A model generated the notes under the pieces. It made no database searches and was not told the DNA's origin. It was given only the letters and a program-made list of their open reading frames with translations. Position numbers and translations under genes: made by a program. A DNA stretch of 46,997 nucleotides from a virus: the IMG/VR virus record IMGVR_UViG_3300020185_000078, positions 1 through 46,997 of that record. One strand, given 5' to 3'. Position 1 is the stretch's first letter, and every line of letters starts with the position of its first letter. Of the stretch, positions 1-46,997 are shown one piece after another.

Positions 1-1195
1 TTTTAACAATGTAACTATCATCACTATGAAAATGATCATCTACTACATATTCTTTATTGAAATAATCAAATAATCGACCACCATCCATTGCTTCTTTTAT
101 ACTATGTACCTTATTATACCAAGCTCCGAATGCTGGGTCTCTATCTAGGTTAGCCATCACCTCTGGTGAGAAAGCATCATATCCTCCAGCTTCAAATTTT
201 TCTAATTCTTTTTCGGCATCTGCTGGATCATCTACATATTTTAAAATAAGATCAAATAACTCATCCATGTTTTCATTATCAAAGACTGTTGGAAGAGCTT
301 CATTAATACCTTCTTGTGATTCATTCATATCATAATCACGAAGTTGTTTATTTATTTTTTCTAAACGATCTTCTAGTTTATTTAATTCATCACCATATCT
401 GTCTGCAATTGGCCCACCTTCTGGTTCAGCTTCTTGCTCCATATCTCTAAATAATTGTTCTCTTTCTTTTTTAAGGTCGGCTAGCATACCTCTTAATGTT
501 AAAGCTTCATCGTAGTCGATTCTTTCACCTAACATAGCATCTATTTTAGCTACATTTTCTTGACCATCTAAATAATCAAAAGCACTATCTAACATTGAGT
601 TAGCTTGAATAATTTTTTTCTGCCACCATTGTGGGAAATCTACTTCACCTTCACCATCATATTTATCAATTGCTTTATAAAGCATTTGAACCATTTTACC
701 AGCTCTAGCTAATTCAGCTTTAAGCATACCTGGTTCATCATCTTGGTGTCCGATATCTAGATCTTCTTTTACTGATGTTTTATATAAAATTTTATGCCCA
801 TCAATTTCTATTTTACCATCACTATGAAGTTTATCCATATCAGATTGTGATAAATTCAGAGTAGTGCCTTTAGCTTCTTCTAAGCCCTTCATTTCTAAAT
901 CATCTTCTTGACCTAGTGCTTTATCTTCTTCACCATAATCAGCGCGACCAGAAAAACCAGTATCAATAGTACTGGTATCTTCTACTTGTAATGCTTGTTG
1001 GATTAGTTCTTTTATTTTATCCTTATTCATGCCTTCTACTTTAGATTTTGCCTGTTTAGTTGCGATACCATACATTACTTTTTCCGCATCCTTACCGTAC
1101 TTTTTAACTAGTGTGCGTTTGTTGGACAACAAACCTTGAATTGCTTCCGCACGTTTATCTAGTTCTCTTTCCGTAAGTTTACGTTCGTTAAGCAT
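1..1195 (-). CDS. Partial acidic phage protein, probably virion-associated (3' end beyond window)
   Basis: The frame opens with ATG at 1195 and stays open to the left edge, so about 398 residues are visible and the C-terminus is missing. The protein is hydrophilic and acidic, with long helical stretches around residues 150-290 likely to form coiled coil. Near the N-terminus (about 24-50) is a Lys-rich segment containing the motif [13 protein letters not shown], which I recall from proteins of uncultured marine T4-like phages; I cannot name a function. L-x-E or I-x-E motifs occur at residues 105-107 (LEE before Ala) and 297-299 (INE before Ala), the second followed by a different acidic segment, so it may have processing sites like those proposed for the 941-residue protein. 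It starts 3 nt after the stop of the upstream gene, so the two are co-transcribed. Confidence 0.75.
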
Positions 1196-1198
1196 GTA

Positions 1199-1870
1199 TT
1201 AATCAGTATTATTACCAACTACAAATTCTCTTGTAAAGAAAGTAATTGTATTACCAATTTGATCAGCTAATTTTTGATTACCTAATTCATTAGCGGCATC
1301 CATTGCAGCTTTTAATGAATCTTGTACTATTTCTTCTTCTGGAGATAATCCTACTTCTACTTTTGCTTTAACTCCTTTTCTTTCGATTTCAATATCATCT
1401 GCTTCTGCATCTACTTCAACTTCATCTTCAACATCAATATCAACGTCTACTTCTTCGTCTGCTTCATTAAGTGTAGATAAGATTTGTTCTTTAATTTTTG
1501 CTTTAAGTTCAGATACTTTCATTTTAGATAAAGCATCTTTTACATCGTCTTTAGCATCATCAAATCCATCTTTGTATCCTTCTTGTTCAGCATCCGTACG
1601 AGCGTCTTCTTTTACTTCGATTTCTTCTTTATTGATTTTGTTTTTGCCTTTTTTCTCAGCATCACGTTTACCAAATTTCCCGTAAGAATCATCTCTACGA
1701 TCTTTCATAGATTGTTTCTTACCTTTTTCAGCACCTTTACGTGCACCTAAAGATTCGTCTTCTCTATCGTCGTATCCTTGTTTTTTTTCTGTGATTGATT
1801 CTGTTAAAGTTGCTTTTTCTCCGTAGATTTTACCACTTTTGATGTAAGCTTGATAATTAAAGTTGTCCAT
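1199..1870 (-). CDS. Acidic, highly charged phage protein of unknown function
   Basis: This 223-residue protein is dominated by charged residues: a mixed Lys/Asp/Glu/Arg region at 25-115, a helix at 115-135, then an acidic run of Asp/Glu/Val around 137-165 and a helical C-terminus. An L-N-E motif followed by Ala lies at 134-136, just where the helical part meets the acidic part, the same motif that recurs between domains of the 941-residue protein. The start is chosen because a late-type promoter motif lies 16 nt upstream. The composition resembles scaffold, core or internal head proteins, but that is inference; no family was recognised. Confidence 0.7.
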   Translation of the reverse strand: MDNFNYQAYIKSGKIYGEKATLTESITEKKQGYDDREDESLGARKGAEKGKKQSMKDRRDDSYGKFGKRDAEKKGKNKINKEEIEVKEDARTDAEQEGYKDGFDDAKDDVKDALSKMKVSELKAKIKEQILSTLNEADEEVDVDIDVEDEVEVDAEADDIEIERKGVKAKVEVGLSPEEEIVQDSLKAAMDAANELGNQKLADQIGNTITFFTREFVVGNNTD

Positions 1871-1886
1871 TATAGTATATTTTTAT

Positions 1887-1896
1887 TTATAAATAT
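1887..1896 (-). promoter_or_regulatory. Putative late promoter ATATTTATAA
   Basis: The gene strand reads ATATTTATAA here, continuing as AT, so this copy is symmetric and has TATAAATA on both strands. It lies 16 nt before the start at 1870. Confidence 0.55.
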
Positions 1897-2687
1897 TAGT
1901 TTTTTCTCCTAGAATTACGTTTTACTGTAGTACTGTTAGTAGATCGTGTAGAAGTACGTGGAGTTGTTCTTATTGTTGAAGGTTGTCTAGAAGGAGGATT
2001 AACTCTTGTTCTAGGGGGTGATATTATTGTTCTAGGAGGGTTAACTCTTGTTCTAGGAGGGTTAACTCTTGTTCTAGGAGGATTAACTCTAGGTTTATTT
2101 TTTATTACAGTTCTTGTACGTGGAGCAGTAACTACTCTATTATTATTTACTACTCTACGATTAGTAGTAGTACGAGTACTACTTCTTCTACCAGTATGAT
2201 AAGCTACGTTAGTACCTCTATATCTATTATAGAATCCATTGTTCCAACCATAGTAGTGGTTCCAACCATAATTATTCCAACTATAGTAGTTGTTCCAACT
2301 ATAGTAATTACTATATCCCCATCTATCGTAACCAAAAAGAAACCACCTATGAGGTGTAAAACCCCAAACCCAATCATTCCACATCTGATCTCTATTCCAG
2401 TAAAAACCATAACTCCAATATGGGTTATAACGGTTATATCTATTACCTAAAATACGATTATTCCAATCAAATGAAGGAGGTTGACTTAAAGCATATTGAG
2501 CAAAGTCCCATCTAAAGTTAAAATCTGTTCTGAGTAGGTGGTGGAGTTCAAATTCATTATTTATTACTACTACTTCTGTATCTGACCCTTTTATGCTGTA
2601 TATAGGATCGTGATTTAAAGTGCTTACTTGGAAAGTAGCACATCCTGTTAATGTTAGTATTAGTAATAAAAATAATGATTTCTTCAT
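1896..2687 (-). CDS. Lipoprotein with Tyr/Trp/Asn-rich region and PPRT heptad repeats
   Basis: The 263-residue product starts with a lipoprotein signal peptide (MKKSLFLLLILTLTGC; lipobox LTGC, Cys16), so the mature protein should be lipid-anchored. After a globular segment of about 55 residues comes a tract very rich in Tyr, Trp, Asn and Gly (about 75-160), then a basic C-terminus with imperfect seven-residue repeats of RVNPPRT type and Arg/Thr/Ser-rich ends. Similar YNxYxW-rich lipoproteins occur in Bacteroidota. It is followed upstream by a second lipoprotein gene 3 nt away, so they form a pair. A role in altering the host envelope, such as blocking superinfection, is possible but only inferred; a virion role is the alternative, given its place among late genes. 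Confidence 0.7.
   Translation of the reverse strand: MKKSLFLLLILTLTGCATFQVSTLNHDPIYSIKGSDTEVVVINNEFELHHLLRTDFNFRWDFAQYALSQPPSFDWNNRILGNRYNRYNPYWSYGFYWNRDQMWNDWVWGFTPHRWFLFGYDRWGYSNYYSWNNYYSWNNYGWNHYYGWNNGFYNRYRGTNVAYHTGRRSSTRTTTNRRVVNNNRVVTAPRTRTVIKNKPRVNPPRTRVNPPRTRVNPPRTIISPPRTRVNPPSRQPSTIRTTPRTSTRSTNSTTVKRNSRRKN
1993..2092 (-). repeat. 21-bp tandem repeats encoding RVNPPRT heptads
   Basis: Five imperfect tandem units of 21 bp, with the shared core ctaggaggrttaactctt on the plus strand, encode RVNPPRT-like heptads of the lipoprotein. One unit has diverged to IISPPRT. Confidence 0.8.
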
Positions 2688-2690
2688 ATT

Positions 2691-3188
2691 TTAGTTTTCT
2701 TTAGACCAAGGTTTTGTAGTTATAGTTACTGTGTTTGTTGTATTAGTCTGAACACCTGAAGGTAATTTCCATTCAGTTGCATATACCCAATTTGTACCAT
2801 CATAATGTACATCAACTGTTGGATAACCTTTGTTACATACATTATCACAATATACACGAGCTATATGACCATCATATCCATACTGCATTCCAAAAGTACC
2901 ATTTGCTGGGTTAGGATTTTCTATACTTTTTGGAGGCATAGGATAAACATTAATATGGTCTGAATCAACTTCATTAGAAGATAATTCAACTGTTTCTCCT
3001 GCTTTTACTACACCTTTAGTTGATCCTGTCATAGCCCAACTTTGTTCCCATCTCATATCCTGATCTGTATGGTTAATTACTGTTAAAGTAAATTTAGCAG
3101 GTGAAGTTTCTACTTTTGCTGCTTTTTTGTCTTTGCATCCTACAAATAAGAACATTGATACTAAGAATAATAAAATTGTTTTTTTCAT
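2691..3188 (-). CDS. Small lipoprotein
   Basis: This is a 165-residue protein with a signal peptide (residues 1-17) and lipobox FVGC at Cys18, followed by Lys-Asp-Lys-Lys, a charged +2 region. The mature part looks like a single beta-rich domain with conserved-looking Trp residues and one Cys pair near CDNVCNKG (about 114-121). No family was recognised. It sits directly upstream of another lipoprotein gene (3-nt gap) and downstream of a DUF5872-like basic protein, so it is probably expressed late. A phage-encoded lipoprotein could act at the host surface, but the sequence does not show how. Confidence 0.7.
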   Translation of the reverse strand: MKKTILLFLVSMFLFVGCKDKKAAKVETSPAKFTLTVINHTDQDMRWEQSWAMTGSTKGVVKAGETVELSSNEVDSDHINVYPMPPKSIENPNPANGTFGMQYGYDGHIARVYCDNVCNKGYPTVDVHYDGTNWVYATEWKLPSGVQTNTTNTVTITTKPWSKEN

Positions 3189-3203
3189 TTTTTTTGTTTT
3201 TAA

Positions 3204-3527
3204 TTATTTACTAAATTCAGCTTTTTTTGTGTTTTTCACAAATTGCTTTCCTTTTTTACTACCTTTAACTTTTTTAGCAACTGTTGCTTTACGCTGTGCT
3301 TTTGTAAGTGATTGAGCTTTTTTTCTAGGCAAACATCTAGTAGTAGCTTTACCTTTTTTCATTGTACCACATTTACCAGATATATTACCTGATGTATTAA
3401 TTCTAACCCAATCTTCTTTTTTAAACCAATCACGTAGTGATTCGTCTATAGCTTTTTTTAGTCTTTTATATCCTGATCCAAAAGGAGCAGATTTACCATC
3501 ATGATTAGGAGCTACATTTTCCTTCAT
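3204..3527 (-). CDS. Small basic DUF5872-like protein
   Basis: This 107-residue, strongly basic protein has an N-terminal part with the pattern DWVRINTSG, a Cys-containing middle (KCGTMKKGKATTRCLP) and a Lys-rich tail containing SLTKAQRKATVAKK. This layout (DWVxI, Cys, Pro, then basic tail) matches the DUF5872 family of phage and giant-virus proteins, as I recall it. Members are small and basic and likely bind nucleic acid, but no biochemical role is known to me. Its ATG overlaps the stop of the preceding small gene as TAATG, indicating tight translational coupling within the 4.2-3.2 kb gene chain. Confidence 0.65.
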   Translation of the reverse strand: MKENVAPNHDGKSAPFGSGYKRLKKAIDESLRDWFKKEDWVRINTSGNISGKCGTMKKGKATTRCLPRKKAQSLTKAQRKATVAKKVKGSKKGKQFVKNTKKAEFSK

Positions 3528-3697
3528 TATTTTTTCTTTTTCTTACCACTCATTTGACCTTTACATACTTTTACAGCACGACCAGATAAATAGGCAGATG
3601 ATTTTTCGCCAGCAGCCATTCTACGTTTACGATATGCTTCGCCTTTTTTACAAAGTTTTTCGTTAACTGCTGATTTAATTCTTTCGTTTAAGTCCAT
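3527..3697 (-). CDS. 56-residue basic protein with two Cys, missed by length filters
   Basis: A complete short frame runs from ATG at 3697 to TAA at 3527. The product begins MDLNERIKSAV and contains a Cys at each end of a basic core (KLCKKG and VKVCKG) separated by about 33 residues, with the segment SSAYLSGRAVKVC that I recall in small proteins of marine phages. Both ends overlap their neighbours as TAATG, which strongly supports that it is real. Size and charge suggest nucleic-acid or virion binding; the function is unknown. Confidence 0.7.
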   Translation of the reverse strand: MDLNERIKSAVNEKLCKKGEAYRKRRMAAGEKSSAYLSGRAVKVCKGQMSGKKKKK

Positions 3698-4221
3698 TAG
3701 CTTACATCCATAAAATCATCCCAAGAAGCATCTATGCCCTGGTCTTGAAGTTGTTTAACAATACTATCTAAAATTTTCTCATCACCAAAACCTATATTAC
3801 GTGGTATTTCATCATTAATACCTAACATTTTTAGTAAATCATTTGTATCATCAAGATATAATTTGCCTAATCTTTTACCATTTGCATCATCAATCTTAAC
3901 ACTATATAATCTACCCTGTTCTGTGTACATAATGTTAATTTTAGAAATACGATCGTTTAAACCTTCTCCTACTACATTAGCATCAGATTCTAATTCTGCT
4001 CCTATTTTAGAATCATCACCACCATGTGTAATATTTAAAGACCCATCTATATCATCTTGATTAACATCATTATCTTCTTGGTCAATTTCTAATTCACCTA
4101 AATATCTTTTTTTATTCCACTCATATAAATTAAATTTTTTAAGTGGAGAAAATTTATTATTAATATCGGTAGTTTGGGATTCTCCCTGTTTCCATTTATA
4201 TAAATCAAAAGTATCTTTCAT
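3697..4221 (-). CDS. Hypothetical phage protein (174 aa)
   Basis: The protein starts with two copies of a short aromatic motif (FDLYKWKQG at 5-13 and FNLYEWNKKRYLGELE at about 30-45) followed by an acidic linker and a small alpha/beta domain in the C-terminal half. A late-type promoter motif lies 15 nt upstream of the ATG. The N-terminal aromatic motif ending in L-G-E recalls short leaders on T4-like marine phage proteins and might be a capsid-targeting or processing segment, but it fits the L-x-E pattern only loosely. No function was recognised. Confidence 0.65.
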   Translation of the reverse strand: MKDTFDLYKWKQGESQTTDINNKFSPLKKFNLYEWNKKRYLGELEIDQEDNDVNQDDIDGSLNITHGGDDSKIGAELESDANVVGEGLNDRISKINIMYTEQGRLYSVKIDDANGKRLGKLYLDDTNDLLKMLGINDEIPRNIGFGDEKILDSIVKQLQDQGIDASWDDFMDVS

Positions 4222-4236
4222 TGTAATGTATGTTTA

Positions 4237-4246
4237 TTATAAATAT
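4237..4246 (-). promoter_or_regulatory. Putative late promoter ATATTTATAA
   Basis: The motif reads ATATTTATAATAAA on the gene strand, 15 nt before the start at 4221. Confidence 0.6.
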
Positions 4247-4252
4247 GTAAAA

Positions 4253-4825
4253 TTATTGTTTAAATGATTCTAAATGTTTAATTACATCTTTTGTAAATTC
4301 ATTTACTTTTTCTTCATCTATTTTTCCAACCCACTTTTCTAATTCACCATTTTCTGATATAAATGAATCATTACTTTCGGATATTTTTTCTTTTACAAAA
4401 TGTTTAAATTCTTCTATTCTACTATCAATAATTTTATTGTTAATTTTATTATAATGTTCTTCATATTTGCCTTCTGCTTTTAACTTATCTTCAAATTTAG
4501 CATGACAATCTAAACAAAATTGATGTATATTATAATAAGGTTTATCTACTCTTTTCATTAATTTACTACAATTAGGACAAAATAAAGGCATGGTATGTGC
4601 TTTTTTTGCCTTATCTAATTTAGTAATATTTTGTTTAATTCCTTCTTTAATAGTCCAGGTTCTTCCATCAGATTCCCATATATCACCTTCATTATAAAAT
4701 TCTTCGGGATTAGTAAAACCAACACTAGAACGTGTTTTTTCACCATATTTACCTTGCATTAAATTTCTGAGGCGTTCTACGTCTTTTTTCTGGAATTGTT
4801 TTTTTAGAACTGTATCTTTACTCAT
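4253..4825 (-). CDS. Zinc-ribbon protein with C-terminal helical region
   Basis: This 190-residue protein carries a four-cysteine zinc-binding pattern in the middle: FCPNCSKLMK (about 82-91) and FCLDCHAKFEDKL (about 103-115). Upstream of it is a short domain with GDIWESDGRTWTIKEGIKQ (about 47-65), and downstream a long charged helical tail. I recall the same arrangement in hypothetical proteins of T4-like marine phages. A nucleic-acid or protein-binding role is plausible, but no enzyme motif is seen. The gene overlaps the stop of the 941-residue gene by 4 nt (ATGA), so the two are translationally coupled. Confidence 0.65.
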   Translation of the reverse strand: MSKDTVLKKQFQKKDVERLRNLMQGKYGEKTRSSVGFTNPEEFYNEGDIWESDGRTWTIKEGIKQNITKLDKAKKAHTMPLFCPNCSKLMKRVDKPYYNIHQFCLDCHAKFEDKLKAEGKYEEHYNKINNKIIDSRIEEFKHFVKEKISESNDSFISENGELEKWVGKIDEEKVNEFTKDVIKHLESFKQ

Positions 4826-7647
4826 AAACCTAATTGTTTTAATTGTTTAATAGTATTAGCTGTACTAGTATGCAATATACCAATCCCTCCTGCAGCCTCC
4901 CACTGATCTATATTAACTTGTCTATCGTCTATTAATATCGATTCTGGTGTTGCTAATTCTTGTTTTTGTTTAGCATAACGTAATATTAATTTTGTACCAG
5001 GTATTTTATGTTTTACCCAAACATGTTTGCCTATTCTAGATGAATCTTCACGGGAGGGAGCTGATAGTAAATCAGGCTTATATGGTTTTAAATAATCCCA
5101 TAATTCTTGTCCATCAGGCATCCATTTTAAACCTGCCCAAAAACCAACTCCTTTTTCAGAAATTGGGTCCCAAAAATCATCTCCTTTTTGAAATTCACCT
5201 TGTAAATCTACACCAGTTAATTCTTTATAACCACGTTCAAAGTCGGCTAACACGCCATCCATATCACAATAAATTTTATAATCCATAACCTTTTTGTTTT
5301 CTTCTAATCCCATAGCTAATTCACGTGCATATGCATTTAAACCAAATGGATCTTTGTTTTTTTTCTCACTTATAGGTTTATTATCATGTCCACATTTATG
5401 ACATATAAATAAATCATCCCCACCATCTACTATATTCCAACTCCAACCACAATTATCACATTCGATTTTTTCGCCTACAATTGCTTCATTTAAGCCATTG
5501 TTCTTATATGATGTCATATCAACTACTACAGTATCTGTTCCGCTAACTTTAGCTTTCGGGAAGTTTTTCTTAATAATAATTTTATACAGCTTGCTTCGAA
5601 TATTTCCTTTAGCTCCTTCTTCTCCAGTTTTACCTTTAGTAGGTTCGAATGTAATAAACTCAACATCTCCAGCCTTCTTAATTTGTTCTCTTGTAATGTC
5701 AACTATTGTAGACATAATCTTTAGGGGTTCATTACCTCCAGTAAGAGCATCTGCGGAAAATTCTTTACCATCTTTACCTTTAGCTACAAAAGACATATCG
5801 TAGTTAACTGTCTTACCGAATTCTTCTCGATTAAATATAACTTGATATTTAGTGCCATTATCTGTACTAAAATCGTAATACGAATAAGGGTCGTTTGATC
5901 CTTCAGGTTTTGAGAAAGTTTTCCATTTATATGGTGCTTGGGATAAATCTCCAATTTCATTTAAAATATTTTCGTTTAAGCTATCAGTAAAATCATTTAT
6001 TTTTATAATGTAATTTTTTACATTTTTAAGACCATCTTTTCCTACTTTTATTATCTCTTCATCTTCATCTTTAATTTGTGGTTCATCAGGGATATTATAT
6101 TCTCTTCCCCAATAATCGTAGGGTTGGATTTTATAATTATTTGAAATCTTATCCCCGTTTAAAACTATTTGGATTTTATTATCACCATATAAAAAGTTTT
6201 TATTTCTAGTAGTAGAAATCCCTAAAAAATCTGTATCCCCACCATCCCAACTTATATAACTACCTTTTAAAGTATTTGAATCTAGAATTTTTTTTAATTT
6301 TTCAGGTGTAGTAATATGATATAAAAGGCCAACTTGTTTCCCCTCATTTAAACTATCAGTCCAATTTCTGAATGTCATTGTACCTTTTAGATTAGCTTCA
6401 GCTTCAATATTATTTAAGTTATCGTCTTCTTGTGTATTAGTTGTAGAAATGTTACCTAATCTATCTTCTAAATTTTGAATATGATGTATCATTTCGTGCG
6501 CATATGAACGTACTATATCCTTTGGATGTCTACCTTCAGTATATAACACGATGTGTTGTTTGTTCGGGTCATAATACGCTGTTTTACCTAAAAAATCGCT
6601 AGCATTTTTTGAGTCTCCATCTACAAATTCTAGTGTAGGTAAGGGTTCAATATTCATACCCTTATCAATCATATGTTGTGTTAATTGAGCTATTTTTTCT
6701 TTAATGTTTATTTCTTTAGAATAGGATGCATTTTCATTTAATTTTTTTAAACGTTGTGTTTTTTTCTTAGATGCTTCTTTTTTCTTAGTGATATAATCTA
6801 AACCAGTTTTTAAACGTTTTTTTACTTTAGGATCCTTTGCTCTACCATATGCCGCTCTTACTCTTTGATGTATTAAGTTAATAATCTGAGATTGTCTAGC
6901 ATGTGATTTAGCTTTAAATGAAGTTTTATTTAATGTGTCTACTATATCTTGTCTTGTTGAAAATTTAATACCGATTGTATCTTTAGGATCCTCATCAGTG
7001 TATAATCTACGTTTAGATCCTTCAGGTTTTTTACCCGTGCCCTTTTTTGGGTCTTTTTTCTTTTTTCTGCCTTCAGTAATTTTGTCAGCTACTATATTAT
7101 ATACTTGTTCAACTTCTTCATCTGATAATTCAGATGGAACAAATGGTTTAAATTTATCTAATGATATTTTAGATGCATTTCTAGCTGCTGTACCAGAGAC
7201 ACCACCTTGAGTTACAATTGTACGTAAATTTAGGTTTGGATATTTATCTAATGAAGTCGTTCTAGATGCTATATCTTTAAAATCTTCTTCGTTGCCTTCT
7301 CTAGCACCTATAATAAATAATACTTCTTCATCTGGGTGTTCTTTAGCATAGTTGTAAATGCCTTTTATAGGAGGTACTGATGTGTATTTTACTTCAACTT
7401 TAAATGGTAAGTATGTTTTATAGATATCCCAAATTAGAATAGACTCATCAGGTGTAATACCATTTCTTGGTTTACCACCTATTAAGATAATCATTTCATC
7501 TATTTCAGGGTTTTCTTTTAATGCTTGTTTTACAACTTCAAAGTGACCAGAAGTAGGTGGTTTAAAACCACCACCATATACTGCTACTACCTTTTTCTTT
7601 TCTTCTTCAGGTAATAACCCTTTTATTAATTCGTTTACTAAACTCAT
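4822..7647 (-). CDS. 941-aa multidomain fusion: nucleotidyltransferase, metallopeptidase, ART-like, unknown, Zn ribbon, HAD nucleotidase
   Basis: In order: residues 19-190 form a cytidylyltransferase/NMNAT-type domain (GGGFKPPTSGH at 25-35 as the HxGH-like site; SGTAARNA at 151-158 as the ISTxxR-like site). A Lys/Arg-rich linker follows (193-300). Residues 306-430 hold a zincin motif, HEMIHH at 384-389, with a possible third ligand in IEAEAN. Residues 438-550 resemble an ADP-ribosyltransferase fold (YHIT at 443, ISTTR at 477-481, acidic tract near 527-531). Residues 565-715 are a phage domain I cannot name. Residues 728-754 are a CxxC...CxxC zinc ribbon. Residues 790-941 are a HAD-type 5'(3')-nucleotidase (DMDGVLADF at 795-803, IDDR at 906-909). 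L-x-E motifs fall at 12-14, 303-305, 433-435, 557-559, 562-564, 719-721 and 781-783, all at domain junctions. Domain calls are by motif; the ART call is the least certain. Confidence 0.8.
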   Translation of the reverse strand: MSLVNELIKGLLPEEEKKKVVAVYGGGFKPPTSGHFEVVKQALKENPEIDEMIILIGGKPRNGITPDESILIWDIYKTYLPFKVEVKYTSVPPIKGIYNYAKEHPDEEVLFIIGAREGNEEDFKDIASRTTSLDKYPNLNLRTIVTQGGVSGTAARNASKISLDKFKPFVPSELSDEEVEQVYNIVADKITEGRKKKKDPKKGTGKKPEGSKRRLYTDEDPKDTIGIKFSTRQDIVDTLNKTSFKAKSHARQSQIINLIHQRVRAAYGRAKDPKVKKRLKTGLDYITKKKEASKKKTQRLKKLNENASYSKEINIKEKIAQLTQHMIDKGMNIEPLPTLEFVDGDSKNASDFLGKTAYYDPNKQHIVLYTEGRHPKDIVRSYAHEMIHHIQNLEDRLGNISTTNTQEDDNLNNIEAEANLKGTMTFRNWTDSLNEGKQVGLLYHITTPEKLKKILDSNTLKGSYISWDGGDTDFLGISTTRNKNFLYGDNKIQIVLNGDKISNNYKIQPYDYWGREYNIPDEPQIKDEDEEIIKVGKDGLKNVKNYIIKINDFTDSLNENILNEIGDLSQAPYKWKTFSKPEGSNDPYSYYDFSTDNGTKYQVIFNREEFGKTVNYDMSFVAKGKDGKEFSADALTGGNEPLKIMSTIVDITREQIKKAGDVEFITFEPTKGKTGEEGAKGNIRSKLYKIIIKKNFPKAKVSGTDTVVVDMTSYKNNGLNEAIVGEKIECDNCGWSWNIVDGGDDLFICHKCGHDNKPISEKKNKDPFGLNAYARELAMGLEENKKVMDYKIYCDMDGVLADFERGYKELTGVDLQGEFQKGDDFWDPISEKGVGFWAGLKWMPDGQELWDYLKPYKPDLLSAPSREDSSRIGKHVWVKHKIPGTKLILRYAKQKQELATPESILIDDRQVNIDQWEAAGGIGILHTSTANTIKQLKQLGL

Positions 7648-8441
7648 TTAGATAAGAATTGTTTTAATCGCATTTGTGCCTCTTCTTTAGACATAGTATA
7701 TTCAATTACATCATATATAAAATCGTCATCTAACATAGCTTGAATTTCTTCTTTGTCCTTAGCTTTTCGCTCATCAGATTTCTTTTGCTGAGCTGGTGTT
7801 TTAGGTTTAGTACCTTGAGGAGTAAATGGTTTAAGATATTTTTGTATAATTTTATCTATATCTTGCATTCTATCGTCTAATGTATTAGCTACTGCTACAA
7901 AATTATTACCAAATAATTCTTCATATTTAGGTAAATTATCTGTTACACTTTTCCAAGTACGCATTACAATTGCAGGTGCTAAACTTCTATCTTCACCTCC
8001 TGATTTTACATATCTATCTTGATTTTGGCTTAACGAACGTTCTAAATCAGTATACACATATAGCATAAATGTATCATATCCTGCTTCATCTAACTCATTT
8101 TTCAGTTTAGCTGTGGTATTATATGATGCAGCTGTACCATCTAATATAAATGATTCTTTACCCGCTATTATTTGTTCCATCTCGCCTTTAAACTGTTTAT
8201 TAGCTGCTGCCATTTGTTTGGCTTGCTCACTTCTTTCTTCAGGTGTAGCGTTTTTTAAATCTAAAGTAACATTAGCTTTTTTTAATAAAGGAACAAAAAT
8301 ATCGTCTACATTCATTGTTTTTAAACCTCCTAAGTCTAAACCACGTAAAATATATCCTTTACCTGCTCCAGGTGCTCCTGCTAAGATAACCGCTTTAGGG
8401 CTACCTTGTGCTTCTCTTAATAATTGTACTAAACTTATCAT
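7644..8441 (-). CDS. Zeta-toxin-like P-loop kinase with a capsid-targeting-like leader
   Basis: This 265-residue protein has a Walker A motif, GAPGAGKGY, at 22-30, a Walker-B-like IILDGTA-type segment (FILDGTAASYN near 98-108) and an Arg-rich lid-like region (DLERSLSQNQDRYVKSGG). This is the layout of AAA_33/zeta-toxin kinases, which phosphorylate small molecules such as UDP-sugars or nucleotides; the substrate here is unknown. The first ten residues, MISLVQLLRE, form an amphipathic leader ending in L-R-E followed by Ala, matching the length and consensus of the T4 capsid-targeting sequence. The gene overlaps both neighbours by 4 nt (ATGA), so it is expressed with the 941-residue protein. Confidence 0.7.
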   Translation of the reverse strand: MISLVQLLREAQGSPKAVILAGAPGAGKGYILRGLDLGGLKTMNVDDIFVPLLKKANVTLDLKNATPEERSEQAKQMAAANKQFKGEMEQIIAGKESFILDGTAASYNTTAKLKNELDEAGYDTFMLYVYTDLERSLSQNQDRYVKSGGEDRSLAPAIVMRTWKSVTDNLPKYEELFGNNFVAVANTLDDRMQDIDKIIQKYLKPFTPQGTKPKTPAQQKKSDERKAKDKEEIQAMLDDDFIYDVIEYTMSKEEAQMRLKQFLSK

Positions 8442-8983
8442 ACTGTTGGTTTTCCCATTAATGATTTAGTAAATAGTTTCCCACCTATTTCTCTCTTATA
8501 TTGACCATTACCTAACCATTCGATATCTTTACCTTTAAGTACCTTACGTACTAATTCTTCATCGTCAATAGGTTCAACCCCTTTTGCAATTAATATATCA
8601 ACTAGTTTACCTGAAACTTCTATGAAATAACCACTTGATTTTAATTGATCAGCTTTATGGTTTACTACTTTAGATTTAGCAGCACTAGAACCATCATGTC
8701 CTGTTGCTGTAAACTTTTTACCTGCTGCTTTATTTTTAGTAACAGATATAGCATCTATTTCTGGGTCATTATCTAAATCTATTACTTCATATTCGGCCTC
8801 TGATTCTCTACCCGTTACATTATCTGAAGATTTATAATTAGGATGACCACCAATAGGTGCATAAGCGTTATCAATTAATTTATAAATTTCTTCACTATAA
8901 TCCTTTAATTCAGAAGCAGGAATAGTAATCCACTTATTCTTGGGTATATCTATTTCATTTAATAGATCTACTAATTTAATCAT
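8438..8983 (-). CDS. Phage protein of unknown function, possibly GNAT-like, with a capsid-targeting-like leader
   Basis: The 181-residue product begins MIKLVDLLNE followed by Ile, a ten-residue leader ending in L-N-E. The remainder is one domain with the segments DNAYAPIGGHPNYKSSDN (about 38-55), ISVTKNKAAGKKF, GHDGSSAAKS and a C-terminal DIEWLGNGQYKREIGG. I recall these blocks together in phage proteins sometimes described as GNAT-like, but I see no clear acetyl-CoA loop and so assign no activity. It overlaps the kinase gene by 4 nt and follows the esterase gene by 2 nt. Confidence 0.6.
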   Translation of the reverse strand: MIKLVDLLNEIDIPKNKWITIPASELKDYSEEIYKLIDNAYAPIGGHPNYKSSDNVTGRESEAEYEVIDLDNDPEIDAISVTKNKAAGKKFTATGHDGSSAAKSKVVNHKADQLKSSGYFIEVSGKLVDILIAKGVEPIDDEELVRKVLKGKDIEWLGNGQYKREIGGKLFTKSLMGKPTV

Positions 8984-8985
8984 AA

Positions 8986-9447
8986 TTAAGCATGTTTATT
9001 ATACATATTAACAAACTTTAAGAAAGGTATTTTATGACCCATACCTTTAATTTCATCATACTTAGCATGGTTACCATTAGCAGACCATAATTTTTTAGTT
9101 GTTTTAGGGTCAATAACATTATCTGCAGTACCTAAAATAATAGTACGTTTATATTGTTGAGAACCATAATTTTCATTAAATTGGAATTCACTTTTTCTAC
9201 TATGTAAAGCGGGGTTAAATAATAAAACATCAACTCCCAATTGAGAACCAATGATATCCGCGATGTAACCACCCATACTAGAACCGATAATTAAATCAGG
9301 CATACCCAAAGTAAGGATAAATTCATTTAAATCTAATGTTTTATAATCCATGACAGGAGCATAAACACTCCCCTTACTTGCTAAAAATTCTACTTTTACC
9401 CCTCCTTGGGATGATTCTAAACCGTGTAAATATACTATTTTTTTCAT
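8986..9447 (-). CDS. Alpha/beta-hydrolase, YqiA/UPF0227-like esterase
   Basis: At 153 residues this is a compact alpha/beta hydrolase. It begins MKKIVYLHGLES, which supplies the oxyanion HG motif; the nucleophile elbow is GSSMGG at 55-60 with Ser57; the likely acid is Asp109 in LGTADNVID; and the catalytic His is His138 in GMGHKIP. The size and layout fit the YqiA (UPF0227) family of small esterases. The substrate is unknown; in a phage it might act on a lipid or ester at the host surface or on a metabolite. It has an AAATAAAGGTT leader directly before the ATG, shared with the next upstream genes, and no packaging-type leader peptide. Confidence 0.8.
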   Translation of the reverse strand: MKKIVYLHGLESSQGGVKVEFLASKGSVYAPVMDYKTLDLNEFILTLGMPDLIIGSSMGGYIADIIGSQLGVDVLLFNPALHSRKSEFQFNENYGSQQYKRTIILGTADNVIDPKTTKKLWSANGNHAKYDEIKGMGHKIPFLKFVNMYNKHA

Positions 9448-9452
9448 AACCT

Positions 9453-9674
9453 TTATTTATTTAATATGTTCTTTTGTTTTTTTACCCAACTTCTCATAAT
9501 TTTTAATGTTTGAGAATCACTCATGGGTACATAAGTCCTTTCTTTATTACACCATTTTTGGCAATCTTTAATTCTATCCCACCAAACATAACCAGCATCT
9601 TTATCTCCAGTTGTTTTTATATGGAATTTTATAAATGTTTGTTCTAATTTATCTAAACTTTCTATTACTGTCAT
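9453..9674 (-). CDS. Small hypothetical protein (73 aa)
   Basis: A short protein rich in Trp and Lys (WWDRIKDCQKWCNKE near 31-45), predicted mostly helical. No family was recognised. The ATG is preceded by AAATAAAGGTT, the same leader as in neighbouring genes. It lies between the esterase gene (5-nt gap) and the 122-residue gene (5-nt gap), so it belongs to the transcript starting near 10073. Confidence 0.6.
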   Translation of the reverse strand: MTVIESLDKLEQTFIKFHIKTTGDKDAGYVWWDRIKDCQKWCNKERTYVPMSDSQTLKIMRSWVKKQKNILNK

Positions 9675-9679
9675 AACCT

Positions 9680-10048
9680 TTATTTTAAAATTGTAATTTC
9701 ATCTAATGCTTCTAATGTTCCTTCGAAACCTGGGATATCTTTAATTTCTTTAGTTTTTTTTAAGATTGTAATATTTTTATAATTAATCTTACCTACTGTT
9801 TTTTTACCTAATATATTATAATCATATAATGTAATACAAGTAGGACCTAATTTGTTGATATTCATTCCTCTACCAAATAAACTTGAATCTTCAAAAATAG
9901 AATCACCACTTTCACTAACTCTAAATATTTTTGGAAAATCACCATATTCATTATCTTCACCACCTCTTCGATACTCAGTAATTCCTTTTATAATAAACTT
10001 AGCATTTCCTTTTTTAATAATTTCTCTAATTTCTTTAATTTTTGACAT
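9680..10048 (-). CDS. Hypothetical protein (122 aa), first gene of an early-type operon
   Basis: The 122-residue product has alternating charged and hydrophobic segments compatible with a small beta-rich domain and begins MSKIKEIREIIKKGNAKF. No known domain was recognised. It is the first gene after the hairpin-promoter cassette at 10079-10116, with a leader of roughly 25 nt ending AATCAAGGTT before the ATG. The esterase and possibly the packaged-cargo genes further left follow without an obvious terminator. Confidence 0.6.
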   Translation of the reverse strand: MSKIKEIREIIKKGNAKFIIKGITEYRRGGEDNEYGDFPKIFRVSESGDSIFEDSSLFGRGMNINKLGPTCITLYDYNILGKKTVGKINYKNITILKKTKEIKDIPGFEGTLEALDEITILK

Positions 10049-10078
10049 AACCTTGATTGTTAATTATTAATACCCTAT

Positions 10079-10109
10079 GAATATACGAAAGATAGCCCGG
10101 GAAGCCAAG
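10079..10109 (-). promoter_or_regulatory. Early-type promoter CTTGG-19 nt-TATATTC
   Basis: On the minus strand CTTGG (10109-10105) is followed after exactly 19 nt by TATATTC (10085-10079), with transcription expected to begin near 10073. The CTTGG box is the loop of a hairpin whose 7-nt arms are at 10098-10104 and 10110-10116 (one G-U pair). This is one of eight copies with identical spacing; the form resembles the flavobacterial TTTG/TAnnTTTG promoter. Confidence 0.75.
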
Positions 10110-10126
10110 CCTCCCGTGCATTATTT

Positions 10127-10357
10127 TTACCAATTGTTAACATCATCTTCGCCACGTTTTTCATGGTCATATTCTGTATAAACTCTTAAATTTAGATATT
10201 CATCATCCCCTAGATAAGAGGTATCTTCTCTGATATCTTTGTCATATGCGAAACAAAAGTCATACTCCTCCTTTGTAAGGATTTCTTTTGTATTCATAAT
10301 CTCTTCAAAACGATTGAACTCTTGTTCTGCAAAATAAATTTTTTCTGGACTTATCAT
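10127..10357 (-). CDS. Small acidic hypothetical protein (76 aa)
   Basis: A 76-residue acidic protein, rich in Asp, Glu and Tyr, beginning MISPEKIYFAEQEF. No domain was recognised. It stands alone between two promoter cassettes, the one at 10402-10432 driving it and the next starting just past its stop, typical of early phage genes carried as single units. The ATG follows AATTAAGGTTAT, close to the leader of other early-type genes here. A host-takeover role would be usual for such genes but nothing in the sequence shows it. Confidence 0.6.
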   Translation of the reverse strand: MISPEKIYFAEQEFNRFEEIMNTKEILTKEEYDFCFAYDKDIREDTSYLGDDEYLNLRVYTEYDHEKRGEDDVNNW

Positions 10358-10375
10358 ATAACCTTAATTTTTAAA

Positions 10376-10397
10376 TGTTGTGCTTAACTGCTCAACA
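10376..10397 (-). promoter_or_regulatory. 5' UTR stem-loop
   Basis: On the minus strand TGTTG-A-GC pairs with GC-A-CAACA around the loop AGTTAA (one A-A mismatch). It begins a few nt after the -7 box of the promoter at 10402 and so sits at the extreme 5' end of the mRNA. The same loop sequence recurs at 44954-44971 with different stem bases. Confidence 0.55.
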
Positions 10398-10401
10398 TGG
10401 T

Positions 10402-10432
10402 GAATATACGAACCCTCTCCCGGGTAGCCAAA
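10402..10432 (-). promoter_or_regulatory. Early-type promoter TTTGG-19 nt-TATATTC
   Basis: TTTGG (10432-10428), exactly 19 nt, then TATATTC (10408-10402), driving the 76-residue gene. The spacer contains the shared CTACCCGGG block. It lies immediately after a terminator hairpin. Confidence 0.8.
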
Positions 10433-10440
10433 TTTTATCG

Positions 10441-10583
10441 CATAAAAAGCCCGGAACGTCTTCCGGGCTTATGTTGTTAAGTAGTATATTGAAACCGCAT
10501 GCATTTAAGATTAGCGGATGGTGTTTTACACTCTTGGGATCTTTTACCTGGACTACTCCTTACCAGCTTTAACCTTAACTAAC
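10441..10583 (-). ncRNA. Candidate structured small RNA, about 140 nt
   Basis: A promoter at 10589-10619 fires into a stretch without a credible reading frame that ends at a terminator with a 10-bp stem and U-run (10444-10470). The predicted ends can pair: TGTTAGTTAAG at the 5' end with CTTAACAACA near the 3' end (10 bp, one bulged A), and an alternative inner pairing GAGTAGT with ACTACTT shares part of the same 3' segment. Internal hairpins include CCGC/GCGG and GTGT/ACAC. The usual AAGGTT leader is present near the 5' end but is followed by AAA instead of ATG, so it might alternatively be a decayed gene. Size is compatible with a 6S-like or antisense regulator, but no known family was recognised. 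Confidence 0.5.
10444..10470 (-). terminator. Rho-independent terminator of the candidate small RNA
   Basis: On the minus strand AAGCCCGGAA pairs perfectly with TTCCGGGCTT around a 4-nt loop (GACG), followed by a short U-run (10448-10444). The plus-strand side lacks a T-run. Confidence 0.8.
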
Positions 10584-10588
10584 AGGGT

Positions 10589-10619
10589 GAATATACGAAA
10601 AAAAAAACGCGTATCCAAA
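10589..10619 (-). promoter_or_regulatory. Early-type promoter TTTGG-19 nt-TATATTC, overlapping a terminator
   Basis: TTTGG (10619-10615), 19 nt, then TATATTC (10595-10589). The TTTGG box occupies the loop and last stem bases of the terminator hairpin at 10608-10629, and the T-run of that terminator is the spacer. It should drive the candidate RNA starting near 10583. Confidence 0.65.
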
Positions 10620-10629
10620 TAGATACGCG
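10598..10629 (-). terminator. Strong rho-independent terminator after the structural gene
   Basis: On the minus strand an 8-bp stem CGCGTATC/GATACGCG with loop TATTTG is followed by ten consecutive T. It lies 29 nt past the stop of the 302-residue gene and closes the tail-gene transcript. Confidence 0.9.
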
Positions 10630-10657
10630 CTTATCTTTAATTTATTTTTATTTATTT

Positions 10658-11566
10658 TTAACTTGCTACTGCAGTTATTGTTGATGTAGAAGTATAAGAT
10701 AAATCTAATTGTGCTTCTGGGTTATTAGCTGCGCTATAAATTTCGCCTCCATTTTCATTAATTGCAGATCCTACTAGTGTTAAAATATCTCCAGTTAAAT
10801 CTCCTGCTACTAATGTAACTGTAACAGTACCTGAGGTTCCTGTTCCTAAAGCAACATTATCAATTGTTAATTGGTCTCCTGGTTTAAAAGCATATGATGG
10901 GGTTGCTTGGGATACAAATGAGATTTCAGATAATACTCCTCCTCCATCTAAAATAACATTTGCAACTATATTAGAAACACCTGCTAAACCTGTAAATGTA
11001 ACTCCATTATAAGGATTTGCTACTCCACCTGAAATTGTTCCTGATGCTGAACCTGCTAAATCTGCTCCAACTGCAATTACATGAGCTGCAATTCCTCCAT
11101 CATTACCTGCTGTTGCTGGATGTACATGCTCAAATCTTACTAATTTAGATTGTGATGCATTATCCACATAGGTGTATCTAACAGGAGTTACTGTACCACC
11201 ACCTTCTAGTCCGTTTACTACATCAATAAAAGGTGTTCCTGATGTATCATCTACTAATACATTTTCTTCGAATATAATATCAATAAAAGTAGTATTTCCT
11301 GTAATTGATAATATATTTGCAGGTGAGGTACTAAATGCTGCATTTATTATTTTATTTTCTTTATTACCTGCTACTCTATTTTGGTTTGATAAAGAATTAA
11401 AAGCTAATTGTCTTGAAATTTCCTGTTGTGATACAAAATCATCAAATTGAAGTTGTTCTTGTAAGTATTTTTTCTTTTGTTCTTGCAAACTAAGAGAAGA
11501 AATATCATTTCTTTTTAAAAATGATCTCCAATCTCCTGGGCTATTTGGTGATGAATATAAAGACAT
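10658..11566 (-). CDS. Putative virion structural protein (302 aa)
   Basis: The N-terminal 75 residues are helical and Gln/Lys/Arg-rich (begins MSLYSSPNSPGDW), and the rest is a Gly/Thr/Val/Ala-rich beta-type sequence with many short loops, typical of phage tail or fibre-associated proteins. No named family was recognised. A late-type motif 26 nt upstream and a strong terminator 29 nt downstream bracket it as a separate late transcription unit, though read-through from the primase/nuclease genes upstream is possible. Confidence 0.65.
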   Translation of the reverse strand: MSLYSSPNSPGDWRSFLKRNDISSLSLQEQKKKYLQEQLQFDDFVSQQEISRQLAFNSLSNQNRVAGNKENKIINAAFSTSPANILSITGNTTFIDIIFEENVLVDDTSGTPFIDVVNGLEGGGTVTPVRYTYVDNASQSKLVRFEHVHPATAGNDGGIAAHVIAVGADLAGSASGTISGGVANPYNGVTFTGLAGVSNIVANVILDGGGVLSEISFVSQATPSYAFKPGDQLTIDNVALGTGTSGTVTVTLVAGDLTGDILTLVGSAINENGGEIYSAANNPEAQLDLSYTSTSTITAVAS

Positions 11567-11592
11567 AGTTTTATTTAAAATTAATTATTTTG

Positions 11593-11602
11593 TTATAAAT
11601 AT
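11593..11602 (-). promoter_or_regulatory. Putative late promoter ATATTTATAA
   Basis: ATATTTATAACAAA on the gene strand, 26 nt before the start at 11566. Confidence 0.6.
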
Positions 11603-11637
11603 ATAAAAAAATTTTATTATTACTATTTATTTAAATA

Positions 11638-12417
11638 TTAAAGTTTTCTTTTTGAAGCTGTTTGGAATGTTGATGTATATGGTTTTGGTTTTGGATTTTC
11701 AATGTCAAATAAGGCTTTAACATGAGTAAATATTTCTATATTTTCCTCTTGTGTTCGAGGTGACTCATGCATTTCCCAATTTTTACCTTTTAAACGTTTA
11801 CCTGATTTATCTTCACCCCTGGATTTAGATTTTAACCAGAGTACACCTATACGATCAATTTTTTTACCATAACATTCTTCATAACATTGAGCATATACTG
11901 CACTTTGCAAATCGTAAGTTGTTTGTAAGTGATTAGATGTTTTAAAATCTATAATCCATCGTTCCATTTTACCATCTATTTCAATTTCACACACTAAATC
12001 ACAGGTACCTGCTACTTGTATTTTATCTGAAAATAAATGTACTTCTGCTTCTATTAGTGTTGGGTTATAAGTCTCCCAAAAATCTACAAATCTAAGGAAC
12101 ATTTGCCATACATGAGCAGGCATTTTAGGGTTACCATCTTTGTATAAAAATGTAATCTCTTCACCGTTTAACCAGTCTTCAATCATTTCATGTACTAATG
12201 TTCCTTCTTCAGCTGCTTTCTTAACAATCCATTCCGCACTATAACCTACTTTTTTAAGCCAGTCTTCAAAGTATTTACCTTTTGGATAAGAGCTTAAAAC
12301 ATGGGTTACTGAAGGATAATATTTACCATTTCGTCTATAATACCTTGAATCAGGCATTGTAACTTGTTGGTAATCATCTGATATTTCTAGTAATCTTTTG
12401 TATGATTTTTTGATCAT
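11638..12417 (-). CDS. PD-(D/E)XK nuclease, RecB/Cas4-like
   Basis: The 259-residue protein shows the ordered motifs of the PDDEXK (RecB/Cas4-like) exonuclease fold: His76 in GTLVHEMIEDW, acidic residues at 123-125, Asp140 in GTCDLVCEI, the core IIDFKTS with Asp157 and Lys159, and QSAVYAQCY (171-179). Such enzymes degrade or resect DNA with metal ions; in phages they often serve recombination or host DNA breakdown. The gene overlaps the primase gene by 4 nt (ATGA), supporting a DNA-metabolism role. The exact polarity and substrate cannot be read from the sequence. Confidence 0.85.
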   Translation of the reverse strand: MIKKSYKRLLEISDDYQQVTMPDSRYYRRNGKYYPSVTHVLSSYPKGKYFEDWLKKVGYSAEWIVKKAAEEGTLVHEMIEDWLNGEEITFLYKDGNPKMPAHVWQMFLRFVDFWETYNPTLIEAEVHLFSDKIQVAGTCDLVCEIEIDGKMERWIIDFKTSNHLQTTYDLQSAVYAQCYEECYGKKIDRIGVLWLKSKSRGEDKSGKRLKGKNWEMHESPRTQEENIEIFTHVKALFDIENPKPKPYTSTFQTASKRKL

Positions 12418-13343
12418 ATAGCTAGTTTGTGTTCCAATAAATCATAATAGGTAAGTGGAACTGTTTTTTGGATGAGTTTTGTGAAATTTTTAAAACCCAT
12501 TTCACTCGGATCCTTATCCTGTAAATCTACAAGATAGACTTCTTTACCTTCTGCCATTAACTTTTCACAGAATTTTAAAGCTTGTTTAATTGCATCCCTA
12601 TCTAATGCAATATAAATTTTATCTACTACAGAAGTAACTATTTTTTTCATTAAGCTACTTTGTATGTTTTTTCCTAATAAAGGAATTGCGTTTCTTTTTA
12701 TGGCAATAGCATCAAATAATCCTTCACATAAAACAATTGGAATATTCCAATTTATTAAATGTTCATTAGGGATTATATCTCTACTTGCTGATGGGTTACG
12801 ATATTTTATATATGGTTCTTTTTCAAATGAACGAGCAGTAAAATAATTTAACCTACCATCTACATCATATGTTGGTATAATAATCATATTTTTATATAAA
12901 CCTGTTTTACAATAACCTATATTATATTTGAGAATATCGTATTTACCCACGTGTCTATTTTTTAGGTACGCGAGCGCGTGCCTAGTCATTATATCGCTGT
13001 TATTAACGTTATTTAGGCTAATATATTCATCTGGTAGTGTAACACTAGATACAACTTGTGTTTCCTTGATTGATTTTGAAGTTTTAACAAGTGATTTAAG
13101 TTCTGTAAATTTACTTGTATCTATTTTTAGTTGTTTAAATAAAGAATATATAGTAGTACCTCTTACATCACAAGCCCAACAATGCCAAGGATTTTTACCT
13201 TCACGATTTTCTGTTAGATTAACCTCCATTTTAGGTTTGTGGTGGTGACAGAAAGGACAGTGGTATGCGTAATTATTTCGAGCAGTTGCTTTGCCCGAAC
13301 CTAACACAGAGTTCACTAACGTAACCAATAATTGATTTACCAT
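12414..13343 (-). CDS. DNA primase with CHC2-type zinc finger and TOPRIM domain
   Basis: At 309 residues it is a compact DnaG-type primase. A zinc site near the N-terminus is formed by CPFC (29-32) and CWAC (55-58). The TOPRIM domain shows CEGLFDA with Glu207 and the metal-binding ALDRDA with Asp248 and Asp250, followed by a helical end. It would synthesise RNA primers at the replication fork, the role of gp61 in T4-type phages; no helicase domain is fused or adjacent. The promoter box at 13350-13356 ends only 6 nt before the ATG, so the mRNA may be leaderless. It is placed within the tail-gene region together with the RecB-like nuclease. Confidence 0.85.
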   Translation of the reverse strand: MVNQLLVTLVNSVLGSGKATARNNYAYHCPFCHHHKPKMEVNLTENREGKNPWHCWACDVRGTTIYSLFKQLKIDTSKFTELKSLVKTSKSIKETQVVSSVTLPDEYISLNNVNNSDIMTRHALAYLKNRHVGKYDILKYNIGYCKTGLYKNMIIIPTYDVDGRLNYFTARSFEKEPYIKYRNPSASRDIIPNEHLINWNIPIVLCEGLFDAIAIKRNAIPLLGKNIQSSLMKKIVTSVVDKIYIALDRDAIKQALKFCEKLMAEGKEVYLVDLQDKDPSEMGFKNFTKLIQKTVPLTYYDLLEHKLAI

Positions 13344-13349
13344 ATAGGA

Positions 13350-13380
13350 TAATATACGAAACTAGATTTTATTAACCACG
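13350..13380 (-). promoter_or_regulatory. Early-type promoter CGTGG-19 nt-TATATTA for primase
   Basis: CGTGG (13380-13376), exactly 19 nt, then TATATTA (13356-13350), preceded by the shared TTTCG. The upstream box overlaps the 3' end of the GIY-YIG gene. It is a weaker match than the cassette copies but has the same spacing. Confidence 0.55.
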
Positions 13381-13844
13381 AAATCCTCAAATTTAATTTC
13401 ATTTAAGTCTTTTGTAAAAAATTTGCCTAGGATATTATCATTAAAAAACTCATCTGGTTTTTCTAATACTTGATATATCATTTGATATTTTATTTCAAAA
13501 TATGTTAATGATTTTTTAGATGGGCACATTTTTAATATTGTACGTTCAAATTCATCTTTTTTACCTTCTAATAATAATTGTTTAATATCTTTTTGGGAAC
13601 CATAATAATTCATCCAATCAGATTCTTTAACTACTAATTTATATGAAGGGCGACGGCCAACTACTCCTTGAAGTTTTTCTAATTCTCGCTTTCCAATTTT
13701 TTGTTTTCTATTATGAAATAAGACTTTTTTCCCAATATATGCTTTTCCAGTGGGTTTATGTGTAACTATGTAAACGAAACCGAAAGTATTTTCTGGAAAT
13801 TGAGTGATGTCCCCTATTTTGTGTGTTTTATAGGTCCAACTCAT
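13362..13844 (-). CDS. GIY-YIG endonuclease
   Basis: The 160-residue product has the GIY-YIG signature as VYIV (24-27) and AYIGKK (35-40), followed by an Arg/Lys-rich segment, the block SDWMNYYGS and, near residue 119, a Glu in TYFEIKYQM that fits the catalytic acid. Similar free-standing GIY-YIG proteins with the SDWxxYYGS block are common in T4-like cyanophages and related to Seg homing endonucleases. It could be a mobile homing nuclease or a domesticated phage nuclease; its place next to primase is compatible with either. A late-type motif lies 35 nt upstream. Confidence 0.8.
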   Translation of the reverse strand: MSWTYKTHKIGDITQFPENTFGFVYIVTHKPTGKAYIGKKVLFHNRKQKIGKRELEKLQGVVGRRPSYKLVVKESDWMNYYGSQKDIKQLLLEGKKDEFERTILKMCPSKKSLTYFEIKYQMIYQVLEKPDEFFNDNILGKFFTKDLNEIKFEDFVVNKI

Positions 13845-13879
13845 ATGTTTGTTTTTTGGTTATAATATAACTAATTTAA

Positions 13880-13889
13880 TTATAAATAT
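13880..13889 (-). promoter_or_regulatory. Putative late promoter ATATTTATAA
   Basis: ATATTTATAATTAA on the gene strand, 35 nt before the start at 13844, in the short gap between two genes. Confidence 0.5.
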
Positions 13890-13922
13890 CAAGTTATTGT
13901 TAACAACAACCTACATATATAA

Positions 13923-14462
13923 TTATAATGTTACCCACTTTTTAAGAATTGGTGAATATATTACACCCCCTATATTAAGACTACTTGAGAGATTTGTTAC
14001 AATGTTTGCCCATTGTTCTTCGGTCATTTCATTTGCACTCCAAATAGTATCAATAATAATTAAATCATACATTTCTGAGGTTGTATAAGTATGTATATCT
14101 CCTTGTATTAAATTAATATTACTATCCAAATGACCTGAAGTATTATTATAATCTATTATTTCTTGTGAAATTTCTAACACATCAATTTTACTACAGTTAT
14201 CTATTTGAGATAATTCTTGAGGTATTAACCCAAAACCTAATCCTACTACTAATACAGAATCATATGAAAAACCATCAAATGAATTTTTATAAAAAGGATT
14301 ACAACTATCACATTTACCTAAAATTATAGTAGAATAACCATCAATATTTGCCATTAAATGCTCATTAGTTAACCATTTCATGTAGGTTATTCCGTTAAAT
14401 TCTTTAGATACTGTAAATTCTACTCCAGAATATTCTAGTAAATTATTATCTTCAAATTTCAT
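13923..14462 (-). CDS. SAM-dependent methyltransferase / spermidine-synthase-like protein
   Basis: The 179-residue protein has a Rossmann-type core: VLVVGLGFG at 70-78 (motif I, glycine-rich loop), DVLEISQEI at 94-102 with Glu97 as the likely ribose ligand, GDIHTYT at 121-127 and LIIIDTIW at 134-141. The order matches spermidine-synthase-like SAM enzymes. It is shorter than true synthases and lies directly after tail-fibre genes, a position where related genes occur in marine phages; a role in modifying fibre or small molecules is conjecture. The C-terminus is short, so it may lack the last strand of the fold. Confidence 0.7.
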   Translation of the reverse strand: MKFEDNNLLEYSGVEFTVSKEFNGITYMKWLTNEHLMANIDGYSTIILGKCDSCNPFYKNSFDGFSYDSVLVVGLGFGLIPQELSQIDNCSKIDVLEISQEIIDYNNTSGHLDSNINLIQGDIHTYTTSEMYDLIIIDTIWSANEMTEEQWANIVTNLSSSLNIGGVIYSPILKKWVTL

Positions 14463-14489
14463 ATTATTTTATTTTATTTAAGTAAAACT

Positions 14490-14915
14490 CTATAATCCAC
14501 AAAGATCTCCACCAACCACTACACCAGCACCACCTGATATTTCAATTTGTGAGAATGGATCACCATCACTAGTGCCCGGAAATACAGCATACCATCCATT
14601 TGTAAGAACAGTTGATTGATTACTTTGGTAGCATGTATCTCCAGTTGTAGGTATATTTTGTGTTCCACCTCCAGAAGTTCTTTGAAAATATCCTTGTGTG
14701 GTAGTAGTGTTACAAACTAAACCTTGTTTTCCAGGACCTCTATATCTAAAAGCAATAAAAGGTAAATTACTATATCCATAAAAATCAGTTATAGCATCTG
14801 GGGCTGTAAATCCTGCAGTATCACTAAAGGCACCTAAAGATTGATTAGTGGCTGATGCCCCTAATTCAACTCTAATATCATTTATACTTAAAGGTCCTGA
14901 AGATGGTAATGCCAT
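14490..14915 (-). CDS. Small tail-fibre-associated protein
   Basis: The N-terminal sequence MALPSSGPLSINDIRVELG is a recurrent start of phage tail-fibre and tail-tip proteins, in which it likely forms an attachment module. The rest of the 141 residues is Gly/Thr/Ser-rich with two Cys pairs (VCNTTTTQG, GDTCYQ, DLCGL), compatible with a small beta-rich receptor-binding domain. The start codon overlaps the last base of the 1803-residue fibre gene (TAATG), so both are made from the same message and probably act in one fibre. Confidence 0.7.
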   Translation of the reverse strand: MALPSSGPLSINDIRVELGASATNQSLGAFSDTAGFTAPDAITDFYGYSNLPFIAFRYRGPGKQGLVCNTTTTQGYFQRTSGGGTQNIPTTGDTCYQSNQSTVLTNGWYAVFPGTSDGDPFSQIEISGGAGVVVGGDLCGL

Positions 14916-17900
14916 TATAATCTAGATTTAAGTTCGTTGATTTGTTTTTGTTGTTCTTTAATAGCTTCAATTAATAAAGGTACAATTTTTTCATAATTAA
15001 CTGCTTTATATCCGCTATCTCTAGTTGTAACAGCTTCTGGTAATATTGATTCTATTTCTTGTGCAATTACTCCTACATCTCTACCAGTATTACCATGTAT
15101 TGTTTTCTTTTCTTTATTAGTTAATTCTTTCCAATTAAAAGTATTACCACTTACTCCAATTACTTTACATAAAGCATTTTTAATAGGTTGTATATTTTCT
15201 TTTAACCTTCTATCAGAAGTTGAAAATGCTACAACATCATTTGTTGCATCAATTCTACCTACTGTAGTATTTAGTTGGTTAACACAACCTACTGTTAATG
15301 AACCTGTAATAATAGTATTATTCATATAAGCAGCATTAGCTACTGTAGATGATAGTCCTATTCCAATCATATGAACATTACAGTGCTGCGCTGTATTATT
15401 TCTCCCCCCTATTATACTAGAATAATCACTAGTACAATTAGCTCCTGATATTGAGTTAGTATTTCCTCCTCCTATAAAACCCCATCTACCAGAAAATATT
15501 TTATTACAATTACCTCCTACTATAGTGGCACAACCATAAGTTCCAGTACAACTAGTATTAATAACATTTCCACAACCTCCTACTACAATACTAGCAGGGT
15601 ATTGACAGTCAATTTTATTAGAAGTTCCACCTCCTATAAAAGAACAAGACCCAGATATTTGGTTGAAATACCCTCCCGCAAGAGTATTAGCAGAAGTTAA
15701 AATAAGATCAGCATCACAACTATCAAATATACTATTACAACAACCTCCTCCTATATGCGAATTTTTACTAGAAGAAATAAGATTAAATTTACCTCCTCCT
15801 ATAAAACTATTATCTGTATTATTATTTACGGCAAAAGTCTTATTTCCTGGTAAAAGTCGGTTATTACACCCACCTCCAATAGAAGAATGATCAGAATCAA
15901 AAATACAATTTATAGTTCCTCCCCCAATATTAGAACCTATAGATCCTTGACATATAAAATTAGCATTTCCTCCTAATATAGAAGAATTAGTACTTCCTGA
16001 TATGTAGTTAGATGTACCACCTATGATAATACTAGAAGTTGCTTGTTGTAATTCATTTAAAACCCCACCTCCTATAATAGAACAAAAACTTTGACTATTA
16101 ATTTCATTACAACGACCTCCTATTACAATACCATAGGGGGAATCCCTTAGTGTTGACCCTTTACTCTCACCTCCTACTACAACCCCGTACTCTGAAGCAG
16201 ATATAAGAGCAAAACCACCACCACCTATAAAAGAACAATTAGAATTTGAAGATATTTCATTTAAACTACCTCCCGCAATAGTTGAAAAACAACCATCAGT
16301 TGTGTTTGACCCACTTATGGGTTGAATACCTGAGTCTGTGTTAGCAGGAGTATTATATTCATACGGACCTGCTGGACCATCTTGACCCGAAGTTCCTGAT
16401 GAACCTGAAGTTCCTGTATTTCCTGAAGTACCTGAAGAACCACTTGAACCTGAAGTTCCTGATGAACCACTTGTTCCTGATGAACCTGAAGTACCTGAAG
16501 AGCCACTTGAGCCTGAAGTTCCTGATGAACCACTTGTTCCTGATGTTCCATCATCACCTACAATACTAAAAGATAAATATAAGGAATCTGAATTTGAAAA
16601 TGGTGTAGTTGAAGAATAAGCTTCATCTGCTATAGTAAAAGTTTTTATAGTAGTACCATCACTTATATCTGTTATTTTAAATAATATAAAGCTACTAGAA
16701 TCATCTCTTTTTGAAACTTGCATGTATGCTTTAGCAGTTGTATTACTTACAGCATCTATAGCATCATAAAAAGTAGCCCAATCATCTCCATTTTCATCAA
16801 AATCTTTTAAATAAGCAGCATTTGCACTTGCTATAGTAGAATTATTAAATCTTATATTACCATTTCCTACACCTGCATCAGGAGTAGTTGTTTGGTCATA
16901 AAAATATGGGGCTGTTATTGCTCCGTTTCCTCCTGAAAGTCCAGATGTTCCTGAAGAACCTGAAGTACCTGAAGAACCTGATGTTCCACTATTACCTGAA
17001 GTTCCTGATGTTCCTGATGAACCAGATGAACCTGATGTTCCTGATGAACCATTTGAGCCTGAAGTTCCTGAAGTTCCTGATGAACCAGATGAACCTGATG
17101 TTCCTGATGAACCAGATGAACCTGATGTTCCTGATGAACCATTTGAGCCTGAAGTTCCTGAAGTTCCTGATGAACCAGATGAACCTGATGTTCCTGATGA
17201 ACCAGATGAACCTGATGTTCCTGATGAACCATTTGAGCCTGAAGTTCCTGAAGTTCCTGATGAACCTGAAGTTCCTGAAGTTCCTGATGAACCTGAAGTT
17301 CCTGAAGAACCAGATGAGCCTGAAGTTCCTGAAGAGCCTGAACTACCACTTGAACCCGAAGTACCTGATGAACCTGATGATCCACTGTTACCGCTAGTTC
17401 CGGATGAACCCGAAGATCCATTTGTACCTGAGGTGCCTGAAGAACCTGATGAGCCTGAATTTCCTGAAGTTCCTGATGATCCTGATGTACCTGATGTACC
17501 TGAAGAGCCTGATGTGCCTGAAGTTCCTGAAGATCCAGATGAACCTGAGTTACCTGAAGTACCTGAAGAGCCTGAAGAGCCTGATGATCCTGAAGTACCT
17601 GAAGAACCCGATGTTCCACTATTACCTGAAGTTCCTGATGAACCACTTGAGCCTGAAGTTCCTGATGAACCAGAAGAACCTGAATTTCCTGAAGAACCTG
17701 ATGTGCCTGAAGAACCTGATGTTCCAGGATTACCATCATTACCACTAGTTCCGGATGAGCCTGAAGTACCTGATGTGCCTGAAGAACCTGATGTGCCTGA
17801 AGAGCCTGATGTGCCTGAAGAGCCTGATGTACCATCATCTCCTCTATCACCTGTTACTACAAATGAACAAATTACATCTTCACCATTACTAAAAGGTGCT

Positions 17901-20326
17901 GTATCAGATGAAGCTTCTGGGGATACGTCTAATGTCCACCATGTTCCATTATCTGTTAATTCTGTTATTGCCCAAAGAATAAATTGAGCTGAGTCAAATT
18001 TATTAGAAATTCTAATATGACCTTTCACAGCTGAGGTCGAACTATCTATTGTTTGTAAAAATGATTCAATACTATCACCATCATCTGTAGTTTGGCTAAT
18101 ATAAACTTTACTAGCAAGATTTTGGTTTGTATTATTTACTTTAACATCACCTGAACCTGGATCACTAGCGTCTGTTGCTGTATCAAATGTATAATCAAAT
18201 GTAGCACCTCCAAAATTACCATCTTGACCTGAAGTTCCTGAAGAACCTGATGAACCTGAAGAGCCATTTGTACCTGAAGTACCTGATGAACCACTTGAGC
18301 CTGAAGTACCTGATGAACCAGAAGAACCACTTGAGCCTGAAGTACCTGATGAACCTGAGGTACCTGAAAAACCAGACGTACCTGATGAACCTGAGGAACC
18401 TGAACTACCATTTGAGCCTGAGGTACCTGAAGAACCCGAAGTTCCGTTATTTCCCGAAGTACCTGAAGATCCAGATGAACCTGAGTTACCTGAAGTACCT
18501 GAAGAACCAGATGAACCTGAGTTACCTGAAGTACCTGAAGTACCTGAAGTACCTGAGGAACCTGAAGTTCCGCTATCTCCTGAAGTTCCTGATGAACCAC
18601 TTGAGCCTGAAGTACCTGATGAACCACTTGTTCCATTTGTACCTGAAGTTCCTGATGAACCTGAAGTTCCATCTGTACCACTTGTACCTGAACTACCACT
18701 TGTACCTGATGTTCCCGAAGTACCTGAAGAACCCGATGTGCCTGAATTTCCTGAGGTACCTGATGAACCAGAAGTTCCGCTGTCTCCTGAAGTTCCTGAA
18801 GAGCCTGAAGAACCATCTGAACCTGATGTGCCTGATGTACCTGATGTTCCTGAAGAACCTGATGTACCATCTTCACCTGAAGTACCAGAAGAACCTGATG
18901 TACCATTTGAACCTGATGTTCCTGATGTTCCTGATGTTCCTGAAGAACCACTTGTTCCGTCTGTACCTGAAGTACCAGAAGAACCAGATGTACCATTTAT
19001 ACCACTTGTACCACTTGTACCTGATGTTCCTGCATCTCCATATCCTACTAATTTACTCATATTAAATGAGACGTTAATAGGTGTAAAATTTGTTGGGCCT
19101 GATGCTGTTTTAAATCTAATTCCTACCTCATCTCCATTTGCTAATTCTAATATGTCAGTAATAGAAAATGAACCCTTTGAATTATTTGCAAATAATCTAG
19201 AAGTTGTTGTTGGTGTTTGTTCTACACCATTTAAAAATATTGCTGCAGTTAAAGTATCTGCACCCCCTGCTTCAAATGTATATGAAGCATTTATTAAATA
19301 ATCCCCAGCTAATTCTGTTTGTGGTATTGTATATATATCTGCTGTTGTTCCTGTTCCTGCAGTAAAAGTTAAAGATAAAGATCTTCCTTGAGCTCCTGTA
19401 TTCCATCCTTGGAATGAAGTACCTATAGAAATTGCAGAACCTGCAACTTCAAATATTTCACCATATGCTGTAGCTCCTTCTACAAAACCATTTGTACCTG
19501 AAGTTCCTGATGTACCTGATGAACCATCTGTACCTATACCCGAAGTACCTGAAGAACCTGAAGTTCCATCTGTACCACTTGTACCTGAACTACCACTTGT
19601 ACCTGATGTTCCCGAAGTACCTGAAGAACCCGATGTGCCTGAATTTCCTGAGGTACCTGATGAACCACTTGTTCCACTTGTACCTCCTGTTCCTGATGTT
19701 CCTGAAGTTCCTGATGAGCCACTTGTTCCGTCTGTACCTGAAGTTCCAGATGAACCTGAAGTACCACTTGTGCCACTTGTACCACTTGTACCTGAAGTGC
19801 CTGAAGTGCCTGAAGAACCACTTGTTCCATCTGTACCTGAAGTACCTGATGAACCTGAAGTACCAGATGTACCTGAAGTACCAGATGTACCTGATGATCC
19901 ACTTGAACCATCTGTACCACTTGAACCTGAACTACCATCTGTACCTGAAGTGCCATTTGTACCTGAAGTACCATTTGTACCTGAAGTACCACTTGTGCCA
20001 CTTGTACCACTTGTACCTGAAGTTCCTGAAGTACCACTTGTGCCACTTGTACCACTTGTACCACTTGTACCTGAAGTACCATCAGAAGGTGCTAGGGTCT
20101 TGAATACTTGACCTGTAGTATTATTGTAACTTAAACGATAGGTTTGGGATGTCGATAATAAATTATTAGGATCAATATATAAAGATCCTGTTAATGTTAA
20201 TGAACCTGATATGTTAATATCATATGCTTCAGTTCCTGTAAAGGCTTCAACAGATTGAGATACGTGTTGAGCTTGAACAATTTGTCCTGTAACTATTTCT
20301 GCTTGATATTTAAACTCTTCGGCCAT
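14915..20326 (-). CDS. Giant tail fibre with collagen-like GTS repeats, IGGG repeats and an S74-type chaperone domain
   Basis: The 1803-residue protein has an N-terminal attachment region (1-79), then four tracts of Gly-X-Ser triplets (GTS, GSS, GNS, GDS) at roughly 79-279, 430-697, 832-1135 and 1257-1317. These are collagen-like Gly-X-Y repeats with no proline. Three globular beta domains lie between them (280-429, 698-832, 1136-1257); the second and third resemble each other (both contain a TAPFSN/TTPFSN segment followed by a strand). From about 1330 to 1640 there are over a dozen repeats of the form SxIGGGxxNxI, like a YadA-head or trimeric beta-roll. The end (about 1695-1803) is an intramolecular chaperone of Peptidase_S74 type with SDRRLKENI, where Ser and Lys form the self-cleavage site, then a coiled coil. 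It is expected to form a trimeric receptor-binding fibre. Confidence 0.9.
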   Translation of the reverse strand: MAEEFKYQAEIVTGQIVQAQHVSQSVEAFTGTEAYDINISGSLTLTGSLYIDPNNLLSTSQTYRLSYNNTTGQVFKTLAPSDGTSGTSGTSGTSGTSGTSGTSGTSGTSGTSGTSGTNGTSGTNGTSGTDGSSGSSGTDGSSGSSGTSGTSGTSGTSGSSGTSGTDGTSGSSGTSGTSGTSGTSGTSGTSGSSGTSGTDGTSGSSGTSGTSGTGGTSGTSGSSGTSGNSGTSGSSGTSGTSGTSGSSGTSGTDGTSGSSGTSGIGTDGSSGTSGTSGTNGFVEGATAYGEIFEVAGSAISIGTSFQGWNTGAQGRSLSLTFTAGTGTTADIYTIPQTELAGDYLINASYTFEAGGADTLTAAIFLNGVEQTPTTTSRLFANNSKGSFSITDILELANGDEVGIRFKTASGPTNFTPINVSFNMSKLVGYGDAGTSGTSGTSGINGTSGSSGTSGTDGTSGSSGTSGTSGTSGSNGTSGSSGTSGEDGTSGSSGTSGTSGTSGSDGSSGSSGTSGDSGTSGSSGTSGNSGTSGSSGTSGTSGTSGSSGTSGTDGTSGSSGTSGTNGTSGSSGTSGSSGSSGTSGDSGTSGSSGTSGTSGTSGNSGSSGSSGTSGNSGSSGSSGTSGNNGTSGSSGTSGSNGSSGSSGSSGTSGFSGTSGSSGTSGSSGSSGSSGTSGSSGSSGTSGTNGSSGSSGSSGTSGQDGNFGGATFDYTFDTATDASDPGSGDVKVNNTNQNLASKVYISQTTDDGDSIESFLQTIDSSTSAVKGHIRISNKFDSAQFILWAITELTDNGTWWTLDVSPEASSDTAPFSNGEDVICSFVVTGDRGDDGTSGSSGTSGSSGTSGSSGTSGTSGSSGTSGNDGNPGTSGSSGTSGSSGNSGSSGSSGTSGSSGSSGTSGNSGTSGSSGTSGSSGSSGSSGTSGNSGSSGSSGTSGTSGSSGTSGTSGSSGTSGNSGSSGSSGTSGTNGSSGSSGTSGNSGSSGSSGTSGSSGSSGSSGTSGSSGSSGTSGSSGTSGTSGSSGTSGTSGSNGSSGTSGSSGSSGTSGSSGSSGTSGTSGSNGSSGTSGSSGSSGTSGSSGSSGTSGTSGSNGSSGTSGSSGSSGTSGTSGNSGTSGSSGTSGSSGTSGLSGGNGAITAPYFYDQTTTPDAGVGNGNIRFNNSTIASANAAYLKDFDENGDDWATFYDAIDAVSNTTAKAYMQVSKRDDSSSFILFKITDISDGTTIKTFTIADEAYSSTTPFSNSDSLYLSFSIVGDDGTSGTSGSSGTSGSSGSSGTSGSSGTSGSSGTSGSSGSSGTSGNTGTSGSSGTSGQDGPAGPYEYNTPANTDSGIQPISGSNTTDGCFSTIAGGSLNEISSNSNCSFIGGGGFALISASEYGVVVGGESKGSTLRDSPYGIVIGGRCNEINSQSFCSIIGGGVLNELQQATSSIIIGGTSNYISGSTNSSILGGNANFICQGSIGSNIGGGTINCIFDSDHSSIGGGCNNRLLPGNKTFAVNNNTDNSFIGGGKFNLISSSKNSHIGGGCCNSIFDSCDADLILTSANTLAGGYFNQISGSCSFIGGGTSNKIDCQYPASIVVGGCGNVINTSCTGTYGCATIVGGNCNKIFSGRWGFIGGGNTNSISGANCTSDYSSIIGGRNNTAQHCNVHMIGIGLSSTVANAAYMNNTIITGSLTVGCVNQLNTTVGRIDATNDVVAFSTSDRRLKENIQPIKNALCKVIGVSGNTFNWKELTNKEKKTIHGNTGRDVGVIAQEIESILPEAVTTRDSGYKAVNYEKIVPLLIEAIKEQQKQINELKSRL
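16380..16555 (-). repeat. Collagen-like repeat tract 4 of the tail fibre
   Basis: Tandem 9-bp and 18-bp units encoding GTS/GSS triplets; the shortest of the four tracts. Confidence 0.85.
16925..17840 (-). repeat. Collagen-like repeat tract 3, with exact 90-bp tandem copies
   Basis: About 900 bp of GTS/GSS triplet codons. Within it a 90-bp unit recurs exactly: the plus-strand marker atttgagcctgaagttcc starts at 17051, 17141 and 17231. The exact period indicates recent tandem expansion. Confidence 0.9.
18230..19040 (-). repeat. Collagen-like repeat tract 2 of the tail fibre
   Basis: About 800 bp of GTS/GSS/GNS/GDS triplet codons with imperfect 9- and 18-bp periodicity. Confidence 0.85.
19490..20090 (-). 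repeat. Collagen-like repeat tract 1 of the tail fibre
   Basis: About 600 bp of triplet repeats, including an almost pure (GTS)n run at its N-terminal end. It shares blocks of more than 60 bp with tract 2 (compare around 18660-18760 with 19565-19665). Confidence 0.85.
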
Positions 20327-20342
20327 TATTTAATTTGGTTTG

Positions 20343-20352
20343 TTATAAATAT
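20343..20352 (-). promoter_or_regulatory. Putative late promoter ATATTTATAA
   Basis: ATATTTATAACAAA on the gene strand, 16 nt before the tail-fibre start at 20326. Confidence 0.65.
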
Positions 20353-20355
20353 TAA

Positions 20356-21465
20356 TTATCTATCTATATTAATTAAAATAGTGGTATCAGTTGTTAAAGA
20401 AGATTGTAAAGGTTTAGATAATTTTCCTACTGCTAGTAATTCAAATTCTTCATTATATAGACCTACAGTAGTAATATAAGGAGAAAAATAAGAACCTGTA
20501 ATTGTATTTAGTTGTTTTCCTATAGAAGCAGTATTTTCCCAAAATATTTCACTTCCTGAAAATATAGTAGGAATTTCACTCCCTGTTATTGCACTAGGAT
20601 TTAAAGTATAATTAAAATCGTTTTCATTAATTGTAGCTTTATATTGAGTTTCATATATAGTTAAAGAACTTGAAAATGACATAGTTACATTATTATTAAT
20701 AAGAAAAGAATTAATAAAAACATCAGTATCTATATAACCTGTCCCACTATTTCCATATAAACTAGTACCATAAATAGCAGTACCATAAAAATCTTCTTCA
20801 CCTCCCCCATTTGGATCAATTACAGCTCCTGGTAAATGGGAATCAAAAATAGTTATTACACCATGATCATATATAATATTACCTGACATATAATCATATG
20901 TAGAATTACTTGCAGTACTTTTATATAATAATCTTCCTTCACCATCATCTTTAATTGAACCAGATTCTCCTATTAATAAAAAAGAATTTGGCTGTAAATA
21001 ATCACCCCATAATTTTGAAGGGATAGAGATTACCCCTATTGGGACTGAAGAAGTTGTAGGGGTGGGTGTTGGGAAATTTCTACTGGGCCATAAAGTTGTT
21101 TGGTCATAATTAAAATAATTAGTATTTTCTACATTACCAAAAAGTTTATTACCATCTTCATCTGCTCCTATAAGTATACTTGAAGTAATTGCATCACCAA
21201 CAAATCCTCCACTACCTGATATATAATTTGAATAATAAAGTTGTTGGATTCCATCATATACTAATACAACAGGAAGTTTATATGCAGCCATATTACCTGT
21301 AAGTTGACTACCTGATTCAATATAGTTTCCATTTCTTCCAATGTATCTCCCAATTTCTACATTTGATTGGGTTAAAGCTAACCCCCCTATGTAAAGAAAA
21401 TTTTTATTTACTTCTAATGGAGATACTATTAGGTCCTGTGAATTGAATTGTTTGTAAGCGCTCAT
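20356..21465 (-). CDS. Virion structural protein, paralogue of the next gene
   Basis: The 369-residue protein is Ser/Gly/Tyr/Asn-rich and beta-type. It begins MSAYKQFNSQDLIVSPLEV and ends with a segment containing TTVGLYNEEFELLAVGKLSKPL. The same start and end pattern occurs in the gene upstream (21471-22547), so the two look like diverged duplicates. Position between the tail fibre and baseplate genes points to a tail, fibre-connector or neck component. No named family was recognised. Confidence 0.7.
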   Translation of the reverse strand: MSAYKQFNSQDLIVSPLEVNKNFLYIGGLALTQSNVEIGRYIGRNGNYIESGSQLTGNMAAYKLPVVLVYDGIQQLYYSNYISGSGGFVGDAITSSILIGADEDGNKLFGNVENTNYFNYDQTTLWPSRNFPTPTPTTSSVPIGVISIPSKLWGDYLQPNSFLLIGESGSIKDDGEGRLLYKSTASNSTYDYMSGNIIYDHGVITIFDSHLPGAVIDPNGGGEEDFYGTAIYGTSLYGNSGTGYIDTDVFINSFLINNNVTMSFSSSLTIYETQYKATINENDFNYTLNPSAITGSEIPTIFSGSEIFWENTASIGKQLNTITGSYFSPYITTVGLYNEEFELLAVGKLSKPLQSSLTTDTTILINIDR

Positions 21466-21470
21466 TCATT

Positions 21471-22547
21471 TTAGAAATCTAGTTTAACTCTAACAAGAGC
21501 TTCTTTTGTAAAATCTTTTTGTATTGGTCGAGATAATTTAGCTACAGCTAATAAATCATTTGAATCATTATATAACCCAATTGTTGTTGGGAATGTTTGA
21601 GGATTATTAATAAAGTAAGGATAAATTACCTCACCTGTTGATCCCGATATAAATGATGGATTTTCTGTATAATTATATTCATTATTTCTTGCTCTTACAA
21701 ATACATAATCAGATGTTAGTGTTTCTTGAGAATTTAATTCAAATACATTAGTTACACCAACGGCATCAATTGAACCTGATATCACATCAAATAATTTGGT
21801 AGGGTTATCTCCAAATGTATCAGCAGTAGTAACAGTACCTAAACCAATTCCACCATCAGCACCTCCACTACCATCTCCATCTAATGCTGCTGCATTAAAT
21901 AATAAGGTTGAAATATCTGGAAGAAATAAACCATAAGATCCACTGCTAGGAGTATATCCATCACCTCCTGTTGATGAATTATACGCGGTTCCATTTGATC
22001 CTGAGATTAATTGGTAAGCTCTCATTGTACCATAATATGTAGGTAAGGATACCATATTTGAATCATCAGTTATTTGAATAGACCCATAAGCTGCAGTTCC
22101 TATATTTTCTAATGTTATATTTAATGAACCTGGAAGGAGTGATTGTTTATATCTTGCTCTTTCAATACTAACAGCATAAAAATCATTATCAACACTACCT
22201 GTAGATGAAGAACCAAATACAAAAGAAGCATTTTCATCTTCTAATACTAATGTTCTATATTGTCCATAAATTGTTGTTGTTGCTGATTTTTGTTGTACAG
22301 AGGAATCATAATTTACTCCACCACCCCCATTTTTATTACCATAAGCAATTTGAAATTGTACTGCTGCTTCAGGTAAAGATGATGCTGTTTGATACACACT
22401 TAAATAAAAAGGACCTGATACACCTTCTGTTTGTGTTGAAGAAGTGAAATAGGTATTAAGTGAAGGAGAATTGTTACTCCATACTGTTGAGGTTACTGAG
22501 TCTGCACTTACTACAAAATCTTCAGGGTCTAATCTTTTAAATGCCAT
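21471..22547 (-). CDS. Virion structural protein, paralogue of the preceding gene
   Basis: The 358-residue protein begins MAFKRLDPEDFVVSADSV and ends with TTIGLYNDSNDLLAVAKLSRPI and a short basic strand, matching its neighbour at 20356-21465. The middle includes VQFQIAYGNKNGGGG, a block I recall in structural proteins of uncultured marine T4-like phages. It is likely part of the tail or fibre network. The gap to each neighbour is about 5 nt, so it is part of the late tail operon. Confidence 0.7.
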   Translation of the reverse strand: MAFKRLDPEDFVVSADSVTSTVWSNNSPSLNTYFTSSTQTEGVSGPFYLSVYQTASSLPEAAVQFQIAYGNKNGGGGVNYDSSVQQKSATTTIYGQYRTLVLEDENASFVFGSSSTGSVDNDFYAVSIERARYKQSLLPGSLNITLENIGTAAYGSIQITDDSNMVSLPTYYGTMRAYQLISGSNGTAYNSSTGGDGYTPSSGSYGLFLPDISTLLFNAAALDGDGSGGADGGIGLGTVTTADTFGDNPTKLFDVISGSIDAVGVTNVFELNSQETLTSDYVFVRARNNEYNYTENPSFISGSTGEVIYPYFINNPQTFPTTIGLYNDSNDLLAVAKLSRPIQKDFTKEALVRVKLDF

Positions 22548-22551
22548 AATT

Positions 22552-23229
22552 TTATGCTGTTAAAGTTAATGATTGTTGAGTTATTGTTACTGGAATTGTT
22601 AATCTGGCTCCACTATCTAACCCTGTTACAGTTAATGTTGTTCTTAATTGAGAATTTGAACCAAATAAAGTATTAACTGTTGTTGCTGTTAAATTAACTT
22701 GAGTTCCAATTACTGTTTTAGAAACATTAGTACCTAATGTTACTGTAGCATCTGCATTAGCAGTTATTGAGGATTCGGTTTGTATTCCTTGACCCACAAA
22801 TGTATTAAATAATCTAACATCTCCTATAGTTGCACTATATCCAGAAGTTTCAAATATTTGTTCATTACCTAAATAATTTAATGTTTGAGGTGTAATTGAT
22901 AATTGAGCACCTTGTTTCATTGTAATAGCAGCATAACCTAAATCTAATACAGGTAATTTAGCTGTACCTCTTGGTAGTGTAGTTAATTTATACTTCATAA
23001 TTTGAAGTTCACTTGGAAATGCTTCTAGTAAAGGCATGTTATCAATTGCTTGACCATAGTATGCTGAACCTGAAGGATGGCTTGGATTATATAAAGTATA
23101 ATCTATTTCATCATCCGCTAAAGCAAATTGTGTGATTTGAAATGAAGCATCATTTCTAGCTAACAATTCTCTACCTTTTGTTGTTAAGATAGCATCAACT
23201 GTTACTACTGCGTTATTTAAATATCCCAT
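22552..23229 (-). CDS. Tail-associated structural protein (225 aa)
   Basis: The N-terminal third contains VDAILTTKGRELLARNDASF and FALADDEIDYTLYNP, blocks I recall from structural proteins of marine T4-like phages next to baseplate genes. The C-terminal part is Thr/Val-rich beta sequence. Two late-type motifs stand before its ATG (11 and 30 nt upstream), making it the head of a late transcript that can include the paralogue pair. The precise role is unknown. Confidence 0.7.
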   Translation of the reverse strand: MGYLNNAVVTVDAILTTKGRELLARNDASFQITQFALADDEIDYTLYNPSHPSGSAYYGQAIDNMPLLEAFPSELQIMKYKLTTLPRGTAKLPVLDLGYAAITMKQGAQLSITPQTLNYLGNEQIFETSGYSATIGDVRLFNTFVGQGIQTESSITANADATVTLGTNVSKTVIGTQVNLTATTVNTLFGSNSQLRTTLTVTGLDSGARLTIPVTITQQSLTLTA

Positions 23230-23240
23230 GTTGTATTTTT

Positions 23241-23250
23241 ATATAAATAT
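23241..23250 (-). promoter_or_regulatory. Putative late promoter, variant ATATTTATAT
   Basis: Variant copy 11 nt before the start at 23229; the last base differs from the consensus. Confidence 0.4.
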
Positions 23251-23259
23251 TGTTATATG

Positions 23260-23269
23260 TTATAAATAT
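23260..23269 (-). promoter_or_regulatory. Putative late promoter ATATTTATAA
   Basis: ATATTTATAACATA on the gene strand, 30 nt before the start at 23229 and just after the stop of the giant gene. Confidence 0.55.
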
Positions 23270-23277
23270 GTATTCTA

Positions 23278-26200
23278 TTAAGATTCTATTATTCCTTTAG
23301 AAATTAAATCATTTACTATTACAGAAGCACTTTGTACTAAATATTCCGTTGGAAAATCTGGGTATAAAATACCTGGTGTTGTTAATGATCTAACCTCACT
23401 TATTGAAGCTGTATATTGTCCATTTGTATCTATAGCTGGAAAACTCCCTGTAGCATCCGATGATGTTAATCCAAATTCTAATGCTGAGCCTGTTGTTTTA
23501 ATTGCTTTAAAAATACTTCCACTTGATAATATACCATAAGGAAAGTTCATATCCAAATAAAGAGACTGAGCATTTGGGATTGTTCTTCTTATTAAAAAGA
23601 AATCTTTATTTACTGAATTATCTAATGGACGGTCTAATCTAAGTTTTAATTGGGCAAAATTACCTGCTGCACTTGAACTAATATTTTCAGAAGGAGCAAA
23701 TACTTCTAATATTTTATAAGTAAATGATTCATTATTACCAAATCTAATTTCATCTCCTTCTTGAAATTCTAATGTATTTTCTATAGGATCAAATGATGTT
23801 GTTCTTGGTTCTACATTTGATGGAAAATATTCTGAAAACCCTGGTTGGTAAGGTAAATCACCTTGATAAAACCCAACACCATATGCCTCATTAAAATTAG
23901 AAGATGACATTACAATAAAACGATTATCCCTTGCTATAGATTCTGAAAATACCCAGAATGGGGCTTGTGCTGTGTTAGCTTCATCTAATAAATAATCTTG
24001 AGCTCCTTCACCATTAATAAATGCAGGAGTATAGACACCATCATATCCATTTGGGAAGAAGTAACCCTGTTGGTATCCAGATTTAGAATTTTTAAATGAA
24101 CCCTCCATTTTCCAACTTATTTTGTCTCCGGCTTTTATAACATAATTTGCGCTATTAGCCTTAAATATCCATTCTAAAGCTACAACTCCTGATCCATTTT
24201 TAGGTCGTCTTTCTCTCATTAAACCTAAATTAAATAAAGTTTCAGACATCTCCCAATCAACTTTACATTTAATTCCTCCTCCGGGTATAGGAACTCTAGT
24301 ATAATAATATCTTTTAAAACTTAATCCCTTTTTTCTCTTTTTTATTTGTGTAGTTGATGGTAAATTTTCATAAGTAAACCAACCATAATTATCTACATCT
24401 TTTATTAAATAAACTTGTCCCGTTTCTGTGTATACTTTACAATCAATACCCTCAAGATTAAATTTATGTTGAGTATTTTCATCAGATCCTGTAAACATTT
24501 TAAAAGTTAAATCTAATTCATCTCTTACCCTATTTGTTTCACTTACATAAGAGGTTACAACAGAATGTTGTATTGATACAACTTGAGGATTATTTAAATC
24601 ATCACCAAGTGTCCCCCAAGGTGTTGTAGGGTAAGAAGCAGAACCTGTACTATCAAATGTTCCTGAAGCTGTATAAGCAGAATTTGCTCCATCTTTAGAT
24701 TTATTAGTTGATGATGGGTTGATATAGTAATTTATTGTTTGTTGGTTTGTTCCTAATTCATCTACTACTGTTGAGGTTCCTGCTGCAGCAAATGTACCAA
24801 ATGTAATAGAATTTACATCATCATTATCGTATCTTGAAATATAACCTGATCCCGATAATGGGATTATTTTACTATAATTATTTCCTGAATTTTGGGAATA
24901 ACATATTGGGGTTACATTCTGCATTATACGGTTTATAGGTGAAGGGGATTTTAAAGGTGAAAATGTTTGATCTCCATCTTTTATTGCTAATTTACCTTCG
25001 GTAGTATTAGGAAATACTTGTTCAAAAGTATCTATACTTAATTGGTTTTCTAATGAAGGAGGTAAAGCATTACCTTGTTCATCAATTAAATAATTAATAT
25101 TTACTTTTGTTAATGAATTTATATTTGGATATGGGTCAGATATATTATTAAAATACCCAAAGTAAGCATCCTTTAATTCAACTGTTGGGTTTTTACCAAA
25201 TGTTCCTATATCTCCTATACTCCAAATATTCAATTGTTGACTTGTAGATTTAACCCCATCATATTTAGGGTTAATAGAGGATATTTGAGTATAATTTGAA
25301 ACTGGGGTTTGAGCTCTAACTGCTTGATTTTTTAATATTAATTCTTGATTAATTGGTATAATTGGACCAGATTCATTATTATAATCTACATCTTGTAAGT
25401 ATGGATTAAATCTTCCTAATGAATAATTATTTAACATAGGTTGACAATTTAAAGCCAAACTAAAAGGTAAAGATCCAGGATAATATGTAGGGGCTATAAA
25501 CCCACTGTCAGTAGGAACTCTATAATTATCATATTCAAAGGGTTCAGTTATAGGAGAATATATTGATTGAGAAGGGAATATACTAGCTGTTAATTCATTT
25601 ATAAATAAACTTGATCCTAATCCAACTTTTGAATTTCTTATAGAAAATCTAAATATATCATTATGGTTAAACAAACCATTAAAAGAACCTGTTATATTTA
25701 CTTGTGTTGTACCATCTGCATTTTCATCTAAATTCCAAGGTATATTTAAAACTTCGTTTCCAATAGGTAACAAATTATTAACTAAAGTACCTCCTATATT
25801 TGATGTATTACTTTGTCTTAATATTAAACTACCAGTTGAATTAAAGGCTTGGCTGCCTCCACTACCTATACTTTGTGTTATTGTTAATCTAGATAAATCA
25901 CTATCTGTTTTAAATGCAAAATCTTGACTATTTACAGGTGTTCCTAATATCTGTCCAGATTTAAAATTACTTGCTGAATATTCAATAAAATATATATCTC
26001 CAACTTCATTAACAGTAGAATTAGGTCCTGTTGTATCATCAAATATACTTGTAAATCCTGTTACACCTCCTGTAAAGTTTAATGTTGAACCTGAGTATAC
26101 AGATCCTGAATATCCTCCTCCAGTGGCAAAAGTTGATCCTGTTATAGTAGATTCACCAGCAGATCCTGTTCTTTTTAAATATACATCAACTACTGCTTGT

Positions 26201-29200
26201 GGATAAAAATCAGGATTACTTACAGGGACTATAGAATCTTGATTTGAATTAGTTCCCTGAAAACGGTTACTTTCGGAAGAATCTCCTCTATATAAAGTTG
26301 CAGGTAAATAATTATTTAAAAGTAGATTACTATCCATATAACTAAAACCAAAAACAACATTACTAATAACCCAAGAATAGGATAAATTACTTGTACCTGT
26401 ATTTTTTATTTTAAATAAAATTCTTGAAAACTCAGTACCAGCACCTGCAAGACCATTTGAATTATAGTTAATTGGGAGAGTTGTTTGGTTGCTTATATTT
26501 ATTACTCCATTAGTTGATGTTAAAGGGGTTGAAAATAATTCTACTTGATTGAGACCAAGAGCAGGACCTGAAGGATCCCAATCTTGAACATAACCTTGCA
26601 CTTCAAAACTATCTGATGAATTAGCACCCTCAATAACCATACTAATTCTAAAGAAAAAAGTTTGTATAATATTATCAAATCCCGCAGCATCAATTAGAGC
26701 ACCATATACTCCAATACTAGATTGATTATAATCTCCCCAATTAAGTTGAACAGACCCGTCGTAAAATTCTCCCATGTTAGGTATTCCCCCTCCTGAGGTA
26801 TAGTCTAAAAATGAGACAGTATCAAGCAGCCAAGCGGAACTTGGGTCAAAATCAGCCCTAAAATTTTCGTTCCCTGCATATGCTGAACTACCTGAAAAAG
26901 GTTGAAAAGTAGAAGTTCCTGATCCTAAAGTTGGTATATCACCAGCTAAAGTTAAAGATGGAAATGTCCAATCAAAAGAAGCAGTACCTGCTTGTTTTAT
27001 TTTTGGATGACCAGCAAAATCATTCATATCAACACCAGAACCAGAATTACCGGGGATTAGGGGGTTAAAATTATTACCATTAAAAAGAACAGTTCCTAGA
27101 TCTTGAACATATCGGGGAGCGGGTCTAAATAAAGTAGATGCTTGAACTGATTGTAATATACCAATAACTGGACTTTTCCCACTATTTGGGTTACTATATA
27201 AACTCCTATCTGCAATAGTAAAAACATATTCACCTAAAATTAAACTTGGTTTAAATTCACCAACCCAATATTCTAGATTACCACCATCAGTTGTTAAATT
27301 AGATATTTTATAAAAGTTAGGATCTAGTGATGTTGAAGCATCTACAAAATTAGAAGGAGTTGCAGGAATAGTTAAGTTTGCATCTATGTAAACTATTGAA
27401 GTATTATTTTGGTATTCTAAAACAACCGGATCATAATAAAATTTAATATCACTTACAGTAGGATCAGTAGCGGCATCAGCAAGAGCAGCTGTTGACTCAC
27501 CTGTTGAATTTATATGAAAGTATCTAACAGAAGTAGATACATTAGATAATTTAAAATTCTGATCTGTAAGGCCTGCATCTTGATAAGATGAACCAGAATG
27601 GTAAATCCCATCATCCTCTCCTCCTACGCTTGGAGTATTTGAAGAACTATATTTTATAGATGCAGATATAACCCAGGGTATATTTGGGGTATAAGGTATA
27701 TTATAAGAAGATGTTGTATAACTAAGACCATTTGGGTTTAGAATTACATTTGTATTAATGTCTGGGTCACCTTGATACCCAAAAAAACCTAATTCATCAC
27801 TTATAAAATCTTGTCGAATACTAGCGTCATCTTCACCCCAAAAGAAAATATTTTGTTCCTGGTTTACTATATTAGGGTTTGCAAGAACATTTTGCTGTAG
27901 GTTATCTGAAGATTGTGTACTAACAGAACTAATAGTATTAAATTCTGTTTTAGCTTCTAAAGACCAATTCATAGAACCTCCTTGATTTGATGATGTAATA
28001 GGATAATAAGTAGTTCCATCTACTACTTGAGGATAATTATTTCCTAGTATTCCTAAATCTTGAGATATATTTAAAACAGCATGGGTTGAAAAGATTGTTC
28101 TACCTTCTACTACATATTCAACAGAGGAATAACCATATGGGATAGTTGCATCTGTAAATATACATTTAAGTTGAGAAAAATCATCTAAATAATTAATAAC
28201 TTCTACACCATTAACATCATTTTGACTTAATTTTATAGCCCTTACTTGTTGAGTACCAGCATATTCACCCTCAAAAAACGTTTGTTCTGATGCTATCCAA
28301 GCATAACCATCTGGTGGAATGTTATTTGGGTTTGTAAACTCACCTAAAGCAACATATTCATCTTCACCACCCTCTGTTACTGAAAAGAATAATGGTTTGT
28401 ATAATAGAGGGGTATCTACTACATTTAAATAAGGTTCGCATCCTGGATTTAAAGATTGGGTAGTTACTGTTAAATCAGATCCACTAAATATTCCATCATA
28501 AAATTCTGATTGGTCTTCTTTCTCCCAGGTTCTAGGACCTAAATAAGAACCACTTATATATTGAGAGCTACTTTGGTTAAAATTAGTTGGGTTCAATACT
28601 GAATTATCATTATCTTCTTGCCAACTTTGTGTTATACCAAATTTATTATTAGGACCATTACCATCTGAGCCTGATATATATGTTTTTAGGCTATTAAATT
28701 TATTAAATGAACCACCTGGTCCACCTGAAAATTTATATATAGCAGATCCAGACGTTGAGTATTGTGGGAAATCAGATGAACCTGAGCTATAATCTTTTGG
28801 GAGGTTTACTACTAAACCTTCATAATCATGTAATGATGATGTTAATTGAGCAGGTCTTTGTCTATTTCTTTCTAAAATATGTTGTTTTACTACTACACCA
28901 GAAGCTAAACTTGATCTAGCTGGAGTAAAATCTTTAATCATTTTAAATAATGAATTGTCAAAAAATTTTATTAACCTAACAAAATCAACTATATCATAAC
29001 TATCCATATATTTTTCAAAATATGAATTTCTTAACCCATCTAAATCTGGGTATGTGTATAATGATGATGATTGAAATCTTGGATCTCCAATAAATTCACC
29101 TAAGTTAAAATATCCTAATTGGGCATTAATATCATCATTAATTTGATTTGAAGGAGAAAATGCTACTTCTAAATAATTAACATTAGGTGTATAACTTTGA

Positions 29201-32082
29201 CTTACAAAGGAATTTTGTTGCATTGATTCCATAGCAGAAATAGTTTGTGTGTCATTATCTCTACTAGAAATTTCTGGAACTGATGATGTAGGATTAGGGA
29301 AACCATAAGGTGCTTCAGCTATTATTAAATTTTCAGATTTTATTTTATCTGTAATTCTATTTTTTATGCCTGAGGGGACTTGGTCTTGGAATGTATCTTC
29401 TATATTTGTAACAAAACTAGAAGTATTATTAATATAAAAACTACTATCATTAGTAAATGATTGTGTTATTTGTATTGCTGATCCTGTTATTCTAGGGTGT
29501 ATTGATGTTCTACTACCTGTATCTAGCTGGGTACCTAAGGCAGCTCTAAAAAATAATTCATCAGGTGTACTATTTAGTATATTACCTTCATTAGAATATG
29601 GGTTAACAGTATAATCAAAAAATTGACTTTCACTTAATCCAACACCCCAATATCTTAATTCTTGGAATGACCCAGAAAATGGTTCATAATTATGAGCATA
29701 TATTGTTCTACTAGCACTAAAATTTAATGCTCCAAAATCACCGTTTACCCATGGTAAAGGATCTGCACCAAAAGTGTTACTAGACCCAGAAAATCCTATT
29801 TTTCCATCTATTTCATTCGCAGCAAATAAAGTAAATTTGCCTTCTAGTCCGCGACCTGATCCTGAACCACTAAAATTTATTTGTACCGACCACCAATCTT
29901 TGTTAAAGAAAGGTAAATATATTGAAATAAAAGATGATGCTGGTAAAGAATGGTATAATTTTAATGTACCCCAAGTATCGTATGGAGATGGAATAGATCC
30001 TGAGTAGGAACCACTAAAGAAACCATTACCATTGTATTCTAATACAACAGCAGATCCTATTTGGGTAAAATCATTAGTAGCTTCAGAATTAATCCATAAT
30101 AATTGTTTTTCTCTAATATCACTACTAGCAACATTATTTACAGCTGGTGGAATACCATGTGATTTAAATCTAAATTGAACTGTATTTAAACCATTTTCTC
30201 CAATTACACCAATTGGGTTTTGTGGAAATAAAGGATTTTTATCTAATGAAGAAGAAATAAAGTTATCTGAATTTGGTCCAGTATCAAAAGCATAATTAAA
30301 TACATCTTGTTTTAAATCATAATCTTGAGATTCGTTTCTATCTTTACCTCCAAATTCATTTATTCTTAAAATTGTATCAGGAATACCATAAGATGTAATT
30401 AATGCTCTTAAACCAGCTACTGTACCTTTAGTTTTAAGTAAATATGGTATATTGTGGTATATTCGTTTATATACACTCTTATTAACATCATCTAATGGGA
30501 CTATATCATTTGACGCAGATATTTTAGTATCTACGTACTCATACCCAGATTCTATTGGTAAACTACCTGTCATATATGGAAAAGGGAATGCACTTCCAGA
30601 TGGGGTTATACCTAAAAAAGCAGTAAATAAATCATCAGTATTAAAATTATTTGAATATAGTTTTATAGCAAAGTCCTTAATAGCATCTGCTACTAAATCT
30701 TTAGAAATACCATAATCTAATCGATTATCAGCATCAAATTTATTTGTTATGTCTTTAGTATAAGTCCAAACATTATCATAGTATTGGCCAACCATATCAA
30801 CAAATAATTCATAATTTTTATTTGCTGAATCTTCTCTTAAATATTCTGGGATTGCCCAATATAACCAATCTTTATTTTCCTCATCATATGCTGATGCAGA
30901 ATTAGCAGATGAAGTTATCCAAGTTTGTACCTTTGTACTATTTGTTGAATATAAAGTATATGGAGGTTGTGATGAAAATTTAGGATAAGACCAATCAGAT
31001 CCGCTATTAAAATATAAAAAATATTCATACCCATCAAAATTTTTAATAATAGTATCAATTTGATTTGATAAAATTTCTACACTAGATGAAAAAGCAAAAG
31101 TAGTTGTTGTATTACTAGTAACTTCACTTGTTAATGATGATAAATCTGTTTCCTTAGATTGTATTAATTCTATTTTATAAAAAAAGTTTTCTAGTCTAGT
31201 TTTTGCCGAACTAAAATTAACAAAATTAGAATAATCTTCATAATTAATATTTATATTAATTTCTTTTTCATTTAATAAGCTTTGAATTTGACTTATTGAA
31301 CTTGTCAAATCTGAGTTAAGTAACGTATTATATGAGAATTGTTCACTTGGAGTAGAAGTTTGTCCTATAATATTTAAATTATAATTAGGGCCTGCTATAT
31401 AAGTGAAATCATCTTCAATTGTGGGATTGAATGGAAAATCTACTTCATATGCTTGGGGGTTAGATAATAATTCTACTAACCATAATTCATCTTTTATTCC
31501 AAAATTAGAAGGTAAAGGTTCATATAATTTAATTAAAACAGTAGGATCAATACCTTCTTCAGTTTCTAGCTTTATATTATTAGCTATTAAAGTTTGGTTT
31601 TGACCAAAGTTTAAATAAAAATCAACAAAAAACGTTTGTTCTTCTCTATATTCAACAAAGTTATTAATAGAAGATATTATATCAATATTTTCAATAGTAT
31701 TGCTATCTAATCTAATTTCTGTCCTATCTGATGAAATTGTAGATATAAAATATTTATTTTCTATAGATGATGCTCCTCGTTTTCTATAAAAAGAATATAA
31801 TATATTATAAATCCCAACATCGAATCCTAATTCTTCTAAATTAGAACTAGGGTTTAGTAAAATATCTCCATCTCTTATATCAAAATTAGTTAATGGGATT
31901 GTAGAACTTGGAAAAATTAGATTTTTATTTTGATCATATACATAGTATTCAATATAATCAGTAGAATTAGAAAATACAGTATCTAGTTCAGATTGAACAA
32001 TTAACTGTTCATCTGAATTAGAATAAGTCTGATATTCAAAAGTATCAGGGTTTAGTATTTGTATAATAGGTTCTAATGTCAT
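23278..32082 (-). CDS. Giant tail/baseplate structural protein (2934 aa)
   Basis: This is the largest gene in the window. Near residues 535-582 is a conserved segment, KRIYHNIPYLLKTKGT followed by RALITSYGIPDTIL and EFGG, whose pattern (KGT, AL, YG) resembles the core of P2 gpI-type tail proteins and which I recall in structural proteins of marine T4-like phages. A helical region surrounds it; most of the remainder is Ser/Gly/Asn/Tyr-rich beta sequence with many laminin-G or jelly-roll-like stretches, and the C-terminus (about 2420-2900) is again more compact with charged segments. It lies between gp6-like baseplate genes and the tail fibres, so a baseplate-peripheral or fibre-holding role is most likely. 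The gp7/gp10 position in T4 is comparable, but homology is not shown. Confidence 0.75.
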   Translation of the reverse strand: MTLEPIIQILNPDTFEYQTYSNSDEQLIVQSELDTVFSNSTDYIEYYVYDQNKNLIFPSSTIPLTNFDIRDGDILLNPSSNLEELGFDVGIYNILYSFYRKRGASSIENKYFISTISSDRTEIRLDSNTIENIDIISSINNFVEYREEQTFFVDFYLNFGQNQTLIANNIKLETEEGIDPTVLIKLYEPLPSNFGIKDELWLVELLSNPQAYEVDFPFNPTIEDDFTYIAGPNYNLNIIGQTSTPSEQFSYNTLLNSDLTSSISQIQSLLNEKEINININYEDYSNFVNFSSAKTRLENFFYKIELIQSKETDLSSLTSEVTSNTTTTFAFSSSVEILSNQIDTIIKNFDGYEYFLYFNSGSDWSYPKFSSQPPYTLYSTNSTKVQTWITSSANSASAYDEENKDWLYWAIPEYLREDSANKNYELFVDMVGQYYDNVWTYTKDITNKFDADNRLDYGISKDLVADAIKDFAIKLYSNNFNTDDLFTAFLGITPSGSAFPFPYMTGSLPIESGYEYVDTKISASNDIVPLDDVNKSVYKRIYHNIPYLLKTKGTVAGLRALITSYGIPDTILRINEFGGKDRNESQDYDLKQDVFNYAFDTGPNSDNFISSSLDKNPLFPQNPIGVIGENGLNTVQFRFKSHGIPPAVNNVASSDIREKQLLWINSEATNDFTQIGSAVVLEYNGNGFFSGSYSGSIPSPYDTWGTLKLYHSLPASSFISIYLPFFNKDWWSVQINFSGSGSGRGLEGKFTLFAANEIDGKIGFSGSSNTFGADPLPWVNGDFGALNFSASRTIYAHNYEPFSGSFQELRYWGVGLSESQFFDYTVNPYSNEGNILNSTPDELFFRAALGTQLDTGSRTSIHPRITGSAIQITQSFTNDSSFYINNTSSFVTNIEDTFQDQVPSGIKNRITDKIKSENLIIAEAPYGFPNPTSSVPEISSRDNDTQTISAMESMQQNSFVSQSYTPNVNYLEVAFSPSNQINDDINAQLGYFNLGEFIGDPRFQSSSLYTYPDLDGLRNSYFEKYMDSYDIVDFVRLIKFFDNSLFKMIKDFTPARSSLASGVVVKQHILERNRQRPAQLTSSLHDYEGLVVNLPKDYSSGSSDFPQYSTSGSAIYKFSGGPGGSFNKFNSLKTYISGSDGNGPNNKFGITQSWQEDNDNSVLNPTNFNQSSSQYISGSYLGPRTWEKEDQSEFYDGIFSGSDLTVTTQSLNPGCEPYLNVVDTPLLYKPLFFSVTEGGEDEYVALGEFTNPNNIPPDGYAWIASEQTFFEGEYAGTQQVRAIKLSQNDVNGVEVINYLDDFSQLKCIFTDATIPYGYSSVEYVVEGRTIFSTHAVLNISQDLGILGNNYPQVVDGTTYYPITSSNQGGSMNWSLEAKTEFNTISSVSTQSSDNLQQNVLANPNIVNQEQNIFFWGEDDASIRQDFISDELGFFGYQGDPDINTNVILNPNGLSYTTSSYNIPYTPNIPWVISASIKYSSSNTPSVGGEDDGIYHSGSSYQDAGLTDQNFKLSNVSTSVRYFHINSTGESTAALADAATDPTVSDIKFYYDPVVLEYQNNTSIVYIDANLTIPATPSNFVDASTSLDPNFYKISNLTTDGGNLEYWVGEFKPSLILGEYVFTIADRSLYSNPNSGKSPVIGILQSVQASTLFRPAPRYVQDLGTVLFNGNNFNPLIPGNSGSGVDMNDFAGHPKIKQAGTASFDWTFPSLTLAGDIPTLGSGTSTFQPFSGSSAYAGNENFRADFDPSSAWLLDTVSFLDYTSGGGIPNMGEFYDGSVQLNWGDYNQSSIGVYGALIDAAGFDNIIQTFFFRISMVIEGANSSDSFEVQGYVQDWDPSGPALGLNQVELFSTPLTSTNGVINISNQTTLPINYNSNGLAGAGTEFSRILFKIKNTGTSNLSYSWVISNVVFGFSYMDSNLLLNNYLPATLYRGDSSESNRFQGTNSNQDSIVPVSNPDFYPQAVVDVYLKRTGSAGESTITGSTFATGGGYSGSVYSGSTLNFTGGVTGFTSIFDDTTGPNSTVNEVGDIYFIEYSASNFKSGQILGTPVNSQDFAFKTDSDLSRLTITQSIGSGGSQAFNSTGSLILRQSNTSNIGGTLVNNLLPIGNEVLNIPWNLDENADGTTQVNITGSFNGLFNHNDIFRFSIRNSKVGLGSSLFINELTASIFPSQSIYSPITEPFEYDNYRVPTDSGFIAPTYYPGSLPFSLALNCQPMLNNYSLGRFNPYLQDVDYNNESGPIIPINQELILKNQAVRAQTPVSNYTQISSINPKYDGVKSTSQQLNIWSIGDIGTFGKNPTVELKDAYFGYFNNISDPYPNINSLTKVNINYLIDEQGNALPPSLENQLSIDTFEQVFPNTTEGKLAIKDGDQTFSPLKSPSPINRIMQNVTPICYSQNSGNNYSKIIPLSGSGYISRYDNDDVNSITFGTFAAAGTSTVVDELGTNQQTINYYINPSSTNKSKDGANSAYTASGTFDSTGSASYPTTPWGTLGDDLNNPQVVSIQHSVVTSYVSETNRVRDELDLTFKMFTGSDENTQHKFNLEGIDCKVYTETGQVYLIKDVDNYGWFTYENLPSTTQIKKRKKGLSFKRYYYTRVPIPGGGIKCKVDWEMSETLFNLGLMRERRPKNGSGVVALEWIFKANSANYVIKAGDKISWKMEGSFKNSKSGYQQGYFFPNGYDGVYTPAFINGEGAQDYLLDEANTAQAPFWVFSESIARDNRFIVMSSSNFNEAYGVGFYQGDLPYQPGFSEYFPSNVEPRTTSFDPIENTLEFQEGDEIRFGNNESFTYKILEVFAPSENISSSAAGNFAQLKLRLDRPLDNSVNKDFFLIRRTIPNAQSLYLDMNFPYGILSSGSIFKAIKTTGSALEFGLTSSDATGSFPAIDTNGQYTASISEVRSLTTPGILYPDFPTEYLVQSASVIVNDLISKGIIES

Positions 32083-32100
32083 ACTTTATATATTGTTTTT

Positions 32101-32574
32101 TTATTCACCATTTGTAGAAGTAATTGTATTAGATGATAAATCAGTACTAGTTTTTATTAATTCTGATGTTGATACATTTAATTTTTTTGCTGCTCTTTGT
32201 AATGCTAAATCAGTTGCAGGATCATCTGATTGATTTGCAGCTAATTGTATGTTTTCTATTTGAAGATTAAGAAGATCTTGTCTTAGTTGAGTGATTTCTG
32301 CTCGTAGTGCTTCAATTTCTTCATTTACTTCTTCAAAATTAATATATTCACCACTAGTTTTAACTAAATATTCATGGGAATTAGTTTCACCCAGGGCGGG
32401 TATATTATAAAAAAGAGAATTATATAATCCAAAGAATTCTTCAACTGTTGGTTCAGTTTGTAAATCTTCAGTTATAGTAGTTACTCCTAATTGATCAAAA
32501 CTAGTGTCAATAGTTTTAATATATTGAGCTTTATTAAAAACTTCTTTTTTAAGATCTAATCTTTCTTCTGTCAT
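32101..32574 (-). CDS. Coiled-coil baseplate-region protein (157 aa)
   Basis: A 157-residue protein with a clear coiled coil at about 75-112 (heptad Leu/Ile in EEIEALRAEITQLRQDLL) and a short helical C-terminus ending in Ser/Thr-rich residues. Its ATG overlaps the stop codon of the 395-residue gene by one base (TAATG). No family was recognised; between two structural genes it may be a small trimeric connector or chaperone. Confidence 0.65.
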   Translation of the reverse strand: MTEERLDLKKEVFNKAQYIKTIDTSFDQLGVTTITEDLQTEPTVEEFFGLYNSLFYNIPALGETNSHEYLVKTSGEYINFEEVNEEIEALRAEITQLRQDLLNLQIENIQLAANQSDDPATDLALQRAAKKLNVSTSELIKTSTDLSSNTITSTNGE

Positions 32575-33761
32575 TACCCATTAACTACTTTAAAATAATA
32601 ATTATCATCTTTAACTATAGTACTACCATTAATTGTAGTTTGTAATAATATTTTATAATATCTTTCTGGTTGTAATCCTGCCATATATACATCAAAGTAA
32701 CTACTTGTAGGATCACAACTTATTTTTGTGTTATTATTATCAAAATTTACTATAAATTCATTTGTGTCTAAATCTTTAATTGCCCAATATGAATTTTCTG
32801 GTAAGTAATGGTTAATAGTATCGATTGAACTAGTTAAAAATCTTCTTACAGGATAATCAGGTCTACAATTTAATCTAAATCTGTTTATACTTTCACTATA
32901 AAAGACCCCAGGATTATTATCCAATGCAACAAACATATCTGCTGTTGTTATTGGTGGTAATGAACCTGTTTCAAAACTAGAATCATCCCATTTTATTTCT
33001 AAAACTGGAGGGTATATTGTATTAGTATCTACTGAGTAGAATTGCATTATAGGTTGTATAGCATCTGCATCATTAAATTCAATAACATCTTCCCATTTAA
33101 CTATAAACCCATTATTTTCTATATTAGTATAACCTCCTATATTGTTTGAACTTGAATACCAAATATTTACTATATCTGAAACATCAACATTTAAATCTTT
33201 ATCGGATCTTAATTGGTATTCTACAGATGTAGCAACATTAGTATTATTAGGATCACTTGAACCTGTATACCAAGTTCCTCCACCTTCTAGACTTTGAGAA
33301 AATGAGGATGTTACATAATCAGCATATGAAGGAACATTTATGTTCCAATATTCGGCTCCTTGTGCTGATGATCCTGAAAAGTTTCGGGCTTTCCAACTTA
33401 CTCCATTTACAGAAAATGGAGAATCTAAATACGACCCATTTCCATTATTCCATGAACCAGATATAGGATATATTTCTAAAAAAGTATTAAAATTTATACC
33501 TTGAGCGTTAGCTATATAAGCTTTTAAACTAGAACTAAAGTGTGTTTTATTACCATTAGAATCTACTGGGATTTTATTATCAATAACCTCTTCTATTTCA
33601 GATTGATCAAACTGAATAATATATCTAAATACTTGAGGAACAGGATTAGTGTTAACATTTAGATTACCTACTTCTATGATAGCATCAATCCCAGTATTCA
33701 TAAAGGGATAAAATGCATATAATGATGCGTCTTTTAAGGGAAATAATTTATATACTGCCAT
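32574..33761 (-). CDS. Putative baseplate or tail structural protein (395 aa)
   Basis: The 395-residue protein is beta-rich with many aromatic residues and begins MAVYKLFPLKDASLYAF, similar to the start of DNRLRE-type or carbohydrate-binding beta-sandwich proteins. A C-terminal domain (about 275-395) appears separate, containing RYYKILLQTTI. Direct adjacency to the gp6-like gene (10-nt gap) and to the giant gene suggests a baseplate wedge or fibre-attachment role; gp8 or gp10 of T4 occupy comparable positions, but I see no direct resemblance. Confidence 0.65.
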   Translation of the reverse strand: MAVYKLFPLKDASLYAFYPFMNTGIDAIIEVGNLNVNTNPVPQVFRYIIQFDQSEIEEVIDNKIPVDSNGNKTHFSSSLKAYIANAQGINFNTFLEIYPISGSWNNGNGSYLDSPFSVNGVSWKARNFSGSSAQGAEYWNINVPSYADYVTSSFSQSLEGGGTWYTGSSDPNNTNVATSVEYQLRSDKDLNVDVSDIVNIWYSSSNNIGGYTNIENNGFIVKWEDVIEFNDADAIQPIMQFYSVDTNTIYPPVLEIKWDDSSFETGSLPPITTADMFVALDNNPGVFYSESINRFRLNCRPDYPVRRFLTSSIDTINHYLPENSYWAIKDLDTNEFIVNFDNNNTKISCDPTSSYFDVYMAGLQPERYYKILLQTTINGSTIVKDDNYYFKVVNG

Positions 33762-33771
33762 ATTTTATTTT

Positions 33772-35643
33772 TTAATATCCTCCATAACCAAAAGCTCCTG
33801 TTCCTAATGATACTATTCTTCCTTTAATATCTTCATTAGGGAATTTTACTTCAAAAATTGAAGGATCTAATGAAGGATAAATTACACCCCCTTGGGTTGC
33901 ACTTGAAATACTATAAGCATATTCTGAGTATCCACTATTAGTTCCTGCTTTATTAATAATTTGTAAATTAGCAACAGTTTGTACCCCTTCTATTGCATCT
34001 AATAAAATTGTTATCTCTCTTAATATAATAGGTTGATTGATCTGCCATTTATCTGTAATGAAATGATTTTGAATAACATTTATACATTTAGCTAATATTT
34101 CATTATTATTAAAATTAGGTAAAGTAATAATGTCAAATTCTACTCCAATATTAACTATAAAGGCATTTTTAATATCTACTGTATCCCCAATCATACGATA
34201 TTGGTTTAGATAAGTTGTTAAATTTTGTTTTATAGTTTCTGAAGGGGTTGTTAACTTAGAATTAATATCTTGAGTTAAGATATATAAGTCTAAAATAGTA
34301 TCAGGGTCACTTATTGATGCTTTTGTTGTAAAAGCTTTAGCAATAACTCCAAATTTAGGAGGCATACTTAAAGCTCTAATCAAATAATCATCAGCTGTAA
34401 CATTTCTTTGTTGTGTATTAAAATTGGATAAGGAATTTTGTCTTATTTCATCTATTGTATCACCATCTCCTCCACCACTTGCTGCTATAGGATTATTTAC
34501 GGCTATTGAATTAAATACAAATTGGGCAATATTAGTATTAGATATAGTACCATCTAAAAATTGTACTGTTGATGTATTAATCTTAGTTAGGGCATTTGCA
34601 TCTATATTTGCAGTTACTCCCCCTCCAACTAAATATTTTACTGTTAAAGTAGTATTACTAGGAGCTGTACCATAAGTATTTGTAAATACAAAATTAGATG
34701 GGCTATAAGCTGTTGTTAATTTATTTTGATTAAAAGGTAAACCTAAACCTACATTATCGGGGTTTGGTGTTATTTGTTCATCTATTTGAAGAGGGTTACC
34801 TGATCCAAATTGAATTTGTAATGTTTGAGAATTTAAAAATCTTGTTACAAATCTTCGATTTGTAGATTTAGTTTTTAATATATAGGGGGCATCTCCATTA
34901 AGATAATTATTTGGATCATTAGTATTAGTGTTTCTAATACTATCATATATTAAATCTTGAGCTAAATAATCAACTTCATAATATTCATTGTTATCAGCAT
35001 CTGTTATACTTAATATATTTGATATGTTAGTACCTGTTAGAGTTATAGTAGGAAATTCTTGAAATTCCCCTAATGTGAAATTTTGAGTTAAAATATTACC
35101 TGAAACTGCTTTTGCTGTTTTTTTTAATAAATAATAAGTGGGTTCATTATTGTTTACTTGAGCTATACTAAGTACTGTAGGATTAGCTGAAGAGGATACT
35201 GTAAAATCTATGGAATCTTGGGTTATAAAATTTACTCCACTGTCAGATGATACTATTGTATTTTCACTAACCCTTAAACAATAATCATAATCAGGAACAG
35301 TTACCGACCCAGATACTTTAGAAGGAATCTGTTGATAAAAATCAACATCAACTACTGCTAAACCAGTTGCTTTAGGTTTATAACTAAACATATAAGCAAG
35401 ATCATATAAATTATCAAAGTTTCTTGCATATTGTAAATAAGTTTCTTGAATTTGATTATCCAGATAAAAAGATAAAACATCACTTACATAGGCTGCTTGT
35501 TCTATAAACATCATCCCTGGAGATGTAGGACTAAAATCTGTATAAGTATTAGGGAAATAAGTTTGGGAAAAATTAATAAGTTGAGCTCTAATATCATTAA
35601 AGTCCTTATTAATATAAGTTATATCTTTATTTTGTACAGCCAT
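33772..35643 (-). CDS. 6: Baseplate wedge protein, gp6-like (Baseplate_J)
   Basis: The 623-residue protein has the hallmarks of T4 gp6/Baseplate_J: an N-terminal segment DITYINKDFNDIRAQLINF, then SPTSPGMMFIEQAAYVSDVL (45-64) and YLDNQIQETYLQYARN, a central beta domain and a C-terminal part with GGDGDTIDEIRQNS and RNVTADDYLIRAL. In T4-type phages gp6 dimers form the inner ring of baseplate wedges that holds the hub and drives sheath contraction. It follows the gp25-like gene with a one-base overlap, the same pairing as in other T4-type genomes. Length is close to T4 gp6 (about 660 residues). Confidence 0.9.
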   Translation of the reverse strand: MAVQNKDITYINKDFNDIRAQLINFSQTYFPNTYTDFSPTSPGMMFIEQAAYVSDVLSFYLDNQIQETYLQYARNFDNLYDLAYMFSYKPKATGLAVVDVDFYQQIPSKVSGSVTVPDYDYCLRVSENTIVSSDSGVNFITQDSIDFTVSSSANPTVLSIAQVNNNEPTYYLLKKTAKAVSGNILTQNFTLGEFQEFPTITLTGTNISNILSITDADNNEYYEVDYLAQDLIYDSIRNTNTNDPNNYLNGDAPYILKTKSTNRRFVTRFLNSQTLQIQFGSGNPLQIDEQITPNPDNVGLGLPFNQNKLTTAYSPSNFVFTNTYGTAPSNTTLTVKYLVGGGVTANIDANALTKINTSTVQFLDGTISNTNIAQFVFNSIAVNNPIAASGGGDGDTIDEIRQNSLSNFNTQQRNVTADDYLIRALSMPPKFGVIAKAFTTKASISDPDTILDLYILTQDINSKLTTPSETIKQNLTTYLNQYRMIGDTVDIKNAFIVNIGVEFDIITLPNFNNNEILAKCINVIQNHFITDKWQINQPIILREITILLDAIEGVQTVANLQIINKAGTNSGYSEYAYSISSATQGGVIYPSLDPSIFEVKFPNEDIKGRIVSLGTGAFGYGGY

Positions 35644-36050
35644 TAGTTAAAATTTAATTCTAAAGTATCATTTATATTAGTATTAGGTATTGAGTAACTA
35701 ATGATTACTTGTATTGTATTAGTATTAATAGTTTGTAAAACATTTACTTCATCTAACTTTATAGTTGGAAAATTAGTTTCAATTTTATTTTGTAAGTCTT
35801 CTTTTATGAATTCAAGATTATTTGTTGTAATTTGAGAAAATATATACCTTCTTAAACCCGCTCCAAATAAAGGATTTTCATATCTTTCTCCTGGGTTTGT
35901 TAATAAAAAATTAACTAAATTATTTTTAATGGCATCTTTAGTTTGATAATTTGGAATAAAAGCAACTGGGCCACTAAATGGTAAATCAACACCAATAGCG
36001 ACTCTAGGTCTTAAATCATTAGGGTATATTTTAGTTGCTCCAAAAGCCAT
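35643..36050 (-). CDS. 25: Baseplate wedge protein, gp25-like
   Basis: A 135-residue member of the GPW/gp25 family. Visible marks are the YQTKDAIKNNLVNFLLTNPGERYENPLFGAGL block (the NPGER and FGxGL signatures near 52-65) and a C-terminal strand pair. gp25 is a sheath-like wedge protein that starts sheath assembly with gp6 and gp53. It sits directly before the gp6-like gene and shares one base with it. Confidence 0.92.
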   Translation of the reverse strand: MAFGATKIYPNDLRPRVAIGVDLPFSGPVAFIPNYQTKDAIKNNLVNFLLTNPGERYENPLFGAGLRRYIFSQITTNNLEFIKEDLQNKIETNFPTIKLDEVNVLQTINTNTIQVIISYSIPNTNINDTLELNFN

Positions 36051-36052
36051 AA

Positions 36053-36415
36053 TTATCCTTTACTATTCATTAATCCCATTATTTGGTCCATACTAACATT
36101 CCCATTTGGTAAGCTACCATTAGGTGATGTTGTATCTCCACTTCCTACTTGTAAAGGCACATCTGTTGATGTAGCATTTAATGTTCCATTAGCTCCGGGC
36201 ATCATTCCTCCTAAAACATTCATCATATTTTCTCTTAATTGAGCTTTATCTGTTTCAGGTAAAGGAGATTGTGTTGTAGGAGTACTTACACCATTAACCC
36301 CAACAACTGTTTGTTTTGGAATACGAACTGCTTCTAAAAGAATATCTTTCATTTCTTCTTGGATAGCTTCTTTTACTGCATCTTTTACAATTTTTTTTAA
36401 TTGACTTAATTTCAT
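36053..36415 (-). CDS. Small helical protein with possible N-terminal leader (120 aa)
   Basis: The first 30 residues form a strong amphipathic, Lys/Glu-rich helix (starts MKLSQLKKIVKDAVKEAI) ending in ILLEA, so an L-L-E motif followed by Ala stands at 27-29. After it the protein is Gly/Asn/Ser/Met-rich and probably disordered, with a short helix at the end. This resembles internal or scaffold-type phage proteins whose leader is removed by a prohead protease, but its location among baseplate genes argues for a tail role. A late-type motif lies 14 nt upstream. Confidence 0.55.
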   Translation of the reverse strand: MKLSQLKKIVKDAVKEAIQEEMKDILLEAVRIPKQTVVGVNGVSTPTTQSPLPETDKAQLRENMMNVLGGMMPGANGTLNATSTDVPLQVGSGDTTSPNGSLPNGNVSMDQIMGLMNSKG

Positions 36416-36429
36416 ATCATATTGATTTA

Positions 36430-36439
36430 TTATAAATAT
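36430..36439 (-). promoter_or_regulatory. Putative late promoter ATATTTATAA
   Basis: ATATTTATAATAAA on the gene strand, 14 nt before the start at 36415, between this gene and the stop of the 584-residue gene. Confidence 0.6.
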
Positions 36440-36443
36440 TAAA

Positions 36444-38198
36444 CTAGTTAGCTTTTAAATTATTTTGTTGTATATAAAATACAAGTTCATCTATTAGAAT
36501 TTGATCTGATGAACTAAATGAAGGGTTTCCTTTTAATAAAGTAATTCCTCTACTATCTTTTGCAACAGCAAATCTTCTTTTTAATGTACCAACAAGGTTT
36601 TTATTATCTGTTTCTACACTTAATACAAACCCATTAATATTATTAATAACAGGATTACCATCATCTGTTTGTTCTTCAGATAAGTCTAATAACTCTTGGT
36701 TAATTAATTCTAATTCTATATTACTATTATTATCCCAAGCCCATACATTCCCATCTGAGTCGGTATATGGACTTTCTGGGGTTGGTGGTGGGGTTAGAGG
36801 AGGACCATTTTCTCCATTTCCAGATGTTAATACCCATTCCCCAGATTCTTCAATACATTCTTGGGTCATACTATCTATAGTTTTTAACAATAGTATAACA
36901 GTTGCTGCTCCTGCTATTAAAAATACTAAAGCTACTAATGTTGCTCTAGTCATTTCTTTATTTTGTTCTTCAAATTTTTCTAATTTGTCATTAAGATCTT
37001 GTATTTTTGCTGTAAAAGAATAAGGTTGAGAAAAAATTAATCCACCAAAATCTTTTGCAGGTGGAATACCTACAGCTTGAGGTGCAGGAAGATTATCCAT
37101 TGTTAACCTAACTCCCTTTAAACTATTTGCTAATGCAACAAAAGCACCAGCTAAAGCTGTATTAGTTATAATAGTTAAATAGATTTGATTTAATTGTCTA
37201 ACAACTCTATTTCTTTGTCTAACTACATTATCTAATTCTGCTTTACTAGGGCAAGTTTTTCTATTTTTTTCTGTTAATTTAGATATACCAAAAGCAATTA
37301 ATAATCCTACAGCTAAGGGTATTAATTTAGTTTTAATAGTATCTACCAATTTATTAATTTGTATTTTACGAGCAGAAAGAACTTTATCAAAAATTTCTAA
37401 CCCTATGGCAGCTACTAATTCTTGGGAATTATCAATGATTTCATTATATTCTTCTGATATTTTTTCAGATGCTTCTTTAATATTAGTTAAACTAGTAGCA
37501 GATAAATTTGATTTAATAGTTTTATCCCCATTTATAATAGGAGTAGTAGAGGGTAAAAACCCTGATTTAGAGAATAATAGTGCAAGGTTAAGGGGAGTTT
37601 TTTGGTTTTTTGGGATAATAGGAATATTTGCTTTTAGGGAATAATATCCATTTTTATCTGTTTTAGTAGGGGTACCTATAGGTATGTATACGGCATTACT
37701 AATATTAAAATCAGGGAGATTATTAATTAATTTATTATCTAAATTTAAAGGATTTTCAACTTCTATTTTTGTTTCAGTATTAACTCCTAATTGTACTTTA
37801 GCTCCTTTTAACACATCACCTGTTATCTTATCAAATAACCTTCCATTTATAGTAAAAGTTTCATTTATAGGGATCTCACTTTTAAGTTGATCTTGTAAAG
37901 ATTTTATTTCAGCTTTTCGTCTTTTTCTTCTTGCTTCTCTATCCTCTTTTCTTTGTTGTCTTTTATCTCTTCTCTCTTGTCTTCTAGCGGCCCTTCTTTC
38001 TTCTCTAGATAAGTCTTTATCAGTTTCTTCTTCATCATCTGGGAATAATAAAGTATCTAAGTTAATATCATACTTCTTTGATAAGAATGAAATTCGATTT
38101 GTAATTTCATCAATATTAATTTCTTCACCTAAAAGTTTTTTTCCTTTTGGGGTTTTTAGGAATTCAGATGCTAATTCTAATAATTGTTCTTCTCCCAT
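36444..38198 (-). CDS. Structural protein with Arg-rich segment, beta domain and three membrane-like helices
   Basis: The 584-residue protein starts with a helical region, then an extremely Arg/Glu/Lys-rich helix (about 63-97), a beta domain of carboxypeptidase-regulatory type (FTINGRLFDKITGDVLKGAK at 115-134, with TDKNGYYSLKA at 180-190), and three hydrophobic segments at about 291-306, 341-358 and 419-438. A Pro-rich linker and a C-terminal beta domain follow. Hydrophobic helices in a baseplate-hub neighbourhood (next to gp5-like) suggest a tape-measure-like or membrane-interacting ejection protein; this is inference from position and hydropathy only. Confidence 0.65.
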   Translation of the reverse strand: MGEEQLLELASEFLKTPKGKKLLGEEINIDEITNRISFLSKKYDINLDTLLFPDDEEETDKDLSREERRAARRQERRDKRQQRKEDREARRKRRKAEIKSLQDQLKSEIPINETFTINGRLFDKITGDVLKGAKVQLGVNTETKIEVENPLNLDNKLINNLPDFNISNAVYIPIGTPTKTDKNGYYSLKANIPIIPKNQKTPLNLALLFSKSGFLPSTTPIINGDKTIKSNLSATSLTNIKEASEKISEEYNEIIDNSQELVAAIGLEIFDKVLSARKIQINKLVDTIKTKLIPLAVGLLIAFGISKLTEKNRKTCPSKAELDNVVRQRNRVVRQLNQIYLTIITNTALAGAFVALANSLKGVRLTMDNLPAPQAVGIPPAKDFGGLIFSQPYSFTAKIQDLNDKLEKFEEQNKEMTRATLVALVFLIAGAATVILLLKTIDSMTQECIEESGEWVLTSGNGENGPPLTPPPTPESPYTDSDGNVWAWDNNSNIELELINQELLDLSEEQTDDGNPVINNINGFVLSVETDNKNLVGTLKRRFAVAKDSRGITLLKGNPSFSSSDQILIDELVFYIQQNNLKAN

Positions 38199-38199
38199 T

Positions 38200-39462
38200 T
38201 TAGATAGATTTTACAATTTTAGAAGTATAATTTTTAATATTATTTAACATAATACTTACTTGGGTTTTTACAGAACTTGCAGCCCCCGGACTTATATATA
38301 ATTTAGGTTCCCCTGATAATAATTGACATAAAGTTTGTAATTTTTTTAATAAGGTTTCAAAATCACTCATAAAATTATCCCCCAAAATAATAGATTGATT
38401 AGCATTAAAATCTCCTAACTTAACATTACCTTTACTTGGTTGGAGAGTAACATCTCCTTCTTGAGAATATATACCTACAGATTTAACACTATTAATAGAT
38501 ACATTTTGAATAGAATTAAAAATAATACTATCTGCTTTTGTATTAAAGACTAATCTATCAGAATTAAGTATAGCTTGACTTCCACTAAACGAAGTAAGGG
38601 CTTCAGGTGGATTTTTTAAAGAAGGAAAACCACTTATTGAAGAATTTAAAGGTATTGTTTGTGTAGAGGTTAAGTATAAAGACGATTTATCTTTATTTAT
38701 ATCTTCAATTATAGGTGTAAAACCGTTATCTGGTGAATCTATGGGTTGGCCATTTCTTAATATAGTAATGGGGTCACCATTATCACCAGTATTAGACCAA
38801 TTATTAGTATATATTATATTATCAGTTTTTGCAGTACTACCAAATCTAATACTATTCCCCCATCTACCCTCAACTATAATATCACCAGCAAAAGCTAATA
38901 AAGGGTGGATATTACTTCTTTCAATAAAAGTGCCCCCTACTAATGGAGAGTTAAAATCATAATTAATTTCTTCATCTGTAGATTTACGAGTTTGTCCCCC
39001 TTCTATATCTTGGTAATTTTTATTTTCTGTATTTTGTGTGACAGGAACATCTAAAAGATTAGGATAACCATTCATATGTTGGTTATTCCAAATAGCAATA
39101 GGGTTTAGATAAAAATACTGTTTAACATTAGCTTGTTGACCCACCTGATTATTAGGGACTAAAAATAGTAATACTAATTCATTAACTAAAGGATAATTTT
39201 TCATATATGGAATAAGTGGTAAAGCTGTATTCCCACCAGAAAAACTTAAACTAGCTCCCTCTACCATTTCATAAAAAATAGTTCCTATAGAACTAAAACC
39301 ACCTAAAGTTTCAAAATCAGGGTGTTGGTCATCTAAAATAATATCTGTTACTCTAGCTGTAATTATATTTTGTGGAGAAGTGTTGGGTGTAGAATTAGAG
39401 TTTGTGGGTGATTTAACTCCTAATTGTTTATTTACACTAGAAAAACCATACTTATTTGCCAT
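38200..39462 (-). CDS. 5: Baseplate central spike/hub protein, gp5-like
   Basis: The 420-residue protein has an N-terminal OB-type region (ARVTDIILDDQHPDFETLGG, then GTIFYEM) and around 199-208 the block GRWGNSIRFGST, typical of gp5-like spike proteins in marine T4-type phages. The following region (about 270-360) has short alternating strands (SDRLVFNTKADSIIFNS, QEGDVTLQPSKGNVKLG) consistent with the start of a triple-stranded beta-helix. No lysozyme domain is present, unlike T4 gp5. It ends in a helical segment. It overlaps the upstream gene by 11 nt. Confidence 0.8.
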   Translation of the reverse strand: MANKYGFSSVNKQLGVKSPTNSNSTPNTSPQNIITARVTDIILDDQHPDFETLGGFSSIGTIFYEMVEGASLSFSGGNTALPLIPYMKNYPLVNELVLLFLVPNNQVGQQANVKQYFYLNPIAIWNNQHMNGYPNLLDVPVTQNTENKNYQDIEGGQTRKSTDEEINYDFNSPLVGGTFIERSNIHPLLAFAGDIIVEGRWGNSIRFGSTAKTDNIIYTNNWSNTGDNGDPITILRNGQPIDSPDNGFTPIIEDINKDKSSLYLTSTQTIPLNSSISGFPSLKNPPEALTSFSGSQAILNSDRLVFNTKADSIIFNSIQNVSINSVKSVGIYSQEGDVTLQPSKGNVKLGDFNANQSIILGDNFMSDFETLLKKLQTLCQLLSGEPKLYISPGAASSVKTQVSIMLNNIKNYTSKIVKSI

Positions 39463-39808
39463 CTTTATTTTGTTCGAAATTAGTATTAAGTTTATCCAAT
39501 TCCTCCATTAATTGTTGTTTTTCTTCTTCTGTTATCCCCATTGAATCCTCGCCTGAGGTATTATTAAGCGCACGTTGTACTATAGTAGCCATTTTAATTA
39601 ATTGTTCATCGTTACGTACACCAATTTCCATGTATTCTTTAATAAGAGGAACAATTAAAGTCGCATCACCTATATCATTTATTAAAGGTTTTAATTCAGA
39701 AATTAAACCTGATATTTGTTTTGATTTTTTATTTTGGTTATCATAAATCTCACTTAATATATCTGAAAATTTTTTCTTCTTAAATACAATGTTGTCTAAG
39801 GATCCCAT
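39452..39808 (-). CDS. Conserved phage protein of unknown function (118 aa)
   Basis: A helical, charged protein with the central block LISELKPLINDIGDATLIVPLIKEY (about 36-60), which I recall in hypothetical proteins of marine T4-like phages near gp5 genes. The acidic, Glu-rich C-terminus may be disordered. It heads the tail operon behind a late-type promoter motif 10 nt upstream and overlaps the gp5-like gene by 11 nt. A hub chaperone or small structural role is possible. Confidence 0.65.
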   Translation of the reverse strand: MGSLDNIVFKKKKFSDILSEIYDNQNKKSKQISGLISELKPLINDIGDATLIVPLIKEYMEIGVRNDEQLIKMATIVQRALNNTSGEDSMGITEEEKQQLMEELDKLNTNFEQNKDGK

Positions 39809-39818
39809 AATGTTTTTG

Positions 39819-39828
39819 TTATAAATAT
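39819..39828 (-). promoter_or_regulatory. Putative late promoter ATATTTATAA at the head of the tail operon
   Basis: ATATTTATAACAAA on the gene strand, 10 nt before the start at 39808 and just past the end of the gp55-like sigma gene. Confidence 0.65.
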
Positions 39829-39843
39829 GGAGATAAAAAAGAA

Positions 39844-40563
39844 TTAGAATTTAGCGTAACCGTTTTCTAAATAAAAAATATACTGTTGTTTAAATATAAT
39901 ATGAAGCTTATCAGCTATTTTTGTAATTTTAGGTGTTTTGACATCTACTATTTCTCTTATATAAATATAAAGTGCTTTTTTATTAAATACCTCTATTAAT
40001 TCCCTTTTTCTAAATAATTCTAAAATTGCATCAGCTATTTGTGCATCATTTTTTTTAGGAAATAGTTCGTATATATTTTCTGATACATGATCCACAAAAA
40101 TATCAACATATTTATCTAAATCACTTTTTACTTTGTCATCTCCTTGGGAATAAGTATGGGTTGAATTTTCAGATGTAAGAACATTAACATCTACTTTTTT
40201 AATTTTTTTATTATAGTTTTTAGTATTATATAATATTAACCAACGTTTAACTATAGTACCAAAATAAGAATATGCTTTAGCCCCCCTAGATGGATCGAAT
40301 AAATGAATTTTTGATAAAAGGAAAGTGATTATTTCGTGTTGTAAATGTTCTAAATTTTCAACTTCTGTATGGTAAAATTTGAAAGTATGAATTATATTTT
40401 GAGTAAGTTTGAAATAGGCATAATGAATATGCTTTTCATATATTTTACTCCTTTCTTTTGAATGTTTTATAGGATCTAAAGAATTATATTTTACAATATA
40501 GTCCTCTGTCTCTTGAGTAAAGTAGTTTTTACTCTTTTTTTTTCTTTTTTTAATAACAGGCAT
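39844..40563 (-). CDS. 55: Late-transcription sigma factor, gp55-like
   Basis: The 239-residue protein starts with a Lys-rich tail, then NYFTQETEDYIVKYNSL and a helical region with AYFKLTQNIIHTFKFY (49-64), LEHLQHEIITFLLSKIHLFDP and GAKAYSYFGTIVKRWLILY (94-112), which together fit the region-2-like core of T4 gp55 sigma proteins. Such factors replace the host sigma and recognise a short -10 box at late promoters together with the sliding clamp. This makes the repeated ATATTTATAA sites in front of structural genes its likely targets. It is the last gene of the early/middle operon and shares one base with the membrane-protein gene (TAATG). Confidence 0.8.
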   Translation of the reverse strand: MPVIKKRKKKSKNYFTQETEDYIVKYNSLDPIKHSKERSKIYEKHIHYAYFKLTQNIIHTFKFYHTEVENLEHLQHEIITFLLSKIHLFDPSRGAKAYSYFGTIVKRWLILYNTKNYNKKIKKVDVNVLTSENSTHTYSQGDDKVKSDLDKYVDIFVDHVSENIYELFPKKNDAQIADAILELFRKRELIEVFNKKALYIYIREIVDVKTPKITKIADKLHIIFKQQYIFYLENGYAKF

Positions 40564-40841
40564 TATAGGTTATTTTTAAATTGAGATAAGTTATTTTGAA
40601 TTTTTTTTATTTCATTAAAAAACCAACCTATTTCATCATCACTTTTAAATGTTTCTTTATTGTCTATTTCTTTTAATCTATTTTCTGAATTATCAATATG
40701 TAATTGGATTTTACTAATAAATTCTCTGTAAGAAACTAGTATATCTTCTGCTATTTCATTTTTACGCAAAAGATTAAAAGTCGTATATCCAAAGATAACG
40801 ACTAATAAACTTAAAATTGTAATTATTATTTCTAATATCAT
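40563..40841 (-). CDS. Small single-pass membrane protein with coiled coil (92 aa)
   Basis: Residues 2-22 (ILEIIITILSLLVVIFGYT) form a clear membrane helix, followed by a charged helical tail with coiled-coil character and the block FKSDDEIGWFFNEIK (about 65-79). I recall near-identical arrangements in marine T4-like phages beside the gp55 gene. It likely sits in the host inner membrane with its tail in the cytoplasm; function unknown. It overlaps the HD-domain gene by 4 nt (ATGA). Confidence 0.7.
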   Translation of the reverse strand: MILEIIITILSLLVVIFGYTTFNLLRKNEIAEDILVSYREFISKIQLHIDNSENRLKEIDNKETFKSDDEIGWFFNEIKKIQNNLSQFKNNL

Positions 40842-41608
40842 AAGCTATCTAACATATTTTTTAACCCTGGACTTGAAACTGTATTAAGTGCTTTGGATTT
40901 AATATTTGTTTTCGCCTTTAAGGTATAATTTTTCTTTGGCGTATCCACGTTATTCTTAGAAAACTTTGGTAACCATTCAATTTCAAACTCAATACGTGCT
41001 GCCATTAAATCAGCTTGGTGTAAAATATACGGTAAAGACGTACGAGGTTTTTGTTCGGGCATAAATGTTTTTAGATATTTTTCATTAGCTTGATCATATA
41101 AACCATCATGTGTCTGAATAGCTATCATTTCATTAAATGTATAAGATATGTCATGTTGTTGTAATAAAAATAAACCTCTATCAGGTACAGAAGCAAATGC
41201 TAACTTTTTATTAAACATATAATCCTCACCTAATTTATCTCGTCTCCATTGGTCAGTCTGAGGAATATATGATTCATTATCTTTATCTCCCATTTTACCT
41301 AAGTCATGATTTATAGCGGAGAATACTAATTCTTCTTTAGTGAATGTAGTCATATCACAACCCATGTCTTCCCACATATCATATAATCTAATAGCACCTT
41401 CAACTACCCTATTTACGTGAGCAACATATCCTCCGGGAAATGCTCCATGATATTCTTTTTTATGGGCCGCGGGCATTAATATAACTCGTTCTTCATACTT
41501 TTTATAAAAGTCAAGTACCTTATATTTACGATCCCCTTCAATGTGGGTTCTAATATTATCGTTAAATATTTCCCAATTTGATTGGATTTGTTCTGCTGAT
41601 AATTTCAT
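40838..41608 (-). CDS. HD-domain phosphohydrolase
   Basis: The 256-residue protein has the metal-binding pattern of the HD superfamily: His64 in GGYVAHVNRVVEGA, His101-Asp102 in INHDLGKMGD, further His in QQHDISYT and IQTHDGLYDQ, and a later Asp in HQADLMAARIE. HD enzymes hydrolyse phosphate esters such as nucleotides or cyclic signals; the substrate here is not evident. The spread of His/Asp along the chain fits one complete HD domain. It lies in the early/middle operon between a small coiled-coil gene and the membrane protein. Confidence 0.8.
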   Translation of the reverse strand: MKLSAEQIQSNWEIFNDNIRTHIEGDRKYKVLDFYKKYEERVILMPAAHKKEYHGAFPGGYVAHVNRVVEGAIRLYDMWEDMGCDMTTFTKEELVFSAINHDLGKMGDKDNESYIPQTDQWRRDKLGEDYMFNKKLAFASVPDRGLFLLQQHDISYTFNEMIAIQTHDGLYDQANEKYLKTFMPEQKPRTSLPYILHQADLMAARIEFEIEWLPKFSKNNVDTPKKNYTLKAKTNIKSKALNTVSSPGLKNMLDSL

Positions 41609-41616
41609 TTTTTTAT

Positions 41617-41805
41617 TTAGTTTTCGTAAATAGATTGAGGTTCTCTATCTATAAAAGATTCAATATCTTCAACTAATGCCTGGGCTCTAATTATATTAAT
41701 CTTATAAGTTTCAATAGGTTCTTGGGTATTTACTATTCTTTGGAGATTTGTTAATGTTGATTCTAACTGAGTTAGTTTTTGGGTAATAATAGTCCTGTGT
41801 TTCAT
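41617..41805 (-). CDS. Small helical protein (62 aa)
   Basis: A 62-residue, mostly helical protein (LTQLESTLTNLQRIVN, then IIRAQALVEDIESFI), likely a short coiled coil. No family was recognised. It is 8 nt ahead of the HD-domain gene, which supports translation as part of the same message. The 132 nt upstream hold no gene: on the minus strand this stretch is purine-rich with several ATGs followed at once by stops and no recognised promoter. Confidence 0.55.
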   Translation of the reverse strand: MKHRTIITQKLTQLESTLTNLQRIVNTQEPIETYKINIIRAQALVEDIESFIDREPQSIYEN

Positions 41806-41937
41806 AATATATATAACTTATTTAATAATTTACCCCTTATCCCTTTATGCCTTTATTTCCATCTCCTTCTTATCCCATTTTCTTACATAACCTGTAATAT
41901 TAATGTACGTAAAGTTTTTTGGGTATCCTAGTTTTTT

Positions 41938-42363
41938 TTAAATTTCTTTAACTATTTCTTTAATTTTATGTAAATGTGCACATTTTTCATATTCTTCATA
42001 TGATTCAAAAAAATTAATTGCAGTATTTAATGATTGATAAAATATCTTACTATCAAAATTAATAATAGCATTTAAATCCTCAGACTTATCAATATTAATA
42101 TTTTTTATATAAGACCAAGCTCTATTATATACTGTAAATTCTGATGCTTCCTTAGTTGATTCTACATTATAATTAGGTTGTTCTTGTTTTAAAAATTTTT
42201 CTAGTTTTTGGTGAAATATATGGTGATTTTGAATTAATTTAACAAACATTCCTATTTTAGCAAACGGGCCTTCCATAAATTCTTTAATCTCCTTTTTGAC
42301 CTTTTGGTCTTTAACTTCTTCCCCATCAACAAACAGTGAAAATAATTTATTTTTATCTATCAT
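41938..42363 (-). CDS. Hypothetical protein (141 aa)
   Basis: A helical, Lys/Glu/Phe-rich protein (begins MIDKNKLFSLFVDGEEVKDQ) with no recognised domain. A late-type motif lies 13 nt upstream, although it is within the regulatory gene cluster. It is followed by a 132-nt gene-free gap. Function unknown. Confidence 0.6.
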   Translation of the reverse strand: MIDKNKLFSLFVDGEEVKDQKVKKEIKEFMEGPFAKIGMFVKLIQNHHIFHQKLEKFLKQEQPNYNVESTKEASEFTVYNRAWSYIKNINIDKSEDLNAIINFDSKIFYQSLNTAINFFESYEEYEKCAHLHKIKEIVKEI

Positions 42364-42376
42364 TAATATTATTTAA

Positions 42377-42386
42377 TTATAAATAT
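42377..42386 (-). promoter_or_regulatory. Putative late promoter ATATTTATAA
   Basis: ATATTTATAATTAA on the gene strand, 13 nt before the start at 42363. Confidence 0.55.
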
Positions 42387-42389
42387 ATA

Positions 42390-42602
42390 TTATCCCTCCA
42401 ATTTAGATAAATCAGCTAATTCTTGCTCAATATCATCATGTATTTGTTTTAAAATGTTATATTCTTTAATAATATCTTTTTTATTTGGATTATCTGGGTG
42501 GTATCTCCACATTTCATCCATTACTGTTGAAGTTGCTACTAAATCTTGAATTAATTCTGATTTTGTATTATCTTGATCTATTTGTTCTTGTGTTATACTC
42601 AT
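42390..42602 (-). CDS. Small conserved phage protein (70 aa)
   Basis: A 70-residue acidic helical protein with the central block MDEMWRYHPDNPN (28-40) between two helices; I recall this arrangement in other marine phage proteins but know of no function. It lies 3 nt after the T5orf172 gene and is co-transcribed with it. Confidence 0.6.
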   Translation of the reverse strand: MSITQEQIDQDNTKSELIQDLVATSTVMDEMWRYHPDNPNKKDIIKEYNILKQIHDDIEQELADLSKLEG

Positions 42603-42605
42603 TTT

Positions 42606-43085
42606 TTATTTAAATTTATTGCCTATTAATATAATATTATCTTTTGCCTCTTCCAAGCTAATGTGAAAAAATTCTTTCCTATTGTTAACTCTAAAAGCTT
42701 TTAATTTTTCGTGAATCATTCTTTCTACCATTTCACCATTAAAACATTTATAAGCCCATTCTACTTTATAAGGTGTAGGAACACCAGTAGCAGATGATAT
42801 TTGGGTTGCTCTTTCTTCAGGTTTTAATTTAGTATATCCAATTTTTAGATATTCCTTAGGTAATGAAGGGTTCGATAATACATATACCCATTGATCCCCT
42901 TCACCTTGATCAGCATAAAGCCCATATTTTTTTTCGGTATAATACGTTACATCTTCCCATCCCTCTCCTCGTTCACTTGGGGTGATGGTAAAAAAAGCTG
43001 CGTTTTCAATACCGGTATTTCCGTAATTTTCTTTTAAGGGAATAAACTCCTTAGCTTTATCTTTAGTTAATCTAGTTAAACTCAT
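42606..43085 (-). CDS. T5orf172 / GIY-YIG superfamily protein
   Basis: The 159-residue product contains WVYVLSNPSLPKEYLKIGYT (66-85), where VYVL and KIGYT correspond to the two GIY-YIG motifs, then Arg92, Glu121 in VERMIHEKL and a terminal FHIS block (EFFHISLEEA). This is the T5orf172/MUG113-type variant of the GIY-YIG nuclease fold. An N-terminal extension of about 60 residues (AAFFTITPSERGEGW) precedes it. It may cut DNA or act as a regulator. It overlaps the lipoprotein gene upstream by 4 nt (ATGA). Confidence 0.75.
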   Translation of the reverse strand: MSLTRLTKDKAKEFIPLKENYGNTGIENAAFFTITPSERGEGWEDVTYYTEKKYGLYADQGEGDQWVYVLSNPSLPKEYLKIGYTKLKPEERATQISSATGVPTPYKVEWAYKCFNGEMVERMIHEKLKAFRVNNRKEFFHISLEEAKDNIILIGNKFK

Positions 43086-43699
43086 TCTAATATAATTTTA
43101 AATTCATTTTCTATTTCTATATTATTGGGAAATACTGTTTTAGTAAATACTTTAATAGTATCTCCTACCATTTGATTATCAAAAAATATTTGCTGTTGAG
43201 GTTTATAATTATATTTACTATAAGTACCTAAACTTTGAATATCTGAATTAGTATTATATGAATATCCTACAATATTTAAGGGTGGAAAATTATTAGCCAT
43301 ATCTTCTATAGTATAGGTTGAACTACCTATAGGAATGGGGTTGGTAAAATCACCCCCTGTAAAATATCCTAACACACTATATAGGGGTACTGTAAAAGTA
43401 ATACCATCTATCCATACCCAATAATCAGAATCAAATATAGTTTCAATTAAAGGTACTCCATTTACAATATAATTAGGGTGGAGCTCACTTGTATTTCCTC
43501 TTAAAGTAAAATATTGTATCCCCTGATGTGAAATATGCCAATAATCATTAGTATCTTGGTATACTCCTGGGGATACTAGTGGGTCTATTGAAAATAATGC
43601 ACTACAATCTCCATTTAAACAAGGATAAGGTGAAATAAGCTCCTCTGGGCTACATGCCCAAAGGAAACTTATTAAGGTTATGTATAATAACTTTTTCAT
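43082..43699 (-). CDS. Lipoprotein with acidic +2 region (possible surface export signal)
   Basis: The 205-residue protein starts with a lipoprotein signal peptide (MKKLLYITLISFLWAC; Cys16) and continues Ser-Pro-Glu-Glu. Acidic residues just after the Cys are reminiscent of the lipoprotein export signal that sends Bacteroidota lipoproteins to the cell surface, but the match is not strict. The mature part is beta-rich and aromatic with a Cys pair near CLNGDC. It sits in an early-type operon between DUF932 and T5orf172, so it is expressed in the infected cell; a superinfection-exclusion role is a reasonable guess. No family was recognised. Confidence 0.65.
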   Translation of the reverse strand: MKKLLYITLISFLWACSPEELISPYPCLNGDCSALFSIDPLVSPGVYQDTNDYWHISHQGIQYFTLRGNTSELHPNYIVNGVPLIETIFDSDYWVWIDGITFTVPLYSVLGYFTGGDFTNPIPIGSSTYTIEDMANNFPPLNIVGYSYNTNSDIQSLGTYSKYNYKPQQQIFFDNQMVGDTIKVFTKTVFPNNIEIENEFKIILE

Positions 43700-44502
43700 T
43701 ATGCTACAAATTCTAATGCTTTACTAAACATTTTTTTATTTACATCCTGATCTTGTTTGAAATTCTTAATAACTCGAGCTTGACGTTTTTTTCCTGTTTT
43801 TGTAATATATTCGAAATTTCCTTCAATAATATTCTCCTGAACACGATTAAATACTTCCCAAAGCATATTTCCTTCATCTGCTTTACGTTGAACTTCTAAA
43901 ACTTCTTCAATTGCTTGATTATCAAAGGTATTTTCTGTACCTTCTACTCTAATATCTAAAAATGATTTAGCAAGATCAAACATTTGCTCTTCTTGTAATT
44001 CAACTTCTTTCATTTTGTTCATTGCTTCAACAGTTAAAGGTAATCTTTCAACCATCTCTTTAATTGTATCTTGCAAAGTTGAAAAATCATATCCCATATG
44101 ACGGATCTTTACATTTTCAAATGTATCTGTAGCTATAACCAAACCATTTTCACAAATCATTCTAAATAATCCAGCTGTAAATTGGAAGGCATTTTTACCA
44201 TCGTGAGAATTTGTAAGTAATACCTGTGGATAAACAGTATCACCATCATCACCTTTAATAACAACATCATTATTTCTAAAAACAACTAAATGCTTCTGAA
44301 ACCCAACATTTTCACGGGCTTTAACCTCTTTAGCATCAACAACTCCCCAACCTAATAATTCCATATCTTTGATCACTTGATCAGTTGGAATGTGGGTGTA
44401 CTTATCACTTGTATTTTCTGAACCAACTTTGGTAAAAATACTTGGAGCGATTTCTCTTAACTCTTCTAAACTCTTAAACTCTTGACTTTCGTAATTTAAC
44501 AT
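43699..44502 (-). CDS. DUF932 family protein
   Basis: The 267-residue protein contains the DUF932 core: VVFRNNDVVIKG, LLTNSHDGKNAFQFTAGLF (about 95-113), RMICENGLV and the later helical region, ending in a basic segment with GKKRQARVIKNF. DUF932 proteins occur in many phages and plasmids and are of unknown function. It is the first gene of an operon driven by the hairpin-promoter cassette at 44534-44571 and is coupled to the lipoprotein gene by a one-base overlap. Expression is therefore likely early. Confidence 0.8.
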   Translation of the reverse strand: MLNYESQEFKSLEELREIAPSIFTKVGSENTSDKYTHIPTDQVIKDMELLGWGVVDAKEVKARENVGFQKHLVVFRNNDVVIKGDDGDTVYPQVLLTNSHDGKNAFQFTAGLFRMICENGLVIATDTFENVKIRHMGYDFSTLQDTIKEMVERLPLTVEAMNKMKEVELQEEQMFDLAKSFLDIRVEGTENTFDNQAIEEVLEVQRKADEGNMLWEVFNRVQENIIEGNFEYITKTGKKRQARVIKNFKQDQDVNKKMFSKALEFVA

Positions 44503-44533
44503 AACTTTGATTTATTTAATTATTAATATACTT

Positions 44534-44564
44534 GAATATACGAAGGATAGCCCGGGAAGCCAAG
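44534..44564 (-). promoter_or_regulatory. Early-type promoter CTTGG-19 nt-TATATTC with perfect hairpin
   Basis: CTTGG (44564-44560), exactly 19 nt, TATATTC (44540-44534). The CTTGG box is the 5-nt loop of a perfect hairpin: CGGGAAG (44571-44565 on the minus strand) pairs with CTTCCCG (44559-44553). It drives the DUF932 operon. Confidence 0.8.
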
Positions 44565-44585
44565 CTTCCCGTGCATTACTTTCAA

Positions 44586-44936
44586 TTATTTTTTAAACAA
44601 TAAACTTGGTGAAACTCTCATTTGTGCTCCTACTCTACCATTACCTGGGTTGAGTTTTTCAACTCCAATATTTTTAGAATTAATTTTGTAAATTCTAAAT
44701 TGGTCTTTTGGGTTAACTTTTTTATGGTTAATACCAACTATATCTCCAACTTGGAAATCATCTTTGGTTAATTTTACAATTTTTTCTCCTTTTCGAGCTG
44801 TCATTTTACTTCTTAACTCACTTCCATCAAAACTGATAGTACCTAATGAGATATTACAACCATACTGCTCTTCTAATTTAGCAACTGCTAATTGGAAATC
44901 ACTTCTAAACTCTTTAACATTTTGTCTATTAAACAT
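44586..44936 (-). CDS. Small phage protein (116 aa, start corrected)
   Basis: I place the start at ATG 44936 (MFNRQNVKEFRSDF) because it is preceded by AAATAAAGGTT as in the other early genes; a longer frame from 45008 would begin inside the promoter. An alternative in-frame ATG at 44976 lies almost on the expected transcription start and could give a leaderless version. The protein has a helical N-terminal part with LAVAKLEEQYGCNISLG and a basic beta-type domain (DFQVGDIVGINHKK). I recall similar small proteins in other phages, without known function. It stands alone between two promoter cassettes. Confidence 0.65.
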   Translation of the reverse strand: MFNRQNVKEFRSDFQLAVAKLEEQYGCNISLGTISFDGSELRSKMTARKGEKIVKLTKDDFQVGDIVGINHKKVNPKDQFRIYKINSKNIGVEKLNPGNGRVGAQMRVSPSLLFKK

Positions 44937-44953
44937 AACCTTTATTTTAATCG

Positions 44954-44971
44954 TGATGCTTAACTGCATCA
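44954..44971 (-). promoter_or_regulatory. 5' UTR stem-loop with AGTTAA loop
   Basis: On the minus strand TGATGC pairs perfectly with GCATCA around the loop AGTTAA, close to the 5' end of the transcript. The loop is identical to that at 10376-10397, while the stem differs in compensating fashion. Confidence 0.55.
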
Positions 44972-44978
44972 ACATGGT

Positions 44979-45009
44979 AAATATACGAAAGATATCCCGG
45001 GTAGCCAAG
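44979..45009 (-). promoter_or_regulatory. Early-type promoter CTTGG-19 nt-TATATTT
   Basis: CTTGG (45009-45005), exactly 19 nt, TATATTT (44985-44979). The cassette block TAATGCACCAGAGG lies upstream and CTACCCGGG in the spacer. Confidence 0.75.
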
Positions 45010-45026
45010 CCTCTGGTGCATTATTT

Positions 45027-45560
45027 TTAACATACTTTATATGCACTTTTTACTTTACGTGTTAGGCGTTTACTATCATTCCAATTTCCTTTAATTACAC
45101 CATCGATTAGGGCAAACATATGACCCTTTACTACAACTAAATATTTACCTTCACTATGTAACTTAACAAATTCCTTTACCTTATATTCAACCTGAACTGT
45201 TTCACGTTTCACTACCCACTTTTGCTTGACATTACTCCACTTTTCAACCTTAGATTTCTGAGGGCGGGTAAGATATCTATAATCTTTATTGTATTTACCA
45301 AACTTACCCAATTGTTTAATTTTACAACCAAATGCTTGTTTAACATTAGGTAGATAACGTCGAGTATATGTACCTTCCCCAGATTTACGGTGAAGTTTCA
45401 TCTCACAGAAGTGATGTGCTTTAATATAATCAACATCAAATGCAAATGATACAGCTCTTACAACACAATCATTTGTTTCCTTACTAGATAACATAGATGA
45501 TGCTTCAGGGATACCATACTTTGTAATTAATCGTTGTGCTTCTGTTCTTTTATAACTCAT
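45027..45560 (-). CDS. Papain-like fold protein, possible cysteine protease (start corrected)
   Basis: I place the start at ATG 45560 (MSYKRTEAQRL), preceded by AATAAAGGTTAT; an in-frame ATG at 45596 lies within the predicted 5' hairpin at the transcription start. The 177-residue product has Cys32 in NDCVVRAVSFA, His147 in VKGHMFALIDG and Asn/Asp in GNWNDS. This Cys-helix, then strand-His, then polar order fits the papain-like (NlpC/C39) fold, and the DCxxRA...GHxxAxxDG pattern is one I recall in many phage proteins. Peptidase activity is inferred, not shown. As a single early-type gene it may act on a host protein. Confidence 0.6.
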   Translation of the reverse strand: MSYKRTEAQRLITKYGIPEASSMLSSKETNDCVVRAVSFAFDVDYIKAHHFCEMKLHRKSGEGTYTRRYLPNVKQAFGCKIKQLGKFGKYNKDYRYLTRPQKSKVEKWSNVKQKWVVKRETVQVEYKVKEFVKLHSEGKYLVVVKGHMFALIDGVIKGNWNDSKRLTRKVKSAYKVC

Positions 45561-45574
45561 ATAACCTTTATTTA

Positions 45575-45596
45575 ATGTTAGCAACCTTACTAACAT
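45575..45596 (-). promoter_or_regulatory. 5' UTR stem-loop
   Basis: On the minus strand ATGTTAG pairs perfectly with CTAACAT around an 8-nt loop (TAAGGTTG), just after the -7 box. Confidence 0.5.
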
Positions 45597-45599
45597 GGT

Positions 45600-45630
45600 A
45601 AATATACGAAGGATATCCCCGGTAGCCAAA
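45600..45630 (-). promoter_or_regulatory. Early-type promoter TTTGG-19 nt-TATATTT
   Basis: TTTGG (45630-45626), exactly 19 nt, TATATTT (45606-45600), drives the papain-like gene. The flanking GCGCCGGAGA and CTACCGGGG blocks form a weaker hairpin around the box. Confidence 0.75.
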
Positions 45631-45673
45631 TCTCCGGCGCATTACTTCTAAAGATTTTAAAGGAAAAATTATA

Positions 45674-46024
45674 TTATGAAATCGTTAATGTAATTCCACC
45701 TGTAGCTCTTAAAAAAGACCCACTTAAAGCAACATCTACAGTAGAATTAAATTGAAATGAACCACCCCCAGAAGGCACAACAACAGAGGCAATATAAGAA
45801 GAAGTAATTAAAGTATTTTCATCAATAGAAGTAAAAGTAGAATAACTCCCTAAAGCATTAGTAGCAGAGATTGAATCATAAAACCCATCACTATTTCTAA
45901 CGGTTTCAATTGTAAAATAAGAAGAACCGGAAGAAGGATTAGTTAAAGTAAAAGTTTTATTTCCTACAAGTGCTTCAGTAGGTACTCCTTCTCCAGAAAG
46001 TTGGTTTGCAGTATATGATGCCAT
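45674..46024 (-). CDS. Small structural (tail/decoration-type) protein
   Basis: The 116-residue protein begins MASYTANQLSGEGVPTEALV and is beta-rich with Ser/Thr/Gly, including FTIETVRNSDGFYDSIS and ITSSYIASVVVPSGGGSF. I recall closely similar small proteins in marine phages among structural genes. A late-type motif lies 11 nt upstream, in agreement. It is separated from the tail operon by the early-type cluster, and no terminator with a T-run was seen after it. Confidence 0.65.
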   Translation of the reverse strand: MASYTANQLSGEGVPTEALVGNKTFTLTNPSSGSSYFTIETVRNSDGFYDSISATNALGSYSTFTSIDENTLITSSYIASVVVPSGGGSFQFNSTVDVALSGSFLRATGGITLTIS

Positions 46025-46035
46025 TTTATATTTTA

Positions 46036-46045
46036 TTATAAATAT
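46036..46045 (-). promoter_or_regulatory. Putative late promoter ATATTTATAA
   Basis: ATATTTATAATAAA on the gene strand, 11 nt before the start at 46024. It faces away from the plus-strand tRNA promoter; the about 90 bp between them show no other signal. Confidence 0.6.
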
Positions 46046-46136
46046 GTAAAAGGCGAAAAACGACTCTTTCTCTTATACATATCTACATCTATACATCCGT
46101 ATATACTAAATTATTTACACATTTTTTATAAGATAG

Positions 46137-46167
46137 TGTGGTTCCCCCAATTATTATTCGTATATTC
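46137..46167 (+). promoter_or_regulatory. Early-type promoter TGTGG-19 nt-TATATTC for the tRNA unit
   Basis: TGTGG (46137-46141), exactly 19 nt, TATATTC (46161-46167) with the shared TTCG before it. This is the only plus-strand copy; the tRNA begins about 9 nt downstream. Confidence 0.7.
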
Positions 46168-46175
46168 GATGTAAT

Positions 46176-46289
46176 AAAAGGGTAGAGCAGTAGGTAGCTC
46201 GCCTTGATTTATAACCGGGCGCATAATATATACGATCGTGAAAAGCAAACGGGTCAAGGAGGTCGTGGGTTCGAGTCCCACCCCTTATG
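46176..46289 (+). tRNA. tRNA with a long insertion in the anticodon loop (isotype uncertain)
   Basis: All canonical parts are present: acceptor AAAAGGG/CCCTTAT (one A-A mismatch), T8 and A9, D stem GAGC/GCTC with loop AGTAGGTA (A14, GG, A21), G26, anticodon stem CCTTG/CAAGG, variable loop AGGTC, T stem GTGGG/CCCAC with loop TTCGAGT, and discriminator G at 46289. CCA is not encoded. The anticodon loop spans 46207-46254, 48 nt instead of 7. Removing 46210-46250 would leave A-T-TGG-G-T (anticodon TGG, Pro, with the G37 expected for Pro); other cut sites give TTG (Gln, in better accord with discriminator G) or TTA. It has its own promoter and is followed by a protein gene 15 nt downstream. Confidence 0.75.
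46210..46250 (+). other. 41-nt insertion within the tRNA anticodon loop
   Basis: This is the minimal segment whose removal restores a 7-nt loop with T33. It is too short for a group I intron, and no canonical bulge-helix-bulge could be drawn: pairing ACC with GGT needs a 7-nt bulge rather than 3. It contains the palindrome ACGATCGT. Exact borders are ambiguous by a few nt. Confidence 0.5.
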
Positions 46290-46304
46290 CTAAATTAATG
46301 TTAT

Positions 46305-46712
46305 ATGGAATTATTATATTTTATAAGTGGGGTGCTATCAGTAGGAGTACTATATGGAATTAAACTATTACGTTCAGTAAAATCTTCACATACGGAATTA
46401 CTGACGAGATATCAATCTCAATCAAATATCTCCTCTATTAGGTATGCTGAATTAAATGAGGATTTGAAAATGGTAGAAGATTTAACTATGGATATTATAG
46501 CTAAGATGGAAAAGGAAAATTATTCATCTATAACTGAGTTAAATGATTTGGTAAATAAAGTACATCAGATTGCGAATAAAAATACATTAAAGCTAACGGA
46601 TTCAAATAAAGTATTTAATAAAAATCTTGCGGATGCGTTTAGTGAAATCAATACATTAAAACAAAATATTAAAGGGTTTTTAAGGGACCCAAATACAATT
46701 GATAGGTATTGA
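46305..46712 (+). CDS. Membrane-anchored coiled-coil protein (135 aa)
   Basis: This is the only plus-strand protein gene. Residues 1-22 (MELLYFISGVLSVGVLYGIKLL) form a membrane helix or uncleaved signal anchor; the rest is a charged helical chain with heptad pattern (about 45-125), ending FLRDPNTIDRY. It is like the other small membrane/coiled-coil protein at 40563-40841 in layout, not in sequence. The ATG follows AATGTTAT, near the common leader. It is co-transcribed with the tRNA from the promoter at 46137-46167. Function unknown. Confidence 0.7.
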   Translation: MELLYFISGVLSVGVLYGIKLLRSVKSSHTELLTRYQSQSNISSIRYAELNEDLKMVEDLTMDIIAKMEKENYSSITELNDLVNKVHQIANKNTLKLTDSNKVFNKNLADAFSEINTLKQNIKGFLRDPNTIDRY

Positions 46713-46822
46713 TTATAGAAATAAAACAAATATAAATATATATTTTTCTCGATGTCAAAAAGGTTTTAAAAAAAGAAGGTTGCCATTTTAATATTTTTTA
46801 AGTTTTGACGTTAAATGAGAAA

Positions 46823-46844
46823 AGGCCCCCTTTATTGGGGGTCT
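46823..46844 (-). terminator. Hairpin, possible terminator between convergent transcripts
   Basis: AGGCCCCC pairs with GGGGGTCT (one G-U) around TTTATT. On the minus strand the stem is followed by CCTTTTCTC, a weak U-run; the plus side has none. It could stop transcription entering from the right before it runs antisense to the plus-strand gene. Confidence 0.5.
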
Positions 46845-46850
46845 ATAAAA

Positions 46851-46941
46851 TATCCATATATACTAATCGGGGGTGTAAGATCGTGTTCGATTCATAAATT
46901 GTGCTACACCCTTCCCTCACGTATACACGCATATATGGATA
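46851..46941. other. Structured non-coding element with nested inverted repeats
   Basis: An 11-bp perfect inverted repeat (TATCCATATAT at 46851-46861 with ATATATGGATA at 46931-46941) encloses a second perfect 7-bp one (GGGTGTA at 46871-46877 with TACACCC at 46905-46911). A T-arm-like GTGTTCGATTCAT lies in the inner loop. No reading frame is seen. It may be an RNA, a decayed tRNA or a replication/packaging site. Confidence 0.45.
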
Positions 46942-46969
46942 CTAACGCGCGTGGTATTATAGCGATATA

Positions 46970-46991
46970 TATGCGGCGGTACGCCGGCATA
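46970..46991. other. GC-rich hairpin near the right edge
   Basis: TATGCGGCG pairs with CGCC-G-GCATA around loop GTA: 9 bp with one bulged G, in an otherwise AT-rich region. The neighbouring bases run out of the window, so its context is unknown. Confidence 0.5.
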
Positions 46992-46997
46992 ACTTAT

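Follow-up and report, generated by a model that had tools for sequence, protein, structure and literature searches.

A probable capsid-targeted modular cargo polyprotein of T4-like marine flavobacterial phages with [LIV]-x-E motifs at its domain junctions

Modules of the polyprotein and its junction motifs

The window considered in the current analysis, which is the whole stretch of 46,997 nucleotides of viral DNA, encodes a multi-domain protein whose open reading frame overlaps the adjoining genes by 4 bases at its start and at its stop (Table 1). At least two domains of disparate activity are joined in this one chain, and in this respect it meets the description of the polyvalent proteins.

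Table 1. Genes at the polyprotein locus and modules of the polyprotein, with positions in the window
Feature	Residues	Position	Strand	Basis
Gene downstream of the polyprotein, without leader; internal negative control		4253..4825	(-)	
Predicted cargo polyprotein P0001, 941 aa		4822..7647	(-)	open frame
5'-3' deoxyribonucleotidase (HAD/NT5C)	784-941	4825..5298	(-)	
Short helical leader-like segment KKNKDPFGLNAYARELAMGLEE, terminal LEE	762-783	5299..5364	(-)	
Zinc ribbon (CxxC...CxxC), terminal ISE 759-761	722-761	5365..5484	(-)	sequence
DUF6934-like (weak) module, function unknown, terminal LNE 719-721	565-721	5485..5955	(-)	
5-residue spacer NILNE separating two LNE sites	560-564	5956..5970	(-)	sequence
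ART-like domain, terminal LNE 557-559	436-559	5971..6342	(-)	
Zincin-like metallopeptidase, HEMIH 384-388, terminal LNE 433-435	306-435	6343..6732	(-)	
Basic module, function unknown, terminal LNE 303-305	193-305	6733..7071	(-)	
HIGH-type nucleotidyltransferase (NMNAT/PPAT-like), terminal site ITE 190-192	15-192	7072..7605	(-)	
Predicted capsid-targeting leader MSLVNELIKGLLPE, helix 2-11 followed by a predicted LPE cleavage site	1-14	7606..7647	(-)	
Zeta-toxin-like P-loop kinase, leader MISLVQLLRE		7644..8441	(-)	PF06414 E 1.9e-16
Protein of unknown function, leader MIKLVDLLNE		8438..8983	(-)	

The nucleotidyltransferase domain matches PPAT and NadD in the Foldseek comparison (E-value 3e-8) and has the invariant motifs GGFKPPTxGH and SGTxAR; its fold does not separate NMNAT from PPAT. 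The C-terminal nucleotidase matches phrog_2643 (E-value 9e-25). In the zincin the HExxH motif and a downstream Glu are invariant, and its Pfam matches to Peptidase_M91 and to the polyvalent type MPTase-PolyVal (PF18818, E-value 0.016, below the cut-off) are weak. A profile search of the PDB with this domain returned only designed ankyrin chains, which have been rejected as spurious. The zincin is present in nearly every member of the family and is a possible alternative processor of the chain.

The remaining modules are assigned with less support. The ART-like label rests on a weak, sub-threshold Pfam match to Tox-ART-HYD1 (E-value 0.004) and the DUF6934 label on a Pfam match that is also below the cut-off (E-value 0.0036); modules related to the latter have been identified in L041, L050, L052 and L061. 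Profile comparison of the zinc ribbon gives only weak matches to zinc-ribbon families. The basic module, which had been overlooked in an earlier note on this DNA, has no convincing family match in Pfam and travels as one unit across the homologues.

AlphaFold predicts the nucleotidyltransferase, the zincin and the nucleotidase with confidence and the joints at the motif sites with low confidence. The junction sites at residues 12, 190, 303, 433, 557, 562, 719, 759 and 781 fall within or next to segments whose pLDDT is under 50, and the motifs away from the junctions (LKE 43, IDE 49, IKE 315 and ISE 829) fall within confident folded parts. Since the model is poor for the ART and unknown domains, the sites at 557 and 562 carry little structural weight. 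Short helices are modelled at residues 2-11 and 770-780, directly ahead of LPE and LEE respectively, the first followed by a dip of pLDDT at 12-14 and the second by low pLDDT. A leader-like segment of the 762-783 type precedes the nucleotidase in many homologues, and the leader type of residues 1-14 is common to other late-gene products.

The earlier note had described an L-x-E motif at every domain junction of this protein, at seven positions, five of them LNE, and had stated that chance would give well below one LNE. The positions are correct (LPE 12; LNE 303, 433, 557, 562 and 719; LEE 781), and the excess of LNE is borne out, with 5 observed against 0.31 expected and no equal count in 20,000 shuffles; all the five LNE of the 941-residue protein are situated at domain borders. 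The statement on every junction holds for the seven, which do lie at borders, but two further junctions have I-x-E instead. These are the ITE between the nucleotidyltransferase and the basic module and the ISE after the zinc ribbon, neither of which had been noticed before, nor had an additional LKE (43-45) within the nucleotidyltransferase domain. With the I-x-E sites at 190 and 759 added, a site is therefore found at every junction of the window protein, and the motif should be widened from L-x-E to [LIV]-x-E.

Shuffling of the window protein alone reveals no excess of the L.E class (8 against 4.97, p=0.11) or of [LI].E (13 against 10.8, p=0.28). Taken singly this protein shows an excess of LNE and its placement at borders, not an excess of L-x-E, and the argument therefore rests on the homologues. 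The absence of enrichment of the L.E class in this one protein, together with the charged and E-rich character of the linkers, is compatible with an ordinary cytoplasmic multi-enzyme chain in which the motif has arisen in the linkers by chance or from their composition. Only short DNA repeats are present inside the gene, and their positions do not correspond to the joints.

Conservation of the motif in homologues and at alignment breakpoints

A scan of viral contigs has led to the identification of 63 loci, from which 50 dereplicated proteins of about 450 to 1500 residues have been used for the counts. The nucleotidyltransferase is N-terminal in nearly all the homologues and the nucleotidase C-terminal in most, and the modules in the middle are observed to be inserted, lost and rearranged; numerous other modules of unknown nature occur among them. 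A [LIV].E motif is found no more than 25 residues upstream of 142 of the 143 domain starts; random windows give an expectation of about 48, and the reversed motif is found at 68. The alignment of homologues that the earlier note had proposed, which was to reveal whether the motif is kept at junctions while linkers vary, has thus been passed.

The density of L.E per 1000 residues in these 50 proteins is 16.95 in the linkers and 1.17 in the recognised domains, and LNE occurs 91 times in linkers and once in domains. The reversed motif E.L, which is of equal composition, has densities of 7.19 and 5.90 respectively. Elsewhere in the genomes the background of L.E is 4.8-6.1 per 1000 residues; the density within the domains is below this background, and the domains are therefore depleted of the motif as well as the joints enriched in it. 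Such depletion fits an avoidance of unwanted cuts.

The 50 homologues are related, so that these counts are not independent trials. When the upstream contexts are collapsed, all the 27 distinct ones carry the motif, with only 4-7 clearly distinct contexts resolved per domain; those of the zinc ribbon and of the ART domain often contain the reversed motif too. A second set of 16 more proteins has been found via the neighbouring kinase and not via the polyprotein. In this set L.E occurs at 16.4 per 1000 residues in linkers and 1.46 in domains, LNE is found 41 times in linkers against none in domains, and 34 of the 35 domain starts have [LIV].E upstream.

Sharp breakpoints in pairwise alignments of the homologues have been located blind to the motif. 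The ends of the breakpoints are no more than 4 residues away from [LIV].E in 58.8% of the cases (13.6% at random) and the starts in 58.3% (13.2% at random), as compared to 29.7% of ends and 23.4% of starts for the reversed motif (about 17% at random). The modal end is exactly the Glu and the modal start exactly the hydrophobic residue.

The comparison with the locus L022, whose DNA is 88% identical to the window upstream, illustrates such an exchange. The similarity stops at codon 190, is back for codons 301-435 and is back again at 719, such that whole cassettes differ between LxE codons. L022 has ...TDSLNE-AIVGEKIECDNC where the window carries 286 additional residues that are also terminated by LNE.

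Fused and separate arrangements are both observed. The nucleotidase is encoded by a gene of its own with its own LxE leader in Flavobacterium phage immuto and in five loci; L053 and L054, in which the separate nucleotidase is without a leader, are contrary cases. In L059 and L064 the polyprotein begins with a fused P-loop kinase, similar in kind to the one encoded by the neighbouring gene, and this fusion buries the leader of the nucleotidyltransferase, INELTQFLVDSILNE, inside the chain.

Such internal leader remnants, and the coincidence of the breakpoints with the motif, could also be understood if the chain enters the head and then the host without being cut and the LxE linkers are relics of an ancient fusion of leader-bearing genes, marking only the points of recombination. 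Relics would not predict the depletion of L.E within the domains, many joints have LxE alone without any leader, and L and E are retained while the middle residue and the flanks vary. We consider that an uncut chain is very improbable.

Leaders in the neighbouring genes and the prohead protease

The window protein has a short putative N-terminal leader, MSLVNELIKGLLPE, that ends in (L/I)xE and thereby meets the criterion for capsid-targeting sequences (CTS) of the T4 type, as far as can be judged from the sequence. Among 24 distinct leaders of the kinase (MISLVQLLRE type) L4, L8 and E10 are invariant and position 7 is L or I, and positions 5, 6, 9 and 11-14 are variable. The T4 record gives MKTYQEFIAE as the N-terminus of IPIII, and mutants of IPIII assign positions 4 and 7 to targeting, whereas positions 8 and 10 matter for processing; Asp at position 10 abolishes processing and leaves targeting intact (PMC9026906). 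The kinase leaders match IPIII closely in length and in constrained positions. The kinase has also been found with an unrelated leader, MNDFDFKKYLAE-GRLLKE, in relatives, and leaders of this type are borne by six tandem genes in the contig G001. MIKLxDLLNE is retained in all leaders found for homologues of the protein of unknown function encoded at 8438..8983. A targeting leader is also borne by DarB of phage P1 (PMC9024508).

N-terminal L.E motifs are concentrated in the block of head and cargo genes, both in G001 (23 of 36 genes against 15 of 95 elsewhere, p 2e-7) and in immuto (16 of 28 against 29 of 180, p 9e-6), and the reversed motif is not significantly concentrated in the N-termini of this block in either. 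The limits of the block have been set by eye from the gene content, and over all genes there is no clear excess of N-terminal LxE, which is confined to the block. The gene downstream of the polyprotein has no LxE in the N-termini of its homologues in any relative, so the leader pattern is not an effect of local composition. The location of the polyprotein gene in a leader-rich head/cargo block, the small contrast of E.L between linkers and domains and the far poorer agreement of ExL with the breakpoints all argue against an ordinary cytoplasmic chain with a chance motif, which is hardly credible.

The earlier note had also suggested a search of the genome for a protease like gp21 of T4, the absence of which would have told against its proposal; such a protease is encoded in relatives. 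No S77 match has been found in the 47 kb window, which is a fragment. Among 26 relative contigs, an S77 protease above the Pfam cut-off (PF03420) is encoded in all 7 that reach gp23 and in none of the 19 without gp23. G001, whose nucleotidyltransferase is 98% identical to that of the window, is one of the seven. The S77 proteases of the relatives align with T4 gp21 at the catalytic His and Ser, in GEL(D/N)HP and G(I/V)SSRG, and keep [LI]xE near each of their own two ends. T4 gp21 cleaves after (L/I)xE and trimming at both its ends has been suggested (PMC9026906). Val at P3 is commoner than the published L/I rule of T4 would predict.

The presence in nearly all members of a zincin with a conserved HExxH, weakly similar to MPTase-PolyVal, raises the possibility of a polyvalent protein that is cut by the zincin it carries, whether in the head or once injected, and processing by zincins has been predicted for polyvalent proteins (Iyer et al. 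2017, PMC5512222). Leaders ending in the same [LI]xE are, on the other hand, present in neighbouring genes that have no zincin. The occurrence of [LI]xE close to either end of the S77 protease, and the agreement of the motif with the published specificity of gp21 (PMC9026906), likewise point away from the zincin, and self-processing is considered very improbable.

Interpretation and comparison with known systems

Based on the above, it is very likely that this gene of a T4-like marine flavobacterial phage encodes a CTS-targeted modular cargo polyprotein that is cut by the prohead protease. The modular architecture, the motif at the boundaries, the protease gene of the relatives and the leaders have been shown here, and targeting, cleavage, retention in the head and injection are inferred from them. 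The leader would direct the entire chain to the prohead core in the manner of the T4 capsid-targeting sequences, a prohead protease of the gp21 type (S77) would cut every junction on the C-terminal side of the Glu of [L/I/V]-x-E, and the products would remain in the head and reach the host together with the DNA. If the joints are cut, the fused and the separate gene arrangements should be equivalent, and since every module ends in a site, modules may be gained, lost or reordered without harm to their neighbours. It is likely, with somewhat less assurance, that a cassette polyprotein cut by a capsid protease occurs throughout a clade of marine T4-like phages as an evolvable delivery system, in which any module that has acquired LxE at its ends can join the injected cargo by one recombination step and fused and separate genes are interchangeable.

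NAD-related enzymes have been reported to be packaged in myoviruses (PMC9503650). The NMNAT-like and ART-like pair, if injected, would be compatible with these by analogy, which remains a speculation. A virion proteome of immuto has not been found in the literature; that of one cultured relative would make the question of what a phage injects testable. The [LIV]xE joints and leaders offer a sequence rule for listing what uncultured marine phages inject, proteins that are for the most part without known function. If the proposal is true, the use of a polyprotein that the virus cuts with its own protease, as found in many RNA viruses, extends to phages, in this case for loading the head with a mixture of enzymes. 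It would resemble a cargo chain of the build-your-own kind, cut up in the virus head ahead of delivery to the host, and a natural design for the loading of multiple proteins into T4-like heads.

Our literature search, which left most subscription journals outside its coverage, has not found a chain of enzymes that is cut by a prohead protease and exchanges modules at the cleavage sites. The internal proteins of T4 and the polyvalent proteins are already known; their combination as proposed here has not been found described and seems new.

A cultured counterpart is immuto, a phage of Flavobacterium sp. LMO8, in which gp088 and gp087 are syntenic with the present locus, the nucleotidyltransferase and zincin are fused and the nucleotidase adjoins with an LxE leader. 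It differs in that the nucleotidase is a separate gene (gp087) and gp088, a homologue of 907 residues, has the weaker junctions LAE, VKE and MAE and no LNE.

In the literature considered here, prohead proteases remove propeptides or degrade the scaffold. In phiKZ and SPN3US ejected head proteins are likewise cut after Glu by the gp21-related proteases gp175 and gp245 (PMC10052503). At its identified sites gp245 takes off N-terminal propeptides and, from itself, also a C-terminal one; unlike the sites proposed here, these are not joints between enzymes (PMC10052503). T4 gp22, gp67 and gp68 are similar in being cut by gp21 at several sites, but they are broken down to small peptides, most of which exit the head, and do not give functional enzymes (PMC5694885).

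The polyvalent proteins (Iyer et al. 2017, PMC5512222) share with the window protein the joining of disparate enzymatic domains, including zincin and ART, and a predicted injection. They differ in that processing by the zincin or persistence as a whole chain has been proposed for them; the parts of that report considered here do not mention sites for a prohead protease at the joints (PMC5512222). IPI, IPII, IPIII and Alt of T4 are alike in their short leader ending in (L/I)xE, their S77 protease, their diverse cargo and the sharing of the leader among unrelated proteins. Each of these genes encodes one cargo from which terminal propeptides are removed, whereas the chain described here comprises about seven modules, and every joint bears a site.

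Leader-bearing genes and a possible origin of polyproteins

In the near-relative phage contig G001, six tandem genes have a common leader (MDNFDLKKYLAE-G.L.E) and differ in their downstream parts. Two of the six also have leader remnants in their interior, which suggests that polyproteins arise through the fusion of leader-bearing genes of this kind.

Other features of the window

The second long protein encoded in the operon of the polyprotein is possibly another polyprotein. The predicted cut motif LNE is present also in this protein. The Zeta-toxin family kinase, with its leader, is a possible injected kinase. The G001 region matching the repeat protein is broken up across several frames. 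A GGATATCYTTCGTATATT-like sequence, possibly a phage promoter, occurs four times in the window against 0.23 expected, and three of the copies are directly upstream of genes. The called TTG starts at 45008 and 45629, which adjoin such copies, are likely to be wrong.

Features of the window and of the related contig
Feature	Location	Strand	Remarks
Second long protein of the polyprotein's operon (start)	window 1-1195	-	Similar to gp079 (841 aa) of Flavobacterium phage immuto and to G001 55312-57942
Zeta-toxin family kinase	window 7644-8441	-	PF06414, E 1.9e-16; capsid-targeting-type leader
1803-aa protein	window 14915-20326	-	Mostly GTSGSSG-type repeats
GGATATCYTTCGTATATT-like sequence	window 44535-44552, 44980-44997, 45601-45618, 10080-10097	-	Four copies
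Six tandem genes	G001 contig 61961-64979 (L083)		Common leader

Possible hosts and nucleotidases of other phages

Relatives of the polyprotein are encoded on contigs (L142, L141) binned with a Winogradskyella MAG and another bacterial MAG, which hints at flavobacterial hosts for the phages concerned. The nucleotidase of Melnitz (Kyanoviridae; L138 2953-3465) has a leader rich in LxE (MKSIVEVTSINEEELPELYCDMD); that of Caulobacter phage Cr30, adjoining ribonucleotide reductase, is without an LxE-rich leader.
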